The notes under the pieces are model-generated. The model worked only from the letters and a program-made list of their open reading frames with translations, was not told where the DNA came from and made no database searches. A DNA stretch of 64,000 nucleotides from Cryobacterium ruanii. GTDB taxonomy: Bacteria > Actinomycetota > Actinomycetes > Actinomycetales > Microbacteriaceae. The position numbers and the translations under genes were made by a program. Below are positions 1 through 64,000 of the stretch, one piece after another. Location: NCBI RefSeq assembly GCF_004404055.1, contig NZ_SOHK01000005.1, forward strand, positions 124,001 through 188,000. Direction: 5' to 3'. Numbering within the stretch: position 1 is the first letter of the stretch; every line of letters begins with the position of its first letter.

Positions 1-65
1 GGGTCGACAGGGGTGATGAGGCTGTCGAGGGTCGAGAGTTCGAGATCGGTGAGGCTGATAGCCAT
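1..65 (-). CDS. 5' end of an unidentified gene (runs off window)
   Basis: Reading leftwards from an ATG at 65 gives an open frame that begins MAISLTDLELSTLDSLITPV and leaves the window at base 1. Only 21 codons are visible, so neither the family nor the function can be named. The AT-rich stretch to its right would hold its promoter. No convincing ribosome-binding site precedes the ATG. It could also be a chance open frame. Confidence 0.35.
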   Translation of the reverse strand, partial: MAISLTDLELSTLDSLITPVD

Positions 66-450
66 GTGCGTTCCGTCTTTCGGGCTCGGAGAAATCGTGT
101 CGACGCTCTCTCACTATGAATCCAGGATGACTTGCGGCCGCTCATTATCAAGCGGGCCGGCCCACAGAAAGGCGAGCCGTATCGGTTGAACTACCTAATG
201 TCTATTCTGAAAATCATCTTTCGTCAACTATGAAAACAAAGAGTATTACAGACATATCAGCCTGTTATGGGAAGGCCCTGCAGCGATGTGTTCTGGGGTA
301 GCGGAGCATCAACCCGCCATCCCTGCTTGGTGCGATTGCCTCCTGACGGCCGGGAACCTTTGGCATGCCGTTCAAGGTTCCGCTTACGGACGCTTGGTGT
401 GAGTGACTTACCGTGAGCTGCTTCAGCCGTTCTGGCGCGCGCATTGTCCG
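66..450. other. Intergenic stretch without a recognisable gene
   Basis: About 385 bases between the partial left-hand gene and the ATPase stop codon. Bases 180-280 are noticeably AT-richer than the surroundings. On the minus strand TTGACG (222-227) and TAGACA (199-204) are 17 bp apart and could be a weak promoter for the left-hand gene. Nothing else could be supported. Confidence 0.4.
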
Positions 451-1722
451 TCAGGCGGTGAGCAAGGCGAGCGGGATGACCGCCACGCCATCCTGTCGAC
501 GATACGCATGGGTACCCGTGTTGATGACGACGAGGTCGACGATGTGGTCGGGGAGCGACTTCTTCAGCCAGAGCAGGTGGCGAACGTCGCGGTCGGTGAT
601 CGCGGATTTGAGCTTGACTTCAATGCCGACAGCTTCCGCGTCTCCTCGGTGGATGATGAAATCAATCTCGTGCCGCCCGTCATGGTCGCGGAAGTGTGAC
701 ACCTTCGCGTCGTTCGCTGCCGCATAGGTCTGGAGGCTGAGGGCCACGAGTGCCTCGAAGAAAGCGCCGAGGCGAGCCCGGTCGCCGGTGTTGGTCGCGG
801 GCGCAGCGGCTGACATCAGTTTGGCCTCGTTGAGACCCAGCAGGCGTGCGGAGAGTGCCGGATCCGCGAGAAAATGCTTCGGCGCGAGGGCAGTTCGTGA
901 CAGGATTTTCTGATTGGGCGACCAGGCGTCAACTTGGTCGAGCAGGTAGAGGCTGCTCAGGACGTTCCGGTAGGTGATCGACGTCTTCTTTGTCGGTCCT
1001 GTTGGTTCACCTGGGTCGAGACTAGCGCCGATCTTCGCGAACGTGGTCGCGGAGGCAGTGGCCGAGGCATAACCCCGCAACCAGCCGCGCAGTAATTTAG
1101 GCTGGCGGATGCGGTGTCCCTGTTCGGTGAAGTCGTGCGAGATGACTCGCTCGATGTAGTCATCGAGCCACACTGAGCGGGCACGATCGGTCATCTGCCG
1201 GGGCTGTGGGAATCCCGAGGCGGTGATTTCGCGGACGTAGTCACGCAGCTCGACGTCACTGGAACCGTGGATGTCCGGGGTGTCTGCGCTGAGCAGATCG
1301 CGGACGCGGACCGTGGGCGTCGCCAGGCTACGTTCCGCGATGGAGAGGGGTCGCATCCGGAATCTGATGATGCGACCAGCTCCGGAGTGGAGGTGGGTGC
1401 CAACGGGTGCGGCACTGCCGGCCAAGATGAACCGTTCGCCGGTCGAGTCACTGTCGACGAGGCGACGAACACGGTCCCAGACCTCGGGGACATGTTGCCA
1501 TTCATCGATGAGGACGGGGGTGTCTACTCGGCTCAAGTATTTCGGATCCGCACTAATCAACTCCCGCATTTCGGGGAGGTCCAAGTCGAGAATTGTCTTC
1601 GCTCGCTGCCGCCCGGTGGAGGTCTTGCCGATCGCGCGAGCCCCGTCGATAGAGATCGCCGCGAAGGAAGGGAACAACTCGTCGAGCGTCTCGTCGATGA
1701 TCCGTCTCTGATACCCGTTCAT
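451..1722 (-). CDS. AAA-type ATPase with C-terminal DUF4143 domain
   Basis: A 423-residue protein of the AAA_14/DUF4143 family, a widespread group of P-loop ATPases with no agreed function. The Walker A motif GARAIGKT lies near residues 27-34, and a Walker B-like strand reads VLIDEWQ near residue 70. The C-terminal part contains EIDFIIHRG followed by GIEVKLK, which fits the PD-(D/E)XK nuclease-like fold often seen in DUF4143 proteins. A longer frame starts at 1743, but the ATG at 1722 has GGAAAGG eight bases upstream and is preferred. Three regularly spaced repeats lie just upstream and may be its operator. Neighbours are mobile-element debris, so it is probably accessory. The family call is firm; a role in defence or toxin-antitoxin biology would be a guess. 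Confidence 0.85.
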   Translation of the reverse strand: MNGYQRRIIDETLDELFPSFAAISIDGARAIGKTSTGRQRAKTILDLDLPEMRELISADPKYLSRVDTPVLIDEWQHVPEVWDRVRRLVDSDSTGERFILAGSAAPVGTHLHSGAGRIIRFRMRPLSIAERSLATPTVRVRDLLSADTPDIHGSSDVELRDYVREITASGFPQPRQMTDRARSVWLDDYIERVISHDFTEQGHRIRQPKLLRGWLRGYASATASATTFAKIGASLDPGEPTGPTKKTSITYRNVLSSLYLLDQVDAWSPNQKILSRTALAPKHFLADPALSARLLGLNEAKLMSAAAPATNTGDRARLGAFFEALVALSLQTYAAANDAKVSHFRDHDGRHEIDFIIHRGDAEAVGIEVKLKSAITDRDVRHLLWLKKSLPDHIVDLVVINTGTHAYRRQDGVAVIPLALLTA

Positions 1723-1755
1723 TGTGATGACCTTTCCACGCACCTCGACTAGTAC

Positions 1756-1847
1756 ACCATTCTGAGCGTTTTAAAGCTACCATTTTGAGCAATATGAGTC
1801 CACCGTATTGAGCGCTCGATGAGCGCGATCGCTCCACCGTTTTCAGT
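1756..1847. repeat. Iteron-like direct repeats upstream of the AAA/DUF4143 gene
   Basis: Four related 12-mers occur at 1756 (ACCATTCTGAGC), 1779 (ACCATTTTGAGC), 1802 (ACCGTATTGAGC) and 1836 (ACCGTTTTCAGT). The first three are exactly 23 bp apart, about two helical turns, and the fourth is 34 bp further on. They start 33 bp upstream of the ATPase start codon, where a promoter and operator would be expected. Phased binding by a regulator, possibly the ATPase itself, is an inference. Confidence 0.6.
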
Positions 1848-1914
1848 GTGCCGCAAGGGGTTCCCGTTGCCGGACCAGCTAATCCGGCAACGAGATTTCA
1901 ATTGAGGGCTCCTC

Positions 1915-2091
1915 TCAATGGCCTGAGTCGAACTGACGTTGAATGGTGCGATAGACGGTCGACCGAGCGACGTTGAAAAGCTCCGCTAATTCCGCGCTGG
2001 AGTGTCGGCCGGCGTTGTGTACTTCGATCAAGTGTTTCTGCTGCGTCATCGACAGTTTGGGCTGCTTACCGCGAAGGCGCCCTTTCGCTTT
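1915..2091 (-). pseudogene. C-terminal remnant of a serine resolvase/invertase
   Basis: The minus strand encodes about 58 residues ending in a helix-turn-helix: KGRLRGKQPKLS, then SSAELAELFNVARSTVYRTI, then a stop at 1915-1917. This matches the C-terminal HTH_7 domain of Pin/TnpR-type serine recombinases. The frame is closed by a TGA at 2092-2094 and no catalytic domain is found upstream, so only the tail of the gene remains. It is evidence of past mobile-element activity next to the ATPase gene. The HTH assignment is good; the parent element cannot be named. Confidence 0.65.
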
Positions 2092-2178
2092 TCAATAATC
2101 CATCCATGGCGAAACCATCTCGCTCGGCTGTGAGTGAGTCAATAATCGTCGCAGTCGGGGTCCGACTTGCGGTCTGGG

Positions 2179-2928
2179 TCAAGCCCGTCGGATTGGTGCG
2201 AACCCGTTGGTTCTGTCGGCGTGGTGAAAGTCGCGGATCAGCTGCGCGAACAAGGCCGGTTTCTCGACCGCGAGTCCGTGGGTAGCACGGGGCAAGACCG
2301 CAAGCTCACCGTCCGGAAGCGCGCGGTACATAGCGACCGCATGCTCGAACTGTACCTCGTCATCGTCTCCGAGTATCACGAGCGTCGGCATGGTGAGGTT
2401 CGCGAGGTCGTCCACAGTCAGCACCGGTGAAACCGCGTGAAGAGCGTCGAGCTTCTCGACGACCACGGACCAATGCTCCCGCCCGTCGGGTGAGACTTCT
2501 CCATAGGAATCGCCCATGAAGTTTGGCGCCTCGCTGTCGAGCACGCCCGGCAACCATCCCTCGTGATGAAACACTGCGGCAGTGAACACCAAACTCCGAA
2601 CCAGGTCCGGTCGCGCCAGCGCAACGTGAAGCGCGACGATCGCGCCGTCGCTGTAGCCAAGAAGATGCACTGGCGTGTCGACGGAGTGCTCTAGGAAGGC
2701 GACCGTATCGCCCGCCATGGCCTCAAAGGTCAACGGTCCAGGGACATCCCGAGTGCGCCCATGAGCGCGCTGATCCGGCGTGAAGCAAACGTATGTGCCG
2801 TCGAGCTCGGCGATCAGTGGGTCCAGAGCGCGCGAATCAGAACCTCCCGGATGCAGCAGCACAAACGGTTCGCCATGTCCTCGCTTATTGAACCAAAGAT
2901 CAGAAGGTTGCTGCTCGTCTGTCACCAT
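2179..2928 (-). CDS. Alpha/beta-fold hydrolase
   Basis: A 249-residue alpha/beta hydrolase. The oxyanion region reads LLHPGGSDSRAL, the nucleophile elbow is GYSDG (Ser in GxSxG), the acid lies in VILGDDDEV, and the catalytic His is in RATHGLAVEKP, so the triad is complete. The substrate cannot be inferred. The open frame continues upstream to 3099, but that extension is low-complexity and made partly of a GGCATC repeat. The ATG at 2928 is the most sensible start; a GTG at 2934 is an alternative. It stands alone between a resolvase remnant and a broken membrane-protein gene. Confidence 0.75.
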   Translation of the reverse strand: MVTDEQQPSDLWFNKRGHGEPFVLLHPGGSDSRALDPLIAELDGTYVCFTPDQRAHGRTRDVPGPLTFEAMAGDTVAFLEHSVDTPVHLLGYSDGAIVALHVALARPDLVRSLVFTAAVFHHEGWLPGVLDSEAPNFMGDSYGEVSPDGREHWSVVVEKLDALHAVSPVLTVDDLANLTMPTLVILGDDDEVQFEHAVAMYRALPDGELAVLPRATHGLAVEKPALFAQLIRDFHHADRTNGFAPIRRA

Positions 2929-3017
2929 GAGGACACCGTATTCAAAACCCCGCCGCATTTCTAAGCGATTGCCGAAGTTGCGTTCCAGACCGGGTTGGTT
3001 AAGTTGTCCTCCATGAC

Positions 3018-3260
3018 TCAAGCATCGGCATCGGCATCGGCAGCCGGCACCGGCACCGTCACAGCCGCTTCGTCCGAAGAAGGTTCCCCGTGCAAGCACG
3101 GTGCTTGCCTCCGGCCGAGAGCTTGTGGAGGCGCCTGATGGACAGCCGGGCGCACGATCGTGAAACCTCCGAACAGCAGCACCGCTTCAACGCCGACGAT
3201 GATCCAGTAGCGGCCGGTGACGCCGCGGATTGCCCAACGCAGAAATAGCCATTCACCTGT
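3018..3260 (-). pseudogene. Fragment of a membrane-protein gene
   Basis: A minus-strand frame without a start codon encodes LRWAIRGVTGRYWIIVGVE followed by a hydrophobic run and a proline/alanine-rich tail. The WIIVGVEAVLLFGGFTIV segment looks like a genuine transmembrane helix rather than noise. The frame is blocked upstream by a TGA at 3261-3263 and ends at 3018 inside a hexanucleotide repeat. This suggests a truncated or frameshifted gene. It may instead be a short real protein with an unusual start. Confidence 0.3.
3022..3057. repeat. Short GGCATC/GGCACC tandem repeat
   Basis: About six imperfect hexamer units (three GCATCG, one GCAGCC, two GGCACC) in tandem. The tract lies at the end of the broken membrane-protein frame and upstream of the hydrolase gene. 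Such tracts can change length by slippage. Confidence 0.5.
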
Positions 3261-3263
3261 TCA

Positions 3264-3681
3264 TGAGCGTCGCGACCGTGAAAGCAACGATCACACACAT
3301 TTTTCAGAAGATCGACACCACCAACCGAGTGCAGCTGGCGATAATGGTGCGCAACGCAGGACTGCTCTGATCCCCCTCAAATTCATCCTGTTCGTTGGAG
3401 GTGGTTCCCCTCCCGGGCAGCCTTTGTCCAGCGGATCTGTTGGTCGGGGTGGGTCAGGGCCAACTGCTGCTCTGCAGCGCCAACGCTCATGCCCTGCGGA
3501 TGTGATTCGAGATCCGCGAGCACTTACCGTATCGGGCGCAAACAGGGATCGTGAACCCGCAAAGCACCTCCGTCTGGGAAGTGACGCTCATGAAAGCACC
3601 TTTTCCTGGGGGCCGCACGTCGAAACCCAGGTGATTGCTGTGGGAACTCGATATGTCACCTCGGCCGCTCCAGTGGAGTCG
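3264..3681. other. Intergenic stretch, no gene recognised
   Basis: Roughly 420 bases. Open frames on both strands (for example a plus-strand frame from 3217) have no protein-like composition or recognisable motif. This may be decayed accessory DNA. Confidence 0.4.
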
Positions 3682-4563
3682 TTAGTTATCGTGCTCGGCG
3701 TTCGGTATGAGCAAAGGCATGTCGGCTGGGGGCGGCACGACCACGACCGGGCACGGCATACTGATCAGCAGGTCGTGAGCTACCGAGCCGAGTAACAGCC
3801 CAGCCATCATCCCCCGTCCGTGGGTGCCGACCACGACCATTTCAGCATGCTCAGCCGCGTCGGTTAGGACCAAAGCAGCAGATCCGTGTTCGAGGGTGTC
3901 TCGAACCATCACGGTCGGATGCTCGGCGCGGACCCGTGCGACCACTCCTGCCAGAATTTCGGCGTGTGCCATTCGTATCTCGTCATAAGGACTAGCACCG
4001 GCGCTCAACCATCCGAGAGCGAGCAGGGTGGGGATGCGCCACGCATGCACGACCGACAGTTCACGGCCGAGCCGCTCGGCTTCCCGAGCAGCGAAGTCCA
4101 CCGCAAGGTGAGAGGTTTCGTCGTCATCCACGCCGACGACGACGGAACCGTTATACGGCACCCAGTCTGTGGGCACGATAACGAGGGGGCAGCTCACCCC
4201 CGCTGCGATCTGGTGGCGCAATGTTCCATAAAGGGAGCCCGCGGCCTCACGCGTACCGATAACCAGCAGATCGGCATCCGCGGCGGAAATCAACAGCTCC
4301 TGGCGCGGCGCGCCTCGTCGTACCGACGTCATCACCTGCACGGCGGGCGCGTCGCGTCTCACCCGACTCGCGGCATCCATCAACATCTGTTCGTAAGCCG
4401 GAAGAACCCGGTCCTTCGTGAGCGTCGTCGGCAATCTGGCTAGATCGATGACAGTGGTGAGTTCGAGGGATACGTGAATCGTGCGGGCACGCTCGATCAC
4501 CCAGTCGAGCGCAGCGCGGCTTCCCGTGCCGCCGTTCAGCGCAAGAACAATTCTCTCGGCCAT
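3682..4563 (-). CDS. Universal stress protein with two Usp domains
   Basis: A 293-residue tandem UspA-family protein, probably a cytoplasmic nucleotide-binding stress protein. The N-terminal domain starts with IVLALNGGTGSRAALDW and ends near SCPLVIVP. The second domain begins at SVVVGVDDDETS and carries the ATP-binding pattern GTHGRG followed by GSVAHDL. The first domain has GTREAAGSLYG in the equivalent place, so its nucleotide site is degenerate. The start at 4563 has AGGAG six bases upstream and is better than the longer frame from 4614. It is monocistronic. Family assignment is firm; the stress it answers is unknown. Confidence 0.88.
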   Translation of the reverse strand: MAERIVLALNGGTGSRAALDWVIERARTIHVSLELTTVIDLARLPTTLTKDRVLPAYEQMLMDAASRVRRDAPAVQVMTSVRRGAPRQELLISAADADLLVIGTREAAGSLYGTLRHQIAAGVSCPLVIVPTDWVPYNGSVVVGVDDDETSHLAVDFAAREAERLGRELSVVHAWRIPTLLALGWLSAGASPYDEIRMAHAEILAGVVARVRAEHPTVMVRDTLEHGSAALVLTDAAEHAEMVVVGTHGRGMMAGLLLGSVAHDLLISMPCPVVVVPPPADMPLLIPNAEHDN

Positions 4564-5069
4564 GCCGTCTCCTCTCTCCGCGATCTCATAGAGAATCAGC
4601 GTTTGGGCTATCACCGCACGTTCTTAGTGAAATGTAATTACCGAAAGAATCGAACAATTCGCGTAACCGATCTGCGGCGTCGCAAGCCGATCCGATGACA
4701 GTATCGTCACTGCGTGAACATGCGATCTCGAGGTCTGTCGCCGACGGGCTGACAAACGACCTGCCTGAACAGGCCTCCAGTGTAACGGACACGGCTCGCC
4801 AGAAGTGCGGTCGGGCCCCAGAGTCGTCGGTGGTGATTGCAGAGGATTTCCGAAAGTGATTCGGGCCCTGAGAATGACTGTGGCTCAAACGCTTTCGAGT
4901 AGCCAACGTCGCTCTGCTCAAGAATTAGCGCGCCTGCGCTGAGTGAAATTGACATCGTCGCTCCAGGATTCGCCGTTTTCCCTGGATCGGTTCTCCCAAT
5001 ATTCGGCGGGGCACGGTGCCGACTGATTCGCTGGGCGACCTTCGTTCTGGATAGGGGTGCGGGTAGGTT
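4564..5069. other. Intergenic stretch, no gene recognised
   Basis: About 505 bases between the stress-protein start and the ppx stop. Several overlapping minus-strand frames exist, but none shows a domain, a good start or protein-like periodicity. No terminator or RNA gene could be supported. Confidence 0.4.
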
Positions 5070-5996
5070 TCAGCGCAGTCGGTCGAGGTAGCGCAGAATG
5101 ACGCCCTCGCGGAGCGCCCACGGCGACACCTCGAGTTCTGCAGCCCCGAACGCGGCCATCGCCGCGCCGAGCACGATGCCGCCGGCGACGATCTGGAAGG
5201 TGCGGTCGGCGGTGATGCCAGGAAGGGCCGGGCGGGCTTCTGCCGGAATGCGAGCGAGGCGGGGCACCCAGTCATCTAACTCCGTGCGGCCCAGTCGCAG
5301 CCGATTCGCGGCGCCGACGCCGTCCGACGTAGTGCCGGCCAGGCGCGCCAGCGAACGTATCGCCTTCGACGACCCGACGATGTGGTGCGGAGCCGGCAAC
5401 TGCGCGAACGCGCCGACCGCATCGCGCAGAACGGATGCCGCATGCTTGCGCAGCGCAGACACCTCCTCCGGCAGCGGAGGATCGTGGTGCAAAAACCCGA
5501 TCGTGCTGCGCCCGGCACCGAGCGGGAGCGACAGAGCGACGTCGGGAAACTCGCTGCCGCCGGCCGCGATCTCCAACGACCCGCCGCCGATGTCGAACAG
5601 CAGGATATTGCCGGCCGACCAGCCGTACCAACGCCGCACCGCCAGAAAAGTCAGCCGGGCCTCGTCTTCACCCGACAACACCTGCAGGGCGACACCGGTC
5701 TCTCGTGCGACCCGGTCCAGCAACTCCGGGCCGTTGGTCGCGTCGCGCAGTGCCGAGGTGGCGAACGGCAGCAGTTCATCGATATCGTGCCGCTGAGCGA
5801 CATCCGCTGCGTGTTGCACGGCGGACAGGACCGCCGCGACACCCTCGTCATTGATGGCGCCCTCGGGCGTAATATAGCGCATGAGGCGCAGCACGCTCTT
5901 GTCGGCGGCCATCGGCACGGGCGGGGCGCCTTCGTGCGCGTCGACAACCAGCAGATGGACGGTATTCGAACCGACGTCAAGAACTCCTAGGCGCAC
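5070..5996 (-). CDS. Ppx/GppA-family phosphatase (exopolyphosphatase-like)
   Basis: A 308-residue member of the Ppx/GppA family, which hydrolyses polyphosphate or pppGpp. The ASKHA-fold phosphate-1 motif reads VLDVGSNTVHLLVVD at the N-terminus, the glycine-rich FDIGGGSLEI lies near residue 140, and the conserved SGEDEARL lies near residue 108. The length fits the short actinobacterial exopolyphosphatases rather than the roughly 500-residue E. coli enzymes. The open frame extends far upstream through the next gene, but homology begins at VRLGVLDVG, so the GTG at 5996 is chosen. It lies 26 bp from the stop of the upstream membrane-protein gene and is probably co-transcribed with it. Polyphosphatase and pppGpp phosphatase activity cannot be told apart here. 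Confidence 0.88.
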   Translation of the reverse strand: MRLGVLDVGSNTVHLLVVDAHEGAPPVPMAADKSVLRLMRYITPEGAINDEGVAAVLSAVQHAADVAQRHDIDELLPFATSALRDATNGPELLDRVARETGVALQVLSGEDEARLTFLAVRRWYGWSAGNILLFDIGGGSLEIAAGGSEFPDVALSLPLGAGRSTIGFLHHDPPLPEEVSALRKHAASVLRDAVGAFAQLPAPHHIVGSSKAIRSLARLAGTTSDGVGAANRLRLGRTELDDWVPRLARIPAEARPALPGITADRTFQIVAGGIVLGAAMAAFGAAELEVSPWALREGVILRYLDRLR

Positions 5997-6022
5997 ATGT
6001 GAACGATACAGCCTGCAGCGAG

Positions 6023-8281
6023 CTACCGTTGGCTCGGTGCCACAAACCGCTGCCAGACCCACGCGCTCGCACACAGTGCGGCGAAGGTTGCGGCGGCGAT
6101 CCAGAGCGCCATCCCGATGCCCTCGCTCTGCCATTGTTCGACCATCGGGGCGAGCGCCGCGAACAGAATGCCGCAGGAGACAACGGTGAGGCCGGTCCAC
6201 AGCACTGGCGACCAGGCCAGAATGCGCCGCCCGCTGGTATGCCCGATGGGCACCAGAATCAGCACCGCCGAGCCGATGGCGGCGAGAACGATCGTGTTGC
6301 CCGTCTCCGCGGCAAGTGAGGTGGCGAAATCGGTCGCGGCGGGCAGCAGCGATCCGAGCGACCAGGCGAGGGCGGCGACCGCTGCGAGGGCGCTCACCCG
6401 CACGGCGGCGAGTTGGCCGCGCTGCGCGGCCGAAGGCCGCTGGGGCTGGGCACCGCCCGGGCCCGGAGTATTCGCTCTGGTGGTGAGGGTGACGCTGCCG
6501 AGCAGCCCGAACAGCAGGGCGGGGTGCACGTCGAACAGTCGGGACGCGATCGCGGCGGCCGCGATGAGCAGCAGATAGCGCGGCAGAAAAGTGACCGTTC
6601 CGCGCAGTCGCAGCACGCGTGAGCTCCACCACAGCGGCACCAGAATGCCCACAGCGTTGACCAGAACGAGCCCGATAGTCACGGCCACGAGTAGGCGCAG
6701 GTAAGCCGGCTGGTCTACGACCGGACCGGACAGCATGACGAACGTCGCGGCGGCCAACAGCGCTGCGCCACCGCGCAACCAGCGGTTGAGGCGTACCGTC
6801 GGGGCGACCTCGAATTCTTCGCGTACCCGATTTCGTCCCGCCAGCGACGGAAGCGCCCGCAGCGGTCGGCCGCCGCGCGAGCGGGAAATTGTGCCCGCGA
6901 GCAAGCGCAGGGGCACCGCAATCAAGAGCAGAGCCCCGAGGGCCAGCAGGCCGGCCTGCAACAACGGAAACGGCGAGCCATTGCCAGTCGGGCCGATGGC
7001 TGCGGCGAACCGGGTCGGGTCGTTCCACTGGCCAGGAAAAGCGGATGCCCCGGCCGCCGCTTCCGGCTCCGCCGCTTCCGCGTCGGGCGCGCTGGTACCC
7101 GGTCGCCGCGTCGGCGAAGGCTCCGCCGTCGGGGCGGGAAAGGCTGCTGCACCACGCGGCGACGACGAGGCCGCGGGGCTCGGGGTCGGCGTGACCGATG
7201 GTGTTGCCGAGGCGGACTCGGTAGGCGTCGGCGTGGTCTCCGCGACGTAGCTGACCGACAGGGGAGTGCTGCCCGGGCCGACGTTGCCGGCGATGTCCTT
7301 CTGCACGGCGATGACGGAGTATGACCCGGCGGCCACACCGCCGGCCGTGCAGCTCCAGGATCCGGCGGTCACTGAGGCCGAACAAACCGAATAAGCACCG
7401 GCGAACACCGTCACGGTGGCTCCCGTTTCCCCGGTGCCGGTGTACTGCGTACCGACGACCGGAACCTGCGCGCCGGCGCTCGGAGCCGTTAGGACCGGAG
7501 CATCCGGTTCGGTGACGTCGAACACGATGGTGACCGGCTTGCTCGAGTTCGACGATGACGGGCGGCTGAACGATGCAAGCTGGTTCGCGGTGACCTCGCG
7601 GCTGCCATTCGTGAGGGTGCCCGAGAACAGGCAGGCCCAGGCGCCGGATCCATCGACCTGACTGGTGCAGGTGTCATTGTTCGGCAGTGACGCGGTCACG
7701 GTGGCCTGGGGGTGCCCGGTTCCGCGCACCCAGCCATTGGATTCCGACGCGGTCAGGCCGCCGAGCACCGTGGGGGCACCGAGGACGGCAACGCCAATCT
7801 CATCGCTCAGCCCTGGAGTGCCGGTCACGACCACGCGCAACGTGATAGTGGGACCGTTCTGCAGGTAGACGTTGTTGCAGCTCCACGAGGTCGATGAATC
7901 GTCGACGATGCACAGTGGGTCTCCGCCGCGCGGCGACAGCAACTGGATCTCCTGGCCGGCGGCCTTCGACCCCGAAACGGTAGTGCGGTTGCTGCCGATG
8001 AATTGCCCGTTGCCGGGGGTTTCAATCTGCGGACTCGACGCGGGCGCGGTGTTCGTGTTCGGAACGGGTTCCTCGGTCGCCGAAGGAATCGATTTCGTTG
8101 CGGCAGTCGCCGAGGTCTCTTCGGCCCGGACCGTCGACAACGCGGGAGCGGTGAGGGCGATGGTGCAACCGAGCAGCAGTGCCGCGATCGCCGCCACGGT
8201 GCGGGAGCGTCGCGGGCGCGCCGATAAGCCCACTACCGCGATACGAGCCGATCCGGACACCCAACTCACCCCCTGCCCCAA
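6023..8281 (-). CDS. Large exported protein: Ig-like repeats plus C-terminal membrane domain
   Basis: A 752-residue protein of unknown function. A hydrophobic signal or anchor segment lies near residues 26-50 after a basic stretch. Residues 80-350 contain repeated beta-sandwich-like modules with the recurrent pattern GTGxxGATVTV, as in bacterial Ig-like (Big) domains, and paired Cys residues (CxxxxxxxxxxWxC) that may form disulfides. A Pro/Thr/Ser/Ala-rich linker of about 90 residues follows. The last 330 residues hold about eight hydrophobic helices. The likely topology is surface domains outside and a polytopic C-terminal anchor. The companion gene downstream is ppx. No catalytic motif was found. 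Confidence 0.75.
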   Translation of the reverse strand: MGQGVSWVSGSARIAVVGLSARPRRSRTVAAIAALLLGCTIALTAPALSTVRAEETSATAATKSIPSATEEPVPNTNTAPASSPQIETPGNGQFIGSNRTTVSGSKAAGQEIQLLSPRGGDPLCIVDDSSTSWSCNNVYLQNGPTITLRVVVTGTPGLSDEIGVAVLGAPTVLGGLTASESNGWVRGTGHPQATVTASLPNNDTCTSQVDGSGAWACLFSGTLTNGSREVTANQLASFSRPSSSNSSKPVTIVFDVTEPDAPVLTAPSAGAQVPVVGTQYTGTGETGATVTVFAGAYSVCSASVTAGSWSCTAGGVAAGSYSVIAVQKDIAGNVGPGSTPLSVSYVAETTPTPTESASATPSVTPTPSPAASSSPRGAAAFPAPTAEPSPTRRPGTSAPDAEAAEPEAAAGASAFPGQWNDPTRFAAAIGPTGNGSPFPLLQAGLLALGALLLIAVPLRLLAGTISRSRGGRPLRALPSLAGRNRVREEFEVAPTVRLNRWLRGGAALLAAATFVMLSGPVVDQPAYLRLLVAVTIGLVLVNAVGILVPLWWSSRVLRLRGTVTFLPRYLLLIAAAAIASRLFDVHPALLFGLLGSVTLTTRANTPGPGGAQPQRPSAAQRGQLAAVRVSALAAVAALAWSLGSLLPAATDFATSLAAETGNTIVLAAIGSAVLILVPIGHTSGRRILAWSPVLWTGLTVVSCGILFAALAPMVEQWQSEGIGMALWIAAATFAALCASAWVWQRFVAPSQR

Positions 8282-8400
8282 TTTGAGGGGCAGACAGGGG
8301 GAAAGTCAACCTCCCGCGCCCGGAATTTTGTAACAAACCGGGGGAATTCTTCACGGCGCCACCACACGTCCGTAAACGTGACACCCTTGACGCGAAGCGG

Positions 8401-9894
8401 ATGCCCCGCGTCGCCGCCGAAAAGAGTCGCACCCTGATGAATCCCACGCCCAGATCACCCTCGGCTCGCGCCGTTGCCGCCCGCGATTGGGAACACCGTG
8501 CCGGTGAGTTCGGCGATCGCCTGCCGACCGGGTTCGAGGTGGCCGTGGCTACCTCTGCCTTTCAAATCGAAGGGGCCGCTCGTGACGGTGGCCGGGGCGA
8601 CAGCGTCTGGGATGATTTCAGTCAACTATCCGGGCGCATCCGCGACGGGTCGAACGCCTCGGTCTCGGCCGATCACCTGAAAAATTATGCCGCCGACGCT
8701 GCCCTGTTGCGCGACCTCGGCGTCGACTCCTATCGGTTCTCTTTCGGCTGGACCAGGCTGCAGCCAAACGGTCGCGGGTCCCTCAACCGTAATGGACTTG
8801 CTTTCTACGATCGCTTGCTCGACGCGTTGCTGGCCGACGGCATCCGTTCGACGGCCGCGCTCTCGCACTGGGACACGCCGGCTGCCCTGCGCGGCGGCTG
8901 GCTGAACCGTGACACTGCCGGTCGCTTTGCCGACTACGCCCATGCGGTGGGGGAGGCGTTCGGTGACCGCATCGACGCCTGGGTCACCCTCAGTGAGCCG
9001 GCCACGGTCACCACGAAGGGGTACGCGCTCGGCACCCACGCGCCCGGGCGTACCCTGCTGTTCGACGCTTTGCCGACCGCGCACCATCAGCTGCTCGCGC
9101 ACGGACTCGCCGTACAGGCGCTGCGCGCCGCCGACGTGCGCGGACGCATCGGCCTCGTCAACTCCCATGCCCCGGTGGAGTCCTTGACCGACCGAGACCA
9201 GGACCGCTCCTATGCCGCGCTCTACGACCTGCTGCAGAACCGCCTGTTTGCCGACCCGGTGTTGCTCGGCCACTACCCCGACCCGCTCGAACCCTTCGCC
9301 GTGGAGCTGCGCAGTCTGCTCGAGGCCGACCCCGAGGACCTCCGCACGATCAACCAGCCGCTCGACTTCTACGGTGTGGGCTACACCGAGCCCGCCCGCA
9401 TCGCCGCCGGCCCGACGGTACTGAAAACCCCCGATGGCCAGCCGATCCCGGTCACGTCGTGGCCGTTCCATTTCGAGCCGTTTCGCGAACACCCGACCAC
9501 CTCGACCGGCGCCGTCAACGCCCCCGAATACGTCGCCGTGGCGCTCGCCGAATTGGCCGAGCGCTACCCCGCCCTGCCGACGGTCCACTTGTCGCTGGCC
9601 GGCGGTGCCTTCTTCGACCAAGCGGATACCCGCCACTTTGTGCACGACCCCGTGCGCATCGACTACCTTGCCGAACACCTCGTCGCCGCCCTCGACGCCA
9701 CCGCGCCCGGAGGCCCGGCCGCCACCGTCGATCTCGCCGGCATCACCGTCTGGTCCCTACTCGACGCGTTCGAGTGGAACGATGGCTACTCCCAGCCGAC
9801 CGGCCTCGTGCACGTCGACTTCGCCGACGACCGTCGCACCCGCACTCCCAAGCAGAGCTACCGCTGGCTCCAGCACGCCCTGGCCAACCGCTAA
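8401..9894 (+). CDS. Glycoside hydrolase family 1-like protein lacking the nucleophile
   Basis: About 497 residues along the whole GH1 (beta-glucosidase) barrel. Recognisable blocks are SAFQIEGAA near residue 52, ALSHWDTPAAL near 154, WVTLSEPAT near 194 and WSLLDAFEWNDGY near 451. The acid/base Glu is present (E199), but the usual NEP reads SEP. The block that normally carries the nucleophile (TENG) reads SLAG at residues 398-401, so Glu is replaced by Leu399 (codon 9595-9597). The usual NYY block reads VGYTEP. The fold should be intact, but retaining hydrolysis as in normal GH1 enzymes should not work. The start is uncertain; ATG 8437 is an alternative. Confidence 0.8.
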   Translation: MPRVAAEKSRTLMNPTPRSPSARAVAARDWEHRAGEFGDRLPTGFEVAVATSAFQIEGAARDGGRGDSVWDDFSQLSGRIRDGSNASVSADHLKNYAADAALLRDLGVDSYRFSFGWTRLQPNGRGSLNRNGLAFYDRLLDALLADGIRSTAALSHWDTPAALRGGWLNRDTAGRFADYAHAVGEAFGDRIDAWVTLSEPATVTTKGYALGTHAPGRTLLFDALPTAHHQLLAHGLAVQALRAADVRGRIGLVNSHAPVESLTDRDQDRSYAALYDLLQNRLFADPVLLGHYPDPLEPFAVELRSLLEADPEDLRTINQPLDFYGVGYTEPARIAAGPTVLKTPDGQPIPVTSWPFHFEPFREHPTTSTGAVNAPEYVAVALAELAERYPALPTVHLSLAGGAFFDQADTRHFVHDPVRIDYLAEHLVAALDATAPGGPAATVDLAGITVWSLLDAFEWNDGYSQPTGLVHVDFADDRRTRTPKQSYRWLQHALANR

Positions 9895-10037
9895 TTCGAT
9901 TCCTCGGTACCTAACGCCGATAAAGTTCGCTATGCGCCGTCACCACAGCACGATTTGCGCGGCATGTCGCACACGTACCGGTGTTACGTACACGCTCGTA
10001 GACAAAAGTCTGGGAGCGCGCACACAGCCACCTGCAG

Positions 10038-10043
10038 TAACTT
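10038..10043 (+). promoter_or_regulatory. Leaderless-type -10 box for the SOUL gene
   Basis: TAACTT (TAnnnT) ends six bases before the GTG start at 10050, and no Shine-Dalgarno sequence is present. This spacing puts the expected transcription start at or next to the start codon. Confidence 0.5.
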
Positions 10044-10049
10044 CAGAGC

Positions 10050-10634
10050 GTGACCGAGCAGCAGCCCTATGATGTCGTGCTGAGCTACGACCAATTCGAA
10101 CTACGCAGGTACCCCGCACACCTCCTGGCCGAGGTCACCACCGATGGCCCTTTCAAGGACGCCGGCAACCGGGCCTTCCGGTACCTGTTCGCTTACATCG
10201 GCGGGGCGAATCAATCCCGCCGGGAGGTCGCGATCACGGCGCCGGTTGTGCAAACGGATGCCGCACAAAAGATCGCGATGACCGCGCCGGTGCTGCAGCA
10301 GGGCCTGGCGGATCCCTCCGGCCCGGATGCCGGTGGACGGTTCCGGGTGTCGTTCGTTCTGCCAGAGGGCTTCACTGCCGAAACCGCGCCGCAACCCACT
10401 GACCCCAACGTCCAACTGCGAACGGTGCCCGCGAGCCTGACCGGCGCACTGCGCTTCAGCGGAGGCTGGAGTCAGGCCCGGTTTGAACAGCATCTCGACG
10501 AGTTGCGCGGGGCCCTCTCCGTGGCCGGATTCCGCGTCGTGGGGGCGCCGAGATTCGCGCGATTCGATCCACCGTTCAAGCCCTGGTTTCTGCGCCGCAA
10601 CGAGGTACTGCTCGACGTCCAAGAGGCCGTCTGA
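10050..10634 (+). CDS. SOUL family heme-binding protein
   Basis: A 194-residue SOUL/HBP-family protein, a group that binds heme or tetrapyrroles in some members. Typical features are the N-terminal YDVVLSYDQFELRRYP, the repeated ITAPVVQ and MTAPVLQQ segments near residues 70 and 85, and the C-terminal PWFLRRNEVLLDV. It is monocistronic and starts with GTG directly behind a TAACTT box. No signal peptide is visible, so a cytoplasmic location is likely. The function in bacteria is not established. Confidence 0.9.
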   Translation: MTEQQPYDVVLSYDQFELRRYPAHLLAEVTTDGPFKDAGNRAFRYLFAYIGGANQSRREVAITAPVVQTDAAQKIAMTAPVLQQGLADPSGPDAGGRFRVSFVLPEGFTAETAPQPTDPNVQLRTVPASLTGALRFSGGWSQARFEQHLDELRGALSVAGFRVVGAPRFARFDPPFKPWFLRRNEVLLDVQEAV

Positions 10635-10820
10635 CCATCGCTCGTCGCTCCGATGCGGCGCTTTCCACCCGCCCAGAGCTTGCTTGGAGTGTCATGAGAA
10701 GCGGGTGGGAGCCTCCGGGGTCGCGGTTAGTATGGGCAGGTACACACGGGGGGTCGTTTTGGCCAGTTCACGTCTCCGTGCCAATGTACACATCGTGCCA
10801 ATTTGCAAGGAGACGCTGCC

Positions 10821-11387
10821 ATGGAATGGCTCATCCCGGTTTTGATCGTCGTCGTACTCGTCGCCATAGTGGGTATCTACCTTTGGTCGACGTACAACTC
10901 CCTCGTGACGCTCAACGTGCGCGTCGACGAAGCGTGGAGCGACATCACGGTGATGCTGAAGCGTCGTGCCGACCTGCTGCCCAACCTGATCGAAACGGTC
11001 AAGGGCTACGCGGCACACGAGAAGAGCGTGTTTGAGAACGTGACCAAGGCGCGAGCGGAAACGCTGTCTGCGCAAGGCCCTGCCGACGCATCCGCTGCCG
11101 AGAATCACATGCAGACCGCACTCAAGAGCATCTTCGCTGTCGCCGAAGCATACCCGCAGTTGCAAGCCAGCCAGAACTACCTGCAGCTGCAGGGCGCGAT
11201 TGTCGACACCGAGGACAAGATCCAGGCCGCGCGCCGGTTCTACAACGGTGGAGTACGTGAGATGAACACCAAGATCAAGGTGTTCCCGAACCACCTGTTT
11301 GCCGTCAACCTCGGTTTCACCGAACGCGAATTCTTCGAGGTGGCCGACTCCGCAGCGATTGCTGAGCCGCCCCGCGTGCAGTTCTAA
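10821..11387 (+). CDS. lemA: LemA family protein
   Basis: A 188-residue LemA protein: one N-terminal transmembrane helix (IPVLIVVVLVAIVGIYLW) followed by a long helical domain with WSDITVMLKRRADLLPNLIETV, the family hallmark, and a C-terminal LGFTEREFFEV. The ATG at 10821 is preferred because AAGGAGA lies seven bases upstream; the open frame begins at a TTG 18 bases earlier. It is followed after 11 bp by htpX, a common pairing, so the two probably share an mRNA and act at the membrane. The biochemical role of LemA is not settled. Confidence 0.92.
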   Translation: MEWLIPVLIVVVLVAIVGIYLWSTYNSLVTLNVRVDEAWSDITVMLKRRADLLPNLIETVKGYAAHEKSVFENVTKARAETLSAQGPADASAAENHMQTALKSIFAVAEAYPQLQASQNYLQLQGAIVDTEDKIQAARRFYNGGVREMNTKIKVFPNHLFAVNLGFTEREFFEVADSAAIAEPPRVQF

Positions 11388-11398
11388 CGGAGCACTAG

Positions 11399-12283
11399 AT
11401 GTACAGCGCGATCGCCAAGAACAAACGCAACACCGTCTTCATCATTATTTTCTTTCTCGCCCTGATCACCGGCCTTGGCTGGCTTGCGGGGGTGGCCTAC
11501 GGCATGAACGGGTACACCGCACTTATCCTGACACTCGTCATCGCCTCGGCTTACGCGTTGTTCCAGTACTTCGCGGCGGGTCGCCAGGCCATCTCAATGA
11601 GCGGTGGAATCCGGGTCAACAGCCAGTCCGACCACCCCCGGCTGTGGCGCACGGTCGAGAATCTTTCCATCACGACCGGCACTCCGATGCCCGAGGTCTA
11701 CATCATCAACGACCCGGCGCCGAACGCTTTCGCCACCGGCCGTGACCCTAAGCACGCGATCGTCGCCGCCACCACAGGCCTGCTCGACATCATGGACGAC
11801 GCGGAACTCGAGGGCGTGATGGCCCACGAGATGGGCCACGTGCGCAACTACGACATTCGGCTGTCGATGATCGTGTTCGGACTGGTCGTCGCGATCGGAT
11901 TCGTGTCCGACATCTTTCTGCGCATGGCGTTCTTCGGCCGCAGCAACAACAGCAACGGTAACCCCGTCGTCATGGTCTTCGGCCTCGTCGCTATGATCGT
12001 GGCTCCGCTGATCGCGACGGTCGTGCAGCTCGCGGTCTCCCGGCAGCGTGAATATCTGGCGGATGCGACGGGTGCGTTGACTACGCGCCACCCAGACGCC
12101 CTCGCATCGGCGCTGGCCAAGCTTGGCGAGTATGGCCGCCCGATGAAGAAGCAGAACACCTCGATGGCGCACCTGTGGATCGCCGACCCGCTCAAGAAGG
12201 GCGCCATGGCAAAGCTGTTCGCCACGCACCCGCCCCTTGAAGACCGCATCGAGCGTCTCACCGCGATGGGCAGCAAGTTCTGA
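11399..12283 (+). CDS. htpX: M48 family zinc metalloprotease HtpX
   Basis: A 294-residue membrane-bound M48 protease that takes part in quality control of membrane proteins. Two N-terminal helices span residues 14-60, the zinc and catalytic motif HEMGH lies near residue 143, two further helices follow, and REYLADATGALTTRHPDAL supplies the third zinc ligand (Glu). The C-terminal FATHPPLEDRIERL is typical. All catalytic residues are present. It is co-transcribed with lemA. Confidence 0.94.
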   Translation: MYSAIAKNKRNTVFIIIFFLALITGLGWLAGVAYGMNGYTALILTLVIASAYALFQYFAAGRQAISMSGGIRVNSQSDHPRLWRTVENLSITTGTPMPEVYIINDPAPNAFATGRDPKHAIVAATTGLLDIMDDAELEGVMAHEMGHVRNYDIRLSMIVFGLVVAIGFVSDIFLRMAFFGRSNNSNGNPVVMVFGLVAMIVAPLIATVVQLAVSRQREYLADATGALTTRHPDALASALAKLGEYGRPMKKQNTSMAHLWIADPLKKGAMAKLFATHPPLEDRIERLTAMGSKF

Positions 12284-12336
12284 CCTGACTGACAGAGCTC
12301 GAGTCGAGGCGGCGTGGGTGACCCTTCGACGCGACG

Positions 12337-12361
12337 ACCCACCTCAAGCAGTTCGGTGGGT
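12337..12361. terminator. Hairpin between convergent htpX and ycaQ-like genes
   Basis: ACCCACC (12337-12343) can pair with GGTGGGT (12355-12361) across an 11-nt loop. There is no clear U-tract. Its position between two convergent genes supports a terminator role. Confidence 0.35.
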
Positions 12362-12398
12362 GCGAGGAGCGGGTGACCCTTGGTCGTGACGCCCCCGC

Positions 12399-13604
12399 TT
12401 AGAGCAGTTCCGCAGCGAGTCCTGCCGCCAGGTTACCGCGGGGCGCGACGACGATTTCTGAGAGCCCCTGCCACCCAGCAGCCTCCCGCAGCACCTGTGC
12501 GAGCCGACCCGCCGCATCCGCTGGCGCGGCCGGTTCGGCCCAGGCCGCCTGCACCCGCAGCACGCCGGCCTGGCGATCGTTCTTCAGGTCGATCCGGCCG
12601 ACGACCGTGTCGCCGAGCAGAATCGGCAGCGAATAATACCCGAACACCCGCTTCGGCTCCGGCGTGTAGATCTCGATGCGATAATGAAAGTCGAATAGGC
12701 GCAAGGCCCGGGCGCGTTCCCAGACCACCGGGTCGAACGGCGACAGCACCGCCTGCGCGTCCATCGTCCGGGGCAGCCGGGCATCTCGGTGCAGCCACGC
12801 GGCACCTGCCCCGCCTCGCGGCCCCCAGCCCGGTACCTCGACCGGGATGAGTTCGCCGGCCTCGACTAGCTCGCGCATCGCCACCAGGGTCGGCGCCGAT
12901 TTCAGCCGAAAGTAGTCGGCGAAATCCTTCACGGTTCCGATGCCGTGTGCGCGGGCGGAGCGGCTGACCAGCTCGCGGTGGGCGGCTACTGTCGAAATCT
13001 TACGTCCGAGTAACTCGGGAGGAAATACCTGCTCGGGCAAGGCGTACACCCGTTCGAATCGATTGCGCCCAGCGCTCACCACATCGCCCCAGCGGAACAG
13101 GATTTCGAGCCCGATCTTCACGTCCGACCAGCCCCACCAGGGTCCGCTGCGCTTGTTGGCGTCGTGTTCGATCGCGCTCGCCCGCATCGGCCCATTCGCG
13201 GCGAGTTCGGCCATGAGCCAGTCGAGCATCGGCCTGTTCGCGTGAGACCAGTCGCCCGGGGTTTCGGCCGAGCGGTCACGATAGTGCTGCATGCGCCAGT
13301 AGAACAGCGGCCACACGTCGATCGGCAGAAAGGATGCCTCGTGCGCCCAGTATTCGGTGAAGCGGGCCTCCCGCCCGGTTGTGAGGCGGTCGAGCTGCGT
13401 CTTGTCGTAGGGGCCGAGCCGGCTGAAGGCTGGCATGTAGTGGCTGCGTTCGAACACATTGACCGAGTCGATCTGCAGGAGTTCGAGCCGGTGCACGAGG
13501 GCGGTCAGCTGGCGGATGCCGACGGGACTCGCCGAGCGAGCACCGAAACCCTGCGCGGCGAGCGCAATTCGTCGCGCCAATGCCGCAGAGACCGTGTCGA
13601 CCAT
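12399..13604 (-). CDS. YcaQ/AlkX-type DNA crosslink-repair glycosylase (HTH_42 family)
   Basis: A 401-residue winged-helix protein of the HTH_42 (YcaQ/AlkZ-like) family, which removes alkylated bases and can unhook interstrand crosslinks. The catalytic Q-x-D motif is visible as LLQIDSVNV near residue 44, matching the YcaQ/AlkX branch rather than the Q-x-Q AlkZ branch. Other family blocks are YWAHEASFLP and PFDPVVWERARALRLFDF. The GTG at 13613 is a possible start, but the ATG at 13604 lies seven bases behind a TAGAGT box and is preferred as a leaderless start. It is monocistronic and convergent with htpX. Confidence 0.88.
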   Translation of the reverse strand: MVDTVSAALARRIALAAQGFGARSASPVGIRQLTALVHRLELLQIDSVNVFERSHYMPAFSRLGPYDKTQLDRLTTGREARFTEYWAHEASFLPIDVWPLFYWRMQHYRDRSAETPGDWSHANRPMLDWLMAELAANGPMRASAIEHDANKRSGPWWGWSDVKIGLEILFRWGDVVSAGRNRFERVYALPEQVFPPELLGRKISTVAAHRELVSRSARAHGIGTVKDFADYFRLKSAPTLVAMRELVEAGELIPVEVPGWGPRGGAGAAWLHRDARLPRTMDAQAVLSPFDPVVWERARALRLFDFHYRIEIYTPEPKRVFGYYSLPILLGDTVVGRIDLKNDRQAGVLRVQAAWAEPAAPADAAGRLAQVLREAAGWQGLSEIVVAPRGNLAAGLAAELL

Positions 13605-13611
13605 TCGACTC

Positions 13612-13617
13612 ACTCTA
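13612..13617 (-). promoter_or_regulatory. Leaderless-type -10 box for the ycaQ-like gene
   Basis: On the minus strand TAGAGT is followed after seven bases by ATG (13604). No Shine-Dalgarno sequence is present. Confidence 0.45.
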
Positions 13618-13774
13618 GTTGGGCCGCGTTCACGTGTCGTTCAGGGACTCATGGTCTGACGGCCATGTGGCCTTTGTACTGTCGGGCGACCGGCAAGCTC
13701 CGCCCACATTCTGTTCATCCGGAACGGCTGCCATAGGAATCAGACATTCCGGGACCAACCATGAGGGAGAAATA

Positions 13775-14905
13775 ATGTCTATTAGACGCACCCTGACGAT
13801 GTCTTTGGCAGCAGCAGCGGCCCTAGCGCTCACTCTCACGGCGTGTTCCACCGCCGCTGAGGCACCCGCGTCGGGCGTGGACGCCGCGACCGCCACGAGC
13901 CTGAGCGCCTTCGGCGACCTGGCCGGTCTTGAGGAAGCAGCCATCGCGGAAGGCGCCCTCAATGTGATCGCGCTGCCGCGCGACTGGGCCAATTACGGCG
14001 CCATCCTCGATCTGTTCGCCGAGAAGTACCCCGAAATCACGATCACCGAGGCATCCCCGGATGGGTCGAGCGCCGAGGAAATTCAGGCCGCTGACAACCT
14101 CAAGGGCCAGGACACGGCGCCGGATGTCTTCGACCTCGGCCTGGCTGTTGCCCTTGCCAGTACGGACCGGTTTGCCCCGTACCAGGTCTCGACCTGGTCT
14201 GACATTCCGGACGCGCTCAAGGAAGCGTCCGGACTCTACGTCGGCGACTACGGCGGATACCTGTCGGTGGGCTACGACCCTGATGCTGTGCCGGAGCCGA
14301 AAGAACTCTCCGACCTGCTCGGCGCTGACTACAAGGGAAAAGTCGCCGTTAACGGTGACCCGACCCAAGCCGGTGCGGCGTTTGCCGCTGTCGGCCTAGC
14401 TGCCGTGCAGAGCGGCGGTACCGCCGACGATTTTCAACCTGGCATCGACTTCTTCTCCAAACTGAATGCGGCCGGCAACTTCTTGAAGGTCGACCCGACG
14501 ACTGCAACGGTCGCCTCCGGTGAGACTCCGGTGGTATTCGACTGGGACTACCTGAACGTCGGGTATGGCGCTCAGCTTGAAGGCCAGCGCAACTGGAAGG
14601 TCGTGGTATTCGACGGCACCGGTTATGCGGGCTACTATAACCAGGCCATTAGCAAGGATGCGCCGCACCCGGCGGCCGCGCGGCTCTGGCAGGAATTTCT
14701 GTATGGTGATGAGGCACAGAACCTGTGGCTCGCTGGCGGCGCCCGTCCGGCGCGGGCCGAGGCTATGGCCGCGGCCGGTACCATCGAGACCGAGCTGTTC
14801 GACGCGCTGCCGCAGGCGCCGAGCGACACTGTCGTTCCGACCGAAGATCAGAGTACGGCGGCCGCCACGCTTCTCGGCGAGAAGTGGGCTGCGGCTGTCC
14901 AGTAG
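13775..14905 (+). CDS. ABC transporter substrate-binding lipoprotein
   Basis: A 376-residue family 1-type periplasmic binding protein anchored as a lipoprotein: basic start, hydrophobic core, lipobox LTACS near residue 27. Mature blocks such as LNVIALPRDWANYGAILDLF and DVFDLGLAVALAS resemble binding proteins of the polyamine/iron/phosphonate importer group. The start at 13775 has GAGGGAGA upstream. It heads a four-gene importer operon (two permeases and an ATPase follow with overlaps). The substrate cannot be read from the sequence; polyamine, ferric ion, thiamine and phosphonate transporters all share this layout. Confidence 0.88.
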   Translation: MSIRRTLTMSLAAAAALALTLTACSTAAEAPASGVDAATATSLSAFGDLAGLEEAAIAEGALNVIALPRDWANYGAILDLFAEKYPEITITEASPDGSSAEEIQAADNLKGQDTAPDVFDLGLAVALASTDRFAPYQVSTWSDIPDALKEASGLYVGDYGGYLSVGYDPDAVPEPKELSDLLGADYKGKVAVNGDPTQAGAAFAAVGLAAVQSGGTADDFQPGIDFFSKLNAAGNFLKVDPTTATVASGETPVVFDWDYLNVGYGAQLEGQRNWKVVVFDGTGYAGYYNQAISKDAPHPAAARLWQEFLYGDEAQNLWLAGGARPARAEAMAAAGTIETELFDALPQAPSDTVVPTEDQSTAAATLLGEKWAAAVQ

Positions 14906-15755
14906 CATCCGTGGTCGGGCAGCAGCCTTCGGGCTGCTGCCCTTCGCGGTGTACGTGGTGTTGTTCCTGGCCGTGCCGACCCTGATAGCCATCGGAACGG
15001 GCTTTTTCGACACCACCGGCGCCTTCACTCTGGCCACGGTCGCCGCCCTCGGCGACCCGGTGGTGCTGACCACCTTCTTCAACTCCTTCTGGTTGTCGGC
15101 GTTGACGGCAGTTGTCGGCGCTGTCGTGGGAGCTCTGGTCTGCTACGCCATGCTCGGTACCCGCCCAGACGGTGCATTGCGCAGCACCATTGATTCCCTC
15201 AGCGGTGTGCTGGCCCAGTTCGGCGGGGTCATGCTCGCCTTCGCCTTCGTCGCGACCATCGGCATCCAGGGCATGGTCACCCTGTACCTGCGCGATATGT
15301 TCGGTCTGGACATTTTTGAGAACGGCGTCTGGCTGTACTCCACGACCGGCCTCATCCTGCCCTACATCTACTTTCAGGTGCCGCTCATGATCATCACCTT
15401 CATGCCCGCACTGCAAGCACTAAAGCCTCAGTGGGCCGAGGCGAACGCCACCCTCGGCGGCACCACGGCAAGTTATTGGCTGCGCATCGCCTTTCCCGTG
15501 CTTGCCCCATCCTTCCTCGGCAGCCTGCTGCTGCTCTTCGCCAACGCGTTTTCCTCCTACGCCACGGCAGCCGCGCTGGTCAGCCAGGGATCACAGATCG
15601 TGCCCCTGCAGATTCGCGCAGCTCTGACGAGCGAAACCCTTCTGGGCCGGGAAAACCTCGCCGGTGCGCTGGCCCTCGGCATGATCGTGGTGATGGCCGT
15701 CGTCATGATCGGCTATTCAGCGTTGCAATCACGGGCGGCACGGTGGCAGCAGTGA
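14889..15755 (+). CDS. ABC transporter permease 1 (start uncertain)
   Basis: About 288 residues with six predicted helices and the EAA loop EANATLGGTTASYWLRIAFP that contacts the ATPase. The N-terminal helix is clear (FGLLPFAVYVVLFLAVP), but no ATG, GTG or TTG precedes it in frame near the preceding gene's stop. A CTG at 14889 (or 14895), overlapping the binding-protein stop at 14903-14905, is the best guess. The next GTG, at 14949, would cut into the first helix. A perfect hairpin with a UUCG loop covers codons at 14917-14942. Translational coupling to the upstream gene is likely. Confidence 0.8.
   Translation: MRLSSSIRGRAAAFGLLPFAVYVVLFLAVPTLIAIGTGFFDTTGAFTLATVAALGDPVVLTTFFNSFWLSALTAVVGAVVGALVCYAMLGTRPDGALRSTIDSLSGVLAQFGGVMLAFAFVATIGIQGMVTLYLRDMFGLDIFENGVWLYSTTGLILPYIYFQVPLMIITFMPALQALKPQWAEANATLGGTTASYWLRIAFPVLAPSFLGSLLLLFANAFSSYATAAALVSQGSQIVPLQIRAALTSETLLGRENLAGALALGMIVVMAVVMIGYSALQSRAARWQQ
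14917..14942 (+). other. Perfect 11-bp hairpin with UUCG loop at the permease start
   Basis: GGGCAGCAGCC (14917-14927), loop TTCG (14928-14931) and GGCTGCTGCCC (14932-14942) form a perfect stem. It begins 11 bases after the binding-protein stop codon and lies inside the first codons of the permease. It may protect the 3' end of the binding-protein message and lower permease expression. Confidence 0.65.
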
Positions 15756-16600
15756 CCGGCAGCTTCACGGCCAACGGAGTCGCGCACGCGCCGTCGCGTA
15801 CGGTTCGCGTTACTGTTCTCAGTCTCATCGGGCTGATCTTCGCCCTGCCGATCGCGGCAATGATCGAATTCACCCTGCGCGCCGGGCTGGTCGGGGGCTA
15901 CAACGTCGACCGCTGGGTGGCGCTGTTCCAGAGCGGTTTCACCGGGGTGTACCGGCCGGTTCTCGTCGCGCTCGGCAACTCCGTGGCGCTGGCCATCGGC
16001 ACCGTCATCATCGTGATGCTGTTGCTCGTCCCCACGATGCTGCTCGTCCACATCCGTTTTCCCTACCTGCGCCGGGTGCTGGAATTCATCTGCATCCTGC
16101 CCATCACCATTCCGGCCATCGTGCTCGTCGTGGGGCTCGCGCCGATCTACACCGTTGTGGCCCGAATGCTGGGCAGCGGCGTCTGGACGCTTGCCTTTGC
16201 CTACGGCATCACCGTTTTGCCGTTCGCCTACCGGGCCATTCAGTCCAACCTCGACGGAGTCGACGTGAGGACTCTCACCGAGGCGGCGCGAACCCTGGGG
16301 GCGGGCTGGGGGAGCGTGCTGGTGCGGGTTCTCGTACCCAACCTGCGCCGGGGCATCCTCGCTGGAGCCTTCATCGCTGTGGCCGTCGTGCTCGGCGAAT
16401 TCACCATCGCGTCCCTGCTCAACCGGGTCAACTTGCAGACCGCGCTCGTTGTGGTCAGCAAAGTCGATCCGTATACGGCTGTCATCCTGTCGCTGCTGGC
16501 CCTCGCCTTCGCTTCTATGCTGCTCCTCATCATCGGACGGCTGGGTGCACCGCGTAACCAGACGCTCCGCCGTCGCACCACCGTGAAAGGCCCCGCATGA
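15752..16600 (+). CDS. ABC transporter permease 2
   Basis: A 282-residue inner-membrane permease with six predicted helices and the EAA motif EAARTLGAGWGSVLVRVLVP near residue 175. The GTG start at 15752 overlaps the stop of permease 1 in a GTGA arrangement, and the reading frame upstream of it is a shadow. It should pair with permease 1 to form the channel. The 3' end overlaps the ATPase gene by four bases. Confidence 0.9.
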   Translation: MTGSFTANGVAHAPSRTVRVTVLSLIGLIFALPIAAMIEFTLRAGLVGGYNVDRWVALFQSGFTGVYRPVLVALGNSVALAIGTVIIVMLLLVPTMLLVHIRFPYLRRVLEFICILPITIPAIVLVVGLAPIYTVVARMLGSGVWTLAFAYGITVLPFAYRAIQSNLDGVDVRTLTEAARTLGAGWGSVLVRVLVPNLRRGILAGAFIAVAVVLGEFTIASLLNRVNLQTALVVVSKVDPYTAVILSLLALAFASMLLLIIGRLGAPRNQTLRRRTTVKGPA

Positions 16601-17685
16601 TGTCGCAGTCGCCCGTACTCCAGACCCGATCGGGAACCGTCGTTGAATTCACCGGAGTGGTGAAGGAGTTCTCCGGTCTGCGAGCCCTGGACGGCTTCAG
16701 CCTCACCCTGCACGCCGGCGAGTGCGTTGCTCTGCTCGGCCCGAGCGGAAGCGGCAAGACCACCGCATTGCGTGTCCTGGCCGGGTTGGAATCGACCGAT
16801 GCCGGCAGCATAACCATCGACGGCATCGACGTGTCAGCCCTGTCGACGAGCAAACGCGACATGGGCATGGTGTTTCAGTCCTACTCGCTGTTTCCGCACC
16901 TCAGTGTCGGCGAGAACGTGGAATTCGGATTACGTATGCGAAAGATCAAGCCGGCCGAACGGCGGAGTCGGGCTTCCGCGGCCCTGGCCCTGGTCGGTCT
17001 CGGGCACCATTTCGATCGTTTTGCCCACCAGCTTTCGGGTGGCCAGCAACAGCGTGTTGCGCTCGCCCGCGCGCTCGTCACCGAACCGCGTGTGCTGCTG
17101 CTTGACGAACCACTCTCCGCGCTCGACGCAAAGGTGCGGGTGCAGTTGCGGGACGAGATTCGCCGTATTCAGACCGAGCTGGGTATCACGACGCTGTTCG
17201 TGACCCACGATCAGGATGAGGCTCTCGCAATAGCCGACCGGGTGGCGGTCATGCGTTCCGGAAACATCGAACAGGTCGGAACGCCGGAGGAACTGTATTC
17301 TCGGCCGGCCACACCCTTCATTGCCGACTTCGTCGGACTCAGTAACGGCATTGTCGGAATCGTTCGTGACGGCCACGCCGAGGTGCACGGAACACGCCTG
17401 CCCCTCATCGACCCGGCAGTGGCGGAGGGCCCGGTGCGCGTCTCGGTGCGTCCGGAGGACATCGAGTTCGCGCCCGAAGGCCTGGCGACAACCGTCGTTT
17501 CGTCGAGCTTTCTCGGCTCGCTTCGCCGCACGACGGTGCGCCTTCCCGACGGCAGTATCGTGTTCCTGCAACACGGCGTGCGCATGCACCCGAAAACGGG
17601 CGAGAGCGTGTTTCTTAAATTTACCGGGGTCCCGGTATCGACCGAGCCGCTGGAGGCAGCGAGGGTGGCGCTGCACCAGTCCTGA
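16597..17685 (+). CDS. ABC transporter ATP-binding protein with TOBE domain
   Basis: A 362-residue importer ATPase. Walker A is GPSGSGKTT, the Q-loop is VFQSYSLFPHL, the signature is LSGGQQQR, Walker B is VLLLDEPLSAL and the switch His lies in LFVTHDQDEAL. The C-terminal third, after residue 235, has the TOBE-like fold of PotA/FbpC/MalK proteins (RVSVRPEDIEFA). It overlaps permease 2 by ATGA. It powers the importer encoded by the three upstream genes. Confidence 0.93.
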   Translation: MMSQSPVLQTRSGTVVEFTGVVKEFSGLRALDGFSLTLHAGECVALLGPSGSGKTTALRVLAGLESTDAGSITIDGIDVSALSTSKRDMGMVFQSYSLFPHLSVGENVEFGLRMRKIKPAERRSRASAALALVGLGHHFDRFAHQLSGGQQQRVALARALVTEPRVLLLDEPLSALDAKVRVQLRDEIRRIQTELGITTLFVTHDQDEALAIADRVAVMRSGNIEQVGTPEELYSRPATPFIADFVGLSNGIVGIVRDGHAEVHGTRLPLIDPAVAEGPVRVSVRPEDIEFAPEGLATTVVSSSFLGSLRRTTVRLPDGSIVFLQHGVRMHPKTGESVFLKFTGVPVSTEPLEAARVALHQS

Positions 17686-17694
17686 TAGCAGTCC

Positions 17695-17700
17695 TAGACT
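17695..17700 (+). promoter_or_regulatory. Leaderless-type -10 box for the AI-2E family gene
   Basis: TAGACT is followed by six bases and the GTG start at 17707, with no Shine-Dalgarno sequence. The gene therefore probably has its own promoter even though it lies 21 bp behind the importer ATPase gene. Confidence 0.55.
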
Positions 17701-17706
17701 GGTCCG

Positions 17707-19122
17707 GTGAGCGAATCAACCGGTAATCCTGGCGCGCGCGCGCGGCTACGGCTGCAGCGTCGACGTTCCGCCGCGCAAACGCGTGACGGAGTTATCGAGA
17801 GTGCTGATCAGACCGGTACCGAGCTCGTCGTGACGCCGGTCGATGTGCTGGCACCGGCGTCGAATGGCGTCGACGAGAACCTGCCGTCGGGCATCCGTTT
17901 GGCCGGTGCGTGGTCCTGGCGGTTGATTGTGATCGCCGCGGCCATTGCCATCCTAATTTTCCTGGTCATTCAGTTGCGGCTCATCGTCATTCCGCTGCTC
18001 GTCGCGGTGCTGGTGTCAGCCCTGCTCGTTCCCTTCGTCGCCTTTCTGGTGCGGCACCGCTGGCCCAAAGGCCTCGCCGTTGCCGTGGCCATGGTGGGCA
18101 CGCTCGTGCTCGTCGCCGGGCTCGTCACCCTGGCGTCCACGCAAATCGCCGAAGGAACGGTTGGGCTCAGCGATCGGCTCACGACATCTTTCGATGCCTT
18201 CAAGGCATTCCTGGCCGGCTCGCCGCTGCAATTGTCCGAAAGCGAGATCAACACCTACGTGAAGCAGGCCTGGGAGGCCATCCAGAACGATAGCGCTGTG
18301 TTCATCAGCGGCGCCCTGTCGGTGGGTACCACGCTCGGACACCTGCTCACCGGGTTGTTGCTCGCCCTGTTCAGCCTGCTGTTCATTCTGATTGACGGCA
18401 AAGCGATCTGGGGCTGGATCGTGCGATTCTTTCCCCTGCGTGCCCGTGCAGCCGTCGACGGCGCCGGTATCGCCGGCTGGACCACCCTGGGCAACTTCGC
18501 CCGAGTGCAGATTCTGGTCGCGTCGATTGACGCGGTCGGCATCGGAGTTGGCGCCGCTTTGCTCGGGGTGCCGATGGCCATCCCGATTGGCATCCTGGTC
18601 TTCCTCGGCTCCTTTGTTCCCATCGTCGGGGCGGTAGCCACCGGGTCTGTTGCCATCGTCATCGCCCTGATCTTCAACAACTGGGCCGTCGCAGTCGCCA
18701 TGCTCGGCGTCGTGCTGCTCGTGCAGCAGGTTGAAGGGCACGTTCTGCAGCCGCTCATCATGGGAACCGCCGTCAAGGTGCATCCGCTTGCCGTCGTGCT
18801 CGTGGTCGCCGCCGGCGCGCTGCTCGCCGGAATTCCGGGGGCACTGTTCGCCGTGCCGATCGCGGCGGTGTTGAACGCCATGACGACCTACATCGCCGGC
18901 GGCGGCTGGCGGTCGAGTCCGCCGGCGGCGGTGTCGACAATCGGATCAGCGCTGTGGCAGACCGTGCCGCAGAGCCGACCGGGTTACCGACCGACCGGAG
19001 CACCGGCCCGCACCGCACGAATGCGGCCGCAGAGCATCCGAACGACCCGGAGCGGGCCCGCTCGCAGCACACCCTCAGATTTGAGCGCACCTCGCGCCTC
19101 GCACGATGGTTCGGAGAACTAA
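17707..19122 (+). CDS. AI-2E family (PerM-like) membrane transporter
   Basis: A 471-residue polytopic membrane protein of the AI-2E exporter family (PF01594). An N-terminal cytoplasmic region of about 70 residues precedes paired helices (LIVIAAAIAILIFLVIQL and LIVIPLLVAVLVSALLVPF), a large extracytoplasmic loop and a C-terminal cluster of five helices containing GSFVPIVGAVATG, a conserved block. The C-terminal 65 residues are Pro/Arg-rich and disordered. Members export autoinducer-2 or act as ion antiporters; which applies here is unknown. The ilvA gene follows after 3 bp. Confidence 0.88.
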   Translation: MSESTGNPGARARLRLQRRRSAAQTRDGVIESADQTGTELVVTPVDVLAPASNGVDENLPSGIRLAGAWSWRLIVIAAAIAILIFLVIQLRLIVIPLLVAVLVSALLVPFVAFLVRHRWPKGLAVAVAMVGTLVLVAGLVTLASTQIAEGTVGLSDRLTTSFDAFKAFLAGSPLQLSESEINTYVKQAWEAIQNDSAVFISGALSVGTTLGHLLTGLLLALFSLLFILIDGKAIWGWIVRFFPLRARAAVDGAGIAGWTTLGNFARVQILVASIDAVGIGVGAALLGVPMAIPIGILVFLGSFVPIVGAVATGSVAIVIALIFNNWAVAVAMLGVVLLVQQVEGHVLQPLIMGTAVKVHPLAVVLVVAAGALLAGIPGALFAVPIAAVLNAMTTYIAGGGWRSSPPAAVSTIGSALWQTVPQSRPGYRPTGAPARTARMRPQSIRTTRSGPARSTPSDLSAPRASHDGSEN

Positions 19123-19125
19123 GAC

Positions 19126-20361
19126 ATGCCAGAGACCACCCTCGCCGCACCCACCCTCGCCGAATTCGAGGCCGCGCGGGCGGTTGTCGCCCAGGTCGCC
19201 GATGTCACCCCAATGGAGAGCTCGCGGTACCTTGCTGATGTACTGGGCGCGCCGGTCTATCTCAAGTGTGAGAACCTGCAGCGCACCGGTTCGTACAAGA
19301 TTCGGGGCGCCTACAACCGACTGTCCAAACTCACCGACGAGGAGAAGGCCCGCGGCGTCGTTGCGGCCTCGGCCGGCAACCACGCCCAGGGTGTGGCCTT
19401 CGCCGCCCGCGAGCTGGGCATCAAAGCCACCATCTTCATGCCGGTCGGCGTAGCCCTGCCCAAGCTGTCGGCCACGCGTGACTACGGTGCCGAGGTGATT
19501 CTGCGCGGCACGACCGTCACCGAACCGCTCCTCGCCGCGGCCGAATACGCCCGAGAGACCGGCGCGATTCTCATTCCGCCGTTTGATCACGCGGATGTTG
19601 TTACTGGGCAAGGCACCCTAGGACTGGAGATCCTCGACCAGGTTCCCGATCTAGAAACCGTCATCGTGCCCATCGGGGGCGGGGGGCTGATCTCCGGTGT
19701 CGCCAGTGCGCTCAAGCAGCGGGCCGCCCGGGACGGGCGTCACATCCGGGTTATCGGGGTGCAGGCCGAGAACGCCGCCGCCTACCCGCCGTCCCTCGAG
19801 GCCGGTGAGGCCGTGATGATCAGCATCCTGCCGACCATCGCAGACGGCATCGCCGTAGCCAAGCCCGGTCTCCTCAACTTCGAGATCGTGCGTGACACCG
19901 TCGATGAGATCGTCACCGTCACCGAAGACGACACCGCTCGTGCGCTGCTCGTGCTGCTCGAACGTGCCAAGCTCGTCGTCGAACCGGCTGGAGCCGTGGC
20001 GGTCGCCGCCATCCTGGCTGGCAAGGTCACTCCGACCGGGCCGACCGTGGCCATCCTCTCCGGTGGCAACATCGATCCGCTGCTGATGCAGCGTGTGATC
20101 AGCCACGGCCTCGCCGCGTCGGGTCGGTACCTAACCCTGCGCATCATGCTGCCGGACCGCCCCGGCCAACTGGCCCGCATCTCGGAACTGCTCGCCGAGG
20201 CCACCGCGAACGTGATCGAAGTGCTGCACACCCGGCACGGTGTCGGTTTGCGGATCAGCGAGGTCGAACTCGATGTCAGCGTTGAGACGCGGGGGCCCGA
20301 GCACCGCCAGCACGTCGTTGACACGCTGCGCGCGGCCGGCTACGACCCGCAGATTGACTAG
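19126..20361 (+). CDS. ilvA: Threonine ammonia-lyase (threonine dehydratase)
   Basis: A 411-residue PLP enzyme converting L-threonine to 2-oxobutanoate and ammonia, the first step towards isoleucine. The PLP lysine is in TGSYKIRGAYN near residue 57, ASAGNHAQG binds substrate, and the phosphate loop is PIGGGGLISG near residue 185. After residue 330 a single ACT-type regulatory domain follows (LRIMLPDRPGQLARISELL), so allosteric control is expected. A single ACT domain fits both biosynthetic and catabolic subtypes. It starts with ATG 3 bp after the AI-2E gene and ends at a GC hairpin. Confidence 0.93.
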   Translation: MPETTLAAPTLAEFEAARAVVAQVADVTPMESSRYLADVLGAPVYLKCENLQRTGSYKIRGAYNRLSKLTDEEKARGVVAASAGNHAQGVAFAARELGIKATIFMPVGVALPKLSATRDYGAEVILRGTTVTEPLLAAAEYARETGAILIPPFDHADVVTGQGTLGLEILDQVPDLETVIVPIGGGGLISGVASALKQRAARDGRHIRVIGVQAENAAAYPPSLEAGEAVMISILPTIADGIAVAKPGLLNFEIVRDTVDEIVTVTEDDTARALLVLLERAKLVVEPAGAVAVAAILAGKVTPTGPTVAILSGGNIDPLLMQRVISHGLAASGRYLTLRIMLPDRPGQLARISELLAEATANVIEVLHTRHGVGLRISEVELDVSVETRGPEHRQHVVDTLRAAGYDPQID

Positions 20362-20362
20362 C

Positions 20363-20378
20363 CGCCCGCTTTCGGGCG
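20363..20378 (+). terminator. GC-rich hairpin after ilvA
   Basis: CGCCCG (20363-20368), loop CTTT and CGGGCG (20373-20378) form a short perfect stem immediately after the ilvA stop. No U-tract follows, so termination would be of the GC-hairpin type seen in actinobacteria. Confidence 0.4.
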
Positions 20379-20511
20379 CCCGTGACAGGTCGGGGCGCAA
20401 CTCTCGCACTTCGTGACGGTTGCCGAGCAGATGCCCGGAATTTCGGGGAACTTTTCTGCCGCGGCTGCAAAATGCAGCAGCTGTCGTGCGGGGACCTGCT
20501 GTATTGGTGGG

Positions 20512-21003
20512 TCAGGCGCCGGTGAACGTCTCCACGTTGGAGATGTGCACGGTGATCTCCTTGCCGTTCGGCGTGGTGTAGCTCGTCTTCGCGCCGACCT
20601 TCAGACCGATGATGGCGGCGCCGAGCGGGCTCTGCTCGCTGAACACGTCGAGGTCACTGTTTGCGCCGATCTCCCGGCTGCCGATCAGAAAACGGCTCTC
20701 GTCGCCGGCGATGGTCGCGGTGATGACGGTGCCCGGAACGACGATGCCGTTGCTCTCGGGGGCGTGGCCGACCTCGGCGGTGCGCAGCAGCACGGTGAGG
20801 GTGCGAATGCGCGCCTCCATCTTGCCCTGTTCCTCCTTCGCCGCGTGGTAGCCGGCGTTCTCCTTGAGGTCGCCCTCTTCCCGGGCCGATTCGATTTTCT
20901 TCGCGATGTCGCCCCGGCCGAAGTTGCTCAGGGACGCCAGTTCTGCTGCAAGGCGGTCGTGCGCCTCCTGAGTCAGCCAGGTGACGGTTGTGTCCGTTGT
21001 CAC
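20512..21003 (-). CDS. greA: Transcription elongation factor GreA
   Basis: A 163-residue GreA protein that rescues backtracked RNA polymerase by stimulating transcript cleavage. The N-terminal coiled coil carries the acidic tip in EGDLKENAGYHAAKEEQG (residues 43-60), which delivers the Mg ion to the active site. The C-terminal domain includes SPLGAAIIGLKVG. The GTG start at 21003 has AGGGAGA six bases upstream. It is followed in the same direction by no other gene; the DUF4307 gene lies upstream on the same strand. Confidence 0.95.
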   Translation of the reverse strand: MTTDTTVTWLTQEAHDRLAAELASLSNFGRGDIAKKIESAREEGDLKENAGYHAAKEEQGKMEARIRTLTVLLRTAEVGHAPESNGIVVPGTVITATIAGDESRFLIGSREIGANSDLDVFSEQSPLGAAIIGLKVGAKTSYTTPNGKEITVHISNVETFTGA

Positions 21004-21098
21004 GAGTGATCTCCCTTATTACGCTCGAGCGCAGAAGGCCCTGAGGCCGCGCGGGTATAGTCGATGGCCCGGTGATCTGCCGAGGCGAATACGTCAGT

Positions 21099-21587
21099 TT
21101 AGGTCAGCCAGCACTCGTAAATCAAACCCGTGTTGCTCAGGTCGGTGGTGCGCAGAATCTCGGTGAAAGACCGGTTGTACAGCGTCGATGGCGGCAGATC
21201 GACGATCTTCCAACCGACCACGGAATAGCTCTCGTTGAGGGCCTGCACCGCGCAACTCGCCGTGCGATTCACCGGAAGTGCCACCTCGAACGTAACGCTC
21301 ACCGTGTGCGCATCGATGATGGTGTGACCGATATTGCGCGCCTCGATTTGAGTGGATGCCCCGTCTAGCCCTGTCCACAGCACCCACGCTCCCAGCACCA
21401 GCACAAAAATGCCGCCAAGCCCCCACAAGATGCGACGATCCTGCACGCGGCGAGCCGGCGTGCGACCGTAGCGCGATTGGATCACGGCGCTCTCGATCGG
21501 TGCCGGGGCCGTTGAGCCGTCGGATTCGTCGAGACGGTAAGGCTCAAGGCTAGGCGGAGCGTTGGCAGGCGTGCTGTTGAAGGGCAC
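21099..21587 (-). CDS. DUF4307 membrane protein
   Basis: A 162-residue protein with an N-terminal Pro-rich cytoplasmic tail, one transmembrane helix (ILWGLGGIFVLVLGAWVLW) and an exported domain of about 90 residues containing two Cys (ASCAV and YECWLT). This is the layout of DUF4307 proteins, which in actinobacteria commonly lie between greA and mca exactly as here. The function is unknown. The GTG at 21587 is taken as start because the frame closes just upstream. It is divergent from mca. Confidence 0.8.
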   Translation of the reverse strand: MPFNSTPANAPPSLEPYRLDESDGSTAPAPIESAVIQSRYGRTPARRVQDRRILWGLGGIFVLVLGAWVLWTGLDGASTQIEARNIGHTIIDAHTVSVTFEVALPVNRTASCAVQALNESYSVVGWKIVDLPPSTLYNRSFTEILRTTDLSNTGLIYECWLT

Positions 21588-21668
21588 TGGTGATTCACAC
21601 TTTCACGAGAGCGATTAGGCTGGTATCTAGGTTATCTGGCCTAAGGTTATCCGGCATTCCTGAGGAGT

Positions 21669-22535
21669 ATGGTGACGCTGCGATTGATGGCTGTGCATGC
21701 CCATCCCGACGACGAGTCGAGCAAGGGTGCCGCGACGTACGCCTTCTACCGCAGCCGCGGCGTTGAGGTGCTCATCGTGAGCTGCACCGGTGGCGAACGT
21801 GGCAGCATCCTGAACCCGGCGCTGGACGGTCACGCGATGGCCGAACGCGACATTGCCGGCCTGCGTCGCTTGGAGATGCAGGCCGCGCAGACGGCCCTCG
21901 GCGTGCAGCACCGCTGGCTCGGCTTCGAAGATTCCGGCATGAACGACGACAACACGGTGCCGCCGAACTCGTTCGCCGACATTCCGCTGGAGTATTCGGC
22001 CGAACCGCTCGTTACCCTAATTCGGGAGTTTCGCCCGCAGGTTCTGATCACCTACGACGAAAACGGCGGCTACCCGCACCCTGACCACATTCGCTGCCAC
22101 GAGGTTTCCCTCGAAGCGTTTCGCGGGGCCGCTGAAGCCGATCGGTACCCGGATTCGGGCAAGCCGTGGCAAATCGACAAGCTCTACTACGACCGTGTCT
22201 TCAACCTCGAACGCATCGATGCCATGTACCTCGCGCTCAGCGTGGCGGAGCCCGATTCTCCGCTGCTCGAACCGCTTGAGGCGGCGCGGGAGCGCATGGA
22301 GAATTACCCGAAGCTGGCCACCACCCATGTGCCAGCCGGTGAATTTCTCGAGGTGCGCGACGCTGCCCTGCGCTCGCATGCGAGCCAGGTCTCACCCGAC
22401 AGCGGCTTATTCTTCTGGCCCAATGACCTAGTACGTGAGGCCTGGCCCTATGAAGACTTCCAACTCGTCGAATCGAAAGTAGACACCGCAATGCCCGAAT
22501 CCGATCTCTTCGCCGGAATCGAGGACGCCGAATGA
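21669..22535 (+). CDS. mca: Mycothiol S-conjugate amidase Mca
   Basis: A 288-residue zinc amidase that cleaves mycothiol S-conjugates to a mercapturic acid and GlcN-Ins, part of actinobacterial detoxification. The zinc motif AHPDDE lies near residue 11, GGERGS near 41, and the third zinc ligand is in YPHPDHIRCHE near residue 140. The SDSGMNDD-like block (here EDSGMNDD) is typical of Mca. GAGGAG lies upstream; ATG 21669 and GTG 21672 are both possible starts. Its presence indicates a mycothiol-producing host. It overlaps the next gene by four bases. Confidence 0.93.
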   Translation: MVTLRLMAVHAHPDDESSKGAATYAFYRSRGVEVLIVSCTGGERGSILNPALDGHAMAERDIAGLRRLEMQAAQTALGVQHRWLGFEDSGMNDDNTVPPNSFADIPLEYSAEPLVTLIREFRPQVLITYDENGGYPHPDHIRCHEVSLEAFRGAAEADRYPDSGKPWQIDKLYYDRVFNLERIDAMYLALSVAEPDSPLLEPLEAARERMENYPKLATTHVPAGEFLEVRDAALRSHASQVSPDSGLFFWPNDLVREAWPYEDFQLVESKVDTAMPESDLFAGIEDAE

Positions 22536-22789
22536 TCTCCTTGATCTCCGTCGTGCTCGCCGCCACCCCGACCCCGGACCCCGACTTCGACCCGAACACC
22601 GTCACCCCGGGTGTCGTCGGGTTCGTGGTCTTCTTCCTGATCGCGGTCGCCACGCTCTTGCTCTGTCTCGACGTGGTGCGGCGCATTCGTCGTACGACCT
22701 ACCGTGCAGAGATCAAGGAACGACTCGACGCCGAACTGGCGGCGCGCGACGCCGACCCGAAGGCACCGCGAGACGACAAGCCGGAGTAG
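22532..22789 (+). CDS. Small single-pass membrane protein
   Basis: An 85-residue protein with an Asp/Pro-rich N-terminal stretch, one hydrophobic helix (VGFVVFFLIAVATLLLCLDV, residues 29-48) and a charged C-terminal tail. The ATG overlaps the mca stop (ATGA), so it is translationally coupled to mca. Similar small proteins accompany mca in related genomes by general knowledge of the neighbourhood. The function is unknown. Confidence 0.75.
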   Translation: MISLISVVLAATPTPDPDFDPNTVTPGVVGFVVFFLIAVATLLLCLDVVRRIRRTTYRAEIKERLDAELAARDADPKAPRDDKPE

Positions 22790-22803
22790 TCGCGCCTGGC
22801 CCG

Positions 22804-23505
22804 TCACGGGTAGAGCGGATGCGTCGCGATCAGCAGGATCGCCGCAAAGTGACATAGAAATGCCACAACCGTAAGGGTGTGGAAAATCTCATGGAAGCCG
22901 AACACGCCCGGAACCGGATTGGGCTTCTTCAGCCCGTAGATGATCGCGCCGACCGTGTAGCAAAGCCCGCCGACCAGAATCAGCGTCATCATGGTGGCAT
23001 TCGCCTGAAAGAAGTCCACGATGAACAGCAACGCACCGTAGCCGAGCAGCAGGTACAGCGGCACGTACAACCAGCGCGGGGCGTGGATCCAGAACACCCG
23101 AAAGAGGATGCCCAGCCCGGCTCCACCCCACACCAGCCAGAGCAGGAGCGTTGCTTTCTCCGGCGGCAGTGCGAGCACCGTAATCGGCGTGTACGAACCG
23201 GCGATCAGCAGAAAGATGTTGGCGTGGTCGATGCGCTTGAGAATGATGCGGGTGCGCGGCTGCCAGTTGAAGCGGTGGTATAGCGCCGAATTGCCGAACA
23301 GCAGCACCGAGCTGAGCACGAACACGGCCGAGCTGATCGTGGCTGCCGACCCTTCGGCGAGGAGGAGCAGCACGATGCCGGCCACTATTGTCACGGGAAA
23401 AGTTCCGGCGTGAATCCAGCCGCGCCACGTCGGTTTGACGTCCTGCGGATGGGTGTCAGCCGCCTCGATCAGTGGCAGATTGGGGATATCGTGCTCGGTG
23501 GCCAT
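22804..23505 (-). CDS. trhA: Hemolysin III / TrhA family membrane protein (PAQR)
   Basis: A 233-residue PAQR-family protein with seven predicted helices. Diagnostic residues are the Ser/His/Asp cluster: NSALYHRFNW (residues 71-80), RIDHANIFLLIAGSYTP (near 87) and the C-terminal FHEIFHTLTVVAFLCHF, which supply the metal-binding His residues. TrhA homologues affect membrane energetics and hydrolase-like activities; the precise role is unsettled. The start at 23505 lies six bases behind a TATCCT box. The gene is divergent from uppS with a 66-bp spacer. Confidence 0.87.
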   Translation of the reverse strand: MATEHDIPNLPLIEAADTHPQDVKPTWRGWIHAGTFPVTIVAGIVLLLLAEGSAATISSAVFVLSSVLLFGNSALYHRFNWQPRTRIILKRIDHANIFLLIAGSYTPITVLALPPEKATLLLWLVWGGAGLGILFRVFWIHAPRWLYVPLYLLLGYGALLFIVDFFQANATMMTLILVGGLCYTVGAIIYGLKKPNPVPGVFGFHEIFHTLTVVAFLCHFAAILLIATHPLYP

Positions 23506-23511
23506 GCTGCA

Positions 23512-23517
23512 AGGATA
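23512..23517 (-). promoter_or_regulatory. Leaderless-type -10 box for trhA
   Basis: On the minus strand TATCCT is followed after six bases by the ATG at 23505. No Shine-Dalgarno sequence is present. Confidence 0.5.
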
Positions 23518-23559
23518 CGACAGGGCAGCCCGCGTGCCCCGAAGCTTCAGGGAGTGGAC

Positions 23560-23565
23560 TAGCGT
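23560..23565 (+). promoter_or_regulatory. Leaderless-type -10 box for uppS
   Basis: TAGCGT ends six bases before the GTG start at 23572. It lies back to back with the trhA box in a very short divergent promoter region. Confidence 0.5.
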
Positions 23566-23571
23566 AATTGT

Positions 23572-24357
23572 GTGCATAAACCCCAAGTCCCCCTAGCGCG
23601 CGGCCTCCTCTACAGGCTGTATCAGCGCCGATTGAGGCGCGGACTGACTCCGGAGCATTTGCCCCGCCACGTTGCCATGATCATCGACGGAAACCGGCGT
23701 TGGGCCCGGCAATTGGGCTTTCAGACGGCCGCACACGGGCACCGCGCCGGCGCGGCCAAGATGCGCGAATTTCTGGAATGGTGTGACGACCTCGGAATTT
23801 CGGTGGTCACCCTGTACCTGCTCTCCTCCGACAACCTCACCCAACGCCCCAGCGGGGAACTCGCCGATCTGATCGAGATTATCGCCGACCTCGCCGAAGA
23901 ACTCTCGCACTATCGAGATTGGCGGGTGCAACAGATGGGGTCGAAGGCCGGACTGCCTCTGCCGCTCGTCGCAGCGCTCGATGCAGCGGATACCCGCACG
24001 AGCGACCGTAAAGGCCTGCACGTGAACCTCGCGGTCGGCTACGGCGGGCGTACCGAGATCACCGACGCGATGCGCAGCATCGTCGCCACCCACCACGCGC
24101 ACGGCGGCTCGCTCGAAGACCTCGCGGAAACCCTTACGCCCGAACTGATCGGCCAGCACCTGTATACCGGCGGTCAGCCCGACCCCGACCTGGTTATTCG
24201 CACCTCGGGCGAGCAGCGGCTGAGCGACTTCATGCTGTGGCAGAGCGCGCACAGCGAGTTCTACTTCGTCGAAGCGCTCGGCCCCGACCTGCGGCAGATC
24301 GACTTTCTGCGTGCCCTTCGCGACTTCTCCCGTCGCCAGCGTCGGTTCGGCGGCTAG
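23572..24357 (+). CDS. uppS: Isoprenyl transferase (undecaprenyl/decaprenyl diphosphate synthase family)
   Basis: A 261-residue cis-prenyltransferase that extends allylic diphosphates with isopentenyl diphosphate to make the lipid carrier for cell-wall synthesis. The catalytic Asp is in MIIDGNRRWAR (near residue 37), TLYLLSSDN supplies another conserved block, and the C-terminal signature is RTSGEQRLSDFMLWQ (near 208). The length fits the family. Actinobacteria often have two homologues, one making short-chain Z-farnesyl diphosphate, and the product length cannot be told here. Confidence 0.92.
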   Translation: MHKPQVPLARGLLYRLYQRRLRRGLTPEHLPRHVAMIIDGNRRWARQLGFQTAAHGHRAGAAKMREFLEWCDDLGISVVTLYLLSSDNLTQRPSGELADLIEIIADLAEELSHYRDWRVQQMGSKAGLPLPLVAALDAADTRTSDRKGLHVNLAVGYGGRTEITDAMRSIVATHHAHGGSLEDLAETLTPELIGQHLYTGGQPDPDLVIRTSGEQRLSDFMLWQSAHSEFYFVEALGPDLRQIDFLRALRDFSRRQRRFGG

Positions 24358-24418
24358 ACCGCTCTCCTGGGGAGATCAGCTGGGGGGAGTATTTCCGATA
24401 ACCGATTGGACCCGCTTT

Positions 24419-25540
24419 ATGAATTCGCTCCTGAGCTTCACCGACGGTTTTCGTGACGAGCCGGGGTACCTCGACTTCGGCCGGGTGGGCCCGCTCTCGG
24501 AGGCCGTCGTGGCGGAGACCCTCGGCCAGACCGAGGTGCTCTCTCGGGCCCGGTATGGCAGTCTCGACCACCTCGACGAACAGGATGCGCGGGCCCGCAC
24601 CGCGGTATCCGCTCTCACCGGTTTCACGCCGGACCAGATCGTGCTGCAGCCCAATACCAGCTCGGGCCTGATGCAGGCACTGTTCGGGTTGACCGGTGGC
24701 GTGCTGCTGTCTGCCGGGGACTTTCCGAGCGTGCCGTTCGCGGCCGTGCGGGCCGCTGAGGCCCTGCACGTGGTCACGCCGCTTTGGCTGGAGACCGTGC
24801 GAGGCCGGGTTACCCCTGGCCAGATCCGTGGTCAGCTCACCCCGGCCGTCGCTGCGGTTGCGGTGTGCCTCGTCGATTCCCGCACGGGCTACCTAACCGA
24901 TCTCGACGGCATTCGCCAGGTCATTGGCGACCGGCTGCTGATCGTCGACGCTATTCAGGGCTTCGGCGTCATCGACGCCGCTTACGGGGCGGCGGATGTC
25001 GTCGCCTCCGGTGGTCAGAAATGGACGAGGGCCGGCTGGGGCACCGGCTTTCTCGCCCTGAGCGAGCGGGCGATCGACCGCCTCGTGCCGGTATATTCCG
25101 GCTACGTCGGAACCGACACCGACGACCCGTGGGACGATGTTCCCCCGCCCAGCCAGGGCGCTCGAGCCTTCCGGGTGACCAACGGGGACGCCATCGCCCA
25201 GGCCCGGTTCGCCGCAGCCCTCGAGCAGACCGCCGACGTCGGGGTGAATGTCATCCAGACCGCCATGAACGACAACGTCTCCCAAATCATCGAACTCGTC
25301 GATGAATTTGCGATCAATATCGTTTCGCCCCGCGATGCCGGGGAACGTGGTGGCATAGTGGTGCTCGAGCCGCCGGCGGAACTGCTGACCACCCTCGTCG
25401 CAAGCCTCCACAACCACGGCATCACCACGACCGCCCGCGGCACCACGGTGCGATTGAGTGTGCACGCGGCGCTCGACCCTGACACAGTCACCATGTTGAG
25501 GGGTGCCCTCGCCGCCTACGCGCTCGCCGCCGCCTACTAG
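24419..25540 (+). CDS. Class V aminotransferase / cysteine desulfurase-like PLP protein
   Basis: A 373-residue fold-type I PLP protein. The cofactor Asp and lysine are visible: LLIVDAIQGFGVID (near residue 180) and ASGGQKWTRAGWGTGFL (Lys near 203). LQPNTSSGLMQALFG binds the PLP phosphate. It resembles kynureninase/desulfurase-like aminotransferases but lacks a recognisable catalytic Cys loop, so cysteine desulfurase activity is not supported. The frame opens at 24311 inside uppS; the ATG at 24419 fits the family N-terminus best, although a GGGGGGAG sequence further upstream hints at an earlier start. Substrate unknown. Confidence 0.78.
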   Translation: MNSLLSFTDGFRDEPGYLDFGRVGPLSEAVVAETLGQTEVLSRARYGSLDHLDEQDARARTAVSALTGFTPDQIVLQPNTSSGLMQALFGLTGGVLLSAGDFPSVPFAAVRAAEALHVVTPLWLETVRGRVTPGQIRGQLTPAVAAVAVCLVDSRTGYLTDLDGIRQVIGDRLLIVDAIQGFGVIDAAYGAADVVASGGQKWTRAGWGTGFLALSERAIDRLVPVYSGYVGTDTDDPWDDVPPPSQGARAFRVTNGDAIAQARFAAALEQTADVGVNVIQTAMNDNVSQIIELVDEFAINIVSPRDAGERGGIVVLEPPAELLTTLVASLHNHGITTTARGTTVRLSVHAALDPDTVTMLRGALAAYALAAAY

Positions 25541-25758
25541 CATCCCCGCGAGTGCAGACGTCGCGTCGGCCCCAACGTCAGGTGAACGACAGATTTCAGT
25601 GGGCGTGTCGGGTTTCTTTTTGCAGCCGTACGTCGTAGCGTCACATGCATCAGGTACGGCACCTGATCGAGACGGCCATATAAGTACGGCTCGAGAATTG
25701 CTTGATGGCCAGCTCGCCAATGAGATCCGCGTCTTTTGGACGCAGGGTGGGAGTGGCT

Positions 25759-27108
25759 GTGACCGCTAATCGAACCGACGCCAACGCGACTGACCAGGTG
25801 GAGACATCCGCTGTGCAAAGCGAGCGCACCTATGTGTTGGACACCTCGGTGCTTCTGTCAGATCCGAAAGCGATTTTCCGCTTTGCCGAGCACGCCGTTG
25901 TGTTGCCCGTGGTGGTGATCAGTGAGCTGGAGTCAAAGCGCAATGACCCAGAGATCGGCTATTTCGCCCGGCAGGCCCTGCGCAACCTTGACGAACTGAG
26001 GCTCAAGCATGAACGCCTCGACTTTCCGATCCCGGTCGGTGAGGGCGGCAGCCTGCGGGTGGAACTGAACCACTCCAACATGTCGGTGTTGCCGTCCGGC
26101 CTGCAGTTGGGCGACAACGACTCGCGCATCCTCGCCGTTGCACTCAACCTGGCCAACGACGGAATGACCGTGACCGTGGTCTCGAAAGACCTGCCGCTGC
26201 GCGTGAAGGCCGCGTCACTCGGCCTCGCTGCCGATGAATACCGGCACGAACTCGCCGTCGATTCCGGCTGGACCGGCATGGACGAAATTACCCTCAGTGC
26301 CGAGCAGATGAGCGTGCTCTATGACAAGGAGACGCTTGACTCGCGCACGGTGCAGGACATGCCGATCAACACCGGCCTGGTCATCCACTCCGATCGCGGA
26401 TCAGCCCTCGGTCGGGTGACCAGCCGGGGCACGCTCAAGCTCGTGCGCGGCGACCGGGACGTCTTCGGACTGCACGGCCGGTCGGCGGAGCAACGCCTGG
26501 CGATCGACCTGCTGCTCGACCCGGAGATCGGCATCCTGTCGCTCGGCGGTCGGGCCGGAACCGGCAAGTCGGCCCTGGCCCTCTGCGCCGGCCTCGAAGC
26601 GGTGCTGGAACGTCAGCAGTATCGCAAGATCATGGTATTCCGGCCCCTGTACGCGGTCGGCGGCCAGGACCTCGGCTTTCTGCCCGGCGACCAAGGTGAG
26701 AAGATGGGGCCATGGGCGCAGGCGGTCTTCGACACCCTCGGTGCGATCGTGTCGGAGAATGTGGTTGAGGAAGTGATGGAGCGCGGCATCCTCGAGGTGC
26801 TCCCGCTCACCCATATTCGTGGTCGGTCCCTGCACGACGCCTTCGTGATCGTGGACGAAGCCCAGTCGCTCGAGCGCAACGTGCTATTGACCGTGCTGAG
26901 CCGCATCGGTCAGAACTCGCGCGTGGTGCTCACCCACGACGTCGCCCAGCGTGACAATCTGCGCGTCGGCCGCTTCGATGGCGTGGCCAGCGTGATCGAA
27001 ACGTTGAAGGGGCATCCGCTGTTCGCGCACATGACCCTGACCCGTTCGGAGCGCAGCGCGATCGCGGCGCTCGTGACGGAGATGTTGGAGGGCAACGAGG
27101 TTATGTAG
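25759..27108 (+). CDS. PhoH family protein with N-terminal PIN domain
   Basis: A 449-residue protein combining an RNase-like PIN domain ([12 protein letters not shown] at residues 24-35, SELES near 55, [10 protein letters not shown] near 118) with a C-terminal PhoH ATPase/helicase domain (Walker [12 protein letters not shown] near 265, Walker [13 protein letters not shown] near 360). PIN-PhoH proteins of actinobacteria act as ATP-dependent RNA helicase/ribonucleases. The GTG at 25759 follows GGGAG; upstream in-frame Met codons at 25702 and 25720 are less likely. It is convergent with fumC, and a strong hairpin separates them. Confidence 0.88.
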
Positions 27109-27244
27109 CTGTGCGAGGGGGGAGCGGATGTGTGCGGTCGCGCTGGTGGCGGCCTAGCAGCAGGTCATTCGCTCCTCAGCTCAACACTGGCTGGTGGGGA
27201 CCGGCTCTGCGGTGCGGCATCGCGATTTGGTCACGATAGTCGCC

Positions 27245-27279
27245 TGCCGCCTCGGCTCGTTTCCGAGGCCGAGGCGGCA
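27245..27279. terminator. Strong bidirectional hairpin between phoH-like gene and fumC
   Basis: TGCCGCCTCGGC (27245-27256) pairs perfectly with GCCGAGGCGGCA (27268-27279) around an 11-nt loop. It lies between two convergent stops, which fits a shared terminator. Confidence 0.75.
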
Positions 27280-27299
27280 AATGCGGTTTGTGGTGCTAA

Positions 27300-28715
27300 C
27301 TACTTCTTCTGCGGGGGACGCGTCATGCTCAGCACGTCGAGGGCAGTGTCGAGCTCGATGAGCGTGAGGTCACCGCGCTCGATGTGGCCGAGCGCGATGA
27401 CGGCCTCCCGCACGGTGAGGCCCTCGGCGACGGCCTTCTTGGCCACCTTGGCGGCGGCTTCGTAACCAATGACACGGTTGAGCGGGGTGACGATGGACGG
27501 CGACATCTCGGCCAGCGCCCGAGCGTGCTCGAGGTTGGCGACGAGGCCGTCGACGGTCTTGTCGGCGAGTACACGGGTCGCGTTGGTCAGCAGGCGGATC
27601 GACTCGAGCAGGGCAGTTCCCATGACGGGGATGCCGACGTTGAGCTCGAACGAGCCAGAGGCACCTGACCAGGCGATCGTGGCATCGTTGCCGATGACAC
27701 GCGAGCACACCATGAGCACGGCCTCCGGAATGACCGGGTTGACTTTGCCGGGCATGATCGACGAGCCGGGCTGCAGGTCGGGAATGTTGAGTTCACCGAA
27801 CCCGGTGTTGGGGCCAGAGCCCATCCAGCGCAGGTCGTTGCAGATCTTGGTCAGGGAGACGGCGATGGTACGTAGGGCACCGGACGCGTCGACGAGACCG
27901 TCGCGATTGGCCTGAGCCTCGAAGTGATCGCGCGCTTCGGTGATCGGCAGTTCGGTTTCGGCCACGAGCAGTTCGATGACGAGCTGCGGAAAGCCGTACG
28001 GGGTGTTGATGCCGGTGCCGACCGCGGTGCCGCCGAGCGGAACCTCAGCGACGCGGGGGAGTGCCGTGCGGATGCGCTCGATGCCGAGGCGCATCTGACG
28101 CGCGTAGCCGCCGAATTCCTGGCCCAGGGTGACCGGGGTGGCGTCCATGAGATGGGTGCGACCGGCTTTGACGGCGTCTTTCCAGAGTTCTGCCTTGGCC
28201 TCGAAGGAAACGGCCAGGTGGTCGAGCGAAGGGATGAGCTCGTCGATCAGGGCGCTCGTGACGGCGATGTGCACGGAGGTGGGGAACACGTCGTTCGAGG
28301 ACTGGCTTGCGTTGACGTGGTCGTTCGGGTGTACCGAGCGGCCAAGGGCGCGGGTTGCGAGGGTCGCGATGACCTCGTTCATATTCATGTTCGACGATGT
28401 TCCGCTGCCGGTCTGGTAGACGTCGATGGGGAATTGGTCGTCGAACTGGCCGGTGATGACCTCGTCGGCGGCCGCGGCGATCGCGTTGGCTACATCCTGG
28501 TCGAGCATGCCGAGCTGAGCGTTGGCAAGGGCAGCGGACTTCTTGATGCGGGCCAGCGCCGCGATCTGCGCGGACTCAAGCACGGATCCCGAGATCGGGA
28601 AATTCTCCACTGCTCGCTGCGTCTGGGCACCGTAGAGTGCGTCCGTCGGAACGCGGACCTCACCCATCGTGTCGTGTTCGATTCGGTAGCCGGCATTTGC
28701 GGAGGTATCCACCAC
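27300..28715 (-). CDS. fumC: Class II fumarate hydratase
   Basis: A 471-residue fumarase of the aspartase/fumarase superfamily, catalysing fumarate to L-malate in the TCA cycle. The superfamily signature is [15 protein letters not shown] (near residue 325). Other blocks are [15 protein letters not shown] and [15 protein letters not shown]. It lacks the iron-sulfur cluster of class I enzymes. The open frame runs far upstream, but homology begins at [15 protein letters not shown], so tandem GTG codons at 28715/28712, behind AAAGGG, are the start. It is probably the last gene of the run xseA-xseB-DUF4245-carbonic anhydrase-fumC. Confidence 0.95.
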
Positions 28716-28789
28716 TGTGTGCGTTCCCTTTCGGTGCTGTTTGAGAGTCGTGCTGTGCGCAACGGGTGCGCAATCACTGCCTGGCGGGT

Positions 28790-29440
28790 CTAAATGACAC
28801 CCACCACGATGCTGAGGTCGGCGTGCCCTTCGCGAAGAACGTAGTTCGCGCCGACGATAGCCAATGTACCTTCTGCGATGGCCGCGCTGATCAACTCGGA
28901 CTGCTCGAGCAGCTCGGTGACCGTGTCCTTGAGATGTTCCCGGCCGACGTCGCCGGCATCGACCTGCGTCGGATTCACGAAAGCGGATGACGCCTGCCCG
29001 CTCGCTCGACGCACCGCCGGTACGATCTTCTCGATTAGGTGCGCGATGTGGGCCGGCAGAGCCGGGGCATCCTCTGATTGAGAATCGATGGCGGCGCGCA
29101 CCGCACCACACTCGTCGTGTCCGAGCACGAGGATCAGCGGAACGTGCAGTACGGCGACCGCATATTCGAGCGAGCCGAGCACGGATTCCGAGATGACCTG
29201 GCCGGCATTGCGCACGACGAACAGATCGCCGAGGCCCTGGTCGAAGATGATCTCGGCGGCGAGACGGGAGTCGCTGCAGCCGAACAGCGCGGCGTGCGGG
29301 AACTGCTGGCTGACGAGCTCGGCCCGTCGATCGACGTCCTGCCGATGCCTTGGAGTGCCGGCGACGAACCGCACGTTTCCCTCGCGCAGTTCGTTCCAGG
29401 CCTTGGCCGGAGACGGGAGAGCCGTCGACGTCCGGTTCAT
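28790..29440 (-). CDS. Beta-class carbonic anhydrase
   Basis: A 216-residue zinc enzyme interconverting CO2 and bicarbonate. The zinc ligands are visible in [11 protein letters not shown] (Cys and Asp, near residue 52) and LGHDECGAV (His and Cys, near 108), with the catalytic Asp-Arg pair in the first motif. The length is typical. The ATG at 29440 overlaps the stop of the DUF4245 gene by ATGA. The downstream neighbour is fumC, 74 bp away. A link to bicarbonate supply for carboxylation is plausible but not shown. Confidence 0.94.
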
Positions 29441-30090
29441 GCGGCTGCGTTCTGCGCCACGTTGGCGGCCAACGCGGTGGCGAGGGTCTCGAAATCGCCG
29501 GTGGGTGCCGTGCCGATCAGCACGTAGGTGCTGGGACCGGCGGTAGTCACGAGGGCATAGTCGAAATTGCCGCGATCGGCGGCTGGTGCACTGTTGCGGT
29601 ACACGTCCCAGGTCACGCCGGCGATGCTGACGGTGTCGACGACGGGCGAGTCGGGCAGTTTCTGGGCGAGCCAGGTGGGGTTGGCATCGAAGGCCTGGTT
29701 GAAGCCGATGTACTGGTTGTCGGGCGTGAGCAGCCCGATGTACCAGGACGGTACCTGGCCGTTGGTGCCGGCCTGCCACTCGGCGTCGTTGGCGCTCCAG
29801 CCGCTGGGCAGCTCGGGGCTGGCGAGGGGGTGATCAACGACCGGCTGCAGCTGGGCGGCAATGCTCGCGTAGTCGACGTCGCGATTGATCGGGTTGTCGT
29901 TGCGCGGCACCAGCAGCACGAGCACGAGCACGGCGCCCACCGTCACGAGCAGCGAGAGCACGAGGTTGTTCACGGTCTTGTGCGACCGGTATTTGCGCGA
30001 ATTCTCGGCGAGGCGATCGGCGGTTTCCTGCGGAGTCTCCGGCCGACCCAGCTCGGCGACGACGCGCGGGGGCCTGGGTACGCGACTCAT
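29437..30090 (-). CDS. DUF4245 membrane-anchored protein
   Basis: A 217-residue protein with an N-terminal basic/Pro-rich cytoplasmic tail, one transmembrane helix ([20 protein letters not shown], near residue 45) and an exported domain of about 150 residues rich in aromatic residues ([19 protein letters not shown]). This matches DUF4245, which in actinobacteria lies beside xseB, as here. The function is unknown. The gene overlaps xseB upstream and the carbonic anhydrase gene downstream. Confidence 0.83.
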
Positions 30091-30341
30091 TTGGCGGACG
30101 TACCGTCTGCGCCGTCTGCAGCAGCGGGAGCCGTTGCGGCCAGACGAGCGGCATCGAGTCGGGCCTTGGCGCCGATCAGCCATTCTTCGCAGCGCCGGGC
30201 GAGGGCTTCGCCGCGTTCCCACAGCGAGAGCGATTGCTCCAGGGTGCTCGAACCCTGCTCGAGCTCGTTCACCACGCGAATGAGCTCATCACGGGCCTGT
30301 TCGTAACTGAGTTCACTGATAGCGGTTGCAGGCGAGGTCAT
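30087..30341 (-). CDS. xseB: Exodeoxyribonuclease VII small subunit
   Basis: An 84-residue helical protein: LSYEQARDELIRVVNELEQG, then a segment with SLSLWERGEALARRCEEWL, the standard XseB fold, plus an Ala-rich tail. Several copies bind the large subunit XseA to form exonuclease VII, which degrades single-stranded DNA from both ends. The start at 30341 lies 14 bp behind the xseA stop. The stop overlaps the DUF4245 start (ATGA). Confidence 0.93.
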   Translation of the reverse strand: MTSPATAISELSYEQARDELIRVVNELEQGSSTLEQSLSLWERGEALARRCEEWLIGAKARLDAARLAATAPAAADGADGTSAK

Positions 30342-30355
30342 GGTATCCAGTCTAA

Positions 30356-31585
30356 TTATTTCGACACGCTCGTGGGCGCGGCGGCGATCGCGGCCACGGG
30401 CACCGTTCCGCTGGCCAGGGTGAGCAGCAGTTCGGTGCCGGCCGGAGCGTCGCCCGCGCGGCGCAGCACGTGCCCGTCGGACAGTTGAGCGATCGCATAA
30501 CCACGATCGAGGGTGCCCTGGGGCGACAGGGCGCGCAGCTGGGAGCGCAGTTCCAGCACGGCGGCCCCGGCGCGCTCCACGATGCGCCCGGTCAGTTCGA
30601 CACCCCGCGCAACGTAACGAGTGAGGTCTTCGCTGCGGGAATCGATGATCCACCGCGGGTCGACGAGCACGGGTCGGCTGCGGAGCTGCGAGATGCGGTC
30701 GATTTCCGACGAGAGGATGCCGGTGAGTCGGCTGCTGAGACGCGCTCGGGCCTGCTGCACCCGGTTCAGTTCGTCGCTGACGTCGGGGACGACGCGCTTG
30801 GCCGCATCGGTCGGGGTGGACGCCCGCAGGTCGGCCACTTCGTCGAGCAACGGGCGGTCGGCCTCGTGCCCGATCGCGCTGACCAGCGGCGTCAGGCAGG
30901 CGGCAGCGGCGCGCACGAGGCCCTCATCGCTGAAAGTGAGTAGGTTTTGAAAGTCGCCGCCGCCACGCGCGACGATGATGACGTCGACTTCCGGGTCGGC
31001 ATCGAGCCTTTGGATCGCGCTCGTGACCTCGCGGACGGCGCGATCACCCTGCACGGCGGCGTGCGCGATGCGAAAGTTCACGGCGGGCCAACGCAGTTGC
31101 GCGTTGCGAATGACGTCTTTCTCGGCGTCGGAATCTTTTCCGGTCACGAGACCGATGCAGTGCGGCAGAAACGGCAAGCGCTTCTTGCGGGAAACGTCGA
31201 ACAGGCCCTCACTCGCGAGCTGTTTGCGTAGTCGTTCGAGCCGTTCGAGCAGGTCTCCGAGCCCGACGTGGCGCATTTCGAAGGCCTGCATGGTGAGGGT
31301 GCCGCCCTTGACCCAGAAATTGGGTTTGACCAGGGCGACGACGCGGTCGCCCGCCTTGAAATCGGCGGTGAGCTTGGCGCGCACCGACGACCAGATCGTG
31401 AAGCTCACGGTGGCGTCTTCGGAGAGGTCTTTGAGCTTGCCGTAGACGTTGCCGCCGCTCGCGCCCCACTGGGTGATCTCGCCTTCGACCCAGACCATGC
31501 CGAGTCGTTCGATATAGCCGCGTATCTTATTGGAGAGCAGGGCGACCGGCCATGGTGTTTCGACGGTGGCGGGGGCATCCGTCAT
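30356..31585 (-). CDS. xseA: Exodeoxyribonuclease VII large subunit
   Basis: A 409-residue catalytic subunit. The N-terminal OB-fold domain (VWVEGEITQWGASGGNVYGK, residues 31-50) is followed by the nuclease domain with GLVTGKDSDAEKDV, VIIVARGGGDFQNLLTFSDE and SAIGHEADRPLLD (the family's catalytic region), then a coiled-coil region that binds XseB and the C-terminal TLDRGYAI. The open frame begins earlier, but the ATG at 31585 has AAGGA seven bases upstream. It heads the run xseA-xseB-DUF4245 and is divergent from ispH. Confidence 0.95.
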   Translation of the reverse strand: MTDAPATVETPWPVALLSNKIRGYIERLGMVWVEGEITQWGASGGNVYGKLKDLSEDATVSFTIWSSVRAKLTADFKAGDRVVALVKPNFWVKGGTLTMQAFEMRHVGLGDLLERLERLRKQLASEGLFDVSRKKRLPFLPHCIGLVTGKDSDAEKDVIRNAQLRWPAVNFRIAHAAVQGDRAVREVTSAIQRLDADPEVDVIIVARGGGDFQNLLTFSDEGLVRAAAACLTPLVSAIGHEADRPLLDEVADLRASTPTDAAKRVVPDVSDELNRVQQARARLSSRLTGILSSEIDRISQLRSRPVLVDPRWIIDSRSEDLTRYVARGVELTGRIVERAGAAVLELRSQLRALSPQGTLDRGYAIAQLSDGHVLRRAGDAPAGTELLLTLASGTVPVAAIAAAPTSVSK

Positions 31586-31657
31586 GCAGTGGTCCTTGGC
31601 GGTGCGCTGGCGTGGGGCACAGGCGGGTCCTCCCAGAGTTCTTCGGTCGTGCGTGCG

Positions 31658-31663
31658 TAGACT
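31658..31663 (+). promoter_or_regulatory. Leaderless-type -10 box for ispH
   Basis: TAGACT is followed by exactly six bases and the GTG at 31670, the same arrangement as upstream of the AI-2E gene at 17695. Confidence 0.55.
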
Positions 31664-31669
31664 GAGGCG

Positions 31670-32761
31670 GTGAACACCAGCATGCACGCCCAAAGTAAGC
31701 CGACCGCTATCGGCCTGGGTATGCCGCGCATTCCCAGTGCTCGCAACAGGCTCAAGGATACCCCGGTCGTCGGACATAAGCGGGTGCTACTCGCCGCCCC
31801 GCGCGGTTACTGTGCCGGAGTCGACCGGGCGGTCATCGCCGTCGAGAAGGCCTTGGAGCACTACGGTGCGCCGGTCTATGTGCGTAAGCAGATCGTGCAC
31901 AACATCCACGTGGTGTCCGAACTTGAGAATCTCGGCGCCGTCTTCGTCGATGAGGTCGACGAGGTGCCGCACGGCGCGCACATCGTCTTCAGCGCCCACG
32001 GCGTCTCCCCGGCCGTCGTGAACGCTGCCGCCGAACGCGGTTTGCAGGCTATCGACGCGACCTGCCCGCTCGTGACTAAGGTCCACCGCGAAGCCGTACG
32101 ATTCGCCCGCGACGATTTTCAGATTCTGCTGATCGGCCACGAAGGCCACGAAGAAGTAGAGGGTACCGCCGGTGAGGCCCCCGAGCACACCACACTCGTC
32201 GGCAGTCCCGACGAAGCCGACACGGTCGTCGTGCGCGACCCCGACCGTGTGGTCTGGCTCTCCCAGACCACGTTGAGCGTCGACGAGACCATGGAGACCG
32301 TGCGTCGGCTGCGGGCGCGTTTCCCGAACCTGCAGGATCCGCCGAGTGATGACATCTGCTACGCCACCCAGAACCGTCAGGTGGCCATCAAGAAGGTAGC
32401 CCGCGATTCCGACCTGGTGATCGTGGTCGGTTCTGCCAACTCGTCCAACTCGGTGCGCCTGGTGGAGGTCGCGCTGGAATACGGCGCGAAGGCGGCCTAC
32501 CGCGTTGACTTCGCGAGCGAGGTCAAACAGGAGTGGCTCGACAACGCGACGACCGTCGGGGTCACGAGCGGGGCATCCGTTCCCGAAGAACTCGTCGACG
32601 AACTGCTCGAGGCACTCGCCGACGCCGGATACAGCGACGTGGAGCAGGTCAAGACCGCAGAAGAAGACCTCATCTTCTCGTTGCCCAAGGAGCTGCGCAA
32701 GGACCTCGCCGGCGAAACGGATGCCCGTGCTTTCGGTGGCCGCGCAGCCCCGGCCGAGTAA
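31670..32761 (+). CDS. ispH: 4-hydroxy-3-methylbut-2-enyl diphosphate reductase
   Basis: A 363-residue iron-sulfur enzyme for the last step of the methylerythritol phosphate route, making isopentenyl and dimethylallyl diphosphate. The three cluster cysteines are in [24 protein letters not shown] and [11 protein letters not shown]. The catalytic Glu lies in the VSELENLG to VDEVDEVP region and [11 protein letters not shown] binds substrate. The N-terminus is about 40 residues longer than in E. coli, as is common in actinobacteria. It starts with GTG behind a leaderless-type box. Confidence 0.95.
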
Positions 32762-32779
32762 CCAACTCGGCCGCAGCGG

Positions 32780-33394
32780 CTACTGGCGGCTGAGGAACTC
32801 GATCAGTGTCGGGTCGCCGAGCATGGCCGCCAGCATGAAAGCGAACAGCGCTACCGTCGACACGGCGCCGCCGATCAGCGGCACGTAGAACGCGCGGCGG
32901 CGCCGCAGCAGCAGTCGCACGGACACCGCGGTGGTGGCCAGCCAGACGAAGACCACAGCGATAGCCCCGACCGAGGTCAGCGGGGCTATACCGGCTGTCG
33001 GCGTATAGGTTCCCAGCCCCTGCTGGGTGTAGATCAGCTGCATGGCGTCGGGAAGTGCGCCGAGTGAAAACGCGCCGTACAGGGTCGCCAGAAGTCCAAA
33101 AGCCAGCAGTCCGATGGTCAACGGCCGGTCCCAGCGTGGCGCGGTGCGCCTGGCCGGCTGGGAGGCTTCCCCCTGCTGGTAAGGCTGACCCGGCTGGTAC
33201 GGTACCGGCGGAACGAGCGGTTCGTTCGCTCGTGGCGGCGCCCCCGCCCCGACGGTGGGGGAGGGAGCCGGGTCGACCCGGTCTTCGTCCTGCTGCGGTT
33301 GCCAAGTCCAGCCCTCAGGGGCGAGTTCGCCGTACTGCGGGCGTGGGCGTGGGTCTTTCGCGGGGAATGGAACGGAGTCCGGGTTCTCTGACAT
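32780..33394 (-). CDS. Membrane protein, probably DUF6264 family
   Basis: A 204-residue protein. The first 90 residues are Pro/Gln-rich and disordered (PRPRPQYGELAPEGW is the most distinctive stretch). Four hydrophobic helices follow (ITIGLLAFGLLATLYGAF-like, VGAIAVVFVWLATTAVSV, FYVPLIGGAVSTVALFAF). The layout fits the DUF6264 proteins of Microbacteriaceae, but that name is from memory and should be taken as tentative. The ATG at 33394 is 4 bp after the fba stop, so it belongs to the fba operon. The function is unknown. Confidence 0.7.
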   Translation of the reverse strand: MSENPDSVPFPAKDPRPRPQYGELAPEGWTWQPQQDEDRVDPAPSPTVGAGAPPRANEPLVPPVPYQPGQPYQQGEASQPARRTAPRWDRPLTIGLLAFGLLATLYGAFSLGALPDAMQLIYTQQGLGTYTPTAGIAPLTSVGAIAVVFVWLATTAVSVRLLLRRRRAFYVPLIGGAVSTVALFAFMLAAMLGDPTLIEFLSRQ

Positions 33395-33398
33395 TGCT

Positions 33399-34424
<1,026 letters not shown>

Positions 34425-34578
34425 TGCTTCTCCTCGAAAGTTTGCGGGGGTTTGTCCCGAGTCTAGCCAAGCCGGCCTCGGTGCGGTCGGTCGCGATAAG
34501 GTGACTCGGGCGGACAATCCGCGCGACCCGCCGCGCATCCGTCGTATTCGAAGTCGAACTTATGTCCGGGAGGACCTT

Positions 34579-35565
34579 TTGAACAGCACCGAGACCGCCA
34601 CTCTGTTTCAACACCCCGACCGTAACCTCGCCATGGAGCTCGTGCGTGCCACCGAGGCCGCCGCGATCCGCGCCGTGCCCTTCATCGGCCGCGGCGACAA
34701 GAACGCCGCCGACAAGGCAGCTGTTGACGCCATGCGCGCCTTCCTCGGCACCGTCAACTTCGACGGGCTCATCGTCATCGGCGAGGGCGAAAAAGACGAA
34801 GCGCCCATGCTGTTCAACGGCGAGCACGTCGGCAACGGGCGCGGCCCCGCCTGCGACATCGCCGTCGACCCCATCGACGGAACGAGCCTCACTGCTGCCG
34901 GCCGCCAAAACGCCGTTTCCGTCATCGCGGTCTCGGACCGCGGCACTATGCTCGACGCCTCGTCGATCTTCTACATGGACAAGATCGTCACGGGTGCGGC
35001 CGGTCGCGGTGTCGTCAGCCTCGACCAGTCCATTGCCGACAACATCCGTGAACTGGCGCAGGCTATGAAGAAGCCGGTCGGGGAGATGACCATCGCCGTC
35101 CTCGACCGCCCCCGACATGCCGGCCTGATCGACGCTATTCGCGGCGCCGGCGCCGGAACCCGCCTCATGCTTGACGGCGACGTGGCCGGCGGAATCAACG
35201 CCGCCCGTTACGAGACCCGCATCGATATGTGCGTCGGCATCGGCGGCAGCCCGGAAGGCATCACCACGGCCTGCGCCCTCAAAGCGCTCGGCGGCTACAT
35301 GCAGGGACGGCTCGCCCCGAAGGACGACGCCGAACGTGCCCGTGGCGTCGCGGCCGGCCTCGACATCGACAAGCTGCTCGAGATCGATGACATGGTCAGC
35401 GGTGACAACACCTTCTTCGTAGCCACCGGAGTCACCGACGGCGGGCTCGTCGACGGCGTGCGTCGCAGGGGCCCGATGATCCGGACGGAGAGTATCGTCC
35501 TGCGCTCGCGTTCGGGCACGGCCCGTCGCGTCATCGCCGAACACCTTGCCGAAAAGTGGCTGTAA
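34579..35565 (+). CDS. glpX: Class II fructose-1,6-bisphosphatase
   Basis: A 328-residue GlpX-type phosphatase for gluconeogenesis. Metal and phosphate sites are visible in VIGEGEKDEAPMLFNGE (near residue 70), VDPIDGTSLTA (near 97) and the C-terminal ETRIDMCVGIGGSPEG. A TTG at 34579 behind GGGAGGACC is the best start, because family homology begins just after it. It is divergent from fba. Confidence 0.94.
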   Translation: MNSTETATLFQHPDRNLAMELVRATEAAAIRAVPFIGRGDKNAADKAAVDAMRAFLGTVNFDGLIVIGEGEKDEAPMLFNGEHVGNGRGPACDIAVDPIDGTSLTAAGRQNAVSVIAVSDRGTMLDASSIFYMDKIVTGAAGRGVVSLDQSIADNIRELAQAMKKPVGEMTIAVLDRPRHAGLIDAIRGAGAGTRLMLDGDVAGGINAARYETRIDMCVGIGGSPEGITTACALKALGGYMQGRLAPKDDAERARGVAAGLDIDKLLEIDDMVSGDNTFFVATGVTDGGLVDGVRRRGPMIRTESIVLRSRSGTARRVIAEHLAEKWL

Positions 35566-35661
35566 GCGCTCAGTCAGACTTACAGCCTGACCGGAAACTG
35601 CACGCCCGGGTCTGTTCCTTCAGGCTCGTGGTGTGCCGTTTCTGTCTTCGGGGGCCGTGCG

Positions 35662-37089
35662 TCACACGCGAAGCTCGGAATCAGAATCGTCGAGATCAGC
35701 GAGACGCAGTTTGACGGTACTGTGCTTCGCCTCGTTCAATTTGGCACCATCCAGTTCTACGGGTAGGTCGAGCGTGTCGACTTGCGCTGCCGGTGCCTCC
35801 AGCTCGGGCGCGGTCAGCTTGCGTGGGGAATCGTGGATGATGGCCGGTTCGGTGAGCAGCCCGATCTTGGTCTGGTCGATCCCCGGAAACTGCCGAGCGG
35901 TCACCAGCACCCGCGACTCCAGCGAGTTGGCGAACTTGTTGTAGCTGTCCACCGTGCGCTCGAGTGCCTTGCGCAGCGACTCGGCATGGCCGCTCAAAGC
36001 ACCAAGCCGCTGGTATAGGGAATTGCCCAGGTCGAACAGTTTTTGCGCCTCGTCGGTGACCGCCTGCTGCTGCCAGGTGAAGGCAACCGTTTTCAGCACC
36101 GCCCACAGGTTTACCGGTGATGCCAGGGCCACCCGTTTGCTGAACGAGTAGTCGAGAATCGACGGGTCTGCTTCGAGCGCTGCCGACAACAGCGACTCGC
36201 TCGGAATGAACGCGATCACGAATTCCGGGCTGGCATCGAAGCCTTCCCAGTAGGTCTTCTTGGCCAGGGAGTCGATGTGGGCGCGCACGGCCTTCACATG
36301 CTTGTCGATCAGTATCTTGCGCCGGGCACCCTCCTCGCCGGTGGCCGTGAAGGCGATGGTGCTTGCCTCGATGTAGTGCTCGAGCGGAACCTTGGCGTCG
36401 ATCGCGATCGACTTGTTGCCGGGCAGGCGCACGACCATGTCCGGCCGGCCGAGGCCGGCATCTGTCGAGATGTTGGTCTGGGTGTTGAAGTCCACGTACT
36501 GGGCGAGGCCGGCCGCTTCGACCACGCGCCGCAGCTGCGTTTCACCCCAAACTCCTCGGGTGCTGTTGGAGCGCAGTGCGCTCGCGAGGGACTCGGTGGT
36601 CACCCGCAGCTGCTGGTCCGAAATCTGCGCCTGCTTGAGTTGCTCCGAGAGCGAACCGTACTGTGCGCTGCGCTGTAATTCAAGCTCGGTGACCTTCTCC
36701 TGCATAGTGCGCAGGGTCTCCCGCACCGGGCTGAGAGCCTCCAGTACGAGGTGTTCGCGCTTCTCCCGCTCGGACTGCAGCTGCTGGTCGGAACGTTGCC
36801 GCTCGACGGTCTCACGTGCCGTGGCACGGTCGTGGTCGATCTGAGCGCTGAGGCCGTCGACGGTGGCCAGCGCGGCAGAGAGCTCACTTTGCAGGGCTGC
36901 GCGAACGCTCGCCTCGCTCGCCCGGACCTCGACGAGAGTCACCTGGTGGCGTGCCTCGACCACAGCGGGGTCGGTGGCCCCGGCGGCCGGGGTTCCGGCG
37001 CGGCGACGTTGCAGCAACACGATAGTCACCAGGGCGCCCAGGGCGGCACCGATGACGAGACCAACGATCAAACTCAGTAGTGGATCCAT
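35662..37089 (-). CDS. rmuC: DNA recombination protein RmuC
   Basis: A 475-residue RmuC-family protein: one N-terminal membrane helix (LIVGLVIGAALGALVTIVLL), a long coiled coil (residues 45-170) and a nuclease-like domain with WGETQLRRVVEAAGL, RPDMVVRLPGNKSIAIDAKVP (the PD-(D/E)XK-like core) and PEFVIAFIPSESLLSAAL. RmuC limits inversions at short inverted repeats in E. coli. The ATG at 37089 lies six bases behind CAGACT, a variant of the TAGACT box. The C-terminal 60 residues are acidic and variable. Confidence 0.92.
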   Translation of the reverse strand: MDPLLSLIVGLVIGAALGALVTIVLLQRRRAGTPAAGATDPAVVEARHQVTLVEVRASEASVRAALQSELSAALATVDGLSAQIDHDRATARETVERQRSDQQLQSEREKREHLVLEALSPVRETLRTMQEKVTELELQRSAQYGSLSEQLKQAQISDQQLRVTTESLASALRSNSTRGVWGETQLRRVVEAAGLAQYVDFNTQTNISTDAGLGRPDMVVRLPGNKSIAIDAKVPLEHYIEASTIAFTATGEEGARRKILIDKHVKAVRAHIDSLAKKTYWEGFDASPEFVIAFIPSESLLSAALEADPSILDYSFSKRVALASPVNLWAVLKTVAFTWQQQAVTDEAQKLFDLGNSLYQRLGALSGHAESLRKALERTVDSYNKFANSLESRVLVTARQFPGIDQTKIGLLTEPAIIHDSPRKLTAPELEAPAAQVDTLDLPVELDGAKLNEAKHSTVKLRLADLDDSDSELRV

Positions 37090-37164
37090 GGTTTGAGTCT
37101 GCCAGAGCCCACCGACATTGGCTAAATGACACTCGGACCGGCCTAAATGCTGCGATGCGTCACA

Positions 37165-37779
37165 CTAGGTGAGCGCCATCGGCCCGTGCGTCGACGCGTG
37201 CTCCTGGGTGGCGACCGGTCCGATTACTCCGACCTTGACCCGGGTCACGTGGGCGAGCTGCTCGAGCGTGTCGACCTCGTGGCGTTTGGCCGCGTGAATC
37301 ATTATGGCCGCGCACGCCTCGGCGTCGGCGAGCGCATTGTGGTGCGAGAAGTCCTCAAAACCGGCCGCCATGGCAGCGACCGGCAGCCGATACGACTCCA
37401 GGTGGTAGGTGCGGCGGGCAACCTGCAGGCTGCAGACATAGCGAAAATCTGGAACCGGCTGACCGGTCACGAGCGACGCCGTCTTGACCACGCCGAGATC
37501 GAAACCGGCATTGTGGGCGACCAGATAGTCGTCACCGACGAAGGCGACCAGCTGTGGAAGCTGCCTGGCCCAGGTGGCGGCACCCACGACATCCGCTGCG
37601 GTGATGCCGTGAATGCGGGTGTTCCATTCGGAGAACGCATCGTGGCCGGGCGGCGGCTGGATAAGCCAATAGGCCGAATCGACGACCACGCCGTCATGCA
37701 CTTTCACCATCCCGACCGAGCACGCCGAGGCGCCCGAGGAGTTGGCGGTTTCGAAGTCGATCGCGGTGAAATTCAGCAC
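37165..37779 (-). CDS. DEDDh-type 3'-5' exonuclease (DnaQ-like)
   Basis: A 204-residue exonuclease. The four acidic residues and the His of the DEDDh family are visible: FTAIDFETAN (Exo I, residues 4-13), LVAHNAGFDLGVV (Exo II, near 86) and HHNALADAEACA (Exo III, near 145). It resembles the stand-alone DnaQ-like exonucleases related to the polymerase III epsilon subunit. The C-terminal 35 residues have no known motif. The likely start is GTG at 37779. Substrate (DNA or RNA) unknown. Confidence 0.87.
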   Translation of the reverse strand: MLNFTAIDFETANSSGASACSVGMVKVHDGVVVDSAYWLIQPPPGHDAFSEWNTRIHGITAADVVGAATWARQLPQLVAFVGDDYLVAHNAGFDLGVVKTASLVTGQPVPDFRYVCSLQVARRTYHLESYRLPVAAMAAGFEDFSHHNALADAEACAAIMIHAAKRHEVDTLEQLAHVTRVKVGVIGPVATQEHASTHGPMALT

Positions 37780-37841
37780 GCCTTATAGTCTCACGGGCCG
37801 CTGACACGGGCCGACGACACGGCCCGCAGCGGCGTGGCCGG

Positions 37842-37847
37842 TAGAAT
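37842..37847 (+). promoter_or_regulatory. Leaderless-type -10 box for ychF
   Basis: TAGAAT ends eight bases before the GTG start at 37856, and there is no Shine-Dalgarno sequence between them. Confidence 0.5.
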
Positions 37848-37855
37848 GGACTCTC

Positions 37856-38929
37856 GTGGCTCTTACAATCGCAATCGTCGGACTCCCCAACGTGGGCAAG
37901 TCCACCCTGTTCAACGCCCTGACCAAGAACAACGTGCTCGCGGCGAACTACCCGTTCGCGACGATCGAACCCAATGTCGGAATCGTGAACCTTCCCGATT
38001 CGCGCCTGGCCGACCTGGCAACCATCTACGGCAGCAAGGCCCTGCTGCCGGCGCCGGTGTCGTTCGTCGACATCGCCGGCATCGTCAAGGGCGCGAGTGA
38101 GGGGGAGGGGCTCGGCAACAAGTTCCTCGCCAACATCCGCGAAGCGGATGCCATCGCTCAGGTCATTCGCGGATTCGCCGACCCCGACGTGGTGCACGTC
38201 GACGGTAAGGTCAACCCGGCCGGCGACATGGAGACGATCAATACCGAGCTGATCCTCGCCGACCTGCAGACCCTCGAGAAGGCCGTGCTGCGCTTCGAGA
38301 AAGAGGTCAAGGGGCGCAAGCTGCCCGCCATCGTTCTGGAGACCGCTCTCAAGGCGCAGGCTGTCCTCGACGGTGGCCAGCCGCTTTCCTCCGCCACGCT
38401 CGATATCGAGCCGATCCGTGAGCTCGGCCTGCTGACCGCGAAGCCGTTCATCTACGTCTTCAACGTCGACGAGGCCGTGCTGCAGGATCAGGCGAGGCTC
38501 GACACCCTCGCCGCGCTCGTCGCTCCGGCGAACGCCGTTTTCCTTGACGCCAAGCTCGAGAGCGAACTGAGCGAACTCGACGCCGAGGACGCCGCCGAGA
38601 TGCTCGCCTCGACCGGCCAAGCCGAGAGCGGCCTCGACCAGCTCGCCCGCATCGGCTTCGACACCCTGGGGCTGCAGACCTATCTCACGGCCGGTCCGAA
38701 AGAGTGCCGCGCCTGGACTATCCACAAGGGCTGGACCGCCCCGCAGGCCGCCGGAGTCATTCATACCGACTTCCAGAAGGGGTTCATCAAGGCCGAGATC
38801 TTCTCCTTCGAAGACCTCATGGCCGCCGGTTCGATCGCCGAGGCCCGCTCCAAGGGCAAAGCCCGCATCGAGGGCAAGGAATACGTCATGCAGGACGGCG
38901 ACGTGGTCGAATTTAGGTTTAACGTCTAA
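37856..38929 (+). CDS. ychF: Redox-regulated ATPase/GTPase YchF (OLA1 family)
   Basis: A complete 357-residue Obg-like ATPase that binds ribosomes and hydrolyses ATP in preference to GTP. Motifs are [15 protein letters not shown] (P-loop), the switch region IVDIAG (here [18 protein letters not shown]), the modified specificity motif FNVDE near residue 203, and the C-terminal TGS domain ending in VVEFRFNV. The last codons (GAATTTAGGTTTAAC) use TTT and AGG, rare in this gene, so the 3' end may be foreign. Four more copies of this terminal segment lie downstream at 40177, 42814, 43648 and 44556. Confidence 0.95.
38900..38929 (+). repeat. ychF 3'-tail repeat, copy 1 (inside ychF)
   Basis: The last 30 bases of the intact ychF, encoding DVVEFRFNV and a TAA stop. 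It differs from the downstream copy at 43648 at 10 of 30 positions, nearly all at synonymous sites. Confidence 0.85.
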
Positions 38930-38956
38930 TCAGGCCGGCCAAGGCCGCTTCTTGCA

Positions 38957-39011
38957 GGTCGAGGAGGTCCGCCAGAGCCTTTTCTGATGGTCGAGGAGGC
39001 CCGCGAGGGCC
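38957..39011. repeat. Two REP-like 23-bp repeats behind ychF
   Basis: GGTCGAGGAGGtCCGCcAGa (from 38957) and GGTCGAGGAGGcCCGCgAGg (from 38989) are 20/23 identical and 32 bp apart. The second contains the palindrome GGCCCGCGAGGGCC. They lie exactly between the ychF stop and the truncated higA, so they may mark the junction. Similar GGTCGAGGAGGCC motifs are common between genes of Microbacteriaceae, from general knowledge. Confidence 0.6.
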
Positions 39012-39344
39012 GTCTCGAGCGCGGTGTCCGTCGGTGTGCCGCCTCGCCGCATCAACGAGGTCGTGCACGGCCAGCGTCGAATCACCGCGAACACGGCTCT
39101 CCGCCTGGCCAGGTACTTCGGCACCTCGGCGCAATTCTGGTTGACGTTGCAGGACCGGCATGACCGCGATATTGCCGAGGATCGCATGGCTGAGCAGATT
39201 GCGGCAATCACTCCGCGCCGCCCGCGGGACAAAGACCCTTCTTTCGAGGCACGGCGAACCTGGTGGGCGGAGAGCGGACTAGCATTCGGTTATGCTCACG
39301 GTCGACTCGCTCAGGAACCTCCTCGCAACGGGCCGTTCGGGTGA
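39012..39344 (+). pseudogene. 5'-truncated HigA-type antitoxin gene
   Basis: The frame encodes VPPRRINEVVHGQRRITANT, then ALRLARYFGTSAQFWLTLQ, the second half of the Xre-family helix-turn-helix of HigA antitoxins. It continues through IAEDRMAEQIAAITPR. The normal N-terminus (HPGEVL...F) is missing and is replaced by REP-like DNA. The frame also runs past the usual end and overlaps the next gene's start. No toxin gene is next to it. It resembles the second higA copy at 42394. Confidence 0.7.
39280..39285 (+). promoter_or_regulatory. Leaderless-type -10 box for the gene at 39292
   Basis: TAGCAT ends six bases before the ATG at 39292. The box lies inside the truncated higA frame. Confidence 0.5.
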
Positions 39345-40173
39345 CCTTGCGGCCCGACTCGCTTCCGTTGAGCCGTACGAGCGCCGCGCGGCGTGCAAGC
39401 CCCTGGTTGGTCAGGCCAAGGCCATCCTGTGCGCGAGTTCAGCATCGACGGTGACTTCGTGGCTTCGCGATCTGCGAGCAGACTATTCCGGGGGGTACGC
39501 GCAATTCGTTGACGCCTGGACAGGGCCATTGGAACTAGGGCACTGGGATGCGGCGACCACCGTCCTGCTGGCCTCCAAAGTGCCCGCTCAGGCCGCGAAA
39601 GTCTGGCCGATACCAGAGGACCGTTCGTTTGCGCAGTGGGTGTACCCGGCCTTGTTCCCCAACGACCTCATCGCGTTCGTCGATCAATGGTCTTCGGATT
39701 TCGCAGCGAATCCCAAGAACTGGGACCGTAACCGGGGTCGGGCCGTGATGTATGAGTGGATTGAAGAAGGTCTCGTCGAGGCACCACATCATGATGGAGC
39801 TGTCTTGATGCTGATCAGCGGTTGGGCTGACAGGCCGGGGAAGCCGCTTTTGTACTGGCTGCTTGCGAGACCGAAAGTCACCAGGGTGCTCTTCGCTCGT
39901 CTCTTCACGACGCGTGGCATCAAAGGTGCTTCTTTGAGGCAGAGCGACCGGAGTGATGTCACCGATCCACTTCGAACAGTGGTCGTGCCCGGGCTCGTGG
40001 AGGCTGGAGTGTGGAGTCGGAGCTTCGTCGTTCAAGGCGTCGAGTCAGCCTTGAGAAGTGATCTGCCCGCCTACCAGCGCCGCTGGTTCGTTCAGCTCGG
40101 TGCAGACCTGGGTCTGCCGGCGGCGGGGACGACCGCACTCGCTCGCTCACCCGGTTCAGGGGTTGTTCTGTAA
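39292..40173 (+). CDS. Hypothetical protein in ychF-tail segment A
   Basis: A 293-residue protein that I do not recognise. It is Trp-rich (for example SAQWVYPALFPNDL-like FAQWVYPALFPNDL and NWDRNRGRAVMYEWIEEGLV) with no membrane helix, signal peptide or obvious catalytic motif; predicted content is mostly helical. A TAGCAT box six bases before the ATG supports its being expressed. The stop codon lies only three bases before the ychF tail at 40177, so its 3' end may have been cut off when the segment formed. It may be the N-terminal part of a longer protein elsewhere. Confidence 0.6.
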   Translation: MLTVDSLRNLLATGRSGDLAARLASVEPYERRAACKPLVGQAKAILCASSASTVTSWLRDLRADYSGGYAQFVDAWTGPLELGHWDAATTVLLASKVPAQAAKVWPIPEDRSFAQWVYPALFPNDLIAFVDQWSSDFAANPKNWDRNRGRAVMYEWIEEGLVEAPHHDGAVLMLISGWADRPGKPLLYWLLARPKVTRVLFARLFTTRGIKGASLRQSDRSDVTDPLRTVVVPGLVEAGVWSRSFVVQGVESALRSDLPAYQRRWFVQLGADLGLPAAGTTALARSPGSGVVL

Positions 40174-40176
40174 CGT

Positions 40177-40206
40177 AACGTGGTGGAGTTCCGCTTCAAC
40201 GTGTAG
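40177..40206 (+). repeat. ychF 3'-tail repeat, copy 2
   Basis: Thirty bases encoding NVVEFRFNV and a TAG stop, with no ychF body in front. The core GTGGAGTTCCGCTTCAACGT is identical to copy 4; the two copies match at 28 of 30 positions. Confidence 0.85.
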
Positions 40207-40339
40207 AGGGCATGCCTTTGGCGGCAAGAACGATACGGTCGGGGTGCCGATTCTGATCGGTGGTGCCGCATCCCCTCTAAACGACGTGGTACGTGTCAGA
40301 GTGAAGACGGGTCGGCGTGGTCGGGCCGGGATCGAGTCG

Positions 40340-40707
40340 GTTCAAACGCAGAGCGGAGTTCCCGTCGGGTAGCGGCGTTCATCGGCCGCGGCCGTGACCG
40401 CGCCAAGGTGGCGGACCTGCTCGCGGAAATCCGCGTGGTGACGTTGACCGGTTCGGGTGGTTACGGAAAGACGCGGCTGGCAATGGTGGTCAGCGGGGGA
40501 TGTAGCGGCACGCTTTACCGCCGGGTCCGTTGGGTCGATCGGCAGACGGTGAGCGAACCCAACCGGGTGGCGCCGGCCGTCGCTGAGGCCGTGGGCGTTC
40601 GCTCCGGCTCGCTGGTTGCTTCAGCGGAGGCGGCGCGGCTGTTCGAGATGCAGTCCCCGCCCCCGGCGACCCTGCTGCACCGCTCGGCGCGATCTCGGTG
40701 CCGGTAA
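40340..40707 (+). pseudogene. Fragment of a LuxR/AfsR-type regulator ATPase domain
   Basis: The frame shows FIGRGRDRAKVADLLAE, then VVTLTGSGGYGKTRLAM (a Walker A motif in the typical VTLTGxGGxGKTRLA context), then an ALGV-like EAVGVRSG. This is the start of the nucleotide-binding domain of large LuxR- or BTAD-type regulators. Only about 110 residues remain, a stretch between the P-loop and VRWVD appears deleted, and the rest of the protein is missing. It ends where a hydrolase fragment begins. Confidence 0.6.
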
Positions 40708-40892
40708 TGGTGCTTCGGGGATCGGAGTCCAAACCTATCTTCCCCATCAGCGCACAGCACGTGGTTGACCACGTTCCGAACGCACTACTCTAGGAGATTC
40801 CCGGCGCCGGGCACGCGGCCCCGCTCACGCACCCCGAGGCACTTACAGAGGCGCTCCTCGGGTTCTTCGCGCGAACCCGGACGGACGCGTAA
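40656..40892 (+). pseudogene. C-terminal fragment of an alpha/beta hydrolase with internal stop
   Basis: In the frame ending at TAA 40890-40892 the sequence reads ISVPVMVLRGSESKPIFP, then HVVDHVPNALL, an in-frame TAG, EIPGAGHAAPLTHPEAL and a short tail. The pattern VPVMVLRG...IPGAGHAAPLTHPE is the acid/His end of alpha/beta hydrolases. The in-frame stop and the absence of the first two thirds show that it is dead. Confidence 0.65.
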
Positions 40893-41193
40893 TTCAGGGA
40901 GCCCAAAACTTGGCCCTGCCGGGCCGGGTGCGGGTGAGCGTAGGTAATAAGTCGAGTGAACACCGATCCCAGCAAGGTCCAGCCCCAGACATGGATGCTG
41001 ATCAAGCCACCGGCGGTTCAGATCCGGGTCGCGGGGCCAGCCTCACCCCCTGACTTACACGGTTCAGGCGGCCAAACGCGGGGAGGTGCGACTTGCGGCG
41101 TCTCAGGTTGATTGACCCTGATGCCACATGGTTCTCTGGCGCCACCTCTGGGTTCGTGACCTAAACGCTGTGGATGTGCGTCTGCAGGCGGTG
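40893..41193. other. Non-coding part of segment B
   Basis: About 300 bases between the hydrolase fragment and the stop of the propeller gene. No protein-like frame, repeat or hairpin stood out. It is probably decayed DNA of the same insertion. Confidence 0.35.
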
Positions 41194-42141
41194 TCACCGA
41201 TCGATGCGCACCACCGAGTAGGGAGTGTCGGGCGCCGGGGGAGTGCCGAAGCGGGCGTTCGGCAGGTAGAGCCCGTCACCAAACCTCGCGATCGTCGTGG
41301 GCACCTGGAAGTCGGGGTCCGTGTACCGGTCGATGAGTTCGCCGCTGATCCCGGCTGCATCGAGGCGGATAACGGCGACGGTGTTCAACTGATTCTGCAC
41401 GACATACAGGATGCGCCCGGCGACGAGCAGCCCGTCACCGTTGGGGAGCAGGACCCCACCCAGATCAACGACCGATGCGACGCCGGTCTCGGGGTCGACG
41501 TGGAACAGAATGCCCGTGGAGGACTGGATGACCAAGAGCGCTTGATGGTTGGGGGTCTCCGCGATGCCGTTCGCGTTGAAGCCCGGCTGCTGCATCCAGC
41601 TGCCCGACAGGGGGACGACTTTGATCGCATCCGTCCTAGGGAGCGCGCCGCCCGGTCCGAGGGGGAGCTTATAGAGCTGCGCTTGCTGGCTGTCGGTGAA
41701 CCATGCGGCGTCGCGAGTCATAACGACGTCGTTCACGAACGTTGGCGTATCGGTGAGGGCGTAGCTCTGCAGGAGGTCGCCCGTGGCGGCATCAACGACC
41801 CGCGCCTCGCCGGTGGGCCCGCCCGCAATGAAAAGCCGACCGCGGTTGTCGATCTTCAAGCCGACCGACGGAGTGCCCGGGCCCTCGAGGGTCCTGATCT
41901 CCTCGCCGGTGCGCACGTCGAAGACGTAGACGTCGCCGTCGGCGAGTGAGCCGACGTAGGCAGTGCCGCGCGGGCCGATCGCGATTCCCTCGGGCTGGAA
42001 TCCGTCGGGAAGCGCGATAACATCCTCGAAATGACCGGGCCGTGGCTGCGGTGCGGCGTGGACTGCGGGTATCCCTGAAACAAGGAAGAGAGCACCCAAT
42101 GCGGCGGCGGACAGTTTACGTGCGACGATGCGACTGATCAT
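41194..42141 (-). CDS. Secreted beta-propeller protein (SMP-30/gluconolactonase-like)
   Basis: A 315-residue exported protein. The N-terminus is a signal peptide (ALGALFLVSGIPAVHA, cleavage near residue 29). The rest consists of repeated propeller blades: GFQPEGIAIGPRGTAYVGS, VGLKIDNRGRLFIAGG, FVNDVVMTRDAAWFTDS and GNGDGLLV-like LPNGDGLLVAGRILYVV. This fits the SMP-30/LRE or NHL-type propeller superfamily. The ligand and reaction are unknown. It is the only minus-strand gene in the ychF-tail array and is intact, in contrast to the broken genes around it. Confidence 0.72.
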   Translation of the reverse strand: MISRIVARKLSAAALGALFLVSGIPAVHAAPQPRPGHFEDVIALPDGFQPEGIAIGPRGTAYVGSLADGDVYVFDVRTGEEIRTLEGPGTPSVGLKIDNRGRLFIAGGPTGEARVVDAATGDLLQSYALTDTPTFVNDVVMTRDAAWFTDSQQAQLYKLPLGPGGALPRTDAIKVVPLSGSWMQQPGFNANGIAETPNHQALLVIQSSTGILFHVDPETGVASVVDLGGVLLPNGDGLLVAGRILYVVQNQLNTVAVIRLDAAGISGELIDRYTDPDFQVPTTIARFGDGLYLPNARFGTPPAPDTPYSVVRIDR

Positions 42142-42214
42142 GGCGGTTACAATAGTCCGGCTCGGGCGCTGCCAATAGGCCTGATTGGCCTCGGGCGAAA
42201 ATCACCGGGCCGGT

Positions 42215-42406
42215 CGCGGTTGTGGCGTCGTGAGCGTGTGCCATCGCTGGATCCACGGTCGACTTGCGCGTGCCGGGCAACCGGCTTGAGCGGCTCAAAG
42301 GTGAGCGAGCCGGCCAACACAGCATCAGGGTCAACGACCAGTCGCGGATCTGCTCCGTGTGGACCGACGCTGGCCCAGAGAAGGTAAAGGTCATTGACTA
42401 TCACTG
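42215..42406 (+). pseudogene. Degenerate HigB-type toxin gene
   Basis: Two pieces of a RelE/HigB-like toxin are visible in different frames. LWRRERVPSLDPR matches the N-terminal region, and DLRVPGNRLERLKGERAGQ followed by IRVNDQSRICSVWTDAG and VIDYH plus stop matches the C-terminal region. The helix between DPR and DLRVP is missing and the frame changes there, so the toxin cannot be made. Its stop overlaps the start of the following higA, as in intact higBA operons. Toxin sequence remains, but the active protein does not. Confidence 0.7.
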
Positions 42407-42706
42407 ACAAGAGAGACAAGCTCGCGCCGATTCACCCAGGCGAGGTCCTCAACGAGCACTTCATTGAGGCGCTCGGCATCACCCAGAACAAGCTTTCTGT
42501 ATCGATTCGTGTTCCGCCGCGACGGATCAACGAGATCGTCCTTGGAAAGCGCGGTATCTCGGCCGATACCGCCCTGCGCTTGGCCAAGTACTTCGGAACA
42601 TCAGCGCAGTTCTGGCTCAATCTGCAGTCGCAGTTCGACCTCGATGTCGCTGAAGGACCGTGCGGCAGAAGAAATCAACGCCACCACCCCGCTCCGCGTC
42701 GCCTGA
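42394..42706 (+). pseudogene. Frameshifted HigA-type antitoxin gene
   Basis: The frame from TTG 42394 reads LAPIHPGEVLNEHFIEALGI, then RVPPRRINEIVLGKRGISA and YFGTSAQFWLNLQSQFDLDV, a near-complete Xre-type HigA. Close to 42650 (GCTGAAGGACCG) one extra base shifts the frame: the expected end DRAAEEINATTPLRVA continues in another frame to a TGA at 42704-42706. In the original frame translation runs on to 42843 and ends, by chance or design, in the ychF tail (PVEFRFND). The DNA-binding part may still be made. With the broken higB, the module is probably inactive. Confidence 0.75.
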
Positions 42707-42813
42707 CCCTCCTGTCGCATTACCCTGCAGCAGCACAATCCCTCGCGCACGCCATAAATTTGGGGGTGACATGCTTTAGGCACCGGCGAGATTTCGATGT
42801 CTGTAAACGACTG

Positions 42814-42843
42814 AATCCCGTGGAGTTCAGATTCAACGATTAG
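42814..42843 (+). repeat. ychF 3'-tail repeat, copy 3
   Basis: Thirty bases encoding NPVEFRFND and a TAG stop. It matches copy 4 at 23 of 30 positions and shares the AATCC start with copy 5. Confidence 0.8.
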
Positions 42844-42896
42844 AGTGAACCCTTTCGAGTTGATCATCACAGCAGCATCAATTGAAGGAGACCATC

Positions 42897-43571
42897 GTGC
42901 CTGTCATCGCCATCATCGGAGCCGGACCGGGACTCGGAGCAGCAGTTGCGCGAAGGTTCGGGAGCGAAGGCTATTCAATTGCTCTGATCGCCAGGAACCA
43001 GTCGAAACTAGACGCGCTGGCTGCCGAGCTCACCGCTGCCGGCTTCACCGCGAGTGCTTACGCTGCGGATGTCCGCACGCCGGCGTCGCTCGAAGCTGCC
43101 CTTGCGAACGCCGCGGCAGAGCTCGGGCCCATTACCGCGCTGCAATATAGCCCGCTTCCGTCACGCGACTACCTGAAGCCGGTGCTTGAGATGACGCCCG
43201 AGCTGGCGTTAGAGGCACTGCAGTTCTCGGCCCTCGGGCTCATCCACGCGGTGCGAGCAGTGCTTCCGGCGATGCGGCAGGCAGGTAGCGGCAGCATCAT
43301 CATGATCAACGGCGGAACCTCGGTCAAGGCCCGCGCCGGCTACGCCGGCACATCGGTCGCTTTCCCGGCTGAGAGCGCCTACGGCGAGATGCTCCACGAG
43401 GCCCTCGGGGATGAGGGTATCCGTGTCAACCAACTGGTGATTCCCGGCGGCATCCCGCAGCTTCAGCTTGCCAACGGCATCGACGGGGTCGCCGATCGCA
43501 TCTGGGACCTCCACACCGTGGCCGGTCCGTTCCGCACCATGCTCATCCCGCTTGAGGACGGTCGGGAGTAG
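42897..43571 (+). CDS. Short-chain dehydrogenase/reductase-like protein 1
   Basis: A 224-residue Rossmann-fold protein. The cofactor motif is IIGAGPGLGAAVARRFG (GxxxGxG type), and AAELGPITALQYSPLPSRD replaces the usual NNAG block. The catalytic region has a Ser in INGGTSVKA and SAYGEMLHEAL, where the YxxxK of classical SDRs reads Tyr-Gly-Glu-Met-Leu, so the catalytic Lys is absent. The GTG at 42897 follows GAAGGAGA. The protein is a paralogue of the next gene (roughly 80% identical by eye). Activity as a normal oxidoreductase is doubtful. Confidence 0.82.
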   Translation: MPVIAIIGAGPGLGAAVARRFGSEGYSIALIARNQSKLDALAAELTAAGFTASAYAADVRTPASLEAALANAAAELGPITALQYSPLPSRDYLKPVLEMTPELALEALQFSALGLIHAVRAVLPAMRQAGSGSIIMINGGTSVKARAGYAGTSVAFPAESAYGEMLHEALGDEGIRVNQLVIPGGIPQLQLANGIDGVADRIWDLHTVAGPFRTMLIPLEDGRE

Positions 43572-43647
43572 GGCGGAGGCTGCCCTCGTTCTCAATTGGA
43601 CTGTAGGGCGAGAGCACAGTCATATATTTGACGTTGATCGGTGGGGA

Positions 43648-43677
43648 AACATGGTGGAGTTCCGCTTCAACGTTTAG
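43648..43677 (+). repeat. ychF 3'-tail repeat, copy 4
   Basis: Thirty bases encoding NMVEFRFNV and a TAG stop, 76 bp after the first SDR gene. It is the closest relative of copy 2 (28/30). Confidence 0.85.
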
Positions 43678-43696
43678 GCGTAGGATTCGCCCGCAC

Positions 43697-43741
43697 GTCG
43701 TGACGACGATACGCCGTCACGACAACACGTGTCACGACAAC
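43697..43741. promoter_or_regulatory. Operator-like inverted and direct repeats before the second SDR gene
   Basis: GTCGTGACG (43697-43705) and CGTCACGAC (43715-43723) are a perfect 9-bp inverted repeat with a 9-bp spacer. GTCACGACAAC occurs at 43716 and again at 43731, 15 bp apart. These half-sites lie 24-68 bp before the GTG start at 43765, a likely place for a TetR-type or similar operator. No regulator gene is adjacent. No such sites precede the first SDR gene. Confidence 0.5.
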
Positions 43742-43764
43742 ATCATCAATTGGAGGAACCCACT

Positions 43765-44448
43765 GTGGCTGTTATCGCCATTATCGGAGCCGGACCGGGT
43801 CTCGGAGCGGCAGTTGCGCGAAAGTTTGGGCGCGAAGGCTTTTCGATCGCCCTGATTTCGAGGAATAAGTCGAAGCTTGACGCACTGGCCGCGGAGCTCC
43901 AGACTGCCGGCCTGACCGCGATTGGTTACGCGGCCGACGTGCTCGTGCCGGCGTCCCTTCAGGACGCTCTTGCACGTGCCGCCGCCGAGCTGGGACCCAT
44001 CACTGCGCTGCAGTACAGCCCGCTTCCGTCGCGTGATTACCTGAAGCCGGTGCTCGACCTGACCCCGAAGTTGGCGCTGGAGGCATTGCAGTTCTCGGCT
44101 CTCGGACTCATTCACGCGGTGCGCACGGTGCTGCCGGGAATGCGTCAGGCAGGGCGCGGCAGCATCATCCTGATCAACGGCGGCACCTCCGTGAAGGCAC
44201 GCGCCGGCTTCGCCGGCACCTCGATCGCGTTCCCCGCCGAGAGCGCCTACGGCGAGATGCTCCACGATGCACTCGAAGATGAGGGAATCCGTGTCAGTCA
44301 ACTCGTGATCCCCGGCGGCATCCCCCAACTTCAGCTGCCCAATGGCATCGACGATGTCGCCGCTCGAGTGTGGGACCTTCACGCCGGTACGGGGCCGTTT
44401 CGCACGATGCTCATCCCGCTCGAGGACGGCAAGGAAGCCTCTGACTAG
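43765..44448 (+). CDS. Short-chain dehydrogenase/reductase-like protein 2
   Basis: A 227-residue paralogue of the preceding SDR-like protein, with the same landmarks: IIGAGPGLGAAVARKFG, TALQYSPLPSRDYLKPVL, INGGTSVKARAGFAGTS and SAYGEMLHDALEDEG. As in its twin, the YxxxK Lys is replaced by Leu. The GTG at 43765 follows GGAGGAA. The two leaders share CATCAATTGrAGGA, so the duplication included the start region, but only this copy has the operator-like repeats. The next ychF tail follows after 107 bp. Confidence 0.82.
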   Translation: MAVIAIIGAGPGLGAAVARKFGREGFSIALISRNKSKLDALAAELQTAGLTAIGYAADVLVPASLQDALARAAAELGPITALQYSPLPSRDYLKPVLDLTPKLALEALQFSALGLIHAVRTVLPGMRQAGRGSIILINGGTSVKARAGFAGTSIAFPAESAYGEMLHDALEDEGIRVSQLVIPGGIPQLQLPNGIDDVAARVWDLHAGTGPFRTMLIPLEDGKEASD

Positions 44449-44555
44449 GACGCCTCGGGGGACTGATGTAGACCAACGAGCTACCCGGCTCGGTCTGTGC
44501 TTGACACCGATGCTCAGTAGACGGGCAAGGTGCACGAGATGTCGATGAGTGACGA

Positions 44556-44585
44556 AATCCGGTGGAGTTCCGCTTCAGCGCTTAG
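44556..44585 (+). repeat. ychF 3'-tail repeat, copy 5
   Basis: Thirty bases encoding NPVEFRFSA and a TAG stop, 25/30 identical to copy 4. It is the last copy seen and may mark the right end of the array. Confidence 0.8.
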
Positions 44586-44680
44586 CCACTGCATCGAAGA
44601 GGGTTCTGTGGCTTTCGTGAATGAACAGCCCCTTCACCTTCAACGGACTGTCGTCACGGTGCCAGTGCCACAATGAGCCA

Positions 44681-45250
44681 ATGACAACCTTGCACCTCAC
44701 CGGCGATGCCGCCGCCGACACACTCCTCAGCGAGAACCCGTTCGCCCTGCTCGTTGGCATGCTGCTCGACCAGCAGATCGCCATGGAAATAGCTTTCGCC
44801 GGCCCGGCCAAGATTCGTGACCGCATCGGGGTGCTTGACCCGGCAACGATCGCCGCCTACGAGGCCGACGCCTTCGCCCTGGTGTTCCGCCAGTCGCCGG
44901 CCGTGCACCGGTTTCCGGGTTCGATGGCCAAACGCGTGCAGGAGATTGCCGCGGTCATCGTCAATAACTGGAACGGCGACACGGCCTCGATCTGGACTGC
45001 CGACAACCCCGACGGCGCCGACATCATAGGTCGGCTCAAGGCCCTGCCCGGGTTCGGCGAGCAGAAAGCGAAGATCTTCCTTGCGCTCCTCGGCAAGCGG
45101 CTCGGGGTTGACGCGGCCGGCTGGCGCGAAGCATCCGCTCCCTACGGCGAAGAAGGCGCGTACCGTTCGGTAGCCGACATCGTCGACCCCGAGTCGTTGA
45201 CCCGGGTGCGCGCGACCAAGCGGGCCGCAAAGGCGGCAGCGAAGTCGTAG
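44681..45250 (+). CDS. HhH-GPD type base-excision DNA repair protein
   Basis: A 189-residue protein with the helix-hairpin-helix glycosylase fold: FALLVGMLLDQQIAMEIAF at residues 20-40 and the HhH segment LKALPGFGEQKAKIFLALLG near residue 112. The length and N-terminus fit the short actinobacterial HhH-GPD repair proteins rather than full AlkA or endonuclease III; no iron-sulfur cysteines are present. A Lys/Ala-rich tail ends the protein. The ATG at 44681 is preferred to the longer frame from 44621. It was probably the original neighbour of ychF before the array formed. Confidence 0.85.
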   Translation: MTTLHLTGDAAADTLLSENPFALLVGMLLDQQIAMEIAFAGPAKIRDRIGVLDPATIAAYEADAFALVFRQSPAVHRFPGSMAKRVQEIAAVIVNNWNGDTASIWTADNPDGADIIGRLKALPGFGEQKAKIFLALLGKRLGVDAAGWREASAPYGEEGAYRSVADIVDPESLTRVRATKRAAKAAAKS

Positions 45251-45439
45251 TCTCGCGTGATGGTGTCTTCGAGTCGAAAGAAAAGCTGCGACCTGCCGCG
45301 CGGTTTGACACGGGGTTCTCTGAATGAACGTTGCGCATGGGGAATTAGTTCCGGTGCACCCAAAAGAGTTGACCACCTGTTGAGCTTCGTTGGCCCGCGG
45401 AAGGAAGCCTGCAGCGACTGGCCGACGGGAGCGTCATAA

Positions 45440-45700
45440 CCGGCATCCGCCCAACTGTGTTCCTCGGTGATCACCTCGATCGGGGAATGGAGCGGATGCC
45501 GGCCGTCGACGAGAGCGCCTGCTCGGCCTCGGTGTCCACCTTCGGAAGATGATCTGCGGAGACTTCTCGGACGCCGCGGTGAACGTCGGGGCGAACATGC
45601 GGCACGGTCCGCACCAGCCGGCCCAGAAGTCGACGAGCACGATGGCATTGTCGCTGATGGTCGCGTCGAAGGTTTTCTCGATGATATCGATGGTGGCCGT
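45440..45700 (-). pseudogene. Thioredoxin pseudogene
   Basis: On the minus strand the frame reads ATIDIIEKTFDATISDNAIV, LVDFWAGWCGPCRMFAPTF and SEKSPQIIF, then shifts and continues as KVDTEAEQALSSTAGIRSIP. The redox motif WCGPC is intact. The expected ATG is ACG (45698-45700), a base is lost near 45555, and the C-terminal third does not follow. The gene is therefore dead. A CsoR-like palindrome sits just upstream. About 170 bases on its other side, towards the HhH-GPD gene, show no recognisable gene. Confidence 0.78.
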
Positions 45701-45711
45701 GCAATGACTTT

Positions 45712-45729
45712 ATACCCATGGGGGTGTAT
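45712..45729. promoter_or_regulatory. Imperfect CsoR-like palindrome before the thioredoxin pseudogene
   Basis: ATACCCATGGGGGTGTAT has ATACCC and an imperfect GGGTGTAT arm. The pattern resembles CsoR/CstR-family operators (TACCC near GGGTA). It lies between the thioredoxin pseudogene and the MFS stop. Confidence 0.45.
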
Positions 45730-45740
45730 TGCGCAGGCGG

Positions 45741-47000
45741 TCAGGAGTGCGTGGCACGCAGCCGCAACACCGACCACACGACCACAACCGCGACAAGCGC
45801 CATGGCCGCGAGGCCGAGCCCGGAGTATCCGGCCCAGGCCAGAATCGGCCCGGCGATCGCTCCGCCGAGCGCTCCGGCCGCGTTCATCGACAGGTCGGAG
45901 AAGCCCTGCAACGAGGAGCGATCCTCAATGTCAACGGCCTCAGACACCAGTGCCGAACCCGCCACAACGGATGCCGACCAGCCCAGTCCGAGAAAGATCA
46001 GGCTCACCGTCATCGTGCCCTGCGACCCATCGCTGAGCCAGGCGACAGTGAGCGCGACCAGCAGCATCGCCTGCCCGCCGAGAATGACCGGCAGGCGGCC
46101 GAGGCGGTCGGAGAGAGCGCCGAACATGGGGGAGAGGGCGTACATGCCGGCCACGTGCAGGCTGATGGTTAGCCCCACGATCGTGAGGGTCGCGCCGTGG
46201 TCGCGCAGGTGCACGGGTGCCATGGACATCAGGGCGACCATGGTCATGTGGCTGAGCGCGATGGCGACCACGGCATGCCGGGCCGCCGCGTTGCCGCGCA
46301 GAATAGCCAAGCCCCCGGTGGCCCGGCGGATGCCCGTGCTCACCGTGCGTGCCGCCAACGCGGTCAGCAGGGGGTCGGGTCTCAGCCCGAGCGCGTAGAC
46401 GAACGCGGCAGCGACCGTGGCGGCAAGCGAGAACGCGAACGCCCCGGTCATCGGCGGCAATCCGAGGGCGGCGCCGAGCGCTTCGCCCGGTCCGAACAGG
46501 TTGGGGCCGAGCACGGCGCCGATCGTCGTGGACCAGACCACGATAGACAGGTCCCGGGCGCGAAAGCGCGAGGTGGCGAGATCGGTTGCAGCGAAGCGGG
46601 CCTGCAGGTTGGTCGCCGAGCCGGCACCGAGCAGCATCAGCGCGATCAGCAGCAGGGCGAAATTATCGATCGATACCGAGACGATAGCCAGCACGGCGCC
46701 CGCGCCGGCCGCGAGCGAACCGGTCGCGAGCGACACGCGACGCCCGCGCGCCTGCGCCAGGCGTGCGAGCGGAACGGCCACGACTGCGGCCCCGAGGGTG
46801 CTCATTGTCGCGGCCATGCCCGACCAGGCGCTCGACCCCGACAGCTCGGCGGCGAGCAGTGCGCCGAGGGACAGGGTCGCTCCCATGCCGATGCCACCCA
46901 GAATCTGGCCGGTGATGAGTACCCGCACGACGCGCTTCTGCAAATCGGAGTGCGCACTGGGTGGTGCTGCGGCTTCGACGCGTGTCGTGTCCTTGTTCAC
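45741..47000 (-). CDS. Major facilitator superfamily transporter
   Basis: A 419-residue MFS protein with 12 predicted helices, an A-motif-like loop between helices 2 and 3 (ARLAQARGRRVSL) and a second one near FGALSDRLGRLPVIL. The composition suggests a drug or metabolite exporter; the substrate is unknown. The GTG at 47000 has AAGGGGG six bases upstream, while the ATG at 47006 directly abuts it. The gene lies between two CsoR-like palindromes, at 45712 and 47111, so metal or sulfide control is possible. Confidence 0.85.
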   Translation of the reverse strand: MNKDTTRVEAAAPPSAHSDLQKRVVRVLITGQILGGIGMGATLSLGALLAAELSGSSAWSGMAATMSTLGAAVVAVPLARLAQARGRRVSLATGSLAAGAGAVLAIVSVSIDNFALLLIALMLLGAGSATNLQARFAATDLATSRFRARDLSIVVWSTTIGAVLGPNLFGPGEALGAALGLPPMTGAFAFSLAATVAAAFVYALGLRPDPLLTALAARTVSTGIRRATGGLAILRGNAAARHAVVAIALSHMTMVALMSMAPVHLRDHGATLTIVGLTISLHVAGMYALSPMFGALSDRLGRLPVILGGQAMLLVALTVAWLSDGSQGTMTVSLIFLGLGWSASVVAGSALVSEAVDIEDRSSLQGFSDLSMNAAGALGGAIAGPILAWAGYSGLGLAAMALVAVVVVWSVLRLRATHS

Positions 47001-47105
47001 AATCATCCCCCTTGGTTGCAGCCCTGATGGGCCAGCGCCTCGACCGGTGGCGAGCGCCTGAAAACACTCTAGCGAGCCGTGTACGCTCACGAACTTGCCT
47101 CTCTG

Positions 47106-47126
47106 TTGACATACCCCATAGGGTAT
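47106..47126. promoter_or_regulatory. CsoR-like palindrome overlapping a TTGACA box
   Basis: ATACCC (47111-47116), spacer CATA and GGGTAT (47121-47126) form a perfect inverted repeat, the type bound by CsoR/RicR copper sensors. TTGACA at 47106-47111 overlaps its left end, giving a plausible operator on a rightward promoter. A 29-codon frame (47171-47260, MKKTLAALTDAHGISDAAAS start) follows on the plus strand, but whether it is a real gene is open. The site is also 111 bp upstream of the leftward MFS start. Confidence 0.55.
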
Positions 47127-47300
47127 TAAGGATTGAGGCACCAAACCGTACCAGCCACCGAAGGCAGCTCATGAAGAAGACCCTCGCCGCCTTGACCGAC
47201 GCCCACGGAATATCGGACGCCGCGGCATCCACTGGCCTGGCCATCGTCGTCGCCCCGTAACCACACCCAGAAGTCGCCCCGTCAATGAGACTATGGAGTA

Positions 47301-48965
47301 ATGACCGGAACACTCGTGGCCAGGGGCCTGGCCGGCGGCTACGCACACCGCACCCTCTTTGAATCGCTCGACCTCACGGTCGCCCCCGGCGACGTCATCG
47401 GCGTGGTCGGTGCCAACGGCGCGGGCAAATCCACCCTGTTGAACCTGCTGGCCGGACTGGGCGAACCGCAGGCCGGCACGATCACGCTCAACCCAGCGGA
47501 TACCTTCGTCGGCGCGCTCCCGCAGGAGCACGAACGCGTTCCGGGGGAAACCATCGCCGGCTACATCGCCCGCCGCACCGGCTGTGCCGAAGCGACCCGC
47601 GAAATGGATGCCGCGGCATCCGCTCTCGGAGACACCCAGCCACGTGTCGATAAAATCGACCCGGCCGACACCTACTCGACCGCGCTCGAGCGCTGGCTGG
47701 CCAGCGGAGCCGCCGACCTCGATGAACGGCTGCCGATGGTTCTCGCCGACCTCGGTCTAGCCCTCGGCGAGAATCTCACCGCCGACAGCCTCATGACGGC
47801 GCTCTCCGGCGGGCAGGCCGCCCGCGTCGGGCTCGCCGCCCTGATGCTCTCCCGCTTCGATATCGTGCTGCTCGATGAACCCACGAACGACCTCGACCTC
47901 GACGGACTCGAACGCCTCGAAGCCTTCGTCACTGGCTTGCGCGGCGGCGTTGTGCTGGTCAGCCACGACCGCGAATTCCTCGCCCACTGCGTCACCCGGG
48001 TGCTCGAACTCGACCTCGCGCAGGGCGCAAACCGGGTGTTCGGCGGCGGCTACGACTCCTACCTTGAGGAACGTGAAACGGCCCGGAGGCACAACCGGGA
48101 GAACTACGACGAATTCGCCGCGAAGAAGGCCGATCTTGTCGGACGGGCCAGAACCCAGCGCGAGTGGTCGAGCCAGGGTGTGCGCAACGCCATCAAGAAG
48201 GCGCCGGACAACGACAAGATCCGGCGCAAGGCCTCGGTCGAGTCGAGCGAGAAGCAGGCGCAGAAGGTGCGCCAGATGGAGAGTCGCATTGCCCGTCTCG
48301 ACGAAGTCGAGGAACCCCGCAAGGAGTGGCAGCTCGAGTTCACCATCGGTTCAGCCCCGCGCTCGAGCGCGGTCGTGGCCACCCTGAACAACGCCGAGTT
48401 TTGGCAGGGCGACTTCGTGCTCGGCCCCGTCTCGCTGCAGGTCAACGGCGGTGAACGCATCGGCATTACCGGCCCTAATGGTGCCGGTAAATCCACCCTG
48501 CTGCGCGCCCTGCTCGGCCACCAACAAGCGGATGCCGGCAGCGCCCACCTCGGCCCCAGCGTCGCGATCGGCGAAATCGACCAGGCCCGGGCGCTTCTGG
48601 TCGGGGCGCGGCCCCTCGCCGCGAGTTTTGATGTTCTCGTGCCCGAACTCTCGCCCGCAGAGGTGCGCACGCTGCTGGCCAAGTTCGGGCTGAAAGCCGA
48701 CCATGTGAACCGCCCGGCCGACGAGCTGTCGCCGGGGGAGCGCACGCGGGCCGGACTGGCCCTGCTGCAAGCGCGTGGTGTGAACCTTCTGGTGCTCGAC
48801 GAACCCACCAACCACCTCGACCTCGCCGCCATCGAACAGCTCGAACAGGCGCTCGACAGCTATGAAGGCACGCTACTGCTGGTCACCCACGACCGGCGCA
48901 TGCTCACCAACGTGCGCACCGACCGGCATTGGAACGTCGATGCGGGCCGGGTTTTCGAGATCTGA
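47301..48965 (+). CDS. ABC-F family ATPase
   Basis: A 554-residue protein with two ABC ATPase domains and no membrane segment, typical of ABC-F translation factors or ribosome-protection proteins. First domain: Walker A GANGAGKSTLLNLL, signature ALSGGQAARVGL, Walker B VLLDEPTNDLDLDGL. Second domain: Walker A GPNGAGKSTLLRAL, signature LSPGERTRAGL, Walker B LLVLDEPTNHLDLAA. The linker of about 80 charged residues (near 255-330) is the ribosome-contacting P-site tRNA interaction region. The ATG at 47301 is used. Whether it confers antibiotic resistance cannot be told. Confidence 0.92.
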   Translation: MTGTLVARGLAGGYAHRTLFESLDLTVAPGDVIGVVGANGAGKSTLLNLLAGLGEPQAGTITLNPADTFVGALPQEHERVPGETIAGYIARRTGCAEATREMDAAASALGDTQPRVDKIDPADTYSTALERWLASGAADLDERLPMVLADLGLALGENLTADSLMTALSGGQAARVGLAALMLSRFDIVLLDEPTNDLDLDGLERLEAFVTGLRGGVVLVSHDREFLAHCVTRVLELDLAQGANRVFGGGYDSYLEERETARRHNRENYDEFAAKKADLVGRARTQREWSSQGVRNAIKKAPDNDKIRRKASVESSEKQAQKVRQMESRIARLDEVEEPRKEWQLEFTIGSAPRSSAVVATLNNAEFWQGDFVLGPVSLQVNGGERIGITGPNGAGKSTLLRALLGHQQADAGSAHLGPSVAIGEIDQARALLVGARPLAASFDVLVPELSPAEVRTLLAKFGLKADHVNRPADELSPGERTRAGLALLQARGVNLLVLDEPTNHLDLAAIEQLEQALDSYEGTLLLVTHDRRMLTNVRTDRHWNVDAGRVFEI

Positions 48966-49304
48966 CGGTCACGCAGCAAGACCCAGCGGGGTACGCCAAA
49001 CGCCGGCCCGACGCGTGAGCAGCGGATCGAGGGCATCGGCAGGCCGAGCGCGAGCAAGGCCAGCAAGGTGAGAGCCAGACCAGAAAACACCATTGTTTCG
49101 ATGGGAACGTGGCGGAGCCGGGCCGTTGCTCGGGGTACGAGCCGGCTGCGACAGATAAATAAATCAGCAGGTGAATAACTGCTCATAATCGCGACCCTTC
49201 GCCATGGATTTGGAGTAAGTTTCCTCATGTACCGAGCCGAGTTACCCAGTTATTCGTTCTAACTCCTGTACCGTCAGCGATTCTCTCGAGCATCAGAGGC
49301 TATT
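48966..49304. other. Intergenic region upstream of the rhodopsin gene
   Basis: About 340 bases. A minus-strand frame with a hydrophobic stretch exists but has no good start or homology. AGAGG five bases before the rhodopsin TTG is a likely ribosome-binding site. No convincing promoter was identified. Confidence 0.4.
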
Positions 49305-50147
49305 TTGATACCTGATTCCCTAACCCAAGTGCAGTACGACACCATCTATAACGTTTTCTCCCTCGTGATTGCTTCGCAGCTTTTCACCTCTATCTTTCTG
49401 GTCATCAGCCTGCCACGCGTGATGCCGCGATATCGTCAGGCATTGACTGTCGCGGCGATCGTTTGTGGTATCGCGGCATATCACTACTTCCGCATTTTCA
49501 ATTCCTTCACCGAAGCATTCGTGACCGAAGCTGTCGGCGGCCGCGGTGATTATGTTCAGATCGCGGGAGCGTCGTTCAACGAGGGATACCGCTACGTCGA
49601 CTGGCTGCTCACGGTTCCGCTGCTCCTCCTTGAACTCGTGGCCGTTCTGGCCCTGGCCCGCAAGGTGCAGAGCAGCCTGCTCAAGCGACTCATTCCTGCC
49701 GCTGCCCTCATGATCGCTCTGGGCTACCCCGGCGAAATGGCGTCGGACAACCTCACCCGCGGTATCTTCGGTCTGCTCTCCTCGATTCCCTTCGCGTACA
49801 TCCTCTACGTGCTCTTCGTTGAACTGACCAGGTCGCTCGACCGCCAACCCGCCACCGTGCGCAAGACCATCAGCTTGTTGCGACTGCTCCTGTTGGCAAC
49901 GTGGGGCGTCTACCCGATTGCCTACCTGCTGCCCGGACTGGGTATCGACGGATCCGACGCATGGGTCGGCCTCCAAATCGGCTACTCTGTGGCAGACATC
50001 CTGGCCAAGTGCCTGTATGGCTTGATCATCTTCCGGATCGGGCGGATGAAGTCCTTCTCGGATGATCAGGCCTTTGCCGATGTCGAACTTTCTCTGGAGG
50101 AGGCGACAAGCCTCAAGCAGCCTATCGTTCAGAATCGGCATAAATAG
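49305..50147 (+). CDS. Light-driven proton-pump rhodopsin (xanthorhodopsin/actinorhodopsin-like)
   Basis: A 280-residue type I microbial rhodopsin with seven helices. Helix C reads RYVDWLLTVPLLLLEL, giving the outward proton-pump triad D99-T103-E110 (proton acceptor, Thr, proton donor). His60 in helix B (AAYHYFRI) matches the His that partners the acceptor in proteorhodopsin. Leu107 at the tuning position predicts green absorption. The Schiff-base lysine is K235 in DILAKCLYG, with D231 before it, and helix F has ATWGVYP. G156 in helix E (GIFGLLSS) leaves the fenestration that lets xanthorhodopsins bind a carotenoid antenna. The start is TTG behind AGAGG. No retinal or carotenoid genes lie in the window. 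Confidence 0.95.
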   Translation: MIPDSLTQVQYDTIYNVFSLVIASQLFTSIFLVISLPRVMPRYRQALTVAAIVCGIAAYHYFRIFNSFTEAFVTEAVGGRGDYVQIAGASFNEGYRYVDWLLTVPLLLLELVAVLALARKVQSSLLKRLIPAAALMIALGYPGEMASDNLTRGIFGLLSSIPFAYILYVLFVELTRSLDRQPATVRKTISLLRLLLLATWGVYPIAYLLPGLGIDGSDAWVGLQIGYSVADILAKCLYGLIIFRIGRMKSFSDDQAFADVELSLEEATSLKQPIVQNRHK

Positions 50148-50167
50148 TCGGCGAAACCTTCGCTATG

Positions 50168-50216
50168 AACGGGGCCTGCCAGACCGATATTCGGTCGTGC
50201 AGTCCCCGTTTTGTTT
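50168..50216 (+). terminator. Rho-independent terminator after the rhodopsin gene
   Basis: A long stem (AACGGGG at 50168-50174 with CCCCGTT at 50204-50210, and inner arms GACCGA/TCGGTC) is followed by TTTTGTTT. It starts 21 bp after the rhodopsin stop. Confidence 0.85.
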
Positions 50217-50263
50217 GATCAACCAGCGAGTTGGGAAGGCGACGCCACATCGATCGTTCCAGA

Positions 50264-50614
50264 TCAGCGCGATTGGCGCTTCTTGCCGAGCTTCGGCTGG
50301 CCTTTCACCGCGGGGGCGCGGCCCTTCCCCTTGTTGGCTTTGGCTTTGCCGCCGCCGGAACCGCCGCCAGTCTGTGCACCGTGCCCGGTTGCCTGAGCCA
50401 GCTCTCGGCGTGCGTCATCGAGGAAGGCGACCCCGATCTCAGTGAGGGTCGTGCTCTCGGCGGCCCGGTCGAACAGGGCGTAGCCGAGTTCGGCCTCGAC
50501 TCGCTTCACCGATGTGCTGATGGTGTCGCGGGAGACACCGACTACCCCGGCAGCGCGGGCGAAATCGGGTGCCTCAGCGGCGGCGACAAAGTGTGTCAGC
50601 AAGGTGATGTCCAC
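50264..50614 (-). CDS. Single-domain LysR-type helix-turn-helix protein
   Basis: A 116-residue protein whose first 75 residues are a LysR-type winged HTH (FVAAAEAPDFARAAGVVGVS, TISTSVKRVEAELGYALFDR and LTEIGVAFLDDARREL). There is no effector-binding domain; instead a Gly/Lys-rich basic tail ends the protein. The GTG at 50614 follows AGAGG. It may be a stand-alone DNA-binding protein or a truncated regulator. The basic tail suggests nonspecific DNA contact. Confidence 0.72.
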   Translation of the reverse strand: MDITLLTHFVAAAEAPDFARAAGVVGVSRDTISTSVKRVEAELGYALFDRAAESTTLTEIGVAFLDDARRELAQATGHGAQTGGGSGGGKAKANKGKGRAPAVKGQPKLGKKRQSR

Positions 50615-50765
50615 GAACGGCCTCTCGTTTGTTGCGCGGGTTGCAAGCCGCCTGTCTAGGCTACGCGTCGAAAACATCCGAGACCTCCGCTGTACCCGCC
50701 GAATTTCCCGCCGCGAACACGCGCCGGGGCTTGGCCGGACGCCATCGACGTGGTTCGCTGGGGGT

Positions 50766-51368
50766 ATGACGACCCTGCCGATGTTCCCCCTGGGATCCGT
50801 GCTCTTTCCCTACATGCCGCTGCAACTGCGTGTGTTCGAGGAACGCTATCTGATCATGCTGGCCCGGGTACTCGATTCCGAGCCCGCCGAATTCGGCGTC
50901 GTCCTCATCGAACGCGGCCAGGAGGTCGGCGGCGGCGAACGTCGTTTCAGCATCGGCACCGTCGCGCGGGTCACCCAGCTCGACGCCCCGGAGGGCTACC
51001 TCGGCTTGGTCGTTCAGGGCGAGCGCAGAATCGAGGTGACCGAGTGGATGCCGGAGGACCCGCACCCGCTCGCCACCGTTCGGGAGCTGCCCGACCTGGA
51101 GTGGGACGATGCGCTGCTGCCGAGACGAGAACAGGCCGAACACCTCGTGCGCCGCACCCTCTCGCTCGCGAGCGAGTTCGCCGATCAAGAGTGGTCGCCC
51201 GATGTGGAACTCTCCCACGACCCGACCGCCGCCGCCTGGCAGCTCGCCGCGATCGCCCCGGTCGGCCCGCTCGATCAGATCGCGCTCCTGCGCTCCGACA
51301 CCATGGCAGCACTACTCGACAACATCATCGAGCTCACCGAGGCGGCGGCCGAATCCCTGTCCTGGTGA
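50766..51368 (+). CDS. LON N-terminal (substrate-binding) domain protein
   Basis: A 200-residue stand-alone LON substrate-binding domain: MFPLGSVLFPYMPLQLRVFE at the N-terminus and ARVLDSEPAEFGVVLIERG, both characteristic of the N-terminal domain of Lon protease. The ATPase and protease domains are absent by design in this family. The frame upstream of 50766 is a shadow of the antisense LysR-type gene. The function is unknown. A Tag-like glycosylase gene follows after 25 bp. Confidence 0.85.
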   Translation: MTTLPMFPLGSVLFPYMPLQLRVFEERYLIMLARVLDSEPAEFGVVLIERGQEVGGGERRFSIGTVARVTQLDAPEGYLGLVVQGERRIEVTEWMPEDPHPLATVRELPDLEWDDALLPRREQAEHLVRRTLSLASEFADQEWSPDVELSHDPTAAAWQLAAIAPVGPLDQIALLRSDTMAALLDNIIELTEAAAESLSW

Positions 51369-51393
51369 CCGCTGCCCGCGGAAGCGGTATTTA

Positions 51394-52008
51394 ATGGTTT
51401 GTGTGGAACACTTGCCAGTCTCCGACGCGATCGTCGGGCCCGACGGCCTCGCCCGCCCGCGCTGGGCCTCGGTCGATCCGATGTTGCGCGACTATTACGA
51501 CACCGAATGGGGCGTTCCGGTTCGGGACGAACACGCCCTATTCGAGCGCATCAGCCTCGAAGCCTTCCAGTCCGGACTGTCCTGGGCCATCATCCTGCGC
51601 AAGCGTCCAGGGTTTCGCGCGGCGTTCGCCGACTTCGACCCCGACCGGGTCGCCGCCTTCGCCGAGGACGACGTGGCCCGCCTGCTGAACGACGAGAAGA
51701 TCGTGCGCAACCGTCTCAAGGTGCGCGCCACGATCACCAACGCGCAGGCGACCGTTGCGCTGCGTGAGCGCGGCGGACTGGTCGACTTCGTCTGGTCGTT
51801 CCAGCCCGACGACACTCCCCGGCCGCGAACGCAGGCCGACGTGCCGACGAGCTCCGCGGCATCCGTTGCCCTGTCGAAAGCGCTGAAGCAGGTCGGCTTC
51901 GTCTTCGTCGGTCCGACCACTATGTTCGCGCTGATGGAGGCGATCGGCATGATCGATACGCACTTGCTTGACAGTCATCGTCGCGGCAGCAGCGGGGTGT
52001 GGGGCTAG
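51394..52008 (+). CDS. DNA-3-methyladenine glycosylase I-like protein
   Basis: A 204-residue Tag-family glycosylase that removes 3-methyladenine from DNA. Typical blocks are DYYDTEWGVPVRDEHALFE, ISLEAFQSGLSWAIILRKR (with the base-recognising Glu) and FVGPTTMFALMEAIGM. E. coli Tag binds zinc through Cys4, His17, His175 and Cys179. Here the His of YHD is Tyr and the cysteines are missing, so the zinc site is lost, as in some other members. A GTG at 51403 is an alternative start. Confidence 0.86.
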   Translation: MVCVEHLPVSDAIVGPDGLARPRWASVDPMLRDYYDTEWGVPVRDEHALFERISLEAFQSGLSWAIILRKRPGFRAAFADFDPDRVAAFAEDDVARLLNDEKIVRNRLKVRATITNAQATVALRERGGLVDFVWSFQPDDTPRPRTQADVPTSSAASVALSKALKQVGFVFVGPTTMFALMEAIGMIDTHLLDSHRRGSSGVWG

Positions 52009-52042
52009 GCTGGCACCACGTCATAACTGAATATTGGGCCAT

Positions 52043-52256
52043 ATGGACGATGCGGGAGAGTTCGGCGCGAAAGCGTGCGAACACCGAAGGAGCAATCCTC
52101 CCCGACAATCTCTCAGGTACTCGTACCGCATCGAACTGGCCACTCTGAAAAGTAGATTGGACGCGCTTTGCGTGTTTCACGGTCTCGCCCACGGTGAAAA
52201 TCAGCGCACGCGCTGGTGAAGCTCTCAGGCACGAGCGACAGAGGGGGAGTTCCCAC
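52043..52256 (+). ncRNA. Tandem glycine riboswitch
   Basis: Two gcvT-type aptamers in series. Aptamer 1: P1 GATGCGG (52049-52055) pairs with CCGCATC (52126-52132), with internal ACACCGAAGGAGCAA and AATCTCTCAGG. Aptamer 2: CACGGTGAAAATC, GGTGAAGCTCTCAGG and GCGACAGAGGGGGAGT. Two aptamers in front of gcvT are the classical arrangement: glycine turns on gcvTHP. The expression platform between 52257 and 52319 could not be resolved by eye. Confidence 0.92.
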
Positions 52257-52319
52257 GAGGCTCAACCGAGCCCCGCATACACGCGGCCGTCCTGTTCGGC
52301 CCTGTCACCCGGAGAACTC

Positions 52320-53483
52320 ATGACCTCGGCCGACTCCAACACCCCCGCAGCCGCGCCCGCCGCCGGCATCGAGCGTTTCTCGCCCCTGCACCAGGCCCAC
52401 GTCGACGCCGGTGCAAGTTTCACCGACTTCGCGGGTTGGCAGATGCCGGTGCGCTACTCGAGCGATCTGGCCGAGCACCACGCCGTGCGCAACCAGGCCG
52501 GCCTGTTCGATCTGTCGCACATGGCCGAGATCCTGGTCGACGGCCCGGATGCTGCCACCTACCTCGACTACGCGCTCGCCGGCAAACTCTCGGTCATCGA
52601 GCTCTGGCAGGCTAAGTACAGCCTGTTGCTCGCCGAGAACGGCGGCATCATCGATGACCTTGTCGTCTACCGCCTCGATGAAACCAGGTTCCTGGTCGTC
52701 GCCAACGCCGGCAACCGATTCGCCGCTTTCGACGCGCTGCTCGCGCGTGCTGTCGACTTCGACGTAGCCGTTCTCGACCAGAGCGACGACTACGCGCTCA
52801 TCGCCGTGCAAGGCCCGAACGCCCTCGCCATCCTCGACGCCACCGCGGGCGTCACCGACCTGGGCGCCGACCTGCACTTCATGAAGTATTACCGAATCAC
52901 GGATGGCTCCTTCCGCGGCCACCCCCTGCTCGTCGCCCGCACAGGGTACACCGGCGAAGACGGCTTCGAGCTCTACCTTGCGGCCGACCAGGCCCGCGAA
53001 CTCTGGCACGCCCTGTTGAGCGCCGGCGCCGACCAAGGTCTGGTTCTGGCCGGGCTGGCCAGTCGCGACACCCTCCGCCTCGAAGCCGGCATGCCGCTCT
53101 ACGGTCACGAGCTCACCCTCACGACCTTCCCGGCTCAGGCCGGACTCGGCAAGGTGGTCAACCTCAAGAAGGAGAACGACTTCGTCGGCCGGGCCGCGAG
53201 CGAAGCCGGGCCGGAGGCGGGGGCATCCGTCTTGGTGGGCCTGATCGCCGCCGGCAAACGGGCCGGGCGGGCCGAGTATGCGATCTTCCGCAGCCTCGAT
53301 GCCGAGGCGCCCGACGGCGTGATCACGAGCGGCGCCCTTTCGCCGACCCTCGGCTACCCGATCGCCATGGCCTATGTCACCCCCGACCTCGCCCGCCTCG
53401 GCACCGAGGTGTACGTCGACGTGCGCGGCACCCGCCTTCCGGCGACCGTCACGTCACTCCCCTTCTATAAGCGCGTCGAATAG
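52320..53483 (+). CDS. gcvT: Glycine cleavage system T protein (aminomethyltransferase)
   Basis: A 387-residue tetrahydrofolate-dependent enzyme that takes the aminomethyl group from lipoyl-GcvH, releasing ammonia and forming methylene-THF. Landmarks are [42 protein letters not shown] and [14 protein letters not shown]. The ATG at 52320 follows CGGAGAACTC. It is the first gene of gcvT-gcvH-gcvP under the glycine riboswitch. Confidence 0.96.
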
Positions 53484-53521
53484 CCCCTCTAGAATCCGTG
53501 CAACCTGCGAAAGGCAACACC

Positions 53522-53893
53522 ATGACAGACACATCAACACTCCACTACACCGCCGAGCATGAGTGGGTTTTGGTCGAGGGTTCTATCGCGACCGTCGGAA
53601 TCACCGCCTACGCCGCTGAAAAGCTCGGCGACGTCGTCTTCGTCGAACTGCCCGAGGTCGGCAGCACCATCGCCGGTGGCACGGTCGTCGGCGAAATCGA
53701 GTCGACCAAGTCGGTCGGGGAACTATTCGCGCCGGTCAACGGCACCGTCACGGCCACAAACGACCAGGTGGTCGAGAGCCCGGAACTCGTCAACAGCGAC
53801 CCGTTCGGCGCGGGCTGGCTGATCAAGGTCGAGTTCGAGACCCTTCCCACCCTGCTGACGTTTACTGAGTATTCCGCCCTGATCGGGGAGTAA
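53522..53893 (+). CDS. gcvH: Glycine cleavage system H protein
   Basis: A 123-residue lipoyl carrier. The lipoylated lysine lies in [17 protein letters not shown] (Lys near residue 64). The N-terminal [12 protein letters not shown] and C-terminal GWLIKVEFE are typical. It shuttles the aminomethyl group between GcvP and GcvT. It lies 38 bp after gcvT and 8 bp before gcvP. Confidence 0.96.
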
Positions 53894-53901
53894 CGTACAA
53901 C

Positions 53902-56802
<2,901 letters not shown>

Positions 56803-56805
56803 GAG

Positions 56806-57597
56806 CTAGCTAGCCGGGGCGAGCAGCCCCGGCCACCAGGCCAGCGCGAGTGGGTAGCCGACGAACGAGAGAATATCGAGCAGCCAGTGGGTCACCACGA
56901 GCGGCATGGTGCGCCCCCAGCGGGAATAGCACCAGCCGAACACGACGCCCATGGCCACGTTGCCGAAGAACGGCCCGACGCCCTGATACAGGTGATAGCT
57001 GCCGCGCAGCGCGGCCGAGCTCAGAATGATCGTCCAGGTCGACCAACCCAGTTCCCGTAGCCGCGTGAACAGATAGCCGACCACGATGAGCTCCTCGACC
57101 AGCGCCGCCTTGAGAGCCGCGAACACGAGGATCGGAATTGTCCACGAGAAGCTGTCGAGCGGCGACGGTACGACGGCCACGGTGAAGCCGAATGCCCGCC
57201 CGGCCAGGTATAGCGCAAGCCCCGGAACACCGATCACAAGCAGCAGTCCGAATCCGCCGAGCAGGTCTCGCCCGGGGCAGGTCAGGTCGAAGCCGAGACG
57301 GGTGAACGGGCTCTGCCCGGGCCGCCACAGTAGAAACAGCACCAGCGCCACCGCTGCGAGCCCGAACGCGATCCCGAGGAACTGATAGGTGAAGTCGAGC
57401 CACTCCCGCGGCGACTGCGACCCGTTGAGGGTCGCTGACTGGTCGGCGAGGGGGGTCTTATCGGTCAACCTGGCCACGATCGACACGATGGAATACACCG
57501 CCGACGCCCCGAGTGACAGCGCGAGCACGATACCGATCTCCCAGTACAGCCGCGTGCGGTGCAGCCCCGAAAGACGCGAAACGGATGCTGTGGCCAT
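56806..57597 (-). CDS. CPBP family intramembrane protease-like protein
   Basis: A 263-residue membrane protein with about eight helices. CPBP motif 1 normally reads EExxxR; here it is EELIVVGYLFTRL, so both Glu are present but the Arg is Val. Motif 2 is SYHLYQGVGPFFGNV (His), and HWLLDILSF supplies motif 3. The family contains glutamic-type intramembrane proteases such as Rce1 and bacteriocin-immunity proteins. The missing Arg is seen in some other actinobacterial members and activity is uncertain. ATG 57597 follows AGGA. It is convergent with gcvP. Confidence 0.8.
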   Translation of the reverse strand: MATASVSRLSGLHRTRLYWEIGIVLALSLGASAVYSIVSIVARLTDKTPLADQSATLNGSQSPREWLDFTYQFLGIAFGLAAVALVLFLLWRPGQSPFTRLGFDLTCPGRDLLGGFGLLLVIGVPGLALYLAGRAFGFTVAVVPSPLDSFSWTIPILVFAALKAALVEELIVVGYLFTRLRELGWSTWTIILSSAALRGSYHLYQGVGPFFGNVAMGVVFGWCYSRWGRTMPLVVTHWLLDILSFVGYPLALAWWPGLLAPAS

Positions 57598-58225
57598 GGT
57601 TCTATCCTGCCACCCCATCACAGGGAGGCCCCCGTGACCCGGTTTGACGGGGCATCACCCCCTCGAGATTGTCTCGCAACAATCGTGCGCGCTTTGGTAC
57701 CGTGACGTTCAGGAGTTGCCGACTGTATTGCGCCTTTGTAACCATTTGTGTCGCAATACCCAATTTGGGGCGACTCAAACTAGGGTCGCAACAACCCTCT
57801 GATCGTGAGTGGTGATTTCTGCGGCCTCGATCGACGGCGAGCTCACGCAGGAGTTGCTCGCGGCGTTCCCCGGAGGAAATTTCGAGTTCGGACGGTAGGC
57901 GGCGGTCTGCGCGATGACGACCCGACCGGATCGATCCCGGGCGGACCTGCATCTTTTTGGGCGCCGTATCGGCCTGATCGTTGCCCTGCCGTCCCGCTTA
58001 ATCGACGAAATCTCTCTCGTAAACCTATGAATCTTGGCGTGACACTCATATACGCGCAGGTTTCGTGCAAAAAGTCTAACTTTGACGAAGATGAATGGTT
58101 CCTTTTCATAACAGTTCACGTATTTGCTTGTCACCGCTGTTGATTTCTCTCTAGGGTCGTAGCTAACCACGATCGACCCGCGGCCTCGAGCCGTGCGCCG
58201 GCGCTCACTTCGCCCAGGAGGAATC
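57598..58225. other. Long 5' region of the peptide importer operon
   Basis: About 630 bases without a convincing gene. TCGCAACAA occurs at 57674 and 57786 and a related TCGCAATA at 57751. GTCGCAATACCCAATTTGGG can fold into a hairpin with GCGAC. The right end holds the probable oppA promoter. A minus-strand frame crosses the region but has no domain. Confidence 0.4.
58128..58157 (+). promoter_or_regulatory. Probable promoter of oppABC operon
   Basis: TTGTCA (58128-58133), an 18-bp spacer and TAGGGT (58152-58157) form a sigma-A-type promoter. The expected leader of about 60 bases leads to the oppA ribosome-binding site AGGAGGAATC. Confidence 0.55.
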
Positions 58226-60013
58226 TTGTCTATCAGAGGAAAACTGTTTAGGAAAAGCCTGAGTGGGGTCGCCGTTCTCGGCGTCGCCGCCCTCGCCTTG
58301 ACCGCTTGCACCACGACCGGAAGCACCGATACCAACACGGATACTGCCGGTGGCGGCGGCACGGTGACAGTCGCAATCGTCAACGACTTCACGTCGTTCA
58401 ATAACCAGACCCCCCAGTCAAACCTCGACACCAACGGCATCATCGGTTACCTCATGGGCAACTACGGTTCCGCTTTCTCATACGTCGACAACGAATTCAA
58501 CCTCGTGCACGAGGAGGAGTTCGGCACCTTCGAGAAAACCAGCGATGATCCACAGACCGTCACCTACACGCTCAACCCCGACAACAAGTGGTCTGACGGA
58601 GAGCCAGTGACGGCCGATGACATGCTGCTGTCCTGGGCTACGCAATCCGGCTTCTTCAACAGCTCGACCACTGACCCGGACAGCGGTGAGGTGGTGACCG
58701 GTACGCAGTACTTCGACCTCGCTGCGAGCACCGCCGGACTCGACACGACGGCGCTGCCGACGATCAGCGACGATAACCTATCGATGACCCTGGTCTATGG
58801 AACGCCCTACGTGGACTGGGAGATCATCAACCCAATCGGGCAGCCGGCGCACATCGTCGCCAAAAAAGCCGGACTCGGCTCGGCAGCCGACCTGACCGAA
58901 CTGATCATGGGCCTGCCCAAGGGAGACCCGGCCAGCCCGGCCGAAGCGGACCCCACATTCAAGGCGGCCGCCGACTTCGTGAACACGGGCTATGACGTGA
59001 CCGCGTTCCCGACCGACCCCGACCTGCTCGTCTCGAGTGGACCTATGGTTCCGACCGGGTGGACGCCCGGACAGTCCTTCACCATGGAGCCTAATAAGTT
59101 CTATGTCGCTGGGATGAAGCCCAAAATCGACAAGCTGATCCTGCGCGTCATCCCCGACGCGAACGCCGAGGTCACCGCGCTGCAGAACGGCGAGGTTGAC
59201 ATCATGTATCCGCAGGCATCGGCTGACACTCTTACAGCGCTCGAGAACACCGGCGCCGACGTACTGACCGGCGACCAGCTCTCTTACGACCATGTCGACC
59301 TCAACTTCGGCTCCGAGGTCTTCGCCGATCTGAGCGTTCGTCAGGCCTTCCTGAAGACCATCCCGCGCCAGCAAATCCTTGACTCCCTCATCACGCCCAT
59401 CAACCCCGACGCCGAGGTGCTGAACTCGCAGATCTGGGTTCCGGCCAACGAGCCGTACAGCGATTCCGTCTCCAATAACGGCTCGAGCGACTACGCCGAG
59501 GTAGACATCGAGGGTGCCAAGACGCTTCTCGCCGGCGCGACGCCGACGGTGAGCATTCTGTACAACTCCAACAACCCGAACAGGGTCGATACCTTCCAGG
59601 CCATTCAGGAGTCGGCCAGCCAGGCCGGGTTCAATATCGTCGACAAGGGGTCACCCGACTGGAGTTCGCTGCTGTCCGGTGGCGACTATGAAGCGTCGAT
59701 CTTCGGTTGGATCAGCCCCGGCGTTGGTTCGGCCGGCATCTCGCAGATCTTCTCGACCGATGGCGGCGGTAACTACAGCCGCTACACAGGAACGAACGAT
59801 GATGCGCTCCTGACCCAGATAACGCTCGATCCGGATGAACTCATCGCGATTGAGAAGCGGATGGACAAGCAGATGTTCGCGGATGCCTATGGCCTGCCGC
59901 TGTTCCAGCTGCCCGGCGTGTTCGGCGTCTCCAAGCGCGTCAGCGGTGTGGAGTACATGGGTAACCAGACCGGTCCGTTCTGGAACTTCTGGGAATGGTC
60001 TGTCAACGAGTAG
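58226..60013 (+). CDS. ABC transporter substrate-binding protein, family 5 (OppA-like)
   Basis: A 595-residue exported lipoprotein. The signal peptide runs through VAVLGVAALALTAC with Cys as the lipidated residue near 28, followed by a Thr/Gly-rich linker. The mature part has TYTLNPDNKWSDGEPVTADD (near residue 112), a standard SBP family 5 block, and LSVRQAFLKTIPRQQIL in lobe II. It probably binds oligopeptides. The TTG at 58226 follows AGGAGGAATC. It is followed by a hairpin and then the permease genes. Confidence 0.92.
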   Translation: MSIRGKLFRKSLSGVAVLGVAALALTACTTTGSTDTNTDTAGGGGTVTVAIVNDFTSFNNQTPQSNLDTNGIIGYLMGNYGSAFSYVDNEFNLVHEEEFGTFEKTSDDPQTVTYTLNPDNKWSDGEPVTADDMLLSWATQSGFFNSSTTDPDSGEVVTGTQYFDLAASTAGLDTTALPTISDDNLSMTLVYGTPYVDWEIINPIGQPAHIVAKKAGLGSAADLTELIMGLPKGDPASPAEADPTFKAAADFVNTGYDVTAFPTDPDLLVSSGPMVPTGWTPGQSFTMEPNKFYVAGMKPKIDKLILRVIPDANAEVTALQNGEVDIMYPQASADTLTALENTGADVLTGDQLSYDHVDLNFGSEVFADLSVRQAFLKTIPRQQILDSLITPINPDAEVLNSQIWVPANEPYSDSVSNNGSSDYAEVDIEGAKTLLAGATPTVSILYNSNNPNRVDTFQAIQESASQAGFNIVDKGSPDWSSLLSGGDYEASIFGWISPGVGSAGISQIFSTDGGGNYSRYTGTNDDALLTQITLDPDELIAIEKRMDKQMFADAYGLPLFQLPGVFGVSKRVSGVEYMGNQTGPFWNFWEWSVNE

Positions 60014-60029
60014 ATAGCTCGATCGCGCC

Positions 60030-60061
60030 GTTGGGCTTCTGAGTTCGCTCAGGAGCCCAAC
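60030..60061 (+). terminator. Intra-operon hairpin after the OppA gene
   Basis: GTTGGGCTTCTGAG (60030-60043), loop TTCG and CTCAGGAGCCCAAC (60048-60061) form a long stem with one mismatch. No U-tract follows. It probably stabilises or partly terminates the mRNA so that OppA is made in excess over the permeases. Confidence 0.65.
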
Positions 60062-60145
60062 TCTCGGATCTGGCGGCATCCGTTCCAGGGCGCGTTCGCG
60101 CCAGTCCAGAAGTACGAACAACCCCCATAGTGAGGTAGCCCCGGC

Positions 60146-61678
60146 ATGGTGAGCTTTATCCTGAGACGCATTCTCGTCTCCATCCTCATCCTGATCGCCG
60201 CATCGTTTCTGATGTACGTCATGGTCGGCTACTCCGCGCAGCCGCTCCAGGACCTCGAGAGCAGCAACTCGCCCAACAAACAGCAGCTCATCGACGCGCG
60301 AGTGGCACGACTCGACCTCGACGTGCCTCCGCCCTTGCGCTGGGTACTGTGGCTTGGCGGCGTCGCCAAGTGTGCGATTCCCTTTGCCAACGCTTGCGAT
60401 CTTGGGTCGACCATTTCGAATGCCCAGGTCGTCGATATTCTCCCCAACGCTCTCGCCGCGACAGTGCAGCTGGTCACCTTCGCGCTCGTTCTCGCCATTC
60501 TTCTTGGTGTCACGATCGGTATCATCACTGCATTGCGCCAGTACAGCGGCCTCGACAACACGGTCACTTTCGTGAGCTTCTTTCTCTTCTCGTTGCCCGC
60601 GTTTCTCGTGGCGGTGCTCCTCAAAGAATTCATCGCCATCGGGTTCAACGATTTTCTCCGCGATCCCGTCATCGGCGGCACCGCCTTGGTCGTCATTGGT
60701 GTCATCATCGGGGCTATCTGGCAGTCTTTGCTCGGTGGGGACCGTCGTCGCCGACTCGTCGTTTTTCTCGTGTCGGGGCTCGCTACATCCGGGGTACTGC
60801 TCCTAATGAGCGCGACCGGATGGTTTGAGAATCCTGGTTTGGGTCCGATCCCCGTCATCCTGCTGGTCGCGGCAATCGCCGCCGGTGCGGCGACCCTGCT
60901 GGCCGGACTGCGCAACCGCCGGGCACTGATCACCGCCGGTATAAACGCTGCGCTAGCCATCGCAGCATATTTTTCCTTGCAGCCGCTATTCGACGTTTCA
61001 AGTGCAGGAACGCTTTTCATTCTGGCGCTCGCCACGATCGGGGTTGGACTGGTTAGTGGTTTTCTGGCTGGCGGCTACGATCGCGGCCAGAACATGCGGG
61101 TCGGTCTCGTCACCGCCCTGTTCTCCGGCGCGGTCGTGCTTCTTGACCGGTTCATGCAATCCTGGGGTGACCTCCTGACCGCGACCAACGGGCGCCCGAT
61201 CGCCACAGTGGGATCCAAGACCCCGGGAGTGTCCGGCGACGTGTGGCTCACCGGACTCGATACGTTCGCGCACCTCACGCTGCCAATCGTTGCCTTGCTG
61301 CTGATCTCTTTCGCCGGGTACACCCGGTACTCCCGCGCCGGAATGCTCGAAGTGCTCAGCCTCGACTTCATTCGCACTGCCCGCGCCAAGGGGCTTCCGG
61401 AACGCACGGTGATCGTGCGGCACGCGTTCCGCAACATGCTGATTCCGCTGACGACCCTCGTCGCCTTCGATGTCGGCGCGCTGCTCGGTGGCGCAATCAT
61501 CACAGAAAAGATCTTCGCCATTCCCGGAATGGGGAGCCTGTTCAATTCGGGACTAGAGCGGGGTGACCTGAACCCGGTCATGGGCTATTTTCTTATCGTC
61601 GCCGCTATGGCCATCACCTTCAATTTTCTGGCCGACATGGCCTACGCCGGGCTAGACCCCAGAGTGAGGATTCGCTAA
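60146..61678 (+). CDS. ABC transporter permease (OppB-like) with large membrane insertion
   Basis: A 510-residue permease; ordinary OppB/DppB proteins have about 310-340 residues. The N-terminal helix (MVSFILRRILVSILILIAAS) and the C-terminal transport core with EAA loop (LDFIRTARAKGLPERTVIVR) and GAIITEKIFAIPGMGSL are standard. Roughly residues 165-355 form an insertion with five or so extra hydrophobic segments, for example GGTALVVIGVIIGAIW and FILALATIGVGLVSGFLAGG. The frame is intact through the insertion, so it is a real fusion or expansion. It pairs with the OppC-like permease. Confidence 0.88.
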   Translation: MVSFILRRILVSILILIAASFLMYVMVGYSAQPLQDLESSNSPNKQQLIDARVARLDLDVPPPLRWVLWLGGVAKCAIPFANACDLGSTISNAQVVDILPNALAATVQLVTFALVLAILLGVTIGIITALRQYSGLDNTVTFVSFFLFSLPAFLVAVLLKEFIAIGFNDFLRDPVIGGTALVVIGVIIGAIWQSLLGGDRRRRLVVFLVSGLATSGVLLLMSATGWFENPGLGPIPVILLVAAIAAGAATLLAGLRNRRALITAGINAALAIAAYFSLQPLFDVSSAGTLFILALATIGVGLVSGFLAGGYDRGQNMRVGLVTALFSGAVVLLDRFMQSWGDLLTATNGRPIATVGSKTPGVSGDVWLTGLDTFAHLTLPIVALLLISFAGYTRYSRAGMLEVLSLDFIRTARAKGLPERTVIVRHAFRNMLIPLTTLVAFDVGALLGGAIITEKIFAIPGMGSLFNSGLERGDLNPVMGYFLIVAAMAITFNFLADMAYAGLDPRVRIR

Positions 61679-62719
61679 ATGTCCACACCAATTGGTCTAG
61701 GACCGACGCCACCCGAAGTCCCCGCTGACGAACTCGCTGCGGCAAATTCGTTACCCGAGAGTCAGGGTCGCCTGATCTGGCGCCGCTTCGTCGGCAATAG
61801 GGTGGCCGTGGCGTCGATTATCGTGCTTTTGGCCATCATCCTGTTCTCCTTCTCCGCCATCGGCATCGGCCCTATTCCAGGCTGGTGGAGGTTCGGGTTC
61901 AAGGAACTCAACCCGCAAGTCAACGGTGGCGACCCGACCCTGTCCCTGCTGCCGCAGTTTCTCGGCGGCGACGGTGTTTCGCTGGGCGAGCATCCGTTCG
62001 GCCAGGACCGCATCGGCAAGGACTACTTCGCCATGACCATGCGGGGCATCCAGAATTCCGCGCTCGTCATGGTTGTGCTCGGCCTCATTGCAACGGTAGT
62101 GGGTGTGGTGGTCGGGGCGATCGCCGGCTACTACCGCGGCACCGTCGACGCCATTCTCATGCGCGTCACCGACGTCTTCATCGTGATTCCCGCCCTTGTC
62201 ATCGGCTCCGTCGTCGGCCACTGGTTCGGCAGCCTCGGCGCACCGGTGCTCGCGATCATGCTCGGCTTCTTCTCCTGGATGGGCATCGCCCGGCTGGTGC
62301 GCGGCGAATTCCTCTCCCTGCGCGAACGGGAGTTCGTCGAAGCTGCCCGCGTTGCCGGCGCCTCCGACATGCGCATCATCTTCAAGCACATCCTGCCCAA
62401 CGCCATGGGTGTCGTCATCGTGTCGGCGACGCTCATCATGGCCTCGGCCATCCTGCTCGAGACGGCGCTGAGCTATCTCGGCTACGGCATCCGCTCTCCC
62501 GACGTGTCGCTCGGGCTGCTGATCAGCTCGAACCAGTCGGCCTTCCAGACCCGACCGTGGCTGTTCTGGTGGCCCGGCGCGTTCATCGTGTCGCTCGCGC
62601 TGTTGGTGAACTTCGTCGGTGACGGCCTGCGCGACGCTTTTGACCCGCGGCACCGCCGGTTCAAGCTCAGTAAAATGCGCGAAACCCCGCCCGAACCGGA
62701 GCTGGAGCCGAAGCCGTGA
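61679..62719 (+). CDS. ABC transporter permease (OppC-like)
   Basis: A 346-residue permease of the OppC/DppC type. After a cytoplasmic N-terminus and first helix (VAVASIIVLLAIILFSFS) comes HPFGQDRIGKDYFAMTMRG, the family hallmark. The EAA loop is EAARVAGASDMRIIFKHILP and the C-terminal DGLRDAFDPR is typical. The ATG directly follows the oppB stop. It forms the channel with the enlarged OppB. Confidence 0.93.
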   Translation: MSTPIGLGPTPPEVPADELAAANSLPESQGRLIWRRFVGNRVAVASIIVLLAIILFSFSAIGIGPIPGWWRFGFKELNPQVNGGDPTLSLLPQFLGGDGVSLGEHPFGQDRIGKDYFAMTMRGIQNSALVMVVLGLIATVVGVVVGAIAGYYRGTVDAILMRVTDVFIVIPALVIGSVVGHWFGSLGAPVLAIMLGFFSWMGIARLVRGEFLSLREREFVEAARVAGASDMRIIFKHILPNAMGVVIVSATLIMASAILLETALSYLGYGIRSPDVSLGLLISSNQSAFQTRPWLFWWPGAFIVSLALLVNFVGDGLRDAFDPRHRRFKLSKMRETPPEPELEPKP

Positions 62720-62730
62720 CGCCGTGCAGC

Positions 62731-63339
62731 CTAAGAGAGCAGAATGGTCACAACGGATGCCGCAGCGCCCGCCGCCAGCGCCCCCGCGCGACCCCAGGCC
62801 CACACGATCGATACCGGAGTCTGGGCGGCGAGGCCGCCGTTTACCCGGCCGCTGCGCTGCAGGGCGTCCCAGCGTGCGCGCACCAGTTGCGCCGCCTCTC
62901 CGGACTCACTTCCCGGCAGGTCTCCGGGTCGGGGTGCTCCGGTGAGGTAGGGCACCGGGTCGGTGGTCTTGCGACGTCCGGCGCTGGTCAGGCTGCGGCC
63001 GGGTGCAGGGGCGCAGTACACCGCGAACTTGCGTCCGGGCGTATAGAGGGTGAGCGCGAACTTGGTGTCAACGTGCACGAGCGCCGCCCACGGCACCACG
63101 ATGGTGCGCAGCGGATTGCGAATGGTCACGGCCGTATCGCTCACGCGCAAGTCGGGCCGCCAGAGCATTTCCCAGACGAACAGTATGACGAACAGGGCCG
63201 GAACGACCAACCAGCGATTGGATGCGGTCGGCAGCAGGAACAGGCTCAGCGCGCTGAGCGCAGCCACCGTGGCGAACAGGGCGGCGATAATGCGGTTGAA
63301 CCGCGAGTAGAAGACATTCGGGTCGGCAGCGACGGGCAT
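62731..63339 (-). CDS. PH domain-containing membrane protein
   Basis: A 202-residue protein with two N-terminal helices (IIAALFATVAALSALSLFLL and WLVVPALFVILFVWEMLW) followed by a bacterial PH-like domain (RVSDTAVTIRNPLRTIVVPW, KFALTLYTPGRKFAVYCAPA) of the PF10756 type and a C-terminal helix. The gene lies on the opposite strand between oppC and oppD. The function is unknown. Its presence splits the importer operon, so oppD needs read-through or its own promoter. Confidence 0.78.
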   Translation of the reverse strand: MPVAADPNVFYSRFNRIIAALFATVAALSALSLFLLPTASNRWLVVPALFVILFVWEMLWRPDLRVSDTAVTIRNPLRTIVVPWAALVHVDTKFALTLYTPGRKFAVYCAPAPGRSLTSAGRRKTTDPVPYLTGAPRPGDLPGSESGEAAQLVRARWDALQRSGRVNGGLAAQTPVSIVWAWGRAGALAAGAAASVVTILLS

Positions 63340-63398
63340 TCAGCCATCGTGCCAGACTCCGGCCTCAGAAACCGCACGATCGAGGGAAGCAGGATTTC

Positions 63399-64000
63399 AT
63401 GACCGACCAGGTGACGAACACATTCTCCGGCCCCGTGCTTCAGGTGACCGACCTGACCGTGCACTTCGGCGTGGACAACGTCTGGGTGCCAGCCGCGCTC
63501 AATCTGGGCTACTCGATCGAGCGTGGCAAGGTGCTCGCCATCGTCGGCGAGTCCGGCTCGGGCAAGAGCGCCAGTTCGATGGCCATTCTCGACCTGCTCC
63601 CCGAGAACAGTCGCGTCTCCGGCAGCGTCAAGCTCAGCGGTCGGGAACTCATGGGACTGAAGCCCGCGCAGATGCACAGAGTGCGCGGCGGCCAGGTCGC
63701 CATGATCTTTCAGGAGCCGATGACTGCCCTCAACCCGGTGTACACGATCGGATTCCAGATCATTGAAACCCTGCGCGCTCACTTCGGTATGTCGCCGTCG
63801 CAGGCGAGGGCACGTGCCCTGGAACTGCTCGATATGGTCGAACTCCCAGATCCCCTGAAAGCATTCAACTCCTATCCGCACCAACTGTCTGGAGGACAAC
63901 GCCAGCGCGCCATGATCGCCCAGTCCATCTCCTGCGACCCGCAACTGCTCATCGCCGACGAACCCACAACCGCCCTCGATGTGACGGTGCAGGCCGAGAT
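63399..64000 (+). CDS. ABC transporter ATP-binding protein (OppD-like), 3' end beyond the window
   Basis: About 200 residues of a peptide-importer ATPase are visible. Walker A is [12 protein letters not shown], the Q-loop is [13 protein letters not shown], the signature is [10 protein letters not shown] and Walker B is [14 protein letters not shown]. The frame runs off the window at base 64000 just after Walker B. OppD proteins usually have about 330 residues or, when fused to OppF, about 550-650; which applies here cannot be seen. It starts 60 bp beyond the start of the antisense PH-domain gene. Confidence 0.9.

Follow-up and report, generated by a model that had tools for sequence, protein, structure and literature searches.

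The window, a 64,000-nucleotide stretch of the Cryobacterium ruanii genome, carries ychF followed by four segments that each end in a copy of the ychF 3' end, with a base-excision repair gene on the far side. The features of this putative cassette array are as follows:

37856..38929, + strand: ychF, the host gene, predicted to be targeted for insertion at its 3' end (open reading frame, ORF; homology search of 60 genomes)
38883..38929, + strand: site 1, the native left half GACGGCGACGT plus a ychF tail apparently brought by cassette 1 (VEFRFNV-stop; 31.1 bits)
38906..40182, + strand: cassette 1, 1277 bp (full-length recurrence in four other species)
39024..39344, + strand: HigA-type antitoxin gene of cassette 1, N-terminus missing (TIGR02607, E 1.2e-16, from model position 30)
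39292..40173, + strand: 293-aa ORF of cassette 1, family-less (zero matches in Pfam, NCBIfam and PADLOC)
40155..40206, + strand: site 2, cassette-type, a foreign (P) half plus a ychF-tail half (51.8 bits)
40183..42819, + strand: cassette 2, 2637 bp (bounded by sites 2 and 3)
41194..42141, - strand: 315-aa SMP-30/strictosidine-synthase-like beta-propeller protein of cassette 2 (PF20067 above cut-off, PF08450 below cut-off)
42394..42843, + strand: HigA-type antitoxin gene whose open frame continues into the site 3 tail (TIGR02607, E 7.6e-30; ORF end)
42795..42843, + strand: site 3 (27.6 bits)
42820..43653, + strand: cassette 3, 834 bp, a single short-chain dehydrogenase/reductase (SDR) gene (recurs in two other genomes)
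42897..43571, + strand: SDR of cassette 3 (PF00106, E 1.8e-24)
43628..43677, + strand: site 4 (47.5 bits)
43654..44561, + strand: cassette 4, 908 bp, a single SDR gene (81% DNA identity to the cassette 3 SDR region)
43765..44448, + strand: SDR of cassette 4 (PF00106, E 7e-21)
44534..44585, + strand: site 5, the right end of the array (39.9 bits)
44681..45250, + strand: HhH-GPD base-excision repair gene, the far-side anchor of the array (TIGR03252, E 3.1e-88)

A sequence-only reading of this DNA had described five 30-bp copies of the ychF end in one orientation, and both a recount and a site model recover them, the native end at 38900 and the extra copies at 40177, 42814, 43648 and 44556, all on the + strand; they score 27.6-51.8 bits, and the rest of the window reaches at most 6.9 bits. 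Its segment sizes (1277, 2637, 834 and 908 bp between repeats) and its identities of 28/30 for copies 2 and 4 and 20/30 for the native end and copy 4 were likewise reproduced. With up to two mismatches, GTGGAGTTCCGCTTCA occurs four times in the 64 kb (0.06 expected), and in the whole genome the repeat core has eight matches at the same tolerance, four in the array (three exact and one other) and four scattered, with two matches in the reversed-sequence control. The repeat had been drawn too short at 30 bp, as a conserved left arm runs ~24 bp upstream of the core, and the description of the segments as unrelated in content was partly wrong: segments 3 and 4 carry the SDR genes that are 81% identical, and segments 1 and 2 each have a HigA-type gene. 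The window has no tRNA genes, on which ground a tRNA was rejected as the insertion target. Neither of two cassette proteins compared with PADLOC gave a match.

The picture of a repeat of single origin also proved incomplete, because its two halves come from different sources: the left half is one arm of a ~50-bp palindrome, and the right half is the ychF tail. The site is GTGGTGGA, with GT in the centre of two flanking arms, and has short inverted arms about an 8-bp centre. Where ychF is undisturbed, the host supplies both arms (B.B'), and B' encodes the final residues and the stop codon; cassette ends usually combine a foreign left arm (P) with a ychF tail on the right (B'), a ychF-like left arm taking the place of the P type at some internal sites (G015, G024 and G026). 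In four genomes (G005, G015, G027 and G036), ychF itself has B on the left and, on the right, a foreign arm (P') similar to P when P is read as its reverse complement. Within single islands, P matches the reverse complement of P' at 13/22 (G578), 14/22 (G537), 16/22 (G036, an island inferred across two contig ends) and 17/22 (G466) positions, and none of 2000 shuffles was as good in any of these; in G536 the pairing (8/22) is no better than chance. Palindromic attP arms, a distinct attB and hybrid attL/attR are the hallmark of large serine integrase att sites, and the repeat, which shows this arrangement in four of five islands, is probably a hybrid site of that kind.

To place the array in the genus, ychF was sought in 60 genomes, with a strong match (E < 1e-140) in 57, the C. 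ruanii genome included, and weak GTPase matches only in the other three. With a threshold of 15 bits, the site model detects 52 additional copies behind ychF in 37 Cryobacterium genomes, every one on the ychF strand and distributed over 23 of the 37, and no copies in reversed or shuffled controls. The segments between sites are mostly small (46/52 measure 0.2-3.2 kb), and a homologue of the HhH-GPD gene lies 1.3-16.5 kb beyond ychF in 25/37 loci. Tails attached to ychF keep VEFR...stop in 37/37 cases, whereas displaced tails keep VEFRFN[VN]-stop in 25/52, a difference that points to selection on the working tail and that we count in favor of the array model.

Several cassettes recur in other species. 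Cassette 1 is present over its full length at 99.5-99.8% identity in four of them, in the same place in G009, G031 and G034 and at an offset of +14362 in G015, although ychF of these species is 91.1-92.4% identical to that of the window. Another cassette is shared at 98.1% over 1236/1236 bp by G012 and G025, at different positions (ychF 90.0%), and pieces of cassette 2 are found again in G009, G031, G020, G017 and G015. Cassette 3 matches its G009 and G031 counterparts at 96.0-96.4% over 826 bp and so is nearer to them than to its neighbor cassette 4 (81%), which rejects a recent origin of the SDR pair by tandem duplication. Beyond the site, identity in the flanks of recurring cassettes drops to 2-7/20. 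The segments are thus discrete movable units, bounded by the recombination site and arranged differently from species to species. The sequence-only reading's proposal of serial insertion at ychF, in which the tails serve as recombination sites, is strongly supported by relatives in which the same units are reordered, have other neighbors and lose identity at the repeat; a single inherited block of four segments in fixed order, the condition it had set for failure, is not what the relatives hold.

The same reading had offered homologous exchange between species as a possible mechanism, in which the tails would serve as islands of homology and segments would be swapped by ordinary recombination. 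The tails are alike and cassettes have clearly moved between species, as this would predict, but in five junction comparisons identity stops at the site with unrelated DNA beyond (a sixth pair, with a common neighbor, is alike throughout), and the left arm is conserved even though it is not ychF sequence. A similarity of ~25 bp is short for homologous exchange, which would also leave the edges falling at the same core unexplained; we regard this mechanism as unneeded and very improbable. A further alternative is that an old serine-integrase array, whose enzyme is now rare in the genus, has been inherited and is decaying, immobile today. Many internal tails lack a stop or coding match, and 43 PF07508 matches occur in 30/41 genomes of the genus, with only one of the 30 loci read at a ychF-type site; transfer of a larger stretch could, moreover, account for the genomes with cassette 1 in first position. 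The near identity of cassette 1 between species whose ychF genes are 8-9% apart nevertheless indicates recent movement of the unit, and makes such a relic quite unlikely.

The junctions of cassette 1 are informative about where exchange would occur. Its tail (VEFRFNV-stop) is kept in 5/5 genomes and the base before the tail differs; at the five left junctions the base before GT is g, g, g, a and c, and the base after GT is the cassette's own, which fits exchange at the central GT. In two other recurring cassettes, 2-3/20 tail positions differ while most DNA beyond is identical at 19-20/20, a pattern not expected from a simple 2-bp exchange.

Large serine recombinases (LSRs) are found at such sites. 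Six start within ~50 bp of a P.B' site (L103, L179, L238, L144, L245 and L246), and three lie immediately behind a P'-type ychF end (L249, L250 and L252). In a tree of 46 LSRs, these nine and two with a half-site only make up one fork with no other member; its support (83/93) is less than full and was counted against the LSR reading. LSRs of one clade adjoin these sites in several actinobacterial families. Complete islands were seen in 4/5 genomes, where a P'-type ychF end is followed by P.B' after 8.3, 11.8, 11.5 and 21.8 kb with the LSR at one end; in the fifth, no right end falls within the stretch taken. Thus, four of the five LSR islands contain their LSR and are flanked by an att site on either side, whereas the window's own cassettes have no LSR gene. 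Among sites that lack an LSR but have a ychF tail, 36/74 match the L238 P arm at 12 or more of 16 positions outside the scanned pattern, compared with 4/37 for tail-less pattern matches. Of the three LSR-bearing sites compared, the other two (L144 and L179) have P arms unlike that of L238 (7/16), so the arm common to cassettes speaks for one LSR type only. Relatives of these enzymes in phages (895 records) and plasmids (296 records) are all below 60% identity, the highest value among the 20 phage matches listed being 45%, across two thirds of the protein length. Viral contigs gave no hit for the site in either of two scans, and the site model gave nothing above 5 bits on four phage integrase loci.

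A recombinase encoded elsewhere in the same genome had also been anticipated: there are 13 PF00589 (tyrosine recombinase) matches and no PF07508 recombinase, and PF07508 is absent from 8/23 array-bearing genomes. The array might instead be built by a tyrosine recombinase that works in trans (of integron, phage or Xer type), the LSRs beside some sites belonging to other elements at a shared hot spot. Such enzymes are frequent in the genus, and the site's short inverted arms with their 8-bp centre would suit one of them. Paired arms of ~22 bp and exchange mapped near the central GT, however, speak against this type, and a phmmer search with eight of the genome's own tyrosine recombinases finds none in 112 site-bearing named stretches, against nine LSRs at sites. 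Against the ORFs from the 37 loci, the same eight queries give a single match, in G036 at ~17 kb past ychF, which counts in favor of this rival; no PF00589 match lies in the array region of the C. ruanii genome itself. L082, one of its tyrosine recombinases, has a match in 8/41 genomes of the genus, only some with arrays, and was rejected as the array enzyme for want of a clear tie; the arms are unlike dif sites, on which ground a Xer candidate was rejected. On balance, a tyrosine recombinase appears an unlikely builder of the array.

Our preferred explanation, which we consider probable, is that the cassette array arose by site-specific insertion at the ychF 3' end with an LSR as the enzyme, LSR-less cassettes being moved in trans in a manner like that of SCC elements. 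A serine integrase would integrate P.P' into B.B' to give B.P' and P.B'. The LSR would target the ychF 3' end and be encoded elsewhere, and, as the window's genome has none, it would have come and then been lost. Each cassette next to ychF would bring a working tail, while older tails shift downstream and decay. The trans-acting recombinase of the sequence-only reading is in this respect strongly supported as an enzyme acting from elsewhere, with an LSR, which lay beyond that reader's view, as its probable identity; we infer LSR activity, excision and mobilization of the small cassettes in trans from the arrangement of sites and enzymes. The missing PF07508 enzymes, the poor G536 pairing, the ychF-like left arms and the tail differences noted above count against this model, as does one of its steps. 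Most cassettes start with a half that resembles B' and not P', and the circle released by excision would then bear P.B' in place of a textbook attP. Serine integrases are thought to demand attP and attB, and the model leaves unexplained how an LSR would insert a P.B' circle into B.B'.

A broader version, to which we give slightly less than even weight, extends cassette capture to many Micrococcales, with the ychF 3' end as platform, P.B' as cassette site, mostly small recombinase-less cassettes, and visiting LSR islands or phage satellites lending the enzyme in trans. If true, a large bacterial order would have its own non-integron cassette arrays, a serine-recombinase counterpart, in many Micrococcales, to the integrons of proteobacteria. 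Its cargo (toxin-antitoxin, restriction and GmrSD-type genes and many unknown ones) could be catalogued from the DNA behind ychF, and the insertion of hybrid circular sites would pose a puzzle for enzymes held to need an attP and attB pair.

The literature searched contains no description of such a ychF cassette array. Integrons share with it small, promiscuous cassettes in tandem and in one orientation, each with a terminal recombination site, as well as toxin-antitoxin cargo and an enzyme in trans to the cassettes; they differ in that insertion here is at the end of a housekeeping gene, the site-adjacent enzyme is a serine recombinase, and no IntI-type tyrosine integrase is adjacent in the C. 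ruanii array region. In Streptococcus pneumoniae, a mobile element also lies beside ychF, although this prophage inserts upstream, using a 14-bp attB within the promoter region, and not at the 3' end (PMC6375853). In the LSR catalogue of Durrant et al. (PMC10083194), enzymes with site specificity for a single conserved gene are common, and the word "ychF" is absent from its main text. Staphylococcal (SCC/SCCmec) and Enterococcus (ECC) cassette chromosome elements resemble the proposed system in their large serine recombinase (Ccr) and in their target, a conserved gene's 3' end (rlmH in their case, ychF here). SCC att sites are ~50 bp with imperfect inverted repeats, as at ychF, and tandem elements are known for SCC (PMC5964201). 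Segments behind ychF differ from SCC in their small size and, in the window, in having no LSR gene. Three site-adjacent LSRs that were scanned score 33.7-63.4 bits for CcrB (cut-off 900), 33.6-45.7 for CcrA (700) and 26.4-43.9 for CcrC (900), far under the cut-offs, and thus do not qualify as the ccrA/B/C genes by which SCC is defined. One SCC type has a D5_N-type helicase, as do two ychF islands.

The five copies of the ychF tail that had been reported from the sequence alone were found again at the same positions and in a single orientation when these positions were re-read, and the identities noted between tail copies (28/30 and 20/30) are also correct. Within the window, the core occurs four times with at most two mismatches, against 0.06 occurrences expected. 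The repeat is longer than first described: when 36 extra copies, drawn from 37 genomes of the genus, were aligned, GTGGAGTTCcGcTTCAACGT.TAG proved to be preceded by a left arm (consensus tga.GTtg.Tc.GtgacG.AAcgtG). A profile built from the aligned copies gives 27.6–51.8 bits for the five copies in the window and 6.9 bits or less for the rest of it. Across 624 kb behind ychF in the 37 genomes (36 of the same genus plus the window's own, a few stretches being shorter at contig ends), there are 52 copies of at least 15 bits, every one on the strand of ychF; these scores are partly by construction, because the 36 building copies sit within the searched set. Reversed sequences and three dinucleotide shuffles of the 624 kb contained no profile copies of at least 15 bits, and the one-sided orientation is not a product of profile construction. 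With a threshold of 15 bits, 23 of the 37 genomes have at least one extra copy, and with 20 bits 21 do; no genome has more than six sites, ychF's own counted. The array and its immediate surroundings in the window comprise:

38900-44585, behind ychF: cassettes 1 to 4 (1277, 2637, 834, and 908 bp) between sites 1 to 5, with two HigA-type genes, a 293-aa ORF of no family, an SMP-30-like protein, and two SDRs
42394-42843: a HigA-type open frame that continues in frame through the ychF-tail repeat to finish in NPVEFRFND; the end of the gene has probably shifted
35662-37779, opposite strand, directly upstream of ychF: an RmuC-family gene (PF02646) and an exonuclease-like ORF (by eye)

By sequence comparison, the array segments are discrete units. 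Cassette 1 occurs at full length and equal position in three relatives (G009, G031, G034), and 14.4 kb downstream in a fourth (G015), in each case 99.5–99.8% identical to the window copy, while the ychF genes of these carriers are 91.1–92.4% identical to that of the window. A 1236-bp cassette stands first in G025 and second in G012, with 98.1% identity over its entire length and 90.0% in ychF. Of the 37 genomes, 21 have homologs of the cassette 3 and 4 SDRs downstream of ychF, with offsets that vary widely. In many groups, identical cassette ends precede different cassettes and identical starts follow different ones. In five junction comparisons with 20-bp windows, identity was 17–20/20 inside the unit and 2–7/20 from 20–40 bp past the core; in a sixth pair, flanked by equal neighbors on both sides, it persists throughout. 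The 52 segments between sites span 147 bp to 7.8 kb (46 within 0.2–3.2 kb), some lengths being overstated wherever sites were missed. The relatives show varied orders and neighbors rather than one inherited block in fixed order, and the serial insertion at ychF proposed in the sequence-only reading withstands this comparison.

The sites are made up of two halves. The left one is native coding sequence at ychF itself (GACGGCGACGT; B) and a foreign arm (P) at most cassette ends, although at some internal sites of G015, G024, and G026 it is ychF-like instead. The right half is the ychF tail (B', the last residues and stop) at nearly all sites. In four genomes (G005, G015, G027, G036) ychF ends aberrantly, with FRFQATSGQK in three and FRHGNTSGGAK in one, because the right half is replaced by a foreign right arm, P'. 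The clearest P', at an internal G015 site ∼1.8 kb behind ychF (GTTCCGTCACCAAGCAACGTCTGG), is almost reverse-complementary to the usual P. In G005 (L062), two P'-type junctions lie 11.5 kb apart, at –41 and +11448 from the ychF stop; each is followed by a copy of one gene (MDGYGGCDGVRT...), which looks like two related elements in tandem. Serine integrases use a palindromic attP and an attB that differs from it, and exchange strands at a central dinucleotide. In cassette 1, the left junctions vary between hosts in the base directly before the central GT, and the base directly after it is the cassette's own.

A candidate enzyme was sought among large serine recombinases (LSRs). A search for the Recombinase domain (PF07508) in 41 genomes of the genus gave 43 matches in 30, and one locus was read in each of these 30. 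In G036, the start codon of a 468-aa LSR (L103) lies 16 bp from a cassette-type junction (P.B'); no such site was found near the remaining 29 loci. Scanning named genomes for CGNAACGTGGTGGAGTTCMG returned 114 sites in 112 stretches, and Micrococcales account for 89 of these stretches and for 75 of the 77 sites that bear a tail under a strict test (tail codons are present at 80/114 under a looser one). Where ychF falls within the stretch (38 sites), it is upstream on the same strand in all 38. Three named stretches, none of which includes ychF, have an LSR next to the site; they come from Frigoribacterium sp. PhB116 (L179), Brevibacterium casei (L238), and Phycicoccus elongatus (L144, with a shortened frame). 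The short ORFs of L153, L210, and L216 that resemble resolvases are weak matches and were left out of this count. On its minus strand, near base 3044, L216 has a complete palindrome of P.P'-like form, AGACGTTTTCCGTTACGGAAC-core-GTTCCGTCACGGAATATCGTCTG; ychF was not found in this 8-kb stretch.

Among 396 genomes of the order, 15 match the G036 LSR at E 1e-50 or better. Six of these LSRs lie directly at a ychF-type junction, either at P.B' (L245, L246, and L244, the last being the L103 gene) or behind a P'-type ychF end (L249, L250, L252); two lie beside a P'-like half and seven at neither. In a tree of 46 LSRs, the nine adjacent and two half-site members form an exclusive fork (support 83/93), with the other 35 outside; the order set was picked by similarity to L103 and the three named stretches by site alone. 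Together, these observations make an LSR of this fork the likely enzyme of the ychF sites.

The surroundings of five LSRs (G536, G578, G537, G466, G459) were examined for whole islands. The distance from the P'-type ychF end to P.B' is 8.3 kb in G536 (P.B' at 34.0 bits), 11.8 kb in G578 (38.4 bits), 11.5 kb in G537 (20.9 bits), and 21.8 kb in G466 (24.6 bits); no right end was found in the ∼38 kb searched in G459. The LSR occupies the right end of the island in G536 and G578, and the left end, directly behind ychF, in G537 and G466. Read by hand, the displaced tails of the four islands still encode VEF(R/M/P)FNV-stop, and the new tails on ychF are VEFRHSATTK, VEFRHGGTSGTGKK, VEFRTGLTSKK, and VEFRSGSASKR. 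Within an island, P matches the reverse complement of P' at 13/22 positions in G578, 14/22 in G537, 17/22 in G466, and 16/22 in G036 (halves taken from two contigs), equaled by 0/2000 shuffles each, but at only 8/22 in G536, where 17.7% of shuffles did equally well; for native B and B', the pairing is 7–9/22. The G036 P pairs with other islands' halves at no more than 10 positions, and its P' with the G578 P at 15. Near the end of the G036 contig with the ychF island is a tyrosine recombinase (PF00589; L098:16572-17945), and we infer that this island has a serine recombinase at its far end as well. D5-type helicases are carried by the G536 and G537 islands. The G537 island also encodes a methylase together with a restriction enzyme; that of G466 encodes an EcoRI-type methylase, likewise together with a restriction enzyme, as well as a caspase-like protein and a conjugation coupling protein. 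Because a phage-capsid-like protein and the D5-type helicase (L272:6064-8178 and 2947-4353) accompany its LSR, the 8.3-kb G536 island may be a small phage satellite.

Sites are more widespread than the enzyme. The window's genome has no PF07508 recombinase by profile search, and it is one of 8 among the 23 array genomes in this state (with G003, G008, G009, G010, G015, G025, and G034). Outside the scanned pattern, the Brevibacterium P arm is matched at 12/16 positions or better by 36 of 74 LSR-less tail-bearing sites, versus 4 of 37 tail-less pattern matches; the other two named LSR sites match it at only 7/16. This arm plus core is present in 46 of the 396 order genomes, with no control match listed, and 13 of the 46 have at least two copies, each set on a single contig and strand; none of the 15 LSR-match genomes is among the 46. 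In the family, 28 of 299 genomes have at least two matches to a strict 23-mer (up to two mismatches), although one pair (G270) looks like one stretch assembled twice, another (G128) is on two contigs, and that of G036 sits on a contig other than ychF's. Eight such genomes were viewed in detail: downstream of ychF, seven have between one and five additional sites, and for the eighth (G314) the stretch taken contained no ychF. As sites outnumber enzymes, these distributions suggest that the enzyme is used in trans, or that the sites are relics.

All 37 ychF-attached tails read VEFR...stop, and VEFRFN[VN]-stop is retained in 25 of 52 displaced tails. A landing cassette would have to bring a working ychF end, after which the displaced tail would be free to drift. 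In two recurring cassettes (G012 1626/G025 –23 and G009 1254/G034 1254, as offsets from the ychF stop), the tails differ at 2–3/20 bases and most DNA beyond is near-identical. Because small cassettes mostly begin with B', not P', a circle formed from one would carry P.B'. The LSR may accept such P.B' hybrids as partners for B.B'; alternatively, the cassettes' left ends may be P' arms that have grown B'-like, the host needing the tail, or small cassettes may be moved by another enzyme.

The ychF system resembles SCC/ECC elements, in which serine recombinases act at a conserved gene's 3' end on ∼50-bp att sites with imperfect inverted repeats (PMC6222049). One SCC type has a D5_N helicase (PMC7581432), as the G536 and G537 ychF islands have D5-type helicases. 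The ychF system falls outside SCC/ECC membership because the LSRs scanned score far below the Ccr cut-offs and the target is a different gene. Integrons are alike in array form only. Among the titles listed in a literature search that covered few subscription papers and no preprints, no description of a ychF cassette system was found; the word ychF is absent from the main text of an LSR-target catalog (PMC10083194), and a pneumococcal ychF prophage sits upstream of the gene (PMC6375853).

Cassette cargo in other genomes of the genus includes GmrSD-type and PD-T7-3-like defense genes (G015), PemK/MazF-type toxins (G016 and G027), and HipA with an HTH partner (G027). Among the named genomes, a HigA gene follows within 1.1 kb at 13 of 77 sites. 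The start CGTTATTGACG is common to eight sites, Phycicoccus and Brevibacterium included, and a HigA gene lies behind all eight.
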